Positions 1 to 42,750 of a stretch of DNA of 42,750 nt are shown here, in pieces; within the stretch, counting starts at the first letter, position 1; each line of letters opens with the position of its first letter. The position numbers and the translations under genes are program-made. Source of the stretch: an uncultured Candidatus Saccharibacteria bacterium. GTDB lineage: Bacteria; Patescibacteriota; Saccharimonadia; Saccharimonadales; Saccharimonadaceae. The notes below the pieces were generated by a model. That model was given only the letters and a program-made list of their open reading frames with translations, made no database searches and was not told where the DNA came from. The stretch is taken from positions 1-42,750 of the forward strand of contig CAMZEB010000006.1 in NCBI GenBank assembly GCA_947305705.1, in the 5' to 3' direction.

Positions 1-431
1 TCCACTATCAGTGCCCTTATGTACCTTTTTATGCATTGACTTAACTAGTAATTGAAGTTCAATTACTTGCCGTCAATTAAATTTCCTATTGTTGTCTAAT
101 CCAAATTGTTAATAGATAAACCGTCGCGGGCCAAAGAAAACAATCTATTTCTAGTTTGTTTGCCTCGCAGTATTTATCAAACTATGTTCAGTGGTTCAGA
201 GAAAATTGAACTTGAATCAAAAACTGTTCTTATATTAGCGCAAAACATTCGGCTTTGCAAGTACTTTTTTGTAGATTTTTTGACTTTTTTGGGTTTTTCG
301 GGCTATTTCTCAGAATTTCTGCCTTTTGCATCTTAAAAACTAGGGTTTCAATAGAGGTGTTAAGAAATATTCTAATGTCCAGCTATAGATAGAATGATGT
401 ATATGATGGCAATTATTAATTTGGAGCAATA
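1..431. other. AT-rich region without a convincing gene
   Basis: This stretch is richer in A and T than most of the window and has long T runs around 266-298. The only sizeable open frame (plus strand, 106-336) begins with TTG, has no ribosome binding site and resembles no family I know. The notable structure is the palindrome at 47-67. It lies downstream of the minus-strand membrane protein gene that ends at 432, and no clear terminator for that gene is visible. Confidence 0.6.
47..67. promoter_or_regulatory. 21-bp palindrome, possible operator
   Basis: Two perfect 10-base arms, AGTAATTGAA and TTCAATTACT, flank a single central G. Such symmetry suits a dimeric DNA-binding protein better than a terminator, since the loop would be one base. 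The half-site AATTGAA recurs once near 204. No gene start is adjacent inside the window, so the target may lie to the left of it. Confidence 0.35.
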
Positions 432-854
432 TTAGTTTTTGGTCTGCCCGCTAGCTTCTACGGCTTCAGGCTTAGCGCCCTCTATCTCATTTTGCTCAAA
501 TATATCTCCAACTTGTGATTTATTTTTTGAAATATTTTCTCCTGTATTATTAATTACATAATAAATACCCCGCCCAATTCCAAGTGCGATAGCTGTAATA
601 ATAATATCTATTGTCAAAAAAATAATCATTTCTATAAAAATATATTGGTTATTGAAGGATAGTAAATAGCACACGACAATAATACACACCGCAATCGTAA
701 AACCAGCTATCAGTATTCCGCTAACTATCTTATTCCATAAACTACTAGATTTATTCTGATTATTTGGTTCTGTATTATTTGGCGCTTGAGGAATCTGAGA
801 TTTTTGTTGCTCCGTAGAGGCATCTTCTCGTGATTGGTTATCCGAGGTATCCAT
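432..854 (-). CDS. Hypothetical membrane protein, two TM segments
   Basis: This protein of about 140 aa is not recognised. Residues 1-40 are polar and rich in Asn, Gln, Ser and Pro, two hydrophobic segments follow (about 45-68 and 75-100), and the C-terminal 35 residues are charged. The start at 854 (MDTSDN) is preferred over an upstream ATG at 872 because AAAGAGGAG lies about six bases before it. The gene overlaps the 3' end of the aminopeptidase gene by 17 bases, so translational coupling is likely. Base composition is more AT-rich than its neighbours, which may reflect acquired or fast-evolving DNA. Function is unknown. Confidence 0.6.
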   Translation of the reverse strand: MDTSDNQSREDASTEQQKSQIPQAPNNTEPNNQNKSSSLWNKIVSGILIAGFTIAVCIIVVCYLLSFNNQYIFIEMIIFLTIDIIITAIALGIGRGIYYVINNTGENISKNKSQVGDIFEQNEIEGAKPEAVEASGQTKN

Positions 855-3210
855 AAATCTCCTCTTTGTCATTCTCGATTAGCTTGAGGCGGGCATCGAT
901 TTCCGCGAAAGCAACAGCGACGTCGCGTGCGAGTATTTTTTCATCTTTATGCTCTGCGAAGAAGTCTTTGAATTCTTTTGCGTCACTATCAGTGCGGACG
1001 AAGGCGGCCATAAAGCGCGGATACTCGGAGATTGTTTTGTCGCCCTCCTCTTCGTAGAGCCAATCCCAGTTATTATAAACCCAGCGGAAAGCTTCTTTGC
1101 GAATGTGATGGTTGCGCAAGAGACGAATATAGAAAATTAGGCGATCCTGCGTGCGAATAGAGCCACTTTTTAGGCAATCTAGGTAACTTAGCGCAATATC
1201 TTTGTTTTTTGCAATTGTCAGCGCCTCGGTTAAATCACGTTTGAGCGCGGAATCTGGCGTCGTCTGATAAATTCCGAAATACTTCATCGAAAGCTCTGGG
1301 TGAATGCGAACAAGCGAACAGGCAACAACGTAGCGTAAATCTTGATCGACTTCGGTGATAAAAATACCATTATAAATATCATTAATATCATCTAGATATT
1401 CTTCGTCTTCCGCATAGAACATCATACCCATAATGATTGGGCGGAGTTTTTTGTCACTATCTGTATCGCCAACTTTTCTTTCGATGCCCAGACGGCGATA
1501 GTTGGCCAAGGCAAGCTCACGGACGAATTGCTTGAACTTTAATTCTTCAGCGCTCTCCGGGGTAAAGAAAACTTTCAAATCAGCAACAATCGCGGAAACG
1601 AGTTCCCAGACGACAGAGTCAGTCTCATCTTTGAACGACTCGACGAGCGGCAGCAATGATACGCTCGCAACACGATTAGTCTTAGCAAGCAAACGGCGGT
1701 CAATTAGGAGACGGAGTTTTTGTTCTTTGCTGAGTTTTTTGAGATTTTTGAGTTTTGCCTTGAGTTCGTCATCTGACAGATTTATTAGATAATTGCCGGT
1801 CAAGTCGTCCCTAATATTACCGATTGGATATTTTTCGTCGGATTTTTCACCTGTAAGTAAGAAGCGCTCTTGCTCTCCATCGGTTATAACAGGATAGCCA
1901 GATTGCACGAGCCACGGTGTCATAAATTCTTTGACATCAAAATCAGCGTACGGGCTGAGTGCATCCCATAGATCATCGGCGACTGTATTCCCATATTTGT
2001 GCTTTTCGAAGTAATCCTTTAGCCCTTTAAAGAAGTTTTCTTCGCCCATCGTGCGCATAAGCATAAAGAGGAGACGAGAACCTTTGCCATAGACAATTGC
2101 GCCGTCAAATAGGTTAGCGATATCCTCGACATTCTTGACCTCTGTCTGAACCGGCTGAACGCCTGGCAAACAATCGCGATGAAAAGCACCGAGAATTGCG
2201 CTAGTATAGAAATCGTCCCAAGCGGAGAGTTCTGGGCGAACTTTATCTGTGGCGTAAGATTCCATCATATTTGCAAAAGATTCGTTGAGCCAGAGGTCAT
2301 TCCACCATTCCATCGTAACCAGGTCGCCGAACCACATATGTGATAATTCGTGTGCAATTACGATAGCAACATATTGTCTCTGATCAAATGAGGATTTTTC
2401 GTTCGCAAGCATTGCAATTTCGCGGAAGGTGACGAGGCCCCAGTTTTCCATAGCGCCCGCCTCAAAGTCAGGCAACGCAAGCAAATCCATCTTTGGCAGC
2501 GGGAATGGAGTATGGAAGCAATCATCATAAAAATCGAGGATGTCAGCAGCAAAATCGCCGGCGAATTTTAGGTCTTCGACATTTTGATGGAGACCAGCGT
2601 AGGCAGTAATCGTAACGCCGTGTTTTGATTCCGTCTGATATCCTACGAAGTCACCCAGTGCAAAGGCGAGGAGATAAGTAGACATCTTTGGCGTGCGGTC
2701 GAAAATGACAGTTTTTAGGTCCGGTTTGAGCTGCTCTTCCTTGATTGGCATATTGCCAAGAATAATATCGGTCGGAACTTCGGAACGAAGCGTCAGATCA
2801 AAGGTTGCCTTTGCCGCAGGCTCATCGACGCACGGGAAACACTGTCGAGCATAGTGCGATTCAAATTGAGTGGCGACGATTTTCTTGGTTTTGCCGCCTA
2901 ATTTGTATGTTGATATATAGACACCCTCCATATTTGCGTCAATTGGAGCGGAATAATCAAATTCAAGAGTGACTTTTTGAGATTTTTCGAGACCGTTTAT
3001 AATAATGGCGCCGTCTTCGCGAGAGTATTCGGCATTTTTGCCGTTAATTTCAAAGTCGCTGATGCGCAACTTTTCGGCGTGGAGTTTAATCTGTTCCGCC
3101 TTCGCAACACCAGTAATAATTGCCGTGCCAGTCAATCTAGTTTTGTCGGCGTTGATACGCAAATCTAATTCGTAATGCTCGGGCTTAAAGTAGTCTAAAA
3201 ATCTCTCCAT
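838..3210 (-). CDS. pepN: M1 family zinc aminopeptidase
   Basis: This 790-aa metallopeptidase should remove N-terminal residues from peptides. It carries the substrate-binding GAMEN motif (residues 252-256), the zinc site HELSH (287-291) and the third zinc ligand Glu310 in the NESFA motif. An N-terminal beta domain (about 1-195) precedes the catalytic domain, and a helical ERAP1-like C-terminal domain follows (about 470-790). There is no signal peptide, so it is probably cytoplasmic and serves scavenging of imported peptides. The ATG at 3210 sits six bases from a TATAAT box with no Shine-Dalgarno, suggesting a leaderless mRNA. The family is certain; the symbol is by similarity. Confidence 0.93.
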   Translation of the reverse strand: MERFLDYFKPEHYELDLRINADKTRLTGTAIITGVAKAEQIKLHAEKLRISDFEINGKNAEYSREDGAIIINGLEKSQKVTLEFDYSAPIDANMEGVYISTYKLGGKTKKIVATQFESHYARQCFPCVDEPAAKATFDLTLRSEVPTDIILGNMPIKEEQLKPDLKTVIFDRTPKMSTYLLAFALGDFVGYQTESKHGVTITAYAGLHQNVEDLKFAGDFAADILDFYDDCFHTPFPLPKMDLLALPDFEAGAMENWGLVTFREIAMLANEKSSFDQRQYVAIVIAHELSHMWFGDLVTMEWWNDLWLNESFANMMESYATDKVRPELSAWDDFYTSAILGAFHRDCLPGVQPVQTEVKNVEDIANLFDGAIVYGKGSRLLFMLMRTMGEENFFKGLKDYFEKHKYGNTVADDLWDALSPYADFDVKEFMTPWLVQSGYPVITDGEQERFLLTGEKSDEKYPIGNIRDDLTGNYLINLSDDELKAKLKNLKKLSKEQKLRLLIDRRLLAKTNRVASVSLLPLVESFKDETDSVVWELVSAIVADLKVFFTPESAEELKFKQFVRELALANYRRLGIERKVGDTDSDKKLRPIIMGMMFYAEDEEYLDDINDIYNGIFITEVDQDLRYVVACSLVRIHPELSMKYFGIYQTTPDSALKRDLTEALTIAKNKDIALSYLDCLKSGSIRTQDRLIFYIRLLRNHHIRKEAFRWVYNNWDWLYEEEGDKTISEYPRFMAAFVRTDSDAKEFKDFFAEHKDEKILARDVAVAFAEIDARLKLIENDKEEIYGYLG

Positions 3211-3236
3211 AAGATTATTATACCGCTTATGGAGAG
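3197..3236 (-). terminator. Hairpin terminator overlapping the pepN promoter
   Basis: Perfect 11-base arms CTCTCCATAAG and CTTATGGAGAG (3203-3213 and 3226-3236) enclose a 12-base loop. On the minus strand the stem is followed by A and five T residues (3197-3202). This suits termination of the surface-protein gene ending at 3253. The loop holds the pepN -10 box and one arm holds the pepN start codon. Confidence 0.6.
3217..3222 (-). promoter_or_regulatory. -10 box for pepN (leaderless type)
   Basis: TATAAT ends six bases before the ATG at 3210, so transcription would begin at or next to the start codon. No good -35 hexamer is visible; the spacing is inferred from sigma-70 rules. Confidence 0.6.
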
Positions 3237-3252
3237 GTTATCGCTAGATGTT

Positions 3253-4743
3253 TTAGCGACGCTTTGCGCGGAATACCAGAGTCGAGCCAATGCCACTCGC
3301 TAGCATAATGCCAGCAATCGCGTATAGGTAGTCTGAAGTGTTCGGGTTGTCCGTTGATGGAGAATAGTTGCTAGCAAATTTTACAGGGGTGGTATTACAG
3401 GTTGGGCGAACGTAGTTGCCAGCCATGTTAGGGTTAATAAATTCGCCCCACTGGCCATTATAATAATTCATAAATTTATTAAAGTTATTAATTTCACCAG
3501 TTTCAATCTTAAGCCAGCCTTTATTCCCACTAACATACCCGCCATTCTCACCCTGCTCCATATCAAGATTTGAGCGATAGAATGAAAAATTATCACCAAC
3601 CACTACTCGCTCTAGACAATAATTACTGCTAAATTCAGCGCTGCCACTTGTTGCACTTAAGTTAGTCGTGTTTAAGTAACGGAGTCCAGAATTGAGCAAA
3701 GTAGATGACCCAATAGAAGGACGGCCACTTTCTACTCGCATATCAACGATATCATAATTATTAAAGTCAAATTCAGGAACAGCAGAGCTCGCTCTTTCCA
3801 TGAAACTCATCCACGGTAAAGACGACTCCCCGTTGACGAATGCCTCCGACATTCTGCGAAAATCAAGATGAGTTAAGTCAATATCGGTAAGATTAGGAGA
3901 ATCATAGAAGAAGTAACTCATATTCGTCACGAGTGAAGTATCTAGTTTGCTTATATCGGCCGTTTTTACGTTTTTGAATATATAAAACCATTCATTCATT
4001 GCGCCTTCTGGGCGAATCGCATCTTTAAAGATTACTTTTTCAGTGTCTTCTGAAACACTACAGCTATGATAATAATATGGATTTTGAAATTCTACAGTTT
4101 TCCGACATCCATAACTCCAGCTTGGTCTTGCAGCGCCACTACTATCAAGATGATTTTTGTTTTCGAGCTCAAACCCAGTAAAATATTGTTTGTATTCAGT
4201 ATTATCGCCGTCCATTATTCTTTCAGCATAACCATCTTCATATTTCCCCTCCTCGTCGCGGAAGAAAGTGAGGGTTTTTGTCTTACTATCAAACACTGCA
4301 TACGCTTGGCCTTGCAGTTCTTCGTCTGTTGCGTGATATGGATGTGGGCCGGAACCATCGTTCACGTATTTATACGAAGTATCGTCTTGATATGCAACTA
4401 AATTTCGGCTAGGGACGATACGGGCGTAAACTACTTTGCTATCATATGTCATACCGCTAACGCCGCTATTTTTCTGAGTAATAACGTAAAAATGCGAGGT
4501 CGTGTCGGCGTCGTCAAGAATAATCGGGTCAAAAGAAATCGTGCCACTCGTGCCACTCTTTTGCGAAACGAGGGTGCCGTCAGGAGTTTTTAATTCGTAT
4601 TCCACTTCCGTGTCGGTTCCGCCAACCTCATTCTCGACTTGGAGAATAAATTCTTTGTCGGCCGCCGAAGCAGTTGCGCCAACCACCGTCGTCAGTGCGA
4701 TAGCGAGCATAGTATTGATTATTTTCGTCTTGGCATTTTTCAT
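3253..4743 (-). CDS. Secreted surface protein, pilin-like and DUF285-like, sortase-like tail
   Basis: The 496-aa product begins with a signal peptide (cleavage probably after ASA near residue 28). Residues 29-125 resemble the streptococcal pilin isopeptide-linkage (FctA/Spy0128) fold, with its alternating strands and a late G-M-T-Y-D element; the position where that family usually has a catalytic Glu reads VITQ, so an isopeptide bond is doubtful. Around residues 240-310 are DUF285/BspA-like repeats (DTSLVTNMSYFF). The C-terminus has NPNTSD, a hydrophobic stretch and RAKRR, the layout of a sortase signal. AAAGGG precedes the ATG. Likely a cell-surface adhesin or host-contact protein; partner unknown. 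Confidence 0.7.
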   Translation of the reverse strand: MKNAKTKIINTMLAIALTTVVGATASAADKEFILQVENEVGGTDTEVEYELKTPDGTLVSQKSGTSGTISFDPIILDDADTTSHFYVITQKNSGVSGMTYDSKVVYARIVPSRNLVAYQDDTSYKYVNDGSGPHPYHATDEELQGQAYAVFDSKTKTLTFFRDEEGKYEDGYAERIMDGDNTEYKQYFTGFELENKNHLDSSGAARPSWSYGCRKTVEFQNPYYYHSCSVSEDTEKVIFKDAIRPEGAMNEWFYIFKNVKTADISKLDTSLVTNMSYFFYDSPNLTDIDLTHLDFRRMSEAFVNGESSLPWMSFMERASSAVPEFDFNNYDIVDMRVESGRPSIGSSTLLNSGLRYLNTTNLSATSGSAEFSSNYCLERVVVGDNFSFYRSNLDMEQGENGGYVSGNKGWLKIETGEINNFNKFMNYYNGQWGEFINPNMAGNYVRPTCNTTPVKFASNYSPSTDNPNTSDYLYAIAGIMLASGIGSTLVFRAKRR

Positions 4744-4778
4744 TTTTGACCCTTTGTTGCTTATGTTTATTTAAGCAC

Positions 4779-4804
4779 AAAATACCCCCTTTTTCAAGGG
4801 GGTA
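4779..4804 (-). terminator. Terminator after ackA
   Basis: On the minus strand TACCCCC, an eight-base loop and GGGGGTA are followed by TTTT. It lies between the end of the acetate kinase gene (4827) and the start of the next minus-strand gene (4743), so it should separate the two transcripts. The T tract is short. Confidence 0.6.
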
Positions 4805-4826
4805 CAGGGGTCGAGTTTCTTTTTTT

Positions 4827-6068
4827 CTACTCTTCGTATTCGTCGTCGTCCGGTTCTTCGGCGTAGCGATTGACAGGCTCTTCGCTAGCGAGCAATTCCT
4901 GCGCGCGATAAATCATCTGATCGGTTTCATCAGTAAGAACGATATAAATCGGCTTGCTATCTGCGGTCGAAATGAGAGCGTGGCGGCCCGTAAAGACAGG
5001 GTTCTCATTCTTCTCTTCATCGAGCTTGAAGCCAAGATAGCCCATCTTCTGAGTGACGAAGCGGCGGATTTCGTCAGAACGTTCACCGATAGTGCCCGCA
5101 AAGACGAGCGCATCACAACCACCGAGGCTAGCAGCCATCTGACCGACATAACTTTGAATGCGATAGACAAAGATAGAGTGCGCCAAGGTTGCACGTGGGT
5201 CACCCTCGTCGCGCTTCTGAATAATCTCGCGCATATCATCAGTTGCGCCAGAAAGGCCAAGAAGACCACATTTTTTGTTGAGGTAGAGGAGGAATTCCTC
5301 GTCGCTTTCAATCTTGAGAGCTTTCTTGAGGCCAAGCGCAGCGGCGGCATCGATTGTACCGACACGGGTAGACATCGCAACACCTTCGAGTGGGGTGTAG
5401 CCCATCGAGTTGTCCATCGCTTTGCCATTATAGATTGCAGAGACGCTCGAGCCAGAGCCAAGATGCATTGCGACAAGCTTCTCTGGAAGGATATTCTGCT
5501 CTTTCATATAGCGCGAAATAAAAGCATAAGATAGCCCGTGGTAGCCATAGCGCTTAATCTCAGTCTCGTCAGCGAGCTCAGTATCAAAGCTGTAATATTT
5601 CATCGTGTCTGGCTTCTCCCAGTGGAAGGCGGAGTCAGAGACGGAAATAATCTTTACATCCGCAAAAGATTCGCGAATACCACGAATTTCATTTGCAGTC
5701 GTAGGAACGTGAATAGGATTGCGCTTCTCAGCAATCTTGAGCTGCTTCATAAACTCAGCGTCGACAATGTGATCCTTCGTGAAATAATCACCAGGGGCGA
5801 CAATGCGGACGACGACCGCTTCGAGCTTGTGGTGCTCGGAGGTGTATTCGGCTTCCTTTAAGATGCGTGGGACCTCAGCGATCGCCTCATTAAGATCCTT
5901 AATCTCGGTCTTGATGTCCTTTTTCTTACCATCGTTGTCTTTGAGTGTGCAGACGACTTTTTTGCCGACATACTCAAAATGTAGTTGCGCTAAGAGTTGA
6001 TCGCCATCGTAAAGCGCATATTTACGGCTGGCGCTGCCTGGGTTCGTAATTAATATAAGTTTACTCAT
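4827..6068 (-). CDS. ackA: Acetate kinase
   Basis: The 413-aa enzyme interconverts acetyl phosphate plus ADP and acetate plus ATP. The N-terminal phosphate-binding strand ITNPGSASRKYALY, the central YGYHGLSYAF segment, the HLGSGSS motif and DNSMGYTPLEG are all characteristic. The start MSKL at 6068 is chosen over an ATG 21 bases upstream because the latter would lie inside the -10 region. The C-terminus has an acidic tail (EEPDDDEYEE) beyond the family core. No phosphotransacetylase gene is nearby, so the source of acetyl phosphate is not shown here. It probably makes ATP by substrate-level phosphorylation in a fermenter. Confidence 0.93.
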   Translation of the reverse strand: MSKLILITNPGSASRKYALYDGDQLLAQLHFEYVGKKVVCTLKDNDGKKKDIKTEIKDLNEAIAEVPRILKEAEYTSEHHKLEAVVVRIVAPGDYFTKDHIVDAEFMKQLKIAEKRNPIHVPTTANEIRGIRESFADVKIISVSDSAFHWEKPDTMKYYSFDTELADETEIKRYGYHGLSYAFISRYMKEQNILPEKLVAMHLGSGSSVSAIYNGKAMDNSMGYTPLEGVAMSTRVGTIDAAAALGLKKALKIESDEEFLLYLNKKCGLLGLSGATDDMREIIQKRDEGDPRATLAHSIFVYRIQSYVGQMAASLGGCDALVFAGTIGERSDEIRRFVTQKMGYLGFKLDEEKNENPVFTGRHALISTADSKPIYIVLTDETDQMIYRAQELLASEEPVNRYAEEPDDDEYEE

Positions 6069-6074
6069 AAAAGT

Positions 6075-6080
6075 ATTATA
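6075..6080 (-). promoter_or_regulatory. -10 box for ackA (leaderless type)
   Basis: TATAAT ends six bases before the ATG at 6068 and no Shine-Dalgarno precedes that ATG. The -35 region is weak. Confidence 0.6.
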
Positions 6081-6106
6081 GCACCTCATAATAACAGGGG
6101 TAGATA

Positions 6107-6135
6107 TTGACTTTTTGGCTAGAGTGTGGTATAAT
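6107..6135 (+). promoter_or_regulatory. Consensus-like promoter with no gene behind it
   Basis: TTGACT (6107-6112) and TATAAT (6130-6135) are separated by exactly 17 bases. Transcription would start near 6142 and meet the hairpin at 6156-6175 almost at once. No plus-strand gene follows; tsf lies there on the other strand. Confidence 0.6.
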
Positions 6136-6150
6136 AAATATATTGGATCA

Positions 6151-6187
6151 AAAAAGAAGCCCCTTTCGAGGCTTCTTTTCGTTTTTA
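6151..6187. terminator. Terminator after rpsB-tsf, usable on both strands
   Basis: GAAGCC and GGCTTC (6156-6161 and 6170-6175) form the stem. On the minus strand a run of six T follows, ending the rpsB-tsf transcript; on the plus strand TTTTCGTTTTT follows, which could stop transcription from the promoter at 6107-6135. Confidence 0.7.
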
Positions 6188-6814
6188 CTCGGTAACACCA
6201 AGTTCAATGCGCTTGAACTGGCGAACAGTAATGTTTTCGCCGGTCTTTGCGATGGATTCCTTAATAAACTGCTCGACAGTCTTCGTATCGTCGAGAATGT
6301 AAGGCTGGCTCATAAGGACCTTCTCTGCGAATGCCTTTTTGAACTGACCTTCGAGAATCTGCTCTTTCATATTCTCTGGACCCTTGAAGTTAGCTTCGAG
6401 CTCTTTCATCTTGGCCTTCTTTACGTCAGCTGGGATATCTGCCTCAGAAACATAAAGTGGGTTCATAGATGCAATTTGCATTGCGATCTGATGAGCGAGA
6501 GCCTTGAACTCGTCGGTCTTTGCGACGAAGCTAGTCTCACAGTTGAGCTCAACGATAGCGCCGAGGCGACCATCGTGAATATAAGCATCGACGACACCTT
6601 CGCGAGTTTCGCGATCGCCGCGCTTCTCTGCCTTGGTGAGGCCTTTTTTGCGCATAGCTTCGAGAGCTTTGTCGAAATCGCCTTTTGCTTCGACGAGAGC
6701 TTTCTTTGCATCGGTCAAGCCGACACCAGATAGCTCTTTGAGCTTCTTGATTAGTTCAATGCTGATAGCTTTTGCTTCGCCAGCAACTTCTTTGATTGTT
6801 TTTTCTTCAGCCAT
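6185..6814 (-). CDS. tsf: Elongation factor Ts
   Basis: This 209-aa protein is the guanine nucleotide exchange factor for EF-Tu. The N-terminal UBA-like domain holds GVGLTDAKKALVEAKGD, and the exchange-domain signature around EGVVDAYIHDGRLGAIVELNCETSFVA is intact. It is shorter than the E. coli protein (about 283 aa), as in many bacteria with one core subdomain. It lies 18 bases after rpsB, the widely conserved order, with TAGGAGG placed four bases before the ATG. Co-transcribed with rpsB and ended by the hairpin at 6156-6175. Confidence 0.96.
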   Translation of the reverse strand: MAEEKTIKEVAGEAKAISIELIKKLKELSGVGLTDAKKALVEAKGDFDKALEAMRKKGLTKAEKRGDRETREGVVDAYIHDGRLGAIVELNCETSFVAKTDEFKALAHQIAMQIASMNPLYVSEADIPADVKKAKMKELEANFKGPENMKEQILEGQFKKAFAEKVLMSQPYILDDTKTVEQFIKESIAKTGENITVRQFKRIELGVTE

Positions 6815-6832
6815 TTTGCCTCCTAAATTTTA

Positions 6833-7531
6833 TTATTTTGCAATTTTTGCTTTGCCTTCTTTGATAGCTTCAGCAAAGTAGTCAAGAATAAGTTTGACAG
6901 ACTTGATAGCGTCATCGTTTGCTGGGATTGGGTAATCAATCTCGCTAGGATCGGTGTTCGTATCGCAGATAGCAAAGACTGGAATGTTGAGAGTCTTAGC
7001 TTCTTTGACAGCGTTCTTATCTTGAATGACGTCAGTTACGATAACTGCAATTGGCTGTTCGGACAAATCTTTGATGCCGCCATAGCGTTCATTAAGCATA
7101 TCGATTTCTTCCTGGTAGCGCTGAACTTCGAGTTTGCTATAGCGTTTTTCAAGTTCGCCAGAAGCCATACGACGCTGGAGATCTTTGAGTTTGCGAATCT
7201 GCTTCGTGACAGTTTCGACGTTAGTAAGCATACCGCCTACCCAACGAACCGTAACATAAGGCATATCGACAGATTCTGCGGTAGCCTTAACAGTGTCTTT
7301 CAACTGCTTTTTGGTACCAACGAAAAGAATCTTCTTGCCTTTGGCGGCGAGCTTCGTCATCTCTGGCAAAGCAGCGTCGAGAGCATCGACGGTCTTTTCA
7401 AGATTAATAATGTGTGCGCCTTCGCGCTTGCTGTGAATGTATGGAGCCATCTTTGGGTGCCAACGGCTGGTCTTGTGACCAAAATGTGCACCGGCAGCAA
7501 GAAGCTCCTTGATATCTGCTTTTACAGGCAT
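6833..7531 (-). CDS. rpsB: 30S ribosomal protein S2
   Basis: The 232-aa product is ribosomal protein uS2, which sits on the back of the 30S subunit between head and body. Characteristic segments are LLAAGAHFGHKTSRWHPKM near the N-terminus, YVTVRWVGGMLTN in the middle and IPVFAICDTNTDPSEIDYPIPANDDA near the end. AAGGAG lies about ten bases before the ATG and a long leader precedes it, unlike the leaderless genes in this window. First gene of the rpsB-tsf operon. Confidence 0.97.
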   Translation of the reverse strand: MPVKADIKELLAAGAHFGHKTSRWHPKMAPYIHSKREGAHIINLEKTVDALDAALPEMTKLAAKGKKILFVGTKKQLKDTVKATAESVDMPYVTVRWVGGMLTNVETVTKQIRKLKDLQRRMASGELEKRYSKLEVQRYQEEIDMLNERYGGIKDLSEQPIAVIVTDVIQDKNAVKEAKTLNIPVFAICDTNTDPSEIDYPIPANDDAIKSVKLILDYFAEAIKEGKAKIAK

Positions 7532-7589
7532 CTTCTACCTTCTCCTTTGCTACTAGTAGTAGCTGTTTCATTAAAATTGTTACTCGGTT

Positions 7590-7595
7590 ATTGTA
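7590..7595 (-). promoter_or_regulatory. Probable extended -10 of rpsB-tsf
   Basis: TACAAT preceded by TGT gives an extended -10 element about 58 bases before the rpsB start. The -35 is poor. It would give a leader of roughly 50 bases, long enough for autoregulation by S2, though no known S2-binding structure was identified. Confidence 0.4.
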
Positions 7596-7645
7596 ACATA
7601 TTTCTTTTGAGAGCGCTAGACTTTTTGTGATTATTATGCTAAAGT

Positions 7646-7696
7646 ATGAAAGTTACTAATGTCGGCGCCGCTTTGGCGCAATTAGAGTACTTTTGA
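7646..7696 (+). CDS. Possible 16-aa leader peptide
   Basis: An ATG five bases after a TATGCT element (7635-7640) opens a 16-codon frame, MKVTNVGAALAQLEYF, ending in TGA at 7694-7696. The stop codon abuts AAAGG, which precedes the next gene. The frame spans a GCGCC/GGCGC hairpin. It could be a leaderless leader peptide that couples to the downstream gene, or chance. Confidence 0.25.
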   Translation: MKVTNVGAALAQLEYF

Positions 7697-7706
7697 AAGG
7701 TAGGTC

Positions 7707-8006
7707 GTGCGTATGATTATTAAGAAACAGCACCGCGTTATGATTCTAAAAAATCCCATTAATAAGTGGGACAAGAATAACCGGGCAACCATCAATGACC
7801 CGACACTTGCCGTTTACGACAGGAATCAAGGCCATGTTCTAATGCTGACAAAATTGCGAAAGCTTCTGCGAGATTATGACGAAAGAATCGTAATCGACAA
7901 TTCTCTCGTATTAGAGATTTTGGACGCTTACGCAAAGAAAAGCCGCCAACTGAGAGCGGCTGAGAAAGAGATCGCTGAGCTTAAAAAACAGCTCAAAGCA
8001 CGCTAA
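7707..8006 (+). CDS. Hypothetical coiled-coil protein
   Basis: A basic protein of 97-99 aa, not recognised. The N-terminal 50 residues contain a beta-like segment (KKQHRVMILKNP, then TLAVYDRNQGHVLML), and the C-terminal 30 residues form a heptad-like charged helix ending KEIAELKKQLKAR. Two starts are possible: GTG at 7707, six bases after AAAGG, or ATG at 7713, eight bases after AGG. It stands alone between rpsB and htrA and has its own terminator. It could be a small nucleic-acid-binding or oligomerising protein; nothing in it proves either. Confidence 0.6.
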   Translation: MRMIIKKQHRVMILKNPINKWDKNNRATINDPTLAVYDRNQGHVLMLTKLRKLLRDYDERIVIDNSLVLEILDAYAKKSRQLRAAEKEIAELKKQLKAR

Positions 8007-8041
8007 TGTCCCCTTTTCGTTGGGGATAACCTCCTGATTCT

Positions 8042-8076
8042 GGGGGCTACAATTTGCCATGTAGCCCCCTTTTTAT
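8042..8076 (+). terminator. Strong terminator after the coiled-coil gene
   Basis: GGGGGCTAC and GTAGCCCCC (8042-8050 and 8061-8069) enclose a ten-base loop, followed by TTTTT. On the minus strand there is no T tract, so it should not end the htrA transcript. The last base is shared with the htrA stop codon. Confidence 0.8.
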
Positions 8077-9323
8077 TACTTGTAACTATCTAATGTAACT
8101 TCAACCGTCTTTTCTTCGCCGTCGCGGACATAAGTAACGGAAATCGTGTCGCCAGTCTTATATTCGCCAACGAGCGTCGCAATAGAGCCGGCACGACCAA
8201 CTGGAACGTTGCCGATATGCGTGATTACATCGCCAGATTTGAGGCCAGCTTTATCGGCAGGGCCATTTTTTAGAATAGCGTCGGAACGGCTCGAATAGAT
8301 ATACGCACCGTGAGTTACTGACAATTTAGCTTCTTTTGCAACTTCGGCAGTGACATTAACATAGGTAAGACCAAGATAAGCGCGCTCTGCTTTGCCGTTT
8401 TCCATAATGCTTGCGAGCATACCTTTCGTGGCAGAGATAGGAATCGCGAAACCGAGGCCGTTTGCACTTGTCGCAACAGCAGTATTAATACCAATCACTT
8501 CGCCAGCCGCATTTACGAGTGGGCCACCAGAGTTGCCTGGGTTAATTGCGGCATCGGTTTGAATCATATCAGTTAGAGTCTCAGAGTTGCTTCCAGAAGA
8601 ATCGCTCGCCGTCACGGAGCGGCCAGTCCCAGATACGATGCCCTGCGTAACAGAGTTCTGATAAGCACCGAGAGCGTTACCTACTGCAAGAACAGGCTGG
8701 CCAACAGCAATCGTCTTCGAGTCGCCAAGTGTAACCGTAGGCAAATCGCTCACGCCATTAATCTTGATATAGGCGACATCATTCAAAGGATCTTCGCCGA
8801 CAATTTTAACATCGTCATAGGTGTCGCCAGAGTCCGTCACGACCTGGAGTTTAATTGCGCCTTCAACGACGTGTTTATTCGTAAGGATGTAGCCGTCAGA
8901 GCTAACAATCATACCGGTACCAGCCGATTGCTGAGTACTGTTACTAAAGAACGAGTAATAACCGCTGCTGCGAGTTTCGGAAATAATCGAAACGACAGCA
9001 GGCGTAACTTTGCTAACGATGTTTGCGACAGACGTTTCCTCAAACTCGACCATATTGCCGGTATAATAACCGTCAACTGAGGCCGTAGCAACGGTCTTTG
9101 TCGGATTGCCCTTCAGTAGCGCCAAAACACCTAGCGTGATGCCGGCAGCGCCAATCAAGAGAGATATAACGACCAAAACAATCAGAGGGCCATTGCCGCT
9201 GCGTGTTGGGCGAATATCCGCCTTGGTTGGTTTATCTTTTTCCATTTTGATGTTTTTGGCTGAATAATCACGCCAATCTTTTTGTTCTTTTTGATCTTTT
9301 TGATCTTTCGGTTCTTTTTCCAC
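8076..9323 (-). CDS. htrA: Membrane-anchored HtrA/DegP-like serine protease
   Basis: A 415-aa trypsin-like quality-control protease. A charged cytoplasmic tail (1-45, repeated Lys-Asp-Gln) is followed by one TM helix (46-70), the protease domain (about 95-290) with His151 (NKHVVEG), Asp182 (NDVAYIKI) and Ser265 (GNSGGPL), and one PDZ domain (about 315-410). The active site therefore faces outside the membrane. The start is GTG at 9323, with AAGGAGG just upstream. It follows the polytopic membrane protein gene by 22 bases on the same strand, so the two are probably co-transcribed. Role by family: degradation of misfolded exported proteins. Confidence 0.94.
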   Translation of the reverse strand: MEKEPKDQKDQKEQKDWRDYSAKNIKMEKDKPTKADIRPTRSGNGPLIVLVVISLLIGAAGITLGVLALLKGNPTKTVATASVDGYYTGNMVEFEETSVANIVSKVTPAVVSIISETRSSGYYSFFSNSTQQSAGTGMIVSSDGYILTNKHVVEGAIKLQVVTDSGDTYDDVKIVGEDPLNDVAYIKINGVSDLPTVTLGDSKTIAVGQPVLAVGNALGAYQNSVTQGIVSGTGRSVTASDSSGSNSETLTDMIQTDAAINPGNSGGPLVNAAGEVIGINTAVATSANGLGFAIPISATKGMLASIMENGKAERAYLGLTYVNVTAEVAKEAKLSVTHGAYIYSSRSDAILKNGPADKAGLKSGDVITHIGNVPVGRAGSIATLVGEYKTGDTISVTYVRDGEEKTVEVTLDSYK

Positions 9324-9345
9324 CTTTCCTCCTTTTTAGAAAAAC

Positions 9346-10149
9346 CTAAACATTGAAACTTGCTAACGAATAGAAGAATACCATCACAAACATAACTAAA
9401 ACTGAAAATATTGCCGGTGCGACGATATCATCGGCACGAATTTTGCCGTCATGGCGCAATGCAGACTTATAGCCTCTAGCGAACATATAGAATAGGACGC
9501 TTGCGGCAATTGGGAGCTGCGGAATTGCGAAAATCGCCTCGTTGTAGCTATTGCCGTTACCAAAACTGTAAACTATCGACCAGTGATAAAAAATCCAACT
9601 TAGCTCTGCCACCATTAGGCCACAGATAAAGGTCGTAAGAGTAAAATCGTGGTCGTCACTTTGAATTAAGACGTGTCTGCTGGCACCATAACCGATAACG
9701 AAGCAAATGAATGCGCCGATCATCGGATCGAGCTGCGAAGTGACTAGCGCACTGGCGAAAGTGCCGAAGAAAATTGCGCACATCGCCTGGATTTCGGTCA
9801 TAATTGCCTCACTACGAGGCTTAATGAAGACTAGCCAAGCAGCATAGATGGCTGTAAGGAACGAGTGCCAAATATTCCAGGTCTCTTTGCCGGCCATAAA
9901 CACAAGAATCGCCAAGCTAATACCGACCGTATAATCGACGAGATTTGCCTTGATGTTAACCCACCAATAGCGCGGACGAACAGCAATAACACGCCATTTC
10001 GAGAGTAAAACCAACAGCACACCAAAAATCCAATTACCACTAATTACCGTAAGCGCAGTAGAAATGACCGCGAGTGCGATATTGAGAGAAATATGCAGTA
10101 CTGTACTGAGAGCATTACGCCCTTTGCGAAGCGCGATAAAATCTGCCAT
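9346..10149 (-). CDS. Polytopic membrane protein of unknown function
   Basis: The 267-aa product has about seven to eight hydrophobic segments (around 15-50, 72-92, 97-112, 123-142, 145-157, 170-190, 215-230 and 243-262). I do not recognise the family. Conserved-looking polar spots are RPRYWWVN near residue 60 and QSDDHDFTL near 160. It is directly upstream of htrA, which hints at a linked role in envelope maintenance, but nothing proves it. A TAAAAT element ends ten bases before the ATG, so the leader would be very short. Confidence 0.7.
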   Translation of the reverse strand: MADFIALRKGRNALSTVLHISLNIALAVISTALTVISGNWIFGVLLVLLSKWRVIAVRPRYWWVNIKANLVDYTVGISLAILVFMAGKETWNIWHSFLTAIYAAWLVFIKPRSEAIMTEIQAMCAIFFGTFASALVTSQLDPMIGAFICFVIGYGASRHVLIQSDDHDFTLTTFICGLMVAELSWIFYHWSIVYSFGNGNSYNEAIFAIPQLPIAASVLFYMFARGYKSALRHDGKIRADDIVAPAIFSVLVMFVMVFFYSLASFNV

Positions 10150-10195
10150 AACTCATTTAATTTTAACACGGCGAGTCTTTTTACGCTACTTATGC

Positions 10196-10201
10196 TAAAA
10201 T
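10196..10201 (+). promoter_or_regulatory. -10 box for lepB (leaderless type)
   Basis: TAAAAT ends six bases before the ATG at 10208, the same spacing as at ackA, pepN and gatC. No Shine-Dalgarno is present. Confidence 0.5.
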
Positions 10202-10207
10202 GAAGTA

Positions 10208-10849
10208 ATGGAACAAAAGCCAACTTTTGCGCAAAAATACCCTGCTCTAAAAGACATCATTAATTTCTTGATTTTTGCCGCTTCGGTCGCTGCTGGCACT
10301 TTCATTTTGAATTCATTTGTTTTCCGTAGTTACAGCGTCGTGGGCGGCTCAATGGAGAATACGCTTCACTCTACCGACCGAGTGATCGTAAATCGCGTCC
10401 CCGTCACGATGGCGCATTTTTCAGAAAAAGAATACATACCAGAACGTGGCCAAGTCATCGTGTTTTCGAATGGCGGCAATACGTCAGCTACAAATTGCGA
10501 CGCTTTAACCGACGTAAAAGATCAATATATCATTAAGCGTGTCATCGCGTTTCCTGGCGAACGCGTCACGGTAGAGGACGGTTTATTGACGGTCTACAAC
10601 AATGAACATCCTGATGGTTTTAACCCGGATGAGGCAACGCGCAAGTCTGACACTGATGGCCCAAAAACCACTATTTCCGGCAATGTGAATATTATCGTTC
10701 CAGAGGGCGAATTATTCGTCGCCGGCGACAACCGTGAGGGTTCAAATTCATACGATTCACGCAACGGCCTCGGGACAATCCCATTTTGCCGCGTGATTGG
10801 CCCAGTCATAATGCGCATCTTTCCTTTGACTGGCTGGCGATTCTTCTAG
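10208..10849 (+). CDS. lepB: Signal peptidase I
   Basis: The 213-aa membrane enzyme cleaves signal peptides of exported proteins. One TM helix (about 15-38) is followed by the nucleophile Ser48 in GGSMENTL, the general base Lys110 in YIIKRVIAFPGE, and box E GDNREGSNSYDSR (173-185). The Lys base marks the bacterial P-type enzyme; the ER-type SipW that serves TasA-like proteins has His there. It stands alone on the plus strand and ends at a strong bidirectional terminator. It is likely responsible for processing the secreted proteins in this window. Confidence 0.95.
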   Translation: MEQKPTFAQKYPALKDIINFLIFAASVAAGTFILNSFVFRSYSVVGGSMENTLHSTDRVIVNRVPVTMAHFSEKEYIPERGQVIVFSNGGNTSATNCDALTDVKDQYIIKRVIAFPGERVTVEDGLLTVYNNEHPDGFNPDEATRKSDTDGPKTTISGNVNIIVPEGELFVAGDNREGSNSYDSRNGLGTIPFCRVIGPVIMRIFPLTGWRFF

Positions 10850-10854
10850 CCGAA

Positions 10855-10892
10855 CAAAAAGCCGCATAACTAAATATGCGGCTCTCTTTTTT
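10855..10892. terminator. Bidirectional terminator
   Basis: AGCCGCATA and TATGCGGCT (10860-10868 and 10875-10883) form a nine-pair stem with a six-base loop. TTTTTT follows on the plus strand (lepB) and TTTTTG on the minus strand (end of the tilS-rpf-rsmA group). Confidence 0.8.
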
Positions 10893-11064
10893 ACTCAGCA
10901 GTATTGGCGGTAATAATGAGGATGATGGTTCCTGCAATTGCCAAAACTGTAACCGCAATTAGAATACCTAGAACTAAGTTTGATTTGTCGAATTTTTTCT
11001 TTGCGACCGGAGCAGCAGCTTTGGTAGCGTTTGTGCTTGGTGCTTGATTCAAGATTGAGTCCAT
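10891..11064 (-). CDS. 57-aa single-pass membrane peptide
   Basis: This short frame encodes MDSILNQAPSTNATK, an Ala/Lys linker, and one TM helix of about 22 residues (roughly 30-53), ending TANTAE. AGAGGA lies about eleven bases before the ATG. It starts 39 bases after rsmA on the same strand and ends at the bidirectional hairpin, so it is probably the last gene of that transcript or has its own weak promoter. The N-in orientation is suggested by the KKKFDK stretch before the helix. Function unknown. Confidence 0.6.
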   Translation of the reverse strand: MDSILNQAPSTNATKAAAPVAKKKFDKSNLVLGILIAVTVLAIAGTIILIITANTAE

Positions 11065-11103
11065 CGGCTAAATTTTCCTCTTATAATTGTTATGTTTATA
11101 GTA

Positions 11104-11871
11104 TCAGTTAAGCAGACATTTTTCAAGAGTACACCAGTCTTCGATTGATAAATCTGCCGGGCGAGCATTATCGGAAATCTTACAATCATAAAATGCAGCC
11201 TGCAGACGTTCTTTTGGCAATTTTAGGCCGACAAGTAAATTTGTTATGAGCTTTTTGCGTGGCGAAATAAAACCGAGTTTGATGAGCGACATCGTTTTCT
11301 CACTCGCAAGCGGAGTGGCGAGCGGCTCTAAAATTACAACCTGGCTATCGACTTTTGGTGGCGGCGTAAAGAATTCGCGCTTAACGACGGGGCCAAGACT
11401 GACTTTAGCATAAATCTGAGCAGACAAACCCAAGATAGAATAATCGCCTGGCGCGGCCGCCAAACGCTCTGCGACTTCTTTTTGGATCAACAAAACGATT
11501 TTTTCTGGGCGATGATCGGCGTGAAGGAATTTCTGAATAATCGGCGAAGTAATGTAGTACGGAATATTCCCTGCGACAACGTAATGCTCTGGGAGGTTTA
11601 AATCGCTAAGATTGATGCTTAGAACATCATTATGAACGACTTCGAGATTTTTGCCAGGGAAAGATTTTGGCAAGTTCTCTGCTAGACGGTCATCAAGCTC
11701 CACGGCGATTACTTTATTAAAAAACTTGAACAGAGCCGAAGTGAGCGTGCCTAAACCCGGCCCGATTTCCAAAACAGTATCAGTATTCTCGGACGAGGCA
11801 CTGTCCGCAATATCTAGCAACATGTCGCGATCTTTGAGCCAGTGCTGACCAAGGGATTTTCTATTTTTCAT
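11104..11871 (-). CDS. rsmA: 16S rRNA dimethyladenosine transferase
   Basis: The 255-aa SAM-dependent enzyme dimethylates two adjacent adenosines in the 3' terminal helix of 16S rRNA (KsgA). The N-terminal SLGQHWL, the SAM motif EIGPGLG (35-41) and the catalytic NIPYY (102-106) are present. It starts three bases after the stop of the Rpf-like gene, so the two are translationally linked. The same rpf-ksgA adjacency is known from Actinobacteria (rpfB-ksgA) and yabE-ksgA in Firmicutes. Confidence 0.95.
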   Translation of the reverse strand: MKNRKSLGQHWLKDRDMLLDIADSASSENTDTVLEIGPGLGTLTSALFKFFNKVIAVELDDRLAENLPKSFPGKNLEVVHNDVLSINLSDLNLPEHYVVAGNIPYYITSPIIQKFLHADHRPEKIVLLIQKEVAERLAAAPGDYSILGLSAQIYAKVSLGPVVKREFFTPPPKVDSQVVILEPLATPLASEKTMSLIKLGFISPRKKLITNLLVGLKLPKERLQAAFYDCKISDNARPADLSIEDWCTLEKCLLN

Positions 11872-11874
11872 CTA

Positions 11875-13083
11875 TTACCACCAATGCTTTTTGACCCAAG
11901 TTTCGTACGCCTTTTGCCAGCTTCCATAGCGACCAACCGCATACGAACTACACCATTTAAGCTGCGTGACCGGATTAGTTTCCCAGTCGTCGCCCGCGGA
12001 AGCCATCTTGTTAGCTGGAAGCGCCTGACAAACGCCATAAGCGCCGGAGCTACGGTTCCTGGCGAGAGGATTCCAGTGCGACTCGTGCGTAATAATATAG
12101 TTCACGTAGCCATAATCACTAGGCGATATCCCGGCTGCCGCCATCCAATCCTCGTGCGAGCCAGCTGGCAGGATTTGCTTCATACCAACTTTTACTTCCT
12201 GTGCGACAGGTTCTTTTGTAACTACTTCCGATAATACCGTACGAGATAATTCAATACCATCTCTCATATCTACTTCATAGGTGACAGTTTTTTGACCGTT
12301 TTGGCCATATTTCTGAATCTCGCGCTTACCATAATCAATGTCATAGTCGTAGATGACTTTTTCGCTGAAGGCAATTTCTTCTTCGACGGTTATCGACTGA
12401 ATTCCCTGCGGAAGAATCGAAAACTCCATACCATCCGTCACCTTCGTATCAAGAGAAACCGAAATCCAATTTTTCTCCGAATCGGAATCAATGTTTTGCT
12501 CCTTCAATAACTCGCCGACGGTCTTTGCTTGCGTGCGAATATCGGTCTGTTTACCATAGAAGCTAACGTGGGCAACTTTCGCGCGCTTAACACGATAGGC
12601 GTTTGTACTGCCAGATTCTAGGAATCCATCATATGGAGTAAGGACGACCTTGTCTGCCTCGAGAAGTTCAATGCCAGCCTCGGCGGCAATTTCTGCCGGA
12701 CTAGTGCTTGCAGTCTTGATATGCTTGCCATAATTACCGTCAAAAATCACAACATCGCGAGCGCGATAAATATTTATATTAAAATTATCTGCATTTATCT
12801 GCTCATTTAATGCTGGCTCAACTTTGTCGCCATCATTCAGAACGATATCGGCACGGGCAATAGCCTCCTCGACCGTAGCGGCAACTGAGCGCACATTTAT
12901 CTGCTTGCCGTCAGCAAAAATTGAAATCATACGGCTGTCGCCGTTATTGTCTGAATAGGTTTTATTATTCGTAGCAGTAGCAGGCGAGGCAAATAGATTT
13001 GCTGAAGCAACAAAAACCAAGTTCAGTAGCAAAAAGACAGAAGATAACAGAGCTATTTTGGCTCTCACACTGCGCACTTTCAT
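11875..13083 (-). CDS. Rpf/YabE-like secreted muralytic protein
   Basis: A 402-aa exported protein. An N-terminal hydrophobic signal or anchor (8-30) is followed by two to three DUF348 ubiquitin-like repeats (about 50-225), a G5 domain (about 228-300) and a C-terminal lysozyme/transglycosylase-like domain (about 310-402). The likely catalytic Glu is Glu334 in ITHESHW, followed by SGAYGVCQALP; Cys352 and Cys378 may pair. The layout matches RpfB/YabE cell-wall hydrolases. A TATAAT overlaps the tilS stop codon and ends eight bases before this ATG, so it can be transcribed apart from tilS. It probably remodels its own peptidoglycan or acts on a host bacterium; the choice is open. Confidence 0.85.
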   Translation of the reverse strand: MKVRSVRAKIALLSSVFLLLNLVFVASANLFASPATATNNKTYSDNNGDSRMISIFADGKQINVRSVAATVEEAIARADIVLNDGDKVEPALNEQINADNFNINIYRARDVVIFDGNYGKHIKTASTSPAEIAAEAGIELLEADKVVLTPYDGFLESGSTNAYRVKRAKVAHVSFYGKQTDIRTQAKTVGELLKEQNIDSDSEKNWISVSLDTKVTDGMEFSILPQGIQSITVEEEIAFSEKVIYDYDIDYGKREIQKYGQNGQKTVTYEVDMRDGIELSRTVLSEVVTKEPVAQEVKVGMKQILPAGSHEDWMAAAGISPSDYGYVNYIITHESHWNPLARNRSSGAYGVCQALPANKMASAGDDWETNPVTQLKWCSSYAVGRYGSWQKAYETWVKKHWW

Positions 13084-13091
13084 GCATTATC

Positions 13092-13097
13092 ATTATA
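13092..13097 (-). promoter_or_regulatory. -10 box for the Rpf-like gene
   Basis: TATAAT ends eight bases before the ATG at 13083 and overlaps the stop codon of tilS. It predicts a near-leaderless transcript for the Rpf-like gene and rsmA. Confidence 0.5.
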
Positions 13098-13923
13098 GCA
13101 CAGCAAATGTATATTTTCCGACGACAAGGAAATGATCCCGATTAAGACTAAAACGCTTTCCGGGGGTAAAGTTTTTAATTGCGTCACGGCATTTTTTTAG
13201 CTGCGGTCGAGTTTGACTAATGCCGTGTCTTGCTAGCACAAAGCGAAGCAATTCAATTGCGACATTCTCATCTTCTAATGCGAGATTTCGAGAATAATAA
13301 TCTGTCTGTTCGGGAAATATTTCATTTAATAATTCTTCGCATTCTGCCAAAAGGATACATTGTTTTTTATAGAGATCTAGCAGACGTTTTTTCGTATCAT
13401 CCGAGACGCCGATTAAAGCTTCTCGCACCCGATTACGAAGATAGACATCTTCAGTATTTGTCTGGTCTTGCCTAAAACTCAGCTGGTGCTCGGCCGCATA
13501 GCGGTAAATATCTTTTTTACTCCAGGTAAGTAGTGGACGTTCAATATTTTTTGCGCTCATTGGCGCCAAACCGCGCCAGCCCGTACCACGCAAAATATTA
13601 ATCGCTATAGATTCTATGACATCATCAGAATGATGAGCGACACAGATAATACCGTGATACTTTGCGGCGATTTTCGCAAAAAAATCATAGCGCGCCGAGC
13701 GAGCATCCGCCTCACTGCAACCCTCCCCTAGTTTCGCGTGACATACTTCATATTCCAGACCGTATTTTTTCGCTAATCCTTCAACGAATGCAGCGTCTTC
13801 GGCCGAGTTCCCGCGAATTCCATGATCAAAATGCGCAACCACCGGAGGCTCGGCGTCGTTTTTTAAATAATGCAACATAACGACAGAGTCGATTCCGCCC
13901 GATACAGCTAGGATTTTTTTCAT
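13093..13923 (-). CDS. tilS: tRNA(Ile)-lysidine synthase
   Basis: The 276-aa enzyme attaches lysine to C34 of the tRNA that reads AUA, switching it from Met to Ile identity. The ATP-binding SGGIDS loop is at residues 8-13, followed by VAHFDHGIRG and VAHHSDD, which are typical. It lacks the C-terminal domains of the E. coli enzyme (about 432 aa), a short form seen in several bacteria. First gene of the tilS, Rpf-like, rsmA cluster; divergent from the PRC-barrel gene. Confidence 0.94.
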   Translation of the reverse strand: MKKILAVSGGIDSVVMLHYLKNDAEPPVVAHFDHGIRGNSAEDAAFVEGLAKKYGLEYEVCHAKLGEGCSEADARSARYDFFAKIAAKYHGIICVAHHSDDVIESIAINILRGTGWRGLAPMSAKNIERPLLTWSKKDIYRYAAEHQLSFRQDQTNTEDVYLRNRVREALIGVSDDTKKRLLDLYKKQCILLAECEELLNEIFPEQTDYYSRNLALEDENVAIELLRFVLARHGISQTRPQLKKCRDAIKNFTPGKRFSLNRDHFLVVGKYTFAVL

Positions 13924-13931
13924 TAGTCAAA

Positions 13932-13937
13932 ATTATA
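13932..13937 (-). promoter_or_regulatory. -10 box for tilS (near-leaderless)
   Basis: TATAAT ends eight bases before the tilS ATG. It is back to back with the plus-strand promoter at 13964-13969. Confidence 0.5.
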
Positions 13938-13963
13938 CCGCAAGAGTGAAAAAAGGTGTATGG

Positions 13964-13969
13964 TATAAT
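13964..13969 (+). promoter_or_regulatory. -10 box for the PRC-barrel gene (leaderless type)
   Basis: TATAAT is followed directly by ATG at 13970 and by a second ATG at 13976. The expected start point matches the second ATG. Confidence 0.55.
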
Positions 13970-13975
13970 ATGCTT

Positions 13976-14602
13976 ATGTTATTAGTTGGTTCAAAGATGA
14001 TTGGCGCTCCGGTACTCAGTCTCCACGTCGGAGGCCCCGTCGCAAATACAAAAAAAGCGATTATTGACCCTGAGGATTTACGAGTTATCGCCTATACCCT
14101 CGAAGGCCCAATCATTAGAAATGACCCAGACGTTGGCGATATGCTAGACACCCAAGATGTTCGCGAAATAAGCGAATCTGGATTAATAGTTGATTCGACC
14201 GATCGCTTCACGACTAGAGAAGATGTTATCCGTTTTGACAAAGTGATGGAACTTGGTTTTGATTTGGTCGGGCTTAAAGTCGTCACTCAAGACGGCAAAA
14301 AACTCGGCAAAATCGTAGATTACACCTTGGATTCCGGTACTTTTATGATTTACCAATTAATCGTGCAACGACCGCTCATTAATTCCCTACTCGACCCAGA
14401 GCTCACAATTAACCGCTCTCAAATCATCGAAGTCGACGACTACAAAGTAACAATCAAGCACGAAAAAGCCCAGGTCAAAGTCGAAAAGTCAAAAAATGAT
14501 GAACCAGAGGAATTTGTGCCAAATTTCACAAATCCTTTCCGTAAGCCAGCCTACACTGACGAAGATTCTATCGACGATAGCGCATCGGAAATATCTGAAT
14601 AG
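13976..14602 (+). CDS. PRC-barrel domain protein
   Basis: A 208-aa soluble protein with two PRC-barrel-like units: residues about 1-75 (SKMIGAPVLSLHVGGPVAN) and about 85-160 (GLKVVTQDGKKLGKIVDYTL). The tail from 165 is acidic and Pro/Ser-rich. PRC barrels occur in RimM and in proteins that bind RNA, ribosomes or photosystem parts, so the exact role is open. A longer frame from GTG at 13946 is rejected because it would read through the promoter. The 3' end overlaps recX on the opposite strand by 52 bases. Confidence 0.8.
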   Translation: MLLVGSKMIGAPVLSLHVGGPVANTKKAIIDPEDLRVIAYTLEGPIIRNDPDVGDMLDTQDVREISESGLIVDSTDRFTTREDVIRFDKVMELGFDLVGLKVVTQDGKKLGKIVDYTLDSGTFMIYQLIVQRPLINSLLDPELTINRSQIIEVDDYKVTIKHEKAQVKVEKSKNDEPEEFVPNFTNPFRKPAYTDEDSIDDSASEISE

Positions 14603-15282
14603 TTGAACCCTTGTCGCAATAAATACTGAGTAAGTTTTTGGTCGTCAGGGTATTTTGTGCGTTTTTTAGCAATAATCTTTGCTAACTCGTCCGAATCATT
14701 ACGATCGGCCGATTCCAATACTTCTTCTATTATCTGCGAATCGATGCCTTTTTGTTGAAGCTCCAAGCGAAGCTTCTTAATACTGGAGCCCTTTTTGACA
14801 TTTCGGTTCTCAACCCACAACTCAGCAAAACGACGATCATCGATATAACCTCTTTGTTCTAGGCGCTGAAAAACCGGCTCGCAAAGTGATTTGTCATATC
14901 CTTGTTTTTCGCGAATTTCATACTGGTTGGTTTTGCGATTTTTGACGCGGACTTTCTGCGAACGGGTTTTACGGTTTAAATAATCTCTGATTTCACGGCT
15001 AGAATGCGGCCTTAGAAGCGCAAATTGGAGCGCACACGCATAAAACTTACCAAAATCGGAGGCCTTCTTTAACTCGGCTAAATCAGCTTCATTTAATTCG
15101 CGACCAATTTTTAGATGCAAATCGACAACTTGAGCGATATCTAGCGAACAATAGAATTTGTTATCGACAAAAATATTAACGCGATTCTGAGTACGGATCG
15201 CCTCTTTGATATCTGTCACACGATGCACTGCTAGCTCTTTTGAACTAGCAGCGTCATCAAAAATCGTATGAGTTTCAAGCAT
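14551..15282 (-). CDS. recX: RecX regulatory protein
   Basis: A 243-aa modulator of RecA filaments. The three-helix RecX repeats are visible in ALQFALLRPHSSREIRDYL, then VFQRLEQRGYIDDRRFAELWVENR, and the terminal LTQYLLRQGFNYSDISDAL. Its ATG overlaps the recA stop by one base (TAATG), so translation is coupled and RecX made in proportion to RecA. The C-terminal 17 codons share DNA with the convergent PRC-barrel gene. The N-terminal 60 residues are an extension common in Gram-positive RecX. Confidence 0.9.
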   Translation of the reverse strand: MLETHTIFDDAASSKELAVHRVTDIKEAIRTQNRVNIFVDNKFYCSLDIAQVVDLHLKIGRELNEADLAELKKASDFGKFYACALQFALLRPHSSREIRDYLNRKTRSQKVRVKNRKTNQYEIREKQGYDKSLCEPVFQRLEQRGYIDDRRFAELWVENRNVKKGSSIKKLRLELQQKGIDSQIIEEVLESADRNDSDELAKIIAKKRTKYPDDQKLTQYLLRQGFNYSDISDALSSIESSSV

Positions 15283-16322
15283 TATTGCTCGTCGTTTTTA
15301 GCAGCTTCGCGGACTTTCTTCTCGATTTCTGCCATCAATTCTGGTTTGTCTCTGAAGAGTTTCTTGACTGCTTCGCGGCCTTGGCCAAGTGTCTCGCCAT
15401 TATATTTCAAGAAGGCGCCAGATTTTTCCATAATGCCGTGGCTAACTGCCAAATCAAGCACATCACCCGATCTACTAATGCCAACTTCGCTTTCGTCATA
15501 CATAACGTCGAATTCAGCAGTGCGGAATGGCGCCGCAATCTTGTTTTTCACGACTTTAATCTTCGTGCGGCTACCTACGACATCTTCGCCCTTCTTGATC
15601 TGGCCAATGCGACGAATATCAATACGGACTGAAGCATAGAATTTCAAAGCGTTGCCACCAGTAGTCGTCTCAGGGTTACCAAACATCACGCCAATCTTCA
15701 TACGAATCTGGTTAATGAAGATTACAGTAGCCTTTGTCTTGCTGATAATACCAGTAAGCTTACGCATCGCTTGCGACATCAAACGAGCCTGCAAGCCCAT
15801 CTGCGCATCGCCCATATCGCCGTCAATTTCTGCCTGTGGCACGAGAGCAGCAACAGAGTCTACAACTACAAGATCAACTGCGCCAGAGCGAACGAGCGTC
15901 TCACAAATTTCGAGTGCCTGTTCGCCATTATCCGGCTGAGAAATAAGCAAATCGCTAGTGTTCACGCCGATTTTGCGCGCATAGCTCGGATCCAGAGCGT
16001 GCTCAGCGTCAATAAAGGCCGCCTGACCGCCCTGCTTCTGAATCTCTGCAATTGCGTGCAATGCCAAAGTAGTTTTACCAGATGATTCTGGACCATAAAT
16101 CTCGATGATACGACCTTTTGGATAACCGCCACCGAGCGCCAAATCGAGCGCCAATGAGCCAGATGAGAAAAGCTCTACGTCAATTTTTGACTGTTCGCCC
16201 AACTTCATAATTGAGCCGTCGCCAAATTGCTTAGTAATCTGAGACAACGCTAAATTAAGCGCTTGTTTCTTGCCATCATCAATCTTGCTGTCGTCCACCG
16301 TTTCCTGACCCTTTTTAGCCAT
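15282..16322 (-). CDS. recA: Recombinase RecA
   Basis: The 346-aa strand-exchange ATPase for homologous recombination and DNA-damage signalling. Walker A GPESSGKT is at 77-84; the [22 protein letters not shown] segment holds loop L2. The tail is shorter and less acidic than in E. coli. A strong AGGAGGT lies before the ATG, with TAGAAT as a possible -10 at 16349-16354. I see no LexA-type operator. It forms an operon with recX. Confidence 0.98.
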
Positions 16323-16362
16323 TAGAAATACCTCCTATTTATAGTTCTATTCTACCATCTGT

Positions 16363-16761
16363 TTAGCAGAAAGCGATAGCCGCATCATTATAATCTTTTT
16401 GTTTATCACTATTCTCCCCACAATAAATAGGAAGTTTTTCGAAGAAATAATGCATTACTTCCCTGATTTTTTCTTCTGTTTCAAGAGTAAGCCTTCCGTT
16501 GCAATCTACAGTAGGATTACGACGGTTTATTTGTGTAATATAGTCAATTCTGCCAGTCTCGAGGTCGATGCCAACGCCGAAAACATTTGCTGGGTTACTA
16601 CGTTTCACTAATAGACAGTCACGCAAGTCGGCAAGATAATCGTCGCCAAACGCAATAGCGTAATTTGAGAGATCAATTGCCGCCCAAACATAACCTTCGC
16701 AATCCTGCTGTATTTTTGCAATTTCACGCTTTTTTAGTTGAACTCTTTTATATATTCGCAT
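16363..16761 (-). CDS. Hypothetical protein
   Basis: About 132 aa, not recognised. The start MRIYKRV at 16761 is preferred over the ATG 72 bases upstream because AAGGAG lies 12 bases before it. The middle shows a mixed alpha/beta pattern with YVWAAIDLSNYAIAFGDDYLADLRDC and FGVGIDLETGRIDYITQI. The terminal AIAFC ends in Cys. It lies 40 bases upstream of recA on the same strand and could contribute read-through, but recA has its own ribosome site and a possible promoter. Confidence 0.6.
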   Translation of the reverse strand: MRIYKRVQLKKREIAKIQQDCEGYVWAAIDLSNYAIAFGDDYLADLRDCLLVKRSNPANVFGVGIDLETGRIDYITQINRRNPTVDCNGRLTLETEEKIREVMHYFFEKLPIYCGENSDKQKDYNDAAIAFC

Positions 16762-16846
16762 ACTTTTAAAATGCTCCTTGTTTAAAGTTAATGTTAGCGT
16801 AGAATAACACTGTTTTCGGCTCACTTGAAGCATGAGGGTTTTATTT

Positions 16847-16875
16847 TTGGCACTTTTTCGAAAATATGTTATAGT
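16847..16875 (+). promoter_or_regulatory. Promoter for yebC
   Basis: TTGGCA (16847-16852) and TATAGT (16870-16875) with a 17-base spacer. The leader would be about 43 bases and includes AGAGGA before the start. Confidence 0.55.
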
Positions 16876-16924
16876 ATTGTGTTAGAATAGAATAAAATTA
16901 CGCAAAAACAAGAGGAATTAAATA

Positions 16925-17626
16925 ATGAGTGGACATAGTAAATGGGCAACCACAAAACGCCAGAAGGCAGTCGTTGACGCCAAGCGCGGTGCGTTGTTTA
17001 CGAAAATTGGCAACCAAATCGCAATTGCGGCACGCAGTGGCACCGATCCAGCCATGAACCCCTCGCTTGCGATGGTGTTAGAAAAAGCACGTCTCGCTAA
17101 TATGCCAAAGGCAAACATTGAGCGCGCAATCGCTCGCGTAGCTGACAAGAATGCGGCGGCGCTTATTGAGGAAACCTACGAGGCCTACGGACCTGGCGGT
17201 GTTGGCATTATTATCGAAGTTGCGACTGACAACAAAAACCGCACGATGCCAGAGGTGCGCCATACTTTGGAAAAAAATGGCGGTCGTATGGCTGACCCAG
17301 GCTCAGTTATGTTCCAGTTCACTCGCAAAGGTGTCATTTTTACGAAAGCAAAGGGTGACGAAATTATGATGGCGGCGCTAGATGCTGGCGCAGAAGATAT
17401 TGCTGATGAAGATGACGGCACGACAATTTATACTGCTTCTAATGATTTAATGAAAGTACGTAGCGCACTGATTGAAAACGGGTTCGAAATTGATTCTGCT
17501 GAGTTGCAGTATGTGCCAAACAACACAGTCCCAGTTGAGGGCGAAACGAGCGAAAAAGTCGAAAAAATCCTCGACGCAATCGATGATCTCGATGACGTCG
17601 TAGCAGTTCATACGAATGCCGAATAA
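16925..17626 (+). CDS. yebC: YebC/PmpR family protein
   Basis: The 233-aa protein begins with the hallmark MSGHSKWATTKRQKAVVDAKRG and continues with FTKIGNQIAIAARSGTDP, EAYGPGGVGIIIEVATDN and MFQFTRKGVI. Members were first described as transcription regulators, and later work connects some to translation through difficult, proline-rich stretches. It is a stand-alone gene with its own promoter and terminator. Which role applies here cannot be told from sequence. Confidence 0.95.
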   Translation: MSGHSKWATTKRQKAVVDAKRGALFTKIGNQIAIAARSGTDPAMNPSLAMVLEKARLANMPKANIERAIARVADKNAAALIEETYEAYGPGGVGIIIEVATDNKNRTMPEVRHTLEKNGGRMADPGSVMFQFTRKGVIFTKAKGDEIMMAALDAGAEDIADEDDGTTIYTASNDLMKVRSALIENGFEIDSAELQYVPNNTVPVEGETSEKVEKILDAIDDLDDVVAVHTNAE

Positions 17627-17640
17627 TTAGATTCAAGAGA

Positions 17641-17673
17641 AAAATGAGCTAACAAAATAGCTCATTTTTTTAT
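17641..17673 (+). terminator. Terminator after yebC
   Basis: AAAATGAGCTA and TAGCTCATTTT with a six-base loop, the second arm running into a seven-T tract. The A run on the left also allows some function on the minus strand. Confidence 0.8.
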
Positions 17674-17684
17674 GCATAATGCGA

Positions 17685-17690
17685 TATAAT
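17685..17690 (+). promoter_or_regulatory. -10 box for the HTH-MurA gene (leaderless type)
   Basis: TATAAT ends seven bases before the ATG at 17698, with no Shine-Dalgarno. Confidence 0.55.
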
Positions 17691-17697
17691 TATAAGC

Positions 17698-19239
17698 ATG
17701 AATAGTAAAGCAAATTATATGGTTGAAATCGGTAATATTATTGCGAATGCACGCATTCGTAAGGATATGACTCAAGCCGAATTAGCAAAAATGATTGGCA
17801 CTAGCCAATCCGCAATCAACCGTATAGAACACGGAAAACAAAATGCATCTCTTGAGATAATTTCCAAGATTGGTCGTGCATTAAATCAGCAAATTATTTC
17901 CATCAACGAAGGCGCAACTCAGGGCTACCGTATTAATGGCGGGAAAGAGTTACACGGCAGCATAACGATTAACACTTCCAAAAACGCCGCCGTCGGATTG
18001 TTGTGTGCATCACTGCTAAATCACGGCAAAACCACATTGAAACACCTCGCTCATATCGAAGAAGTATACCGCATTCTAGAGGTGCTCGAATCGATTGGCG
18101 TAAAAACGACCTGGATAAACGACGGAAAAGATCTCGAAATCGTGCCGCCAAAGAAACTCAATTTAGAGAATCTAAATGTCGAAGCAGCACGTCGCACACG
18201 CTCAATAATTATGATGATGGGGCCGCTGCTCCATTTCTCAGAGAAATTCCGATTACCTTACGCTGGCGGTTGTTCGCTCGGTTCGCGCACAGTTGAACCG
18301 CATCTCCACGCCTTAAAAGGCTTCGGATTAGAGGTTGACGCAAAAACTAACTCTGGTTTTTACGAAATAACAGTAGATAAAAACGCAAAGAAGGAGCGCA
18401 AAATTGTACTAATCGAGCGTGGCGATACCGTGACCGAAAACGCTATTATGGCAGCAGCACTCTTCCCTGGCGAAACGAAAATCGTTGGCGCAAGCCCGAA
18501 CTATATGGTACAAGACGTTTGTTTCTACCTTGAGAAACTCGGTGTCGTAATTGACGGTGTAGGCACGACAAACTTAGTCGTCCACGGCATGAGCCATATA
18601 TCGAAAAATATCGTATATGAACCAAGCGAAGACCCGATTGAGGCGATGAGCTTCATTGCGGCAGGCATTGTGACGAAATCAAGAATTGAGATTAAACGTG
18701 TTCCGATTGAATTCCTAGAGATTGAGCTCGAAGTTCTCCGTAGTATGGGGCAAAAAATGGACATATCGGAAGAATATTTTGCCAATAATGGCCGTACGCG
18801 TCTTGTTGATATTCAGCTGCAAAAATCTAAGCTAAAAGCGCCTGTCGATAAAATTCATCCGATGCCTTTCCCTGGCCTAAATATCGATTCACTACCGTTC
18901 TTCTCTGCAATTGCAGCAACTGCCGAAGGGCGCACGCTGATACACGACTGGGTGTTTGAAAATAGGGCGATTTATTCTACTGAGCTAGCAAATCTGAACG
19001 CAAAAGTAGAACTCCTAGATGCCCACCGTATCTTCGTTAATGGCCCAACAAATTGGCGCCCAGCCGAAATGATGGCGCCTCCTGCATTGAGGCCGGCCGT
19101 CGTAATTATGCTTGCGATGCTAGCGGCACCAGGCAAATCCATTTTGCGTAATACTTATTCGATTGCGCGCGGCTATGAAGACTTTGCGAATCGTCTATGT
19201 CAATTAGGCGCAGATATCGAACAGTTGTCAGACCTGTAA
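17698..19239 (+). CDS. XRE-type HTH fused to MurA-like enolpyruvyl transferase
   Basis: A 513-aa fusion. Residues 9-68 form an XRE/Cro helix-turn-helix (MTQAELAKMIGTSQSAINRIEHGK); 77-513 align along the whole of MurA, which adds enolpyruvate to UDP-GlcNAc. Retained counterparts of E. coli MurA residues are Lys95 (K22), Arg168 (R91), Cys192 (C115), Arg197 (R120), Asp397 (D305), Arg423 (R331) and Arg491 (R397). Altered are Asp369 (here Ala463), Arg232 (a Pro here) and the Glu-Pro-Glu segment near 188-190. So it may be an enzyme with self-regulation, or a sensor derived from MurA. It is monocistronic or first in a group with gatC, and is probably leaderless. Confidence 0.85.
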   Translation: MNSKANYMVEIGNIIANARIRKDMTQAELAKMIGTSQSAINRIEHGKQNASLEIISKIGRALNQQIISINEGATQGYRINGGKELHGSITINTSKNAAVGLLCASLLNHGKTTLKHLAHIEEVYRILEVLESIGVKTTWINDGKDLEIVPPKKLNLENLNVEAARRTRSIIMMMGPLLHFSEKFRLPYAGGCSLGSRTVEPHLHALKGFGLEVDAKTNSGFYEITVDKNAKKERKIVLIERGDTVTENAIMAAALFPGETKIVGASPNYMVQDVCFYLEKLGVVIDGVGTTNLVVHGMSHISKNIVYEPSEDPIEAMSFIAAGIVTKSRIEIKRVPIEFLEIELEVLRSMGQKMDISEEYFANNGRTRLVDIQLQKSKLKAPVDKIHPMPFPGLNIDSLPFFSAIAATAEGRTLIHDWVFENRAIYSTELANLNAKVELLDAHRIFVNGPTNWRPAEMMAPPALRPAVVIMLAMLAAPGKSILRNTYSIARGYEDFANRLCQLGADIEQLSDL

Positions 19240-19257
19240 AAACAGAGATGGATGTAG

Positions 19258-19263
19258 TATAAT
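19258..19263 (+). promoter_or_regulatory. -10 box for the gatC operon (leaderless type)
   Basis: TATAAT ends six bases before the gatC ATG at 19270. No terminator separates it from the HTH-MurA gene, so read-through is also possible. Confidence 0.6.
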
Positions 19264-19269
19264 TCAAGT

Positions 19270-19557
19270 ATGGCTATTACTAGAAAAGATGTCCTGCACT
19301 TAGCAGAGCTATCCAATATATCGCTTAGCGAAGAACAGATAGAGCCGTTAATTCGGGATCTTGATAATATTGTTAACTATTTTTCTCAGCTCGATGAACT
19401 GAATACCGAAAACGTCGAACCTACTTATCAGTGTTTTGATATGCAGAATGTTTGGCGCGAGGATGAAATAAAAGAATTCGAAGCGAATCGTGAAGATTTG
19501 CTCGCGTTAACCGTAGAGAGCGAAGATAATCAAGTAAAGGTACCAAAAGTTCTATGA
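19270..19557 (+). CDS. gatC: Asp/Glu-tRNA amidotransferase subunit C
   Basis: A 95-aa subunit that wraps around GatA and stabilises the GatCAB complex. The segment VLHLAELSNISLSEEQIEPLIRDL and the NTENVEPTY element are typical. Its stop overlaps the gatA start in ATGA, so translation is coupled. Confidence 0.93.
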   Translation: MAITRKDVLHLAELSNISLSEEQIEPLIRDLDNIVNYFSQLDELNTENVEPTYQCFDMQNVWREDEIKEFEANREDLLALTVESEDNQVKVPKVL

Positions 19558-20939
19558 AAATTGCAGATAAAAACACCAAAGCCGTAGATCTCGTGCGTGC
19601 CGCACTTGAGAAGGCAAAAGAATACGAAGATTATCACGCTTTCATTTCAATGAATGAGGCGCACGCGCTAGAGAGAGCGAGAGAAATCGATGCAAAAATC
19701 GAAAAGGGTGAAGAGGTCGGTCGTTTAGCTGGTGTACCTTTTGCGCTAAAAGATAATTACTTGAGCCCAGAAGGCAATACGACCGCAGCAGCGAAGATGT
19801 TAGAAGATTTCCCTGCGCCAATTACCGCGACGGCCGTAAAGAAACTCGAAGACGAAGGCGCAATTATGATTGGTCGCGCCAATCTTGATGCGTACGCACA
19901 CGGCGGAAGTACGGAAAACTCTTATTTTGGACCAACTTCTAACGCTTACGATAAGACACGTGTAGCAGGTGGCTCGAGCGGCGGCAGCGCAGTCGCAGTC
20001 GCGCTTGATATTGTGCCATTTGCCCTCGGTAGCGATACAGGCGGCTCGATTCGCCAGCCAGCAAGTTTTAATGGCGTCTATGGTGTTAAGCCAACTTATG
20101 GCACCGTTAGCCGCTACGGTGTTGTTGCGATGGCATCCTCAACCGATACGATGGGATGTTTCGCAAAAGATGCCGCCGACGCGAACCTCGTGATGAGCAT
20201 TATTGCCGGCAAAGACGAGAAGGATTCCACAACGCTTGATGATTTTTGGACAAAAGACCTCGCCGACGCTAAAGCCTCAAAGAAGAAGATTGGGCTAATT
20301 ACCGATTTTATGGGCGACGGTGTTGATGCTGATGTAAAGAAAACGACAGAAGATTACGCAAACAAACTCAAAAAGGCTGGATACAAAGTCGAAGAAGTTA
20401 GCTTGCCGATTTTGAAATACGCATTGGCGATTTATTACATTGTTCAGCCTGCAGAGGTAGCATCGAATCTCAGCCGCTATGACGGCATTCGCTATGGACA
20501 TCGCGCAAAAGAGATTCATAATCTTGGCGATATCTACAGCAAAACTCGCGACGAAGGCTTTATGCCAGAGAATAAACGCCGCATTTTGATCGGCAACTTC
20601 GTCTTGAGCTCTGGCTTCTTTGATGCATATTATCTAAAAGCACAAAAGGCACGCACACTTCTTATCAATGCCTACAATGAGGCTTTCGAGAAATACGATG
20701 CACTGCTTTGCCCTGTTTCGCCAAGCCCAGCATTCAAGATTGGCGAGAATACTTCCGACCCACTCAAGATGTATCTTGAAGACGTTATGACAGTTCCGCC
20801 AAGTATGGCGGGCTTACCTGCAATTTCCGTTCCTGCTGGCAAAAATAAGGCTGGTTTACCGATTGGCGTCCAGCTAGTCGGCCCACGCAAGAGCGATCAG
20901 GTTTTGCTCCATATTGCCGCAGAATTGGAGGGCAAATAG
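19554..20939 (+). CDS. gatA: Asp/Glu-tRNA amidotransferase subunit A
   Basis: The 461-aa amidase releases ammonia from glutamine for conversion of Glu-tRNA(Gln) or Asp-tRNA(Asn). The Ser-cisSer-Lys triad is visible: Lys66 (FALKDN), Ser141 (GGSSGGS) and Ser165 ([11 protein letters not shown]), with the usual 24-residue spacing between the two serines. The presence of GatCAB implies that at least one of glutaminyl- or asparaginyl-tRNA is made by the indirect route. Confidence 0.96.
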
Positions 20940-20942
20940 ATT

Positions 20943-21371
20943 ATGCCTATTGACGGATCATTATTGGTCTTCCTAATAGCTATTGTTATTGTTGGGATTT
21001 TGGTAATCTTAGCAATCTCGATGACAAGCAAGCGCGGGCACACTTTTGATAAAGAAAACTACCAAATTGATTTCTTGCGCATCGAGCAATCACTCGAAAA
21101 AGATAACGAATCTAGCTATTCGATGGCGATTATTGAGGGAGATAAGTTACTAGATCGCGCATTAATGGAGATGGGTGTCCAAGGTAGGACAATGGGCGAT
21201 CGTCTGAAGCGCATTGGTAAGAGTAGGTTTACACAGCTTAATGCAGTTTGGCACGCGCATAAACTACGCAACCAGATAGCACACGAGCACGACTTTAAGC
21301 CAGAATATCGACAAGCAATGCACGCATTAGAGACCTATAAACAAGCATTAAAAGATTTAGGAGCAATTTAG
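20943..21371 (+). CDS. Membrane-anchored HEPN-like protein
   Basis: A 142-aa protein with one N-terminal TM helix (about 8-27) and a cytoplasmic helical domain. Residues 103-116 read WHAHKLRNQIAHEH, containing Arg109-Asn110 and His114, the R-x4-H pattern of HEPN domains, many of which are RNases or bind nucleotides. It sits three bases after gatA and abuts gatB directly, inside an otherwise standard gatCAB operon; GGAGGG at the end of gatA serves as its ribosome site. The HEPN call rests on this motif and the helical pattern, and needs a structure comparison. It might act on RNA near the membrane or be a structural HEPN relative. Confidence 0.6.
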   Translation: MPIDGSLLVFLIAIVIVGILVILAISMTSKRGHTFDKENYQIDFLRIEQSLEKDNESSYSMAIIEGDKLLDRALMEMGVQGRTMGDRLKRIGKSRFTQLNAVWHAHKLRNQIAHEHDFKPEYRQAMHALETYKQALKDLGAI

Positions 21372-22790
21372 ATGAGCGAATACAAAATTACCATCGGTAT
21401 CGAATGTCACGTCCAGCTGAATACGAAAACTAAATTGTTCAGCGCCGTAGATAATGACGCAGTCGACAAAGAGCCGAACTCGTGCGTTAGCCCGATTGAC
21501 TATGCCTTGCCTGGTATGTTGCCAGTGCTTAACAAGGCGGCCGTCGAGAAAGCCGTTCGTGCTGGTCTTGCTATGAACTGTAAGATTAATCTTACAAGCC
21601 GTTTTGACCGCAAACATTACTACTATCCAGATTTGCCAAAAGGTTACCAAATTTCACAGATGTATCAGCCAATTATTGGCGCTGGTGTAATTCATTTGCC
21701 CGATGGCAGCGACGTAAAGATTGAGCACGCTCACCTCGAGGAGGATGCAGGAAAACTCACGCATTTTGGAAATTATTCATTGGTCGACTTAAACCGCGCC
21801 GGTACGCCACTAATTGAGATTGTCTCAATGCCAGATATTCACTCGGCTGCACAGGCTCGCGCATACTGCGAAGAATTACATCGTCTTATGATGTATGCTG
21901 ACGTAACGAATGGTGACCTTTATCAAGGAAATATGCGTTTCGACGTAAACATTTCTATATCAAAGACCGAGAAGCTCGGTACGCGTGCCGAAATTAAGAA
22001 TCTCAACTCCTTCCGCAGCGTTGAGCGCGCTGTCGAATACGAATACAAACGCCAGAAAGCTCTGCTAGAAAAAGGCGAGCGCGTAATCCAAGAAACGCGC
22101 GGTTGGAACGATACGACCGGCAAGACTACTTCGCAACGTAGCAAGGAGGAAGCTCAGGATTATCGCTATATGCCTGAACCAGACGTCCCGCCTATTGTAC
22201 TCGAACAATCCTATGTCGATAAAGTTGCCGCAAGTATGCCACTGATGCCAGCCGACTATCGTTCGAAATTCGACATTCTTAATCTCGACGAAAGCGAGCG
22301 CGAAGCAATTATTAATTACCCTGTGCTAGCAAAACGTCTCGCCGAAGCGTGCGACAAAAATATCAACCTGTCGCCTCGTATTGCGCACTGGTTCTCTAGC
22401 ACGCTGCTTACCGAGGAAAATCAGGACAAAGATTTTTCATTGGCCACTGCCGATGAATTACTTGAGCTATCTGAGATGGTTGAGAAAAAAGAATTGTCAT
22501 CTACAGCGGCAAAGGACGTGCTAATGGAAATGTATGACCGAAAAAATACTTCCAAAACACCACATCAGCTCGCAAAAGAGATGAACTTATTGCAAGAAAA
22601 TGACGAGAATGCCCTCTCGGCAATCATCGATGAAGTTTTGATGATGCCAGAGTGCGCAAAAGCGGCCGAGGATGTCAGAAATGGAGAAATGAAAGCAATC
22701 GGATTCCTAGTTGGACAGGTAATGAAAAAATCGAAAGGAAAGGCAAATCCAGCAAGCGTTAACGAATTAATTAAAAATAAGTTATCATAA
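21372..22790 (+). CDS. gatB: Asp/Glu-tRNA amidotransferase subunit B
   Basis: The 472-aa subunit binds the mischarged tRNA and performs the kinase and amidation steps. The N-terminal IGIECHVQLNTKTKLFS, the FDRKHYYYPDLPKGYQISQ segment, EDAGKLTH and the C-terminal GatB/YqeY domain ending GKANPASVNELIKNKL are characteristic. The gene begins at the base after the stop of the HEPN-like gene, with AGGAG nine bases upstream. Confidence 0.96.
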   Translation: MSEYKITIGIECHVQLNTKTKLFSAVDNDAVDKEPNSCVSPIDYALPGMLPVLNKAAVEKAVRAGLAMNCKINLTSRFDRKHYYYPDLPKGYQISQMYQPIIGAGVIHLPDGSDVKIEHAHLEEDAGKLTHFGNYSLVDLNRAGTPLIEIVSMPDIHSAAQARAYCEELHRLMMYADVTNGDLYQGNMRFDVNISISKTEKLGTRAEIKNLNSFRSVERAVEYEYKRQKALLEKGERVIQETRGWNDTTGKTTSQRSKEEAQDYRYMPEPDVPPIVLEQSYVDKVAASMPLMPADYRSKFDILNLDESEREAIINYPVLAKRLAEACDKNINLSPRIAHWFSSTLLTEENQDKDFSLATADELLELSEMVEKKELSSTAAKDVLMEMYDRKNTSKTPHQLAKEMNLLQENDENALSAIIDEVLMMPECAKAAEDVRNGEMKAIGFLVGQVMKKSKGKANPASVNELIKNKLS

Positions 22791-22805
22791 GAATAAGGAG
22801 TAAAA

Positions 22806-23648
22806 ATGTCATACAAACTACCAACAAAAGCAGTAATCACGGATGCCGGCTTTGCGAGCCGCTTCCTGCCTATCACAAAAACCATTCCAAAAGCGATGAT
22901 TCCGCTTGGAGCTAAGCCAATTATGCAATACGTCGTCGAAGAGTGTGTCGCAGGTGGCATCAAAGATATTATTATCGTCGCCACTCACGAAGGCAAACCT
23001 ATCTACGAGGACTATTTCAAAAATCCTTGCGAAAAGATTTATAAGCAGCTCGAATCACAGGGCAAGCTAGATCGCTTTGAAGCGGTACGCGAAGTCCTTT
23101 CGATTGCAAATATTACGGTAATTGAGCAGGACCCAAGCTTTCCATATGGCAACGGTTCCCCAATCGCTAGCGCAAAACCTTACCTCAATGACGACGAAGC
23201 ATTTATCGCGCTCTACAGCGACGATTTGATCTTCGGCGAAGGCGATGTTAAGACTTTGATTGAAACTTACAAGCAGAACCCAGATGCAAAGGCAATCATT
23301 ACCGCGCAAGAAATGCCAAAGGAAGTTTGGAATAAGTATGGTATGATTGCGCTCAAAGACGAGAACAAGATGACACTCAGCCACATTGTCGAGAAACCAG
23401 CTAAGCCAGAAGACAGTCCAAGCAATTTGACGTCTTATGGTCGCTACCTTCTTACGCCAGAGGTATTTGCGCATCTTCTTCCAGGCAACACTGGCCTAGA
23501 TAATGAGCTCTGGACCGTCGATGCGATCACAAAGCTTGCAAAATCTGGCGACGTTATCGTTACGAAGTCTAAAGGCAAATGGCTCACGACCGGTGATCCG
23601 AAGAATTATTACTCTGCCTACGAAGAATTTATTAAAATGGGAGCTTAA
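22806..23648 (+). CDS. galU: UTP-glucose-1-phosphate uridylyltransferase
   Basis: The 280-aa nucleotidyltransferase makes UDP-glucose from UTP and glucose-1-phosphate, for surface polysaccharides or glycolipids. The N-terminal nucleotide loop reads DAGFASRFLPITK, where the family usually has GxGTRFLP; KAMIPLGAKPIMQYVVEE and the catalytic YSDDLIFG segment follow. The loop change could alter nucleotide preference. AAGGAG is close before the ATG and the gene follows gatB by 15 bases. Confidence 0.88.
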   Translation: MSYKLPTKAVITDAGFASRFLPITKTIPKAMIPLGAKPIMQYVVEECVAGGIKDIIIVATHEGKPIYEDYFKNPCEKIYKQLESQGKLDRFEAVREVLSIANITVIEQDPSFPYGNGSPIASAKPYLNDDEAFIALYSDDLIFGEGDVKTLIETYKQNPDAKAIITAQEMPKEVWNKYGMIALKDENKMTLSHIVEKPAKPEDSPSNLTSYGRYLLTPEVFAHLLPGNTGLDNELWTVDAITKLAKSGDVIVTKSKGKWLTTGDPKNYYSAYEEFIKMGA

Positions 23649-23651
23649 AAA

Positions 23652-23927
23652 ATGGAAACACCTGCTTGGATATTAGTATTCATCCTATCAATCACTTTGT
23701 TTATATTCTTGCTTGTCGCGATTATCTTGGTCATCAAGTTGATTGGCGTCACAAAGGAAGCAAAGAAAATCGTTCTTCAAGGTCAAAATATCGCCGAGAA
23801 GGCAGACGATATTGCTGACAATGTTCGCGATATGACAACTGTTGGTGGTCTGGTAAAGTACTTCACCGAAAGTTATCTCGATAAAGCCGAGAAAAGAAAA
23901 GCCAAAAAGTCCAAGAAAGGAGAATAA
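23652..23927 (+). CDS. Small membrane protein with cytoplasmic helix
   Basis: 91 aa: one long N-terminal hydrophobic segment (about 6-31) followed by a heptad-like helix (AKKIVLQGQNIAEKADDIADNVRD) and a Lys-rich tail. This resembles the DUF948/YtxG style of small envelope proteins, often found with YtxH-like partners, as here. It lies three bases after galU and one base before the YtxH-like gene. Confidence 0.7.
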   Translation: METPAWILVFILSITLFIFLLVAIILVIKLIGVTKEAKKIVLQGQNIAEKADDIADNVRDMTTVGGLVKYFTESYLDKAEKRKAKKSKKGE

Positions 23928-23928
23928 T

Positions 23929-24207
23929 ATGGCTGAAAAGAAAAAAGGAAGCAAGTTTTTCCTAGGCGCAGTCCTCGGAACGGTCGCTGGCGCAGTCGCT
24001 GGTGTTTTGATGGCGCCAAAGTCCGGCAAAGAAACCCGCAAGGATATTTCTGACGGAGCGAAAAAAGCTAGCAAAAAAGCAAAAGAAGGCAGCAAAAAAT
24101 TAGTTGCACGCGGAAAAGCTAAAGCTAAGAAAATTGGCGATAAGGTCTCAAAAGAAGCCGAAACCGTCAAAGGTAAAGTCACCAAGAAAGACGCAAAGAA
24201 AGCCTAA
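23929..24207 (+). CDS. YtxH-like protein with Lys/Ala-rich tail
   Basis: 92 aa. The N-terminal FFLGAVLGTVAGAVAGVLMAPKSGKETRKDI is the YtxH glycine-zipper segment, followed by a highly basic Lys/Ala tail that resembles histone H1-like tails. It is probably a membrane-associated stress-type protein. Last gene before a strong terminator; pairs with the preceding membrane gene. Confidence 0.8.
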   Translation: MAEKKKGSKFFLGAVLGTVAGAVAGVLMAPKSGKETRKDISDGAKKASKKAKEGSKKLVARGKAKAKKIGDKVSKEAETVKGKVTKKDAKKA

Positions 24208-24215
24208 AGATTCAA

Positions 24216-24246
24216 AATAAGCCCCCAGAGTCGGGGCTTATTTTTT
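24216..24246 (+). terminator. Terminator of the gat-galU-ytxH group
   Basis: AATAAGCCCC and GGGGCTTATT (24216-24225 and 24233-24242) with a seven-base loop, running into a T tract. Confidence 0.85.
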
Positions 24247-24264
24247 ATGACCGTCACAATCTGT

Positions 24265-24270
24265 TATACT
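24265..24270 (+). promoter_or_regulatory. -10 box for the P-loop kinase gene (leaderless type)
   Basis: TATACT ends seven bases before the ATG at 24278. No Shine-Dalgarno is present. Confidence 0.5.
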
Positions 24271-24277
24271 ATTACTA

Positions 24278-24853
24278 ATGGAAAAGAAAGATGTAAAAAT
24301 CCTAGCAATCGTAGGTATGTGCGGTAGCGGAAAGTCCACCGCCATTGATTATTTAACTGAACGTAAAATCCCAAAAATTTATTTTGGCGGAATAATCTTA
24401 AAAGGTATGGAAGAGGCCGGCATTGAAGATACGCCAGAAAATGAAAAGAAATTCCGCGAGGAAATCCGCGCAAAAGAAGGAAAAGATTTCGTTGTTAAGC
24501 GCGTTGTGACCGAGGCAAAAAAGTTGATTGAGGCAGGCCAAAAACGTATCGTGCTAGACGGCCTTTATTCTTGGACCGAATACAAGATTTTGCGCCAGGA
24601 ATTCCCTACTGAAATGACCGTTGTCGCTATCGTCGTACCGAAGGCTTTGCGCCGCAAACGCCTCGCAGAGCGCCCAGTCCGCCCATTCACCGCTCAAGAA
24701 GCCGCCGAACGCGACAAGACTGAGATAGAAAATCTCGAAAAAGGCGGCCCGATCGCGATTGCCGATTATTATGTCGATAATTCTGGCGATATTGAAACGT
24801 TCCACAAGAATTTTGCCAATCTTTGCAAGGAACTCGGTTTTCTAGATGCCTAA
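24278..24853 (+). CDS. P-loop kinase, dephospho-CoA kinase-like
   Basis: A 191-aa P-loop protein with Walker A GMCGSGKS (13-20). The layout, with KIYFGGIILKGMEEAG after the loop, a VLDGLYSWTEYKIL strand and the lid-like RRKRLAERP, resembles the archaeal-type dephospho-CoA kinase/UPF0200 group of nucleotide kinases. CoA-related activity is inference. Its last bases overlap the start of the methyltransferase gene by eight bases. Confidence 0.75.
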   Translation: MEKKDVKILAIVGMCGSGKSTAIDYLTERKIPKIYFGGIILKGMEEAGIEDTPENEKKFREEIRAKEGKDFVVKRVVTEAKKLIEAGQKRIVLDGLYSWTEYKILRQEFPTEMTVVAIVVPKALRRKRLAERPVRPFTAQEAAERDKTEIENLEKGGPIAIADYYVDNSGDIETFHKNFANLCKELGFLDA

Positions 24854-25430
24854 AGAATTACAAATACCTGACCGCGAAACTGAGCTGCTGCTAAAAGAGC
24901 TAGAAAATGTGCTCGAAGTTAGCGGCGACGTTGTCGAGTTTGGCTGCTACGAAGGTGACACGTCGATTTTGCTTGCCGATGTCATTCGAGACAATCCAGA
25001 TAAATGGCTCTATCTTTACGATTCGTTTGAGGGTTTGCCAGAAAAAACCGCCGAGGACAACAGCGCCGACGGCTGGCGTTTCCAAAAAGGCGCCCTGAAA
25101 GCCTCGCCAGACACCGTGCGTCATAAGTTTAAAAAATATGCCCTGCCGGAGCCAGTCATTACAAAAGCGTGGTTCAATGAGCTAACAGACAGCGATTTGC
25201 CGCAGACGATTGCATTCGCATTGCTGGACGGGGATTTTTATGAGTCGATCAAAGTCAGCCTTGCATTGGTTGATCCTAGGATGAGCAAGGGCGGAGTCAT
25301 CGCGATTCACGATTACCGGAATGCGCAACTTCCTGGCAGCAGTAAGGCTGTAAATGAATTTCTTGCCGAACATTCTAACGAATATAGTTTGCGAATCGTA
25401 GCAACGATGGCAATCCTAACGAAGAATTAG
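24846..25430 (+). CDS. TylF-like class I methyltransferase
   Basis: A 194-aa SAM-dependent enzyme of the TylF/MycF macrocin O-methyltransferase type. The SAM loop VEFGCYEGDTSI, the family marker YDSFEGLPE, the metal-binding LLDGDFYESIKVSL segment and IAIHDYR are all present. TylF homologues methylate sugars, so a role in surface glycan modification is plausible, in keeping with galU nearby. Its 3' end overlaps the convergent TraX-like gene by 15 bases. Confidence 0.82.
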   Translation: MPKELQIPDRETELLLKELENVLEVSGDVVEFGCYEGDTSILLADVIRDNPDKWLYLYDSFEGLPEKTAEDNSADGWRFQKGALKASPDTVRHKFKKYALPEPVITKAWFNELTDSDLPQTIAFALLDGDFYESIKVSLALVDPRMSKGGVIAIHDYRNAQLPGSSKAVNEFLAEHSNEYSLRIVATMAILTKN

Positions 25431-26081
25431 CGCGATAATAAGCAAGATTAGAATGTGTAATGGATAAAAGCCGTAGCTGAGAATTTTTGGTAGGCGACGG
25501 CCTTTTTCGCCGGAATAGAGCGCGATAGGAATAATCGCGAGCAGAGCGAAATTCTGGAGCGGCCAGTTGTTGTATTGCGCAAGCGAAAGCATCATTGCGG
25601 CGAGAATAAGAAATTGCGAGATGGTTCGGAATGGCCTATTATTAGCAAACAGTTTGTCCGCATAATAGAAGCCAACTATCATTAAGACACCGAAGACGCC
25701 ATATTCGCAATCTAGGGCACTTGCAGCGAGCCCGAGAAGCGGAATGCTAATTACCCAAAAACTTCCCTTCTGCGCCAGAACTAGCGACAGGAGCGCAAAA
25801 CAGAGCGTAAAGAGAACGTTATGATAATAACTTAGTCCAAGCTCGCTTGTGGCGATATAGAACAAAACTTGCGTAACAACCGCGAGGATGAGCAGACGCA
25901 AAAAATAGCGGCGCCAAGAGCGGGTATTTTTGAAGCCCTCGACTAGCATAAAAGCAAACAGCGGAAAGGCGATGCGGCCAATAACGCGCAAAATCTGAGA
26001 ATCTGGCACTAGGTAATAGCCAATATGATCCACGAGCATCGTGACAATTGCAATTATTTGGAGAACCGCAGAACTAATCAT
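25416..26081 (-). CDS. TraX-like membrane protein
   Basis: A 221-aa polytopic protein with about seven to eight hydrophobic segments. The opening IIAIVTMLVDHIGYYL with its DH pair, then RVIGRIAFPLFAFMLVEGFKNTRSW, is the TraX family signature; TraX acetylates F pilin in E. coli, and chromosomal relatives are likely acyltransferases of surface components. It stands alone on its strand. TATAAT ends six bases before the ATG. Confidence 0.85.
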   Translation of the reverse strand: MISSAVLQIIAIVTMLVDHIGYYLVPDSQILRVIGRIAFPLFAFMLVEGFKNTRSWRRYFLRLLILAVVTQVLFYIATSELGLSYYHNVLFTLCFALLSLVLAQKGSFWVISIPLLGLAASALDCEYGVFGVLMIVGFYYADKLFANNRPFRTISQFLILAAMMLSLAQYNNWPLQNFALLAIIPIALYSGEKGRRLPKILSYGFYPLHILILLIIALILR

Positions 26082-26087
26082 ATAACT

Positions 26088-26093
26088 ATTATA
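26088..26093 (-). promoter_or_regulatory. -10 box for the TraX-like gene (leaderless type)
   Basis: TATAAT six bases before the ATG at 26081. It lies only four bases from the -35 of the divergent promoter at 26098, so the two should compete for polymerase. Confidence 0.6.
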
Positions 26094-26097
26094 TATC

Positions 26098-26126
26098 TTG
26101 ACTATTTTTGCATTTTGTGATATAAT
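26098..26126 (+). promoter_or_regulatory. Consensus-like promoter for the small membrane gene
   Basis: TTGACT (26098-26103) and TATAAT (26121-26126) with a 17-base spacer. The leader, about 37 bases, ends with a strong GAGAGGAGGAAAGG. Confidence 0.75.
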
Positions 26127-26169
26127 AGAGATATAGCTATCGTTCGCACATTTCGAGAGGAGGAAAGGT

Positions 26170-26454
26170 ATGAAAAAAAATGAATACCCTTATGAAAAGC
26201 GTTCTGATGTGACTGGCGAACATTCTGTACGCCTACTGTTCTATTTGTTAGTTACAGCCGCACTCTACGTGATACTGGTTACCCTCGTTCCATCAATTCC
26301 AGCTGATTTATTTATCTTATATTGGCTGGTAAAAATCGCCAAAATCGTGATGGTTATTTTCTTAGCGATTGGCGGCTTAGTCTGGTTCTTTATGGAATTT
26401 TTCTATTTGATAGATTGTTCCGCAGAAAAAGACGACAATGAGAGCTCTAGATAG
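26170..26454 (+). CDS. Small two-TM membrane protein
   Basis: A 94-aa protein not recognised. Residues 1-20 are charged, two hydrophobic segments follow (about 22-42 and 46-80, the second possibly two passes), and the tail is acidic. The near-consensus promoter and very strong ribosome site suggest high expression. The stop codon lies inside the loop of the terminator hairpin. Confidence 0.7.
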   Translation: MKKNEYPYEKRSDVTGEHSVRLLFYLLVTAALYVILVTLVPSIPADLFILYWLVKIAKIVMVIFLAIGGLVWFFMEFFYLIDCSAEKDDNESSR

Positions 26455-26470
26455 AGCTCTCTATTTTTTT
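26440..26470 (+). terminator. Terminator overlapping a stop codon
   Basis: GAGAGCTC and GAGCTCTC (26440-26447 and 26454-26461) with loop TAGATA, then TATTTTTTT. It also touches the stop codon of the convergent P-ATPase gene at 26461-26463. No T tract follows on the minus strand. Confidence 0.8.
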
Positions 26471-29097
26471 GTAACAGTGAATAGATGCGCGACGGCTTTA
26501 TAGAGTTCTAGAGCAACGAGAATAATGAGAGCGATGCCGAAGAATTCAGCGACAAGTATCGGTGGCATTGAGATAGTCTGGAGGAATTCTGTGAAAATCG
26601 GCACTTCCATAACGATGAGCTGGAGCAGAATTGTACCAATAATACCGAAGAGGAAGACCGGATTGCTAAGCAACCGAATCTTGAAGACTGATTGCTTTTC
26701 ACTGCGACAGTTAAAGGCGTGAATATTCTGAATAAAGACCATCAGACACATCGTATAGCTACGAGCGACAACAATATCGACGTGCGCAACGCGAACCAGG
26801 TAATAATATAGCGCAAAGATAACCGCCGTAATGACCGCCGCAGAATAAAGAATCTTGTGAAGGAGAGTGCGGTCAAAAATCGATTCTTTCGGATTGCGTG
26901 GCTTTTCGCGAAGGATATCCTTCTCTGCCTTTTCGAAGCTGAGCGCAAAGTCCTGAATACCATCTGTTACAACATTGAGCCAGAGTAGCTGCACGGCGAC
27001 AAACGGCATCGGCATATCTAGGGCGATGGCGAGACAGAAGAAAACTGCTTCCGCAATGTTGCAGGAAATTAGGAAGAAGATAATCTTACGGATGTTCGCA
27101 TAGGCAACACGCCCCTCTTTGACGCCAGCAACGATAGATTTGAAATTGTCATCAACAATAATCATATCGGCAGTATCGCGTGCAATATCCGTGCCTGAGC
27201 CCATCGCCACTCCGATATTGGCAGATTTTAGCGCTGGCGCATCATTAACGCCATCACCGGTCACGGCCACGAATTCACCCTGTCGCTTAAGCGATTCTAC
27301 AATATGAAGCTTCTGAAGCGGCGTAACGCGCGCAAATACTAGATGCTTAGAAACAAAGTCGTCAAAAGCCTCTTTGCCACGGCGATAATATTGCTCAACC
27401 TCTTCGCCATTCGAAACTTGCTCGTAACTCTTTGCTAGCTCAAGGTCGCGCGCAATCGAGTAGGCCGTAAGAGGATGATCGCCAGTAATCATCAGAACTT
27501 TGATGCCGGCGGTATGACATTCGTGAATTGAGGCGACAGCTTCTTTGCGAATCGGGTCGATAAAGCCAACCATACCCATAAATTTCAGATCTTTAATATC
27601 TTTGCTCGTGTAGTTATCTTTGCGACGCACCTTGCCGACAGCGAGAGCAATCACGCGGTAGCCATCTTTGGCTAGCATTTCATTTTGAGCGTGCAGTTTA
27701 CGAATATCTTTGCGATGGGCAAAATTCACTTCGCTGCAAAAACCAGCAACGACCTCGAGCGAGCCTTTTACAGTGCAATACGTTTCCCCGTTTTGTTCGT
27801 AAAAGACGGCAGAATATTTGTTTTCCGATTCATACGGAACGCGTTCAATAATCTTAATGCCCTGTGTTTTGATGCCGAGTTTTTCGCCAAGCACAAGGAA
27901 TGCAATATCGATGGAGTCGCCAATGCGCTTACCGTTGTCGATACTAGCTTCGTTATTTAACACACCAAGCAAGCCAATTTCTTCCGCGTAGCTCATAATG
28001 TTGCCGGAAACTTTGCCACTTGTACTGAAGCCCGTGCCCGACACTTGATATTCCTCGCCATTAGGCAGAACAATTCTTTTTGCCGTCTGCTGGTTGACCG
28101 TAAGCGTACCGGTCTTGTCTGAGGCGATTACGGTGCAGCTACCGAGCGATTCGGCGGAGTTGAGCTTGCGGACGATAACATTTTTCTTCGCCATACGGTT
28201 AGAGGCAATGCTAAGCGCCATCGTTAGCGCGAGCGGCAGGCCTTCAGGCATCGCCGAGACGGCAAAGGCAATCACAGTTAAGAGAATCTCAGTATACGGA
28301 ACTTGCTTGATGACAAGAAGCGTCGTCAAAATGACGGCAATGATAACAATCATAATAGAAATTTGGCGAGATAGTTTTTCGACACGAAGCGTGAGTGGCG
28401 ATTTCGCCTTGTCAGTGTTGTTGAGGCTATCGGCGATTTTGCCAAGCTCAGTCGACAGGCCGGTTTTAACGACAATTGCTTTTGCGCGGCCAGAAACGAC
28501 CGTCGTGCCAGAAAAAGCCATATTGCGTTGGTCGCCAAGCGGCGCACCGACTTTGCCGATGACTTCTGGATTCTTGGCAACTTGAAGACTCTCGCCCGTC
28601 AAAACCGATTCGTCTACGGAGAAATTATGCGTTTCAACTAGACGCATATCGGCAGAGATTTTATCGCCAGATTCGAGCATACAAAAATCGCCAGGGACAA
28701 GCTCCTCGGCATTAACGATTTGGTCTTCCCCGCCACGAACGACTTTTACCTGAACTTTGATATAGTCAGCAAGCGCTTCGGCGGTGTTATTGGCGCGATT
28801 TTCCTGATAAGTGCCCATAATTGCGTCAGTCAAAATAATAAAGGCAATCACGCAGGCATCGATGAGCTCGCCGGCAACTAGACTAGCCGCAATAGCGAGA
28901 ACAAGCAACATAACCATCGGGTCGATAAACTCGCGGAAGAAAATCTTGAGGATGCCGTCTTTTTTCTTTTTTGGCAAAGTATTCGCACCGTATTTTTCAC
29001 GGCGCGCGCGAACTTCGTTATCGTCGAGACCTAACTCGCTCGTGCCAAAATCAAATTGGACATCAGATATGTCTTTGTCGTAATAAGTGTCTTCCAT
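26461..29097 (-). CDS. P2-type cation ATPase, probably Ca2+
   Basis: An 878-aa pump. The actuator TGES (168-171), M4 PEGLP (284-288), phosphorylated Asp327 (DKTGTLT), and the hinge TGDGVNDAP are intact. Ca2+ ligand positions known from SERCA have counterparts: Glu in PEGLP, Asn and Glu in M5 (SCNIAEAV), and Asn, Thr, Asp in M6 (NVVTDG). This favours Ca2+ export, although Mn2+ is possible. It begins two bases before the stop of the PcsB-like gene region on the same strand, so it is probably co-transcribed with it. Confidence 0.9.
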   Translation of the reverse strand: MEDTYYDKDISDVQFDFGTSELGLDDNEVRARREKYGANTLPKKKKDGILKIFFREFIDPMVMLLVLAIAASLVAGELIDACVIAFIILTDAIMGTYQENRANNTAEALADYIKVQVKVVRGGEDQIVNAEELVPGDFCMLESGDKISADMRLVETHNFSVDESVLTGESLQVAKNPEVIGKVGAPLGDQRNMAFSGTTVVSGRAKAIVVKTGLSTELGKIADSLNNTDKAKSPLTLRVEKLSRQISIMIVIIAVILTTLLVIKQVPYTEILLTVIAFAVSAMPEGLPLALTMALSIASNRMAKKNVIVRKLNSAESLGSCTVIASDKTGTLTVNQQTAKRIVLPNGEEYQVSGTGFSTSGKVSGNIMSYAEEIGLLGVLNNEASIDNGKRIGDSIDIAFLVLGEKLGIKTQGIKIIERVPYESENKYSAVFYEQNGETYCTVKGSLEVVAGFCSEVNFAHRKDIRKLHAQNEMLAKDGYRVIALAVGKVRRKDNYTSKDIKDLKFMGMVGFIDPIRKEAVASIHECHTAGIKVLMITGDHPLTAYSIARDLELAKSYEQVSNGEEVEQYYRRGKEAFDDFVSKHLVFARVTPLQKLHIVESLKRQGEFVAVTGDGVNDAPALKSANIGVAMGSGTDIARDTADMIIVDDNFKSIVAGVKEGRVAYANIRKIIFFLISCNIAEAVFFCLAIALDMPMPFVAVQLLWLNVVTDGIQDFALSFEKAEKDILREKPRNPKESIFDRTLLHKILYSAAVITAVIFALYYYLVRVAHVDIVVARSYTMCLMVFIQNIHAFNCRSEKQSVFKIRLLSNPVFLFGIIGTILLQLIVMEVPIFTEFLQTISMPPILVAEFFGIALIILVALELYKAVAHLFTVTKK

Positions 29098-29099
29098 AT

Positions 29100-30251
29100 C
29101 TACCCGCCAAAGTAGATATATTGATACATTCCTCGATCAACCCACTGCTCAGAATATTCGCCGGCTCTGTAGCCAGTGGCAGCGTTACGATAATTGTATT
29201 GCGAAATATAAACGCGGTTGCCGGAGACAGCTTCTACCCAAACGGCGTGGCCATAAGTACCCGCAGTAGAGATACCGACGGAATGAACTTTTGGCACATT
29301 GCTGACCGTATAGCCGGCAGCGCGGGCGTTAGCTGGCCACTGTTTAGCATTGCCGCGACCGCCCCAGTACGGCATATAACCGTATGTACTATAGACTTTC
29401 CACGCGGTATAGGAGACACATTCACAAATATACATGCCCCACTGATCAGCAAAAGCATCTTTTTGCTGTGGGCAGCGGCTGGAGTACGGATAGCCACCCT
29501 TGCTTGGGTCGCCGGCAGTCACGTCTGTAGCATTATAACGACGTGCTAAGTCAGCGAGAATCTTCTGTTGTTCTTCCTCGAGAGCGGCTTTTTGCGAAGC
29601 AGCGTCGGCCTTCATCGAGCGGTAAGCGGCCTCGTTTTGGCGAGTCTGCGCAAGGAGCGCTTCCTGTTTCTGCTGAAGCGCGGCAAGCTGGTTCTTTTGC
29701 GTTTTGAGATCTTCGAGAATAAGCTCGGCGTTCTTTTTCTTGACCTCTAGCTCTGCTTTGAGATTTTTGTTCTCTTCGATGATGGCCGAAAGAGCGTCGG
29801 AAATGCTAGAAAGGCGAACTTCTTCGTCAATAAAGCTGGAGAATGACTTCGCTGAAGCGATACGCTCGAGCGTCGTAATCTCGTCGTTGTAATAGAACTG
29901 CGCAATCGTATAGCCAACTGTCTCGGAGTTTTCTTCTATTCGTTTCGTGATAGTCTCTATCTCGATAACAATCTGTTCATGCTCTGCCTCTTTGAGCTGA
30001 ATCTGAGTTTTGAGACCCTCCTGCTGAGCAACGAGCGAATTAATCTCTGCCTGGATACTATTCGCCTCTGCAGCAAAAGCACTAGCTTGTGCTTCGTAAG
30101 AATTCATTTGATTGCGCAGAGCGGAAATGCGTGAATTAATATTATTGAGATCAGCCTGCGTGTAAGCGTGGACGCGAGGAACTGGTAAGATATTCGCAAC
30201 AATAGCAAGCGTCGCGAGACCAAGACATACAATGCTGCGTTTCATTTTCAT
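29100..30251 (-). CDS. PcsB-like coiled-coil CHAP peptidoglycan hydrolase
   Basis: A 383-aa secreted protein. A signal peptide (cleavage near VHA-Y, residue 29) is followed by a long coiled coil (30-240) and a CHAP amidase/endopeptidase domain (about 255-383) with the likely nucleophile Cys278 (ECVSYTAW), His335 (YGHAVWVE) and a polar residue near Asn353. In Streptococcus, PcsB of this layout is activated by FtsEX; ftsX lies directly upstream here. So it is the probable FtsEX-controlled hydrolase for daughter-cell separation. TATGAT ends six bases before the ATG. Cys276 is an alternative nucleophile. Confidence 0.9.
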   Translation of the reverse strand: MKMKRSIVCLGLATLAIVANILPVPRVHAYTQADLNNINSRISALRNQMNSYEAQASAFAAEANSIQAEINSLVAQQEGLKTQIQLKEAEHEQIVIEIETITKRIEENSETVGYTIAQFYYNDEITTLERIASAKSFSSFIDEEVRLSSISDALSAIIEENKNLKAELEVKKKNAELILEDLKTQKNQLAALQQKQEALLAQTRQNEAAYRSMKADAASQKAALEEEQQKILADLARRYNATDVTAGDPSKGGYPYSSRCPQQKDAFADQWGMYICECVSYTAWKVYSTYGYMPYWGGRGNAKQWPANARAAGYTVSNVPKVHSVGISTAGTYGHAVWVEAVSGNRVYISQYNYRNAATGYRAGEYSEQWVDRGMYQYIYFGG

Positions 30252-30257
30252 ATTTTT

Positions 30258-30263
30258 ATCATA
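30258..30263 (-). promoter_or_regulatory. -10 box for the PcsB-like gene (leaderless type)
   Basis: TATGAT ends six bases before the ATG at 30251. It would allow the hydrolase to be expressed apart from ftsEX. Confidence 0.45.
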
Positions 30264-30317
30264 GCATAAGCGGGATGGTTTTGCAAGTCCACCCTTATGC
30301 TAATTCCTTTCTTTTGA

Positions 30318-31355
30318 CTAATGTTGCTTGAGATATTTGCGTGTTGCAAGAAGGGCGGAAATAATGCCAATGACAATGCCAGCTATGAGGAGAGCGCAGG
30401 CAACAAAGTACCAATACTGTTTCATAATATCGAGAGTCGGATCGAGAGTCGAACCAAAGTACGACCTGATTGCAAAGACGCTAGAATAAGTGACGCCACC
30501 CGCAATGATAGCAGCCACAACACCATAGAGGGCGGCTTCAACGACGAATGGGCCAACGATAAACCAGCGGCTCGCACCGACAAGAAGCATCATACGAATC
30601 TCTTCTTTGCGGTTGAAAATTGCCATACGAATCGTATTGAAGACAACGAGAATCGCAATGACCATAAAGATAGCGGCAGCCACGAGACCGATTATCTCGA
30701 TGCGATTCATCGTATTAGCGATGTTATTGATCGTATCGCGGCGATCAGAGGCGTAGCTTGGAGTCTTGTTTTTGTCGATAACGTCTTTTATCGACTCGTC
30801 GTTTGCGACGAATTCTTCGAGTTCGGTCGTGTTATTTAGATTAACCAGCTTAACATTAACTTCCCAGGAAAGCTTATTTGGCGCCTCCATAAGATTCTGG
30901 CGATAAATAGCTTTTTCTTCGTCAGACATACCCTTCGTGCGGTTAATGATATTATTGACCGTTTCACTGAGTGCCTCTTCTGGCGAGGTTGAACTCACGC
31001 TAAGAACCGTTGGCAACTGCGCAAGGCGGCCTACGATACGATCGATTTGGGCGCGAGAAGTATTTTGCTCAATATAAATCGACATATCGACCTGCTGCTC
31101 AACTTTATCAATCGCATTGCTCATAACGTGAGTAGCAATTACTGTCGCAGAAAGGACTAGCAGGGTTATAGCCATAATTGCAATCGCAGCAACACTGAGC
31201 CAGGTATTGCGAACAAAGCTCTTCGTACCATATTTTAGAACGCGAGCGTTCGTGCGTAGATGATGACGGCGCGTGCTCATTATGCGCTTGAGGCGCTCTT
31301 TACTGAGCTGCTCGGTTGCTTTTTGTTCTTCTTTTGTAATCTTTCTACTTGGCAT
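30318..31355 (-). CDS. ftsX: Cell division protein FtsX
   Basis: The 345-aa membrane partner of FtsE. A basic N-terminal tail is followed by TM1 (about 53-75), a large external loop (about 85-215) that should contact the hydrolase, and TM2-TM4 (about 220-245, 262-290, 312-338). The FtsX/MacB-like segment NRKEEIRMMLLVGASRWFI lies between TM2 and TM3. Its ATG overlaps the ftsE stop by one base (TAATG). Confidence 0.95.
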   Translation of the reverse strand: MPSRKITKEEQKATEQLSKERLKRIMSTRRHHLRTNARVLKYGTKSFVRNTWLSVAAIAIMAITLLVLSATVIATHVMSNAIDKVEQQVDMSIYIEQNTSRAQIDRIVGRLAQLPTVLSVSSTSPEEALSETVNNIINRTKGMSDEEKAIYRQNLMEAPNKLSWEVNVKLVNLNNTTELEEFVANDESIKDVIDKNKTPSYASDRRDTINNIANTMNRIEIIGLVAAAIFMVIAILVVFNTIRMAIFNRKEEIRMMLLVGASRWFIVGPFVVEAALYGVVAAIIAGGVTYSSVFAIRSYFGSTLDPTLDIMKQYWYFVACALLIAGIVIGIISALLATRKYLKQH

Positions 31356-32275
31356 TAGCGTGAAAATTTCCTTCTTTTTGCGACTGGTTTTGCTTCATCA
31401 GCAGCTTTTGCTTTGCGCATTTGTTCGAGGACAGCAGAGCCAGATGAAGTTTTTGGCTTTTTGGCTTCTGGAGCCTTTGGCTGAGGAGCTTCAGGAGTGT
31501 TACTAACTACTTGAGGTTGAGGTGCGGCGGCTGGTTGAGCTGGAGCGGTGCCACCAAGAGAACGTTTCGTAATGCGCGTGCGTGAGCCGTCGAGGTCGTA
31601 ATGACCGCCATCTTTTTGGTCGCCAATAATTCTGCCGTGACTTAGAGTAACGACGCGCTTCTTTAGTGCATTAACTATCTCAGCATTGTGGGTTGTAACG
31701 AGAATCGTGGTGCCGAAATTATTAATTTCTTCGAGGAGGCGAATGATGCCATCTGAATTTTCTGGGTCGAGGTTGCCAGTAGGCTCATCAGCAATAAGAA
31801 TCTTCGGCTGACGCGCCATAGAGCGAGCAATCGCGACTCGCTGGCGCTGACCGCCAGAGAGATCGCCTGGGAATTTATCCATCTTGTCACTTAGACCAAC
31901 AAGCTCGAGAACTTTTGGAACAGTGCGCTTAATCTCGGAATTCGATACGCCAACAATTTCGAGCGCAAAGGCAACATTTTCATATACGGTACGGTTCGGA
32001 AGAAGTTTGAAATCCTGGAAAACAACGCCAATGCGGCGACGGATGTGCGGAATATGCTTCTTCTTCATATAGCGATAATCGATGCCGCCAACCATAATAT
32101 TGCCATAAGTAGGCTTCTCTTCACGAATAAGCATCTTGATGAGAGTAGATTTGCCGGCGCCGGATTCACCAACTAAAAAGACGAATTCTTTTGGCTGAAT
32201 ATGAAGATTAACCTCCTCGAGAGCGGGAGTTTTTTCGCCTTTGTAATATTTCGACACATTATCGAGCAATATCAT
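31355..32275 (-). CDS. ftsE: Cell division ATP-binding protein FtsE
   Basis: The 306-aa ATPase has Walker A GESGAGKST (36-44), signature LSGGQ (139-143) and Walker B ILIADEP. The core ends near residue 225; about 80 further residues form a Pro/Ala-rich, then basic tail ending KRRKFSR, not present in typical FtsE (about 225 aa). The tail could bind DNA, RNA or the membrane, or tether other division proteins. Coupled to ftsX by overlapping stop and start. TATTAT ends six bases before its ATG. Confidence 0.95.
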   Translation of the reverse strand: MILLDNVSKYYKGEKTPALEEVNLHIQPKEFVFLVGESGAGKSTLIKMLIREEKPTYGNIMVGGIDYRYMKKKHIPHIRRRIGVVFQDFKLLPNRTVYENVAFALEIVGVSNSEIKRTVPKVLELVGLSDKMDKFPGDLSGGQRQRVAIARSMARQPKILIADEPTGNLDPENSDGIIRLLEEINNFGTTILVTTHNAEIVNALKKRVVTLSHGRIIGDQKDGGHYDLDGSRTRITKRSLGGTAPAQPAAAPQPQVVSNTPEAPQPKAPEAKKPKTSSGSAVLEQMRKAKAADEAKPVAKRRKFSR

Positions 32276-32281
32276 ATGAAT

Positions 32282-32287
32282 ATAATA
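32282..32287 (-). promoter_or_regulatory. Possible -10 box for ftsE
   Basis: TATTAT ends six bases before the ftsE ATG. It fits the leaderless spacing but is a weaker match; read-through from prfB is equally possible. Confidence 0.35.
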
Positions 32288-32296
32288 ACATAAGCG

Positions 32297-33370
32297 CTAA
32301 CAATAGTCCAAATAGCTCGTAATGAAGCCATCTATCTCACCATCAAGCACCGCTTCAGCGTCGTTCTCTTCATATTTCGTTCGCGTATCTTTGACGAGCT
32401 TATATGGGTGCAAAACGTAGTTGCGAATTTGCTGCCCCCAGCTAGCAGATTCACCAGCGCGAAGCTTATCGACAGACTCAGCGTTTTGCTCCTGCATCAT
32501 CTGCTGAAGTTTGCCGCGAAGAATTTCCATTGCTTTTTCCTTATTTTGAAGCTGGCTGCGTTCGTTCTGAATAGCCACAACGATATTAGTCGGAATATGC
32601 GTAATGCGAACGGCGGAGTTTGTCGTGTTAACTGACTGCCCGCCGTGCCCGCCAGAGTGATAGACGTCAATGCGGAGGTCTTTTGGATCGATTTTTATCT
32701 CGTCGTCATTCTCAATGATTGGGAGAACTTCGACAAGAGCAAAGGAAGTTTGACGAAGATGGTCAGCATTGAACGGGCTGAGCCGCACGAGACGATGAGT
32801 GCCGTGCTCGGATTTTAGGCGGCCATAAACATTAACGCCAGTCATTTCAATGACGCTAGTTTTGATACCGGCTTCTTCGCCCTCGACACGATCGAGAATT
32901 TGAGTGCTGACATTGTTACGCTCCGCCCAGCGCAGATACATACGCTCAAGCATACCGGACCAGTCCATCGCTTCCGTGCCACCAGCACCAGCCGTGATGC
33001 GTAAAATCGCGCCGTTTCGATCAAATTTCCCAGTGAAGCGAAGCTCCTCGCGTAATTTTGCGATGTTGTTCTCCATCGCATCGAGTTGCTCGCTAAATTC
33101 TTCAACGAGACTATCGTCGCCAAGTTGCATTAATTCGGACAAATCATTAATCTGAGCTTTGAGTAAAGTCCAAGGGTCGAGCGCATCGTGGAGCTGAGAA
33201 ACCTTCGTGGTTTTTTCGCGCGCAAGATCTGGGTTGTTCCATATTTCTGGGACAGCAACTTCTTCTTCTAGTTTTGCGAGTTCTGCCAAACGATTATCGA
33301 TATCGAGTTTCTGCCAGATAGAAATAAAAGCTTCTTTTAGTGTCTCGAGGCGCTTCTGAAGTTCAAACAT
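32297..33370 (-). CDS. prfB: Peptide chain release factor 2
   Basis: The 357-aa factor recognises UAA and UGA. The anticodon-like SPF is at 198-200 and the catalytic GGQ at 243-245. The reading frame runs without interruption through the site where most bacteria have a programmed +1 frameshift (residues 20-25 read QKLDID, with no in-frame UGA), so the usual autoregulation is absent. It is 21 bases upstream of ftsE; prfB-ftsE-ftsX order is common in Gram-positive bacteria. Confidence 0.95.
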   Translation of the reverse strand: MFELQKRLETLKEAFISIWQKLDIDNRLAELAKLEEEVAVPEIWNNPDLAREKTTKVSQLHDALDPWTLLKAQINDLSELMQLGDDSLVEEFSEQLDAMENNIAKLREELRFTGKFDRNGAILRITAGAGGTEAMDWSGMLERMYLRWAERNNVSTQILDRVEGEEAGIKTSVIEMTGVNVYGRLKSEHGTHRLVRLSPFNADHLRQTSFALVEVLPIIENDDEIKIDPKDLRIDVYHSGGHGGQSVNTTNSAVRITHIPTNIVVAIQNERSQLQNKEKAMEILRGKLQQMMQEQNAESVDKLRAGESASWGQQIRNYVLHPYKLVKDTRTKYEENDAEAVLDGEIDGFITSYLDYC

Positions 33371-33379
33371 AATAGATAT

Positions 33380-33385
33380 ATTATA
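33380..33385 (-). promoter_or_regulatory. -10 box for prfB (near-leaderless)
   Basis: TATAAT ends nine bases before the prfB ATG; the leader would be about two bases. Confidence 0.45.
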
Positions 33386-33397
33386 GCGTAAAAATGC

Positions 33398-34045
33398 CTA
33401 ATCTGGCAGGTCGAATAGCGGGAGTTCGACGAGCTTGTAGTCCGCAATCTGCGTGCGGCGCAATTCGGAGCAGTAGGCGCCACAGCCGAGGGCTTTGCCG
33501 ATGTCCTCCGCAAGAGTACGTATATAGGTGCCACTACTGACGTGAGTGCGAATTTTGAGCTCTGGCGCAGTGTAGTCAAGAATATCTAGCGAATATATTT
33601 CGACTGTGCGCGTCGGAATATCTACCGCTTCGCCTTTGCGAGCGAGTTTATAAGCGCGCTGGCCGTTGATTTTGATAGCCGAAAAAGCCGGTGGGCGCTG
33701 CTCAATCTTACCGATAAATTGCGGAATAATCGCCTCTATTTCTGCTCTACTCGGCAACTTTGCGCCAGTATTAGTTATCTCGCCTTCTGGGTCGCCAGTC
33801 GTAGAGGTCTCGCCGAGCCGAATCGTCGCTTCGTAAACTTTGTCTTTTTTTGTTAGCTCAGGAGCCTTCTTTGTGGCTTTGCCAGCGAGCAAAATTAGCA
33901 GGCCGGTCGCAAAAGGATCGAGCGTACCAGTATGGCCAACTTTAACCTTATGCCCTTCGCGCTGCGAAAGAATGCGACGTACACGTGCGACAGCACCAAA
34001 ACTCGTCATGCCGGCAGGTTTGTCGACAAAAATTATTTCTTCCAT
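33398..34045 (-). CDS. truB: tRNA pseudouridine-55 synthase
   Basis: The 215-aa enzyme makes pseudouridine 55 in the T loop of tRNAs. The catalytic Asp43 lies in GHTGTLDPFATG, and KVYEATIRLG and GTYIRTLAEDIG are typical. It lacks the C-terminal PUA domain of the E. coli protein (314 aa). TATAAT ends eight bases before the ATG, next to the stop codon of the upstream gene. Confidence 0.95.
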   Translation of the reverse strand: MEEIIFVDKPAGMTSFGAVARVRRILSQREGHKVKVGHTGTLDPFATGLLILLAGKATKKAPELTKKDKVYEATIRLGETSTTGDPEGEITNTGAKLPSRAEIEAIIPQFIGKIEQRPPAFSAIKINGQRAYKLARKGEAVDIPTRTVEIYSLDILDYTAPELKIRTHVSSGTYIRTLAEDIGKALGCGAYCSELRRTQIADYKLVELPLFDLPD

Positions 34046-34053
34046 TAAGAGAT

Positions 34054-34059
34054 ATTATA
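34054..34059 (-). promoter_or_regulatory. -10 box for truB (near-leaderless)
   Basis: TATAAT ends eight bases before the truB ATG and directly abuts the end of the thioredoxin-like gene. Confidence 0.5.
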
Positions 34060-34665
34060 TCAGTTGTACTTATCTAGGAAAATCGCTAAATCATCTAGAT
34101 CTTTGACGTCATCGATGCGGTCAAAAACTTTGCCATCTTTGATATAGACGAAATCTGGCGCCTCGCCAGTGCCGAGCAATTCCTTGGCGCGCGAACTATC
34201 GCTCGTCGCATCTAGCGGTGCGTTATAGCGGTAAACGGCGCCTTTCTTGCCGTCGTAATTCGCAACGCGGCGTGCAAATGCGTCGCAACCGAGGCAGTTC
34301 TCTTCACCCACGATAAGCAGGCCTGCCTTTTTGGACGAAATCATATCAATAACTGCACCTGCCGAGAGAATTGTAATGCCGCTCTCATCCTTATTGCCTT
34401 TCTGAACTTCGGTATCAAACATACCATTGTAGGCATAATTTTCTGGGCGGAAAATATCACGGACAGATCTATTGAAAGCGAGTGAAATGATAAGCACAGT
34501 CATTGAAGCAACCAACAAAGCAATCAAGACATAAAAAGAGAGCTGGCTACGATGAGCGCAATTGCAGGTGCATTTTTCTCCGCAATCGCAAGCACATTCG
34601 GTTTTAGCTTCAGATTTAACAGGTGCCTTAGCTGGCGCCTTTGCAGTTTTTTTCTTCGCAGGCAT
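34060..34665 (-). CDS. Thioredoxin-like membrane protein with six-Cys tail
   Basis: A 201-aa protein. A Lys/Ala/Pro-rich start (1-22) is followed by six cysteines at 24, 26, 28, 32, 34 and 36, spaced C-x-C-x-C-x3-C-x-C-x-C, then one TM helix (about 42-63) and an outside thioredoxin-like domain (about 95-201) with CLGC at 124-127 and a YIKDGKVFDRI strand. The start at 34665 is set by CGGAG eight bases upstream; the longer frame has no such site. It may be an extracytoplasmic thiol oxidoreductase; the Cys cluster would sit on the cytoplasmic side and suits metal binding, which is inference. Confidence 0.7.
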   Translation of the reverse strand: MPAKKKTAKAPAKAPVKSEAKTECACDCGEKCTCNCAHRSQLSFYVLIALLVASMTVLIISLAFNRSVRDIFRPENYAYNGMFDTEVQKGNKDESGITILSAGAVIDMISSKKAGLLIVGEENCLGCDAFARRVANYDGKKGAVYRYNAPLDATSDSSRAKELLGTGEAPDFVYIKDGKVFDRIDDVKDLDDLAIFLDKYN

Positions 34666-34714
34666 AATAATCTCCGTATAATTCTTATGCTTATTGTAGC
34701 ACATTGCGTCCATC

Positions 34715-34743
34715 TTGACATAATGAGCATTATCGCTTATGAT
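34715..34743 (+). promoter_or_regulatory. Near-consensus promoter for the TasA-like gene
   Basis: TTGACA (34715-34720) and TATGAT (34738-34743) with a 17-base spacer; AAGGA lies eight bases before the ATG at 34770. A possible minus-strand -10 (TACAAT, 34693-34698) for the thioredoxin-like gene lies next to it. Confidence 0.75.
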
Positions 34744-34769
34744 TATTTTAATAATTAAGGACAAAAAAC

Positions 34770-35330
34770 ATGAAAAATAAAAAATCGCTCGCTGCAATCG
34801 CCATACTGCTCGCAGTCGCGGTAGTTGGTGGCACGTTTGCGTATTTCCAATTCTCGGAGCAGTTCGATAACTTGTTCCATGTCGGCAGCTCGGAAGTATC
34901 ATTTACGGAAACATTTGATCCGCCGCGTGACTGGACGCCATGCACCGAAACACCAAAGGTGCTAACAGTAGATAATACCAGTGGCTTCGCGGTAAACGCT
35001 CGCGTACTAGTCACTGAGAGATGGGATAAACTTGATAGTAATGGCGAGGTCGATTCTTCCGTAACTTTGCCACTTACAGTCAATAATCAGAGTATGGCAA
35101 TTATCCATTTCGCAAATCCTAGCGACTGGGTTCAGAACGCGACTGACGGCTACTATTATTATCAGGGCGATATCGCTTCCGGCAGCTCGAGCAGCCAATT
35201 TATCGATTACGTAACTTTCAACTGTAATGCCGGTAACGATTATAACCAAGCAAAGTATCACCTTGAGCTAAAGGTTGAAACAGTCCAAGCAGATAGCGCT
35301 GCACGCCAAGCTGAAGGCTGGAATTATTAA
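34770..35330 (+). CDS. TasA/camelysin-like secreted protein
   Basis: A 186-aa exported protein. The N-terminus KKSLAAIAILLAVAVVGGTFAYF is the SipW-type signal shared by TasA, CalY and related biofilm or surface proteins, and the following F-x-V-G-S-S-E-V and W-T-P-C-x-E-x-P elements fit the family. Two cysteines (in TPCTE and FNCNAG) could pair. TasA relatives build extracellular fibres. A strong promoter and ribosome site suggest abundant production. No SipW gene is adjacent, and the LepB in this window has the P-type Lys base. Confidence 0.75.
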   Translation: MKNKKSLAAIAILLAVAVVGGTFAYFQFSEQFDNLFHVGSSEVSFTETFDPPRDWTPCTETPKVLTVDNTSGFAVNARVLVTERWDKLDSNGEVDSSVTLPLTVNNQSMAIIHFANPSDWVQNATDGYYYYQGDIASGSSSSQFIDYVTFNCNAGNDYNQAKYHLELKVETVQADSAARQAEGWNY

Positions 35331-35357
35331 TCTAGATTGACCGCCTCTTTATAGAGC

Positions 35358-35390
35358 AAAAAATAACTCCCTCTCGGGAGTTATTTTTTA
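35358..35390. terminator. Bidirectional terminator
   Basis: A long stem, AAAAAATAACTCCC and its complement around loop TCTC (35358-35371 and 35376-35389), serves the convergent TasA-like and RNase J genes. It contains part of the RNase J stop codon. Confidence 0.85.
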
Positions 35391-37523
35391 GACTTTGTTG
35401 ATTACTGGAATCACAATTGGCGTGTGACCAGTGGCGTCATAGAGAATATGCGTGACATCTTCTTTTATCTCTTCCTTGAGAGCCTTAACGTCGGCATCAG
35501 AATTAACAGTATGGTCAGTTTTTGCACGGAGATAGTGACGAATTTTGCCAATCAACTCCTCGGAATTATCGAGGTAAATAAAGGCGCGCGAGACGATATC
35601 TGGCGTCTTGATTAGGCGGCCGGTTTTCTTACTAATAGTCAAAATCACGACAAAGATACCTTCGCGAGAGATATGGATGCGGTCTTTGACGACGGCTTCG
35701 TTGACCTGCTGGTCAGCATCATCATAAAGCTTATTGCCGACTTGAATGCGGCCATTTTTGCGAATCGTCTGATCTGGCGCCAACTCAACAATATCGCCAT
35801 CATCGGCAATTAGAATATTATCGCGAGGGATACCAACGACGTTTTCCGCCATCTCGGCGTTATGCTCGAGCATATAGAACTCGCCGTGATATGGCATATA
35901 ATTTTTCGGATGTAAATCTGTGACATATTTGACGTGATCTTCGTAATAGGCGTGACCTGATAGATGGAGCGGGCCAATGTTCGTCAGATGCGTCTTGTTA
36001 TGCTGAATAACTTGAGCACCTTCGCGTAGGAGACCATCAACAGTACCCATAATCTTTGGCTCATTGCCTGGAATTGGGCTAGAACAAAAGACGATAGTAT
36101 CCGTCGCTTTAACCTTGATAAAGCGGTGCGCGCCAGTGACCATACGGTTCAAAACGGCATTCATTTCGCCCTGAGAACCAGTACAGACAATCGTGACTTT
36201 TTCGTCTGGGAGCTTAACGATGTCTTCCATCTTCATAATGGTGTCTTTTGGCACCTTGATAGACTTCGAGCGGAGCGCGACTTCGACGTTATTAATCATC
36301 GAAAAACCAGCAAAGGCAACCTTGCGGCCACGTTCGGATGCCTCACGAAGCACACATTCGATGCGTTTAACTTGGCTCGAGAAACAGCTGATAATAATGC
36401 GGCCAGTGGCGTAATTATCCATAACTTTGCCGATATTATCACCAACATCATATTCACTATGTGGATGCGTACCTGGAACATCGATGTTCGTAGATTCGTT
36501 CAAAAGAAGCGCAATCCCCTCTTTATCGGCGATTTCCTTTAGGCGGTCATAATCGGCCGGAATATCCATCGGGTTAGTTTCGAAGCGCCAGTCGCCAGAG
36601 AGAAGGATGACACCGTTCGGCGTACGAACAGCAATCGAACAGTTGCCCGGAATAGAGTGAAGCATATGGATGAATTCAGCAGAAAGGTGTGGAGTGAGGC
36701 GAATCTCTTTGTGGTCGAGCGGGTTAACAACCTGATAATTCATCTCAGGCACATCTGGAACTTCGGACATCTGTTTTTTGATCATACCGATTGTAAAGGC
36801 AGAACCATAAATCGGGACAAGCGGGCCAAAATATGGGAGAAGATGGCGGCAGGCGCCAATGTGATCAAGGTGAGCGTGCGTAAAGAGGATTGCTTTGACC
36901 TTGTCGCGATTATCGTCAAGCCACTTCGAATCTGGAACCATATAGTTGACGCCAGGATAATCTGAGTTCGCAAAAAGCGTACCCATATCAATCAAGATAA
37001 TTTCACCCTGATATTCGATGGCGGTCATATTTTTGCCGATGCCGAATTCGCCGAGACCGCCGATAGGAATAATGCGGACGGCGTCTTTGTTCGGGCGAGC
37101 GGTGCGAATCTGAGCGAGGCTGAGCTGGTTGCCTTTGTAGCCGTTATAGCGAGATTTATTGACTGGGATGCCAACGATATGCTGAGTCGCCTGGGCGTTA
37201 ACATCCTGGCTCAGCATACGCTGATGATGAACCATCTCGCCTTTGCGGGTGCTAACAAGTAATTTGACGTCAGAGCCTTTGGCGGCTTTCGTTTCTTTTG
37301 CAGGCTGTTTTTTGGCGGGAGCCTTCTTGGCGGCTGGTTTTTTAGCAGCCTTACTATGTTTGCCGCGAACGAGCTTCTCATCTTTGCCGCCAGGGGCAAA
37401 ATTCGCGTTAAAATTGCGTTTTTGGTTTTCTTCAAATTGTTTTTTAATGTCTGGCAAGCGTTCGGCGCGCGATTTTAATAGTTTCGCACGGCGCTCCGCC
37501 TCTGCCTTACTTTTATCGTTCAT
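35388..37523 (-). CDS. rnj: Ribonuclease J with basic N-terminal extension
   Basis: A 711-aa metallo-beta-lactamase RNase with 5' exonuclease and endonuclease activity in mRNA decay and rRNA maturation. The zinc motif HAHLDH is at 216-221, with GGLGEFGIGKNM before it and the beta-CASP segment after. The catalytic core begins near residue 146; typical RNase J is about 555 aa, so there is an extension of about 145 residues rich in Lys, Ala and Pro (especially 55-85) that could bind RNA or ribosomes. AAGGA lies seven bases before the ATG. A long leader precedes it. Confidence 0.95.
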   Translation of the reverse strand: MNDKSKAEAERRAKLLKSRAERLPDIKKQFEENQKRNFNANFAPGGKDEKLVRGKHSKAAKKPAAKKAPAKKQPAKETKAAKGSDVKLLVSTRKGEMVHHQRMLSQDVNAQATQHIVGIPVNKSRYNGYKGNQLSLAQIRTARPNKDAVRIIPIGGLGEFGIGKNMTAIEYQGEIILIDMGTLFANSDYPGVNYMVPDSKWLDDNRDKVKAILFTHAHLDHIGACRHLLPYFGPLVPIYGSAFTIGMIKKQMSEVPDVPEMNYQVVNPLDHKEIRLTPHLSAEFIHMLHSIPGNCSIAVRTPNGVILLSGDWRFETNPMDIPADYDRLKEIADKEGIALLLNESTNIDVPGTHPHSEYDVGDNIGKVMDNYATGRIIISCFSSQVKRIECVLREASERGRKVAFAGFSMINNVEVALRSKSIKVPKDTIMKMEDIVKLPDEKVTIVCTGSQGEMNAVLNRMVTGAHRFIKVKATDTIVFCSSPIPGNEPKIMGTVDGLLREGAQVIQHNKTHLTNIGPLHLSGHAYYEDHVKYVTDLHPKNYMPYHGEFYMLEHNAEMAENVVGIPRDNILIADDGDIVELAPDQTIRKNGRIQVGNKLYDDADQQVNEAVVKDRIHISREGIFVVILTISKKTGRLIKTPDIVSRAFIYLDNSEELIGKIRHYLRAKTDHTVNSDADVKALKEEIKEDVTHILYDATGHTPIVIPVINKV

Positions 37524-37657
37524 TGTTTCCTTTTATTTACAAATAATATTTATTCCCACACTAAAAGCGCTCGTCTAACTAAGGTTAGATGCAAGATTGT
37601 TGCGCTAAAAGTAATAATTAGTGATTTCATTATAGCAAAAAGGCTGGTTATGCGCAA
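37524..37657 (-). promoter_or_regulatory. rnj promoter and structured leader
   Basis: TTGCGC (37652-37657) and TATAAT (37629-37634) are 17 bases apart. The leader of about 100 bases contains CTAAC-CTTA-GTTAG, a small hairpin, nested between GCGC elements that can pair. Autoregulation by RNase J at such a leader is plausible but unproven. No known riboswitch was recognised. Confidence 0.55.
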
Positions 37658-37664
37658 GAGCGCG

Positions 37665-37691
37665 AAAAAGGCACCGGGTTTAGCCGGTGCC
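37665..37691 (-). terminator. Terminator after the 150-aa hypothetical gene
   Basis: On the minus strand GGCACCGG and CCGGTGCC form the stem around a short loop, followed by five T residues (37665-37669). It lies just upstream of the rnj promoter and isolates that gene. Confidence 0.8.
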
Positions 37692-37707
37692 TTGAGTGCA
37701 ATAATTA

Positions 37708-38160
37708 TTAGATCTTTGGGGTTTGACGCTTGAGAACAAGCTTCTGATACCTGTCGAGCAGGTCGCGGAAGTTGTAAAAAGTCGAGCCCTTGCTCTTCTG
37801 CTCCTTGCGGAGTTCAGCTCGCGCCCAATCACGCACTTTGGCGCGAAAGTCGCAATCATCGTCAGTTTTGACGAGGAGATTAAAGAATACGCCCGCATCA
37901 TAACTAACATAGCATTCGTTAGCCTGCAGAAGTTCCCTGACAGCAACCCAAGCGTTGTTCGCCTCTGCTTTCACTCTTTTGTAACAGATGGCTAAATTGT
38001 TTTTATCGCCATCATAATACTTAGCGAGAGTCTTAATAGACTCAGGTGAGGTCGGTTCGCCGTACATAATGTCATCGTACAGAGCTTTTTTGTTCACATA
38101 ATCTCCTGCTGCGTTGCACAACCGCAGCAATCTGTCGTAGTAAAGAACGTTATCCGGCAT
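37708..38160 (-). CDS. Hypothetical helical protein
   Basis: A 150-aa soluble protein, predicted mostly helical, not recognised. Charged repeats such as DWARAELRKEQKSKG and DLLDRYQKLVLKRQTP stand near the C-terminus, and NNAWVAVRELLQANECYVSYDAG near the middle. It has a near-consensus promoter, a strong ribosome site (AAGGGGGTG) and a strong terminator, so it is an independent, well-expressed unit. Function unknown. Confidence 0.65.
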   Translation of the reverse strand: MPDNVLYYDRLLRLCNAAGDYVNKKALYDDIMYGEPTSPESIKTLAKYYDGDKNNLAICYKRVKAEANNAWVAVRELLQANECYVSYDAGVFFNLLVKTDDDCDFRAKVRDWARAELRKEQKSKGSTFYNFRDLLDRYQKLVLKRQTPKI

Positions 38161-38204
38161 ATCATCACCCCCTTTGTAGGCGCCGAAATAAGGTATATAA
38201 CTAT

Positions 38205-38233
38205 ATTATAGCACAAACGGTTTAAAAAGTCAA
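38205..38233 (-). promoter_or_regulatory. Consensus-like promoter
   Basis: TTGACT (38228-38233) and TATAAT (38205-38210) with a 17-base spacer drive the 150-aa gene. The -35 lies two bases from the stop codon of the giant surface protein; no terminator is seen between them. Confidence 0.75.
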
Positions 38234-38235
38234 TT

Positions 38236-41200
38236 TTAGTTCGGCATGTACACCAGAATGCTGTATTCATAGCCAGTATCTGGGTCGGTTTGCGCCGTAG
38301 CCTCATATTGATACTCTACTTTCGTGACAGTATCAGGGAGAGATTGTGTGCTGCCAGTGATACGACCATCATAGAAGTTGAATGATGAAGATGGGTTTTT
38401 AAGACCGATGCCAGCAGAAGAAGCACCGCCGATAGCTGTGATGGAAGGATTGGCGGTAGAGACGTGCGCGGTGGCTTTGCCATAGTCTGGTGAGTCGGAC
38501 GGTTCAGCTTCACCAAGAGTGAATTCGCCAGCGGAAATGTAGGTGCCGTAGGAAGTGCCTGTAGCGGTAGCAGTAACGGTACCGGTCTTCATCATGTTCG
38601 TTCCTCCTGCGACATAAAGACCATATACATTAGTGCCGCTAGAAGTGATTGTGTTATTATCGAGAGTCGCCGTTCCGGACGTCTTCATACCGTAGGCTCT
38701 AGCATGAGAGACGTTGATTATATTATCTGTTGCAATTAGAGTATTAGTACTATTGACCCCATAAATCGAATCGCCGAATGTAGAACCGGTCACATATGAA
38801 ATGCTGATAGTCGAGCTTGAGAGAGTAAGAGTCCCAGAGTTATTAATGCCATATAATGCTTCATTATAAAGACGCGTGTCCGATCTAGCTCCAGTAATAG
38901 TAAGAGAGCTATTGTTAGCTATTGTCATACTGCCGGAATTGCTAATTGCTGAAGATGAGCCATAACTATACGATGAACTGTTGACTTGGTCGATAGTAGC
39001 AGCGACGTGATCAAAAGCCGTTGTCGCATTAACGCCGTTTGAGACAATATTAAAATCGCTCGTAATAGTATAATTGATACTACTATCTTTTAGAGATAAC
39101 GCGCCCGCATTATTTACGATTTTTCCAGTAATATTGGCCGTATCGATAGTGGAGCTAGTTGCATTATTTTGATAGTATGAAGACCTACTGGAATTATCCG
39201 ATGAAGCCGTATTATTTATATTCGAATTCGTAATATTATTCGTGCCGCCATTACTATAAATGGCGTAGTTGTTTTGACCGCTAGTAGATATAGTGGAATT
39301 ATCTATAGTTAAGTCACCCGTACTAGTAATTGCTGTGCCAGTCGTTTCAATTGCCGAATCAGTAATTGTTAAGTTTCCAGAATTATTGACTGCATTCGCA
39401 GCGACAATTTTTACTTTATCCAGAGTAAAGTCCGCGTTTGCCGAGTTCTGGATAAAGTAGCCAGACGAGCGATAGTTAATAGTGACGTCTATATTACTGG
39501 AATTAGTTATCGTAGTAGTGCCATTATTTACGATTGGGTTACTCGAGATAATCGTATGCCCATCAAGATCGATTGTGAGGTTTTTACCAGACGGAATATT
39601 CGGATTAGCATAGAGGTAATTATCTTCTAGGAGAACAATGGTATCCCCGGATTCGGCCGCGTTAATAGCTTTTTGAAGCGAGAGATAATTCGTAGAGCCA
39701 ATTCTTGCAACATTATGTTCGGCGCCGAGCCAGCGTTTATCATACGTAATATCACCAATCGTTTCGGAGCCTATATTAATAGCCGTATCTTCCGGGATAG
39801 CCTTAATATATTCATCAATCTTATATGCACGTATGCCGCCCCTCAACACACCATCATAGAAATAGAAGTTGCCATTGTTTAGTGCGTAGCTGTCGCCAAT
39901 TATTTCTGGCGAAGTTGAACTGAGAGTGTCGTCATTTTTACCAATGACAATATTATTTTGAGAGTGGATGCCATAAGTGCTACTGTGGATTATGCCACCC
40001 GAGATAGTGCTCTGGTTCGCTGGATTATTCTGGTAAATACCATAAGCAGTGCCTGAAGCGCTAGTTGTAGTTATTGTCCCGCCTGTAATATTAAAGGTTG
40101 AATATATAGCGTTATAACTCACTGAATATTCTCGATACACACCGATCATACCATAGACAGTGCCAGAAGAAGTATTATTGACCGTTAGGCTACCGCCAGA
40201 CATTGTGAATGAAGCCCAATAGGAAACGCCATGTGTTTCATCTTTCGTACTGCTCGTAACAGTGATAGTGCCACCGGTTTGAGAATAGACGGAATAGCCA
40301 TCAGTCTCATAATTTACGCCATATGTCCTACCCCAACCATTCGAGCCGCCATTATTAGTAACTGCTAATTCGCCGCTCTTCATGTAGAATCTATGTGCAT
40401 AGTAAAGACCATACGTATTGTTGTTGCTATTCGAAGTTACTGTTAGTTTCCCGCCATCGATTGTGACATTAGGGCAGCTATACATCCCGATAGTCTCCCC
40501 GCTAGGCCTATTCACTATTACCTCGCCACCAGTAAGAGAAACCGTATTGACTTTGTAGATGGCGGTACCGGCCGAAGTATGAGTGCCGCCTGAAATTGTT
40601 AGAGTACCGGAATTGTCGCTATGGACTATGTTGCTGGCCGACGTAATAGTGCCACCCGAGATGTTGGTTTGAGATGAAGAGCCGGCTTCGATAGCAGCTG
40701 CATAATTATTCACAATATTTCCAGACTGAATGTTTAGAGTGCCATTGTTTTTGAAGTTATTGCCATAGCTGCTAGTTAGCGTACCATTTTGGCCAGCACT
40801 ACTATCCCTGAAATTAAGCGTACCGTTATTGATGAGCGGCTGAGAATACGTGATATTATGTCCGTTTAGATCAAAGGTTATCTCTTTCCCGCTTGGGTTT
40901 GTTGGGAGAGTAGATGTTACTGTGGCATCTTTAATGACATAAATGACATCTCCCGACTCAGCGGCGGCATAAGCTTTAGTGAGGGAATTATATTCTATGT
41001 TATTGACGGAGAGATAGTTTTCGTCCTCGACAAGCCAATAGTTTTCATCGTAGTCCTCATTAGATTCCATATGACCAGTGGTACCATCGACAATACCTTT
41101 TATTGCGCCGTCTCTATACGCTTTTTCGCCCCTCAACACACCATCATAGAAATAGAAGTTGCCATTGTTTAGTGCGTAGCTGTCGCCAATTATTTCTGGC

Positions 41201-42750
41201 GAAGTTGAACTGAGAGTGTCGTCATTTTTACCAATGACAATATTATTTTGAGAGTGGATGCCATAAGTGCTACTGTGGATTATGCCACCCGAGATAGTGC
41301 TCTGGTTCGCTGGATTATTCTGGTAAATACCATAAGCAGTGCCTGAAGCGCTAGTTGTAGTTATTGTCCCGCCTGTAATATTAAAGGTTGAATATATAGC
41401 GTTATAACTCACTGAATATTCTCGATACACACCGATCATACCATAGACAGTGCCAGAAGAAGTATTATTGACCGTTAGGCTACCGCCAGACATTGTGAAT
41501 GAAGCCCAATAGGAAACGCCATGTGTTTCATCTTTCGTACTGCTCGTAACAGTGATAGTGCCACCGGTTTGAGAATAGACGGAATAGCCATCAGTCTCAT
41601 AATTTACGCCATATGTCCTACCCCAACCATTCGAGCCGCCATTATTAGTAACTGCTAATTCGCCGCTCTTCATGTAGAATCTATGTGCATAGTAAAGACC
41701 ATACGTATTGTTGTTGCTATTCGAAGTTACTGTTAGTTTCCCGCCATCGATTGTGACATTAGGGCAGCTATACATCCCGATAGTCTCCCCGCTAGGCCTA
41801 TTCACTATTACCTCGCCACCAGTAAGAGAAACCGTATTGACTTTGTAGATGGCGGTACCGGCCGAAGTATGAGTGCCGCCTGAAATTGTTAGAGTACCGG
41901 AATTGTCGCTATGGACTATGTTGCTGGCCGACGTAATAGTGCCACCCGAGATGTTGGTTTGAGATGAAGAGCCGGCTTCGATAGCAGCGCCACTCGAATT
42001 AATATTGCCTGATTCAAAATTGAGAGTGCCGGTGTTGTTGATTCCGGTTCCGCTTGATTTAATATTTCCGTTAAACGTAAGGGTAGAACTGTTTCTTACT
42101 GCTGAGGCGCTAGAATTGGAAACAATATACGAATTCGCATCCATATCGACAGTAGTGTTTGCGGTGTCGACTACGAGAACCGTACCAGTGCTAGATTCGA
42201 GGATGGCGTTGTTCATCAGGGTGAGAGTATTTTTGTTGTTCAGCATAGCGTTGCTGGTAGCGCCTGCTAGTTTTGCGCCATCAACAATGATTTCGTTGTT
42301 ATTTACGGCAGTATGCGAGAAGTTAATAGAGCCACCAGTTCTTTCGCCGGTTTCTGGATCTTCGCCTGCTTGGCTATCCGTGACGGTTAGTTTGCCGTTA
42401 ATAACCCAATCGTCGCCGGCGTTAATATTGAAACCGTCTTCGTCTATTTCAATTTCTTCGTTTTGGTTGATGGTGATTGGATAGCTCGCATCGAAGTCCC
42501 TCACAGCATAAATCTTGTAACCAGTAATGGCGGAAGTATTGATGTTGTCCTGAAGGTTGTAGTAGTAGATATCTCCGTGGTGAGAAGTCTTACTTACGGC
42601 ACGGTTAGAGCTCTTTAGTTCAACATGTTGATAGGAACGACCATCAGCTTCCATATGTTCAACGTTCGGGAAATAGTAGACCGTAACTTCTTCGCTACCA
42701 CCTTCTATGGTTGTGCGGTAGAATGGTGAACCGTCATAACCACCAACTAG
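38236..42750 (-). CDS. Giant beta-helical surface protein, 5' end outside window
   Basis: At least 1504 residues; the frame stays open to the window edge, so the start and any signal peptide lie beyond 42750, and the ATG at 42654 is internal. Most of the protein is short rungs of the type SGGTITVTS, SGGSLTVNN or NNGTLNF, as in right-handed parallel beta helices of adhesins. The element SLQKAINAAESGDTIVLL recurs (also SLTKAYAAAESGDVIYVI), followed by a DLNGH or DLDGH strand, as in many Gram-positive wall proteins. The C-terminus (VEYQYEATAQ...LVYMPN) has no sortase motif. It contains two identical 862-bp segments. Probably a host-contact or biofilm adhesin. Confidence 0.85.
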   Translation of the reverse strand, partial: LVGGYDGSPFYRTTIEGGSEEVTVYYFPNVEHMEADGRSYQHVELKSSNRAVSKTSHHGDIYYYNLQDNINTSAITGYKIYAVRDFDASYPITINQNEEIEIDEDGFNINAGDDWVINGKLTVTDSQAGEDPETGERTGGSINFSHTAVNNNEIIVDGAKLAGATSNAMLNNKNTLTLMNNAILESSTGTVLVVDTANTTVDMDANSYIVSNSSASAVRNSSTLTFNGNIKSSGTGINNTGTLNFESGNINSSGAAIEAGSSSQTNISGGTITSASNIVHSDNSGTLTISGGTHTSAGTAIYKVNTVSLTGGEVIVNRPSGETIGMYSCPNVTIDGGKLTVTSNSNNNTYGLYYAHRFYMKSGELAVTNNGGSNGWGRTYGVNYETDGYSVYSQTGGTITVTSSTKDETHGVSYWASFTMSGGSLTVNNTSSGTVYGMIGVYREYSVSYNAIYSTFNITGGTITTTSASGTAYGIYQNNPANQSTISGGIIHSSTYGIHSQNNIVIGKNDDTLSSTSPEIIGDSYALNNGNFYFYDGVLRGEKAYRDGAIKGIVDGTTGHMESNEDYDENYWLVEDENYLSVNNIEYNSLTKAYAAAESGDVIYVIKDATVTSTLPTNPSGKEITFDLNGHNITYSQPLINNGTLNFRDSSAGQNGTLTSSYGNNFKNNGTLNIQSGNIVNNYAAAIEAGSSSQTNISGGTITSASNIVHSDNSGTLTISGGTHTSAGTAIYKVNTVSLTGGEVIVNRPSGETIGMYSCPNVTIDGGKLTVTSNSNNNTYGLYYAHRFYMKSGELAVTNNGGSNGWGRTYGVNYETDGYSVYSQTGGTITVTSSTKDETHGVSYWASFTMSGGSLTVNNTSSGTVYGMIGVYREYSVSYNAIYSTFNITGGTITTTSASGTAYGIYQNNPANQSTISGGIIHSSTYGIHSQNNIVIGKNDDTLSSTSPEIIGDSYALNNGNFYFYDGVLRGGIRAYKIDEYIKAIPEDTAINIGSETIGDITYDKRWLGAEHNVARIGSTNYLSLQKAINAAESGDTIVLLEDNYLYANPNIPSGKNLTIDLDGHTIISSNPIVNNGTTTITNSSNIDVTINYRSSGYFIQNSANADFTLDKVKIVAANAVNNSGNLTITDSAIETTGTAITSTGDLTIDNSTISTSGQNNYAIYSNGGTNNITNSNINNTASSDNSSRSSYYQNNATSSTIDTANITGKIVNNAGALSLKDSSINYTITSDFNIVSNGVNATTAFDHVAATIDQVNSSSYSYGSSSAISNSGSMTIANNSSLTITGARSDTRLYNEALYGINNSGTLTLSSSTISISYVTGSTFGDSIYGVNSTNTLIATDNIINVSHARAYGMKTSGTATLDNNTITSSGTNVYGLYVAGGTNMMKTGTVTATATGTSYGTYISAGEFTLGEAEPSDSPDYGKATAHVSTANPSITAIGGASSAGIGLKNPSSSFNFYDGRITGSTQSLPDTVTKVEYQYEATAQTDPDTGYEYSILVYMPN
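39837..40698 (-). repeat. Identical direct repeat, copy proximal to gene 3' end
   Basis: 862 bases that match 41127-41988 at every position compared, line by line. The offset between copies is 1290 bases (430 codons), so recombination between them would keep the frame. Confidence 0.95.
41127..41988 (-). repeat. Identical direct repeat, second copy
   Basis: Second copy of the 862-base segment; it is separated from the first by 428 bases of unrelated coding sequence (40699-41126). It encodes 287 residues from AAIEAGSSSQTNISGG to FYFYDGVLRG. Confidence 0.95.

Follow-up and report, generated by a model that had tools for sequence, protein, structure and literature searches.

What kind of protein results when a DNA-binding domain is joined to an enzyme of cell-wall synthesis? 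The window, by which we mean the whole 42,750-nucleotide stretch of Candidatus Saccharibacteria DNA analysed here, contains an open reading frame that raises this question, since its product, here called HTH-MurA, carries an XRE helix-turn-helix (HTH) domain ahead of a MurA-like protein. The original prediction allowed for two readings of the fusion: a sensor of UDP-GlcNAc or PEP that controls cell-wall genes, or an active enzyme that regulates its own gene.

Domain make-up, copy number and active site

The reading frame is intact, starts with ATG and codes for 513 residues (Table 1). That a complete XRE domain precedes a full-length MurA fold, as had been proposed from the sequence, was borne out by Pfam (HTH_3, 51.2 bits against a cut-off of 23; EPSP_synthase, residues 80-500, 171 bits against a cut-off of 22.8) and by comparison with solved structures, among which MurA was the best match, spanning residues 70-512. 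An AlphaFold model, built with 40 relatives as a single chain without DNA, had a mean pLDDT of 89.8 and showed four helices in the HTH domain (7-21, 26-33, 37-44 and 52-62). MurA crystal structures ranked first when this model was submitted to Foldseek, with a TM-score to the target of about 0.9. Profile and model agree that the two-domain enolpyruvyl transferase fold of MurA structures is present. The gene lies in a housekeeping neighbourhood of recA, recX, yebC, gatC, gatA and gatB (named from sequence, with Pfam matches backing yebC and gatC). Between gatA and gatB, positions 20943-21371 code for a 142-residue protein with no Pfam match above cut-off and a weak match to HEPN_Swt1.

Table 1. 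Features of the HTH-MurA locus (positions are those of the window)
Feature	Position	Strand	Remarks
HTH-MurA gene	17698..19239	+	XRE domain fused to MurA-type enolpyruvyl transferase; the only EPSP_synthase-family gene of the genome
XRE helix-turn-helix domain	17722..17901	+	aa 9-68; Pfam HTH_3 core aa 15-63
Recognition helix SQSAINRIE	17803..17829	+	aa 36-44
MurA domain	17920..19227	+	aa 75-510; C192 (codon 18271-18273) corresponds to E. coli Cys115
Candidate operator TATGCATAATGCGATATA	17671..17688	+	genus variant, overlaps the -10 box; order consensus TATATCA-N4-TGATATA
TATAAT -10 box	17685..17690	+	7 nt ahead of the ATG; relatives have the same layout
Inverted repeat and T run	17640..17671	+	terminator of yebC, the upstream gene, read from sequence

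We then asked whether the genome holds another enzyme for the MurA step. A search of the 885-kb genome, which is 99.5% complete, for a second, canonical murA found none; HTH-MurA is its one and only protein of the EPSP_synthase family (PF00275). Since the genome also has six Mur-ligase-domain matches, HTH-MurA is the only candidate for the MurA step in an organism that retains the downstream pathway. With rare exceptions, a frame of about 510 residues is the single copy in 58 of 61 genomes of the family and in all sampled genomes of the order that are at least 90% complete; MurB was found in 39 of 39 genomes of the order. In the other orders of the class the frame is mostly of 417-482 residues and scores 227-262 bits, as against 119-177 bits in the order of the window, and inspection of MurA genes from other Patescibacteria, read as long open frames, showed no HTH. 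The HTH-MurA fusion is order-wide in this lineage, and most of the close relatives that have a name in a GTDB-based collection are called 'Candidatus Saccharibacteria'. A second long EPSP-family frame in one genome (G142) was not picked up as MurA, and a viral origin of HTH-MurA was discarded when no match was found among viral contigs. Two records are irregular: one copy (L108; G145, C20) is interrupted by an in-frame stop within its HTH, has several unusual substitutions as well, and is either a pseudogene or an assembly error, and a metagenome-assembled genome labelled Candidatus Nomurabacteria (L257, JAITNW010000005.1) has an HTH-MurA that groups with the genus of the window, so that its label is probably wrong.

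Alignment with E. coli MurA confirmed the counterparts first proposed for Cys115, Lys22, Arg91, Arg120, Asp305, Arg331 and Arg397, and added those of Asn23 and Arg371. In HTH-MurA, K22, N23, R91, C115 and R120 become K95, N96, R168, C192 and R197, and D305, R331, R371 and R397 become D397, R423, R465 and R491. The three sites initially described as altered have all changed; however, the Glu-Pro-Glu segment is not gone, E188-P-E190 being substituted by N-Y-M with no deletion, and the position of Asp369 is occupied by P/A (P462-A463). Arg232 is replaced by P313, and there are further changes of S162-V163 to G-D, P303 to N and Q307 to L. In 74 of 74 members of the order, Lys22, Asn23, Arg91, Cys115, Arg120, Asp231, Glu234, Asp305, Arg331, Arg371 and Arg397 are invariant, and the changes of S162-V163 to G-D, EPE to NYM, R232 to P, P303 to N, Q307 to L and D369 to P, A, S or Q are fixed or nearly so. 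Consequently, neither the kept nor the changed residues are noise specific to the window. Most of the unusual substitutions are common to two HTH-less Patescibacteria MurA proteins (L230 and L233) whose branches lie immediately outside the clade of the fusion; they are therefore older than the HTH and give no sign of the conversion of an enzyme into a sensor. HTH-MurA passes the cut-off of the NCBI subfamily PRK09369 (310.1 bits, cut-off 297) and misses that of the murA equivalog TIGR01072 (289.3 bits, cut-off 392.7), which marks it as a divergent clade. With Asp369, Arg232 and the EPE segment lost, its substrate or its kinetics may differ.

Replacement of Cys115 by Asp has been reported to confer fosfomycin resistance in other MurAs. 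An Asp occupies this position in 9 of 16 MurA sequences sampled from outside the order (L031-L089 sample), and all HTH-MurA have Cys. Asp369 together with Leu370 has been cited for the interaction of MurA with fosfomycin (PMC4062475).

Since the gene is the sole copy, the catalytic residues are invariant, and the same organisms have the downstream pathway of MurB and Mur ligases, HTH-MurA is best read, and most simply, as an active MurA rather than a dead sensor. Its C-terminal domain would make enolpyruvyl-UDP-GlcNAc as the only MurA of the cell.

A conserved palindrome at the murA promoter

Over 70 sequences of the order the mean identity of the HTH domain is just 58%, and within it S36, Q37, S38, A39 and E44 of the recognition helix are invariant, N41 is kept in 64 of 70 and R42 in 68 of 70; the near-invariant region comprises T35, S36, Q37, S38, A39, (I/V)40, N41, R42, E44, G46, Q48 and N49.

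The terminator that follows yebC implies that murA has its own promoter. Upstream of murA in many families of the order lies the palindrome TATATCA-N4-TGATATA, which ends at or over an extended -10 box. The ATG is usually within about 10 nt of the palindrome and -10 box, so the murA mRNA is probably leaderless. Like murA (17685-17698), gatC (19258-19270) has a TATAAT only 6-7 nt ahead of its ATG; leaderless transcription may be common in this genome. A palindrome score of at least 12 out of 14 was obtained for 40 of 70 murA upstream regions of the order, where 0.5 of 70 is expected from dinucleotide shuffles. The same score was reached by 1 of 63 other open reading frames of the same loci and by 0 of 46 non-HTH murA genes from outside the order, which rules out a general promoter feature. 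The right arm overlaps the extended -10 box (TGATATAAT), which leaves the left arm as the one part free of promoter function. This left arm is conserved when the sites are anchored on the right arm (n=62: T50, A60, T55, A43, T37, C43, A34). The site in the window itself matches the order consensus at 9 of 14 positions, having diverged in the genus of the window to a variant with TATGCA, TATGCRNNNNNTGATATA. The palindrome is rare across the 61 family genomes, with mostly 1-3 matches each, against usually none for the reversed control; in those listed with a murA locus, one match lies at murA, and most others inspected are inside coding sequence. Where the HTH has been lost, in the Saccharibacteria copy of G053, the gene adjoins its upstream neighbour and is without an operator-like site.

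HTH-MurA and its probable operator in Actinobacteria

A genome-wide scan revealed HTH-MurA proteins of full length in actinobacteria, aligned over query residues 6-513 at about 61% identity, the carriers including Streptomyces, Kitasatospora, Actinacidiphila, Nonomuraea, Piscicoccus and Mobilicoccus. In a survey of 148 evenly drawn actinobacterial genomes the scores were bimodal: eight full-length copies at 806-851 bits, together with a broken one (G493), stood apart from remaining scores of at most 262 bits, which cover mainly the MurA part. The genomes of Piscicoccus (G368) and Mobilicoccus (G374) contain only AroA and HTH-MurA, so that HTH-MurA is their sole MurA.

In the GC-rich DNA of actinobacteria, TATCTCA-N4-TGAGATA is present at 46 of 47 HTH-MurA promoters; it begins 28-30 nt ahead of the start codon, which is where the palindrome lies in Saccharibacteria too. 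The one exception (L397) is the broken copy of G493, which has a degenerate recognition helix along with its broken frame. An intermediate operator, TAGCTCA..TGATATA, precedes another copy (L396). Moreover, a TATTC left arm tracks residue 41 of the recognition helix, accompanying His in 16 of 20 cases and Asn in 0 of 108, a correlation that phylogeny confounds. At two of the loci (L284 and L292) the actinobacterial operator is repeated in near-identical form (AATCTCATATCCGAGATA) some 117 bp farther upstream than the main site, an arrangement that might permit looping or cooperative binding. In many Streptomyces (L284-L328, e.g. L308) the murA2-acnA region has, towards aconitase, another conserved palindrome of different sequence, TATCTCGATGTCGAGATA, followed by ACTCTAGTACAT; it could possibly be confused with the murA2 operator.

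When 85 MurA domains were placed in a tree, the HTH-MurA sequences of actinobacteria grouped as a single clade within the Saccharibacteria order; a focused tree of 58 rows gave this clade a support of 100/99. A constraint keeping the Saccharibacteria sequences together, the constrained group having been defined after the 85-domain tree had been seen, was rejected (log-likelihood difference 91.6, AU p = 4e-14). The nesting of the actinobacterial clade gives the direction of transfer. The trees imply that HTH-MurA passed from the Saccharibacteria episymbionts into Actinobacteria, to which their known hosts belong (reviewed in PMC12173739). The fusion would have formed in the stem of the Saccharibacteria order, from a MurA that had diverged before, and would later have moved into Actinobacteria together with its operator logic, to serve there as the Streptomyces MurA2 beside a standard MurA or as the sole MurA in Piscicoccus and Mobilicoccus. 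The transfer is a well-supported instance of genes moving out of Patescibacteria episymbionts and into Actinobacteria with the regulatory DNA logic conserved.

A candidate trigger enzyme among known systems

We consider it likely that HTH-MurA is a bifunctional 'trigger enzyme', at once the sole MurA and the repressor of its own gene, that was later transferred to Actinobacteria. Comparison across genomes establishes the palindrome as the operator of murA, in so far as sequence can, and binding and repression would proceed as follows. The XRE domain would bind the palindrome of about 18 bp on the murA core promoter, presumably as a dimer, and bound HTH-MurA would occlude the promoter and repress murA transcription, which would place the entry step of peptidoglycan synthesis under negative feedback. 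We infer further that occupancy of the MurA domain by a ligand (UDP-GlcNAc, PEP or a pathway product) probably tunes DNA binding. Autoregulation by way of a palindrome close to the regulator's own start is common among XRE proteins (PMC12565409). HTH-MurA very probably switches its own gene off. Of the two original readings, then, the better supported is the active enzyme regulating its own gene. The promoter palindrome in two phyla supports it well, and it is further backed by the invariant DNA-contact helix, the loss of the operator with loss of the HTH and the covariation of helix and operator, all of which point towards autoregulation. The sensor in place of an enzyme, controlling cell-wall genes, is unsupported as it was put forward, HTH-MurA being the only MurA in a nearly complete genome with MurB and Mur ligases, and is weakened by the order-wide invariance of the catalytic residues. 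We advance tentatively, as a possibility we would not rank above an even chance, that binding of substrate or product by MurA directly sets the transcription of murA, and perhaps of other wall genes, and that this module was donated to actinobacterial hosts and is used as the Streptomyces MurA2. On this view, an essential peptidoglycan enzyme of ultra-small episymbionts would be its own metabolite-sensing repressor, a hypothesis that can be tested in the genetically tractable Streptomyces coelicolor (SCO5998).

A catalytically dead MurA serving solely as the ligand sensor of an HTH repressor would account for the changes of Asp369 to Pro/Ala, Arg232 to Pro and EPE to NYM and for the missed equivalog cut-off, and has a precedent in BzdR, an XRE domain fused to an enzyme fold that has lost its activity (PMC3602430). 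We regard it as very improbable: such loss of the catalytic site is not seen in HTH-MurA, in which Cys115, Lys22, Asn23, Asp305, Arg120 and Arg397 are invariant in 74 of 74 sequences, and which is the only MurA both in genomes that retain MurB and Mur ligases and in two actinobacteria. About as improbable is an enolpyruvyl transferase that acts, like NikO, on a substrate other than UDP-GlcNAc; the fixed changes in nucleotide and loop regions (S162-V163 to G-D, EPE to NYM, R232 to P) would suit it, but the genome has no other MurA although MurB is present, and Asn23, Asp305, Arg120 and Arg371 are retained. An active MurA might instead carry a vestigial or dimerising HTH that does not bind DNA, the palindrome being part of the promoter or bound by another regulator. 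The right arm does coincide with the extended -10 box, and genomes of this kind may code for further XRE proteins. Nevertheless, the DNA-contact residues are conserved like an active site, the left arm is strongly conserved without a promoter role, an equivalent palindrome lies at the same distance in GC-rich Streptomyces, and the operator is missing where the HTH is lost or degraded and covaries with the helix, which makes this reading improbable.

A different kind of alternative extends the trigger enzyme to a wider regulator that controls several peptidoglycan genes besides its own. In its favour, a site of the genus variant lies 2 nt before a femAB gene both in the genome of the window (C1:263153-263170; L199:1554-1571) and in a second genome of the genus (G129, L419), and another precedes murB in G353 (L428, C31:35029) with a spacing to the ATG like that of murA. 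As against this, murB promoters had no clear operator in the 20 genomes examined, so that murB was set aside as a general co-target. The strict palindrome is not clearly enriched in the own genome, with counts barely above the reversed-pattern control, and genome-wide palindrome matches gave no support for a regulon, the extra sites inspected being mostly within coding sequence. We think a wider regulon unlikely, and control of other wall genes is a weak lead. The femAB-promoter site is a possible second target, concerned with cell-wall bridges.

With canonical MurA (E. coli, B. anthracis) the candidate trigger enzyme shares the fold and most catalytic residues at about 26-30% identity; the canonical enzyme lacks the HTH, and its Asp369, Arg232 and Glu188-Pro-Glu190 are replaced in HTH-MurA. 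By analogy, HTH-MurA resembles enzymes that moonlight as repressors, such as the biotin ligase/repressor BirA, in which an N-terminal HTH on an essential enzyme gives feedback on its own pathway. BirA differs in its winged HTH and in its control of the biotin operon, and has no sequence relation to HTH-MurA. The closest architecture is that of BzdR, a repressor made of an XRE domain and a shikimate-kinase-like domain that has lost catalysis and senses benzoyl-CoA, with an operator over its promoter (PMC3602430). Both proteins thus place an XRE domain on a metabolic-enzyme fold and have an operator over the promoter; unlike BzdR, HTH-MurA keeps its catalytic residues and is the sole enzyme of its pathway step.

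We found no description of the HTH-MurA fusion in the literature, in a search that was thin on subscription papers. In excerpts of two studies, SCO5998 (MurA2) is described together with SCO5999 (PMC12161575), is mentioned as a UDP-GlcNAc transferase and a predicted target of DmdR1 or SigB (PMC12161575, PMC8346170), and is reported to be SigB-dependent (PMC8346170); these excerpts make no mention of its HTH, of an operator of its own or of a Saccharibacteria origin. HTH-MurA of S. coelicoflavus (L308) adjoins aconitase, which matches the SCO5998/SCO5999 arrangement described in PMC12161575. S. coelicolor MurA2 (SCO5998) has the orthologous HTH-MurA architecture, 61% identity to the Saccharibacteria proteins and the palindrome at its promoter; in Streptomyces it is a second MurA beside the standard MurA1, whereas in Saccharibacteria HTH-MurA is the sole MurA.
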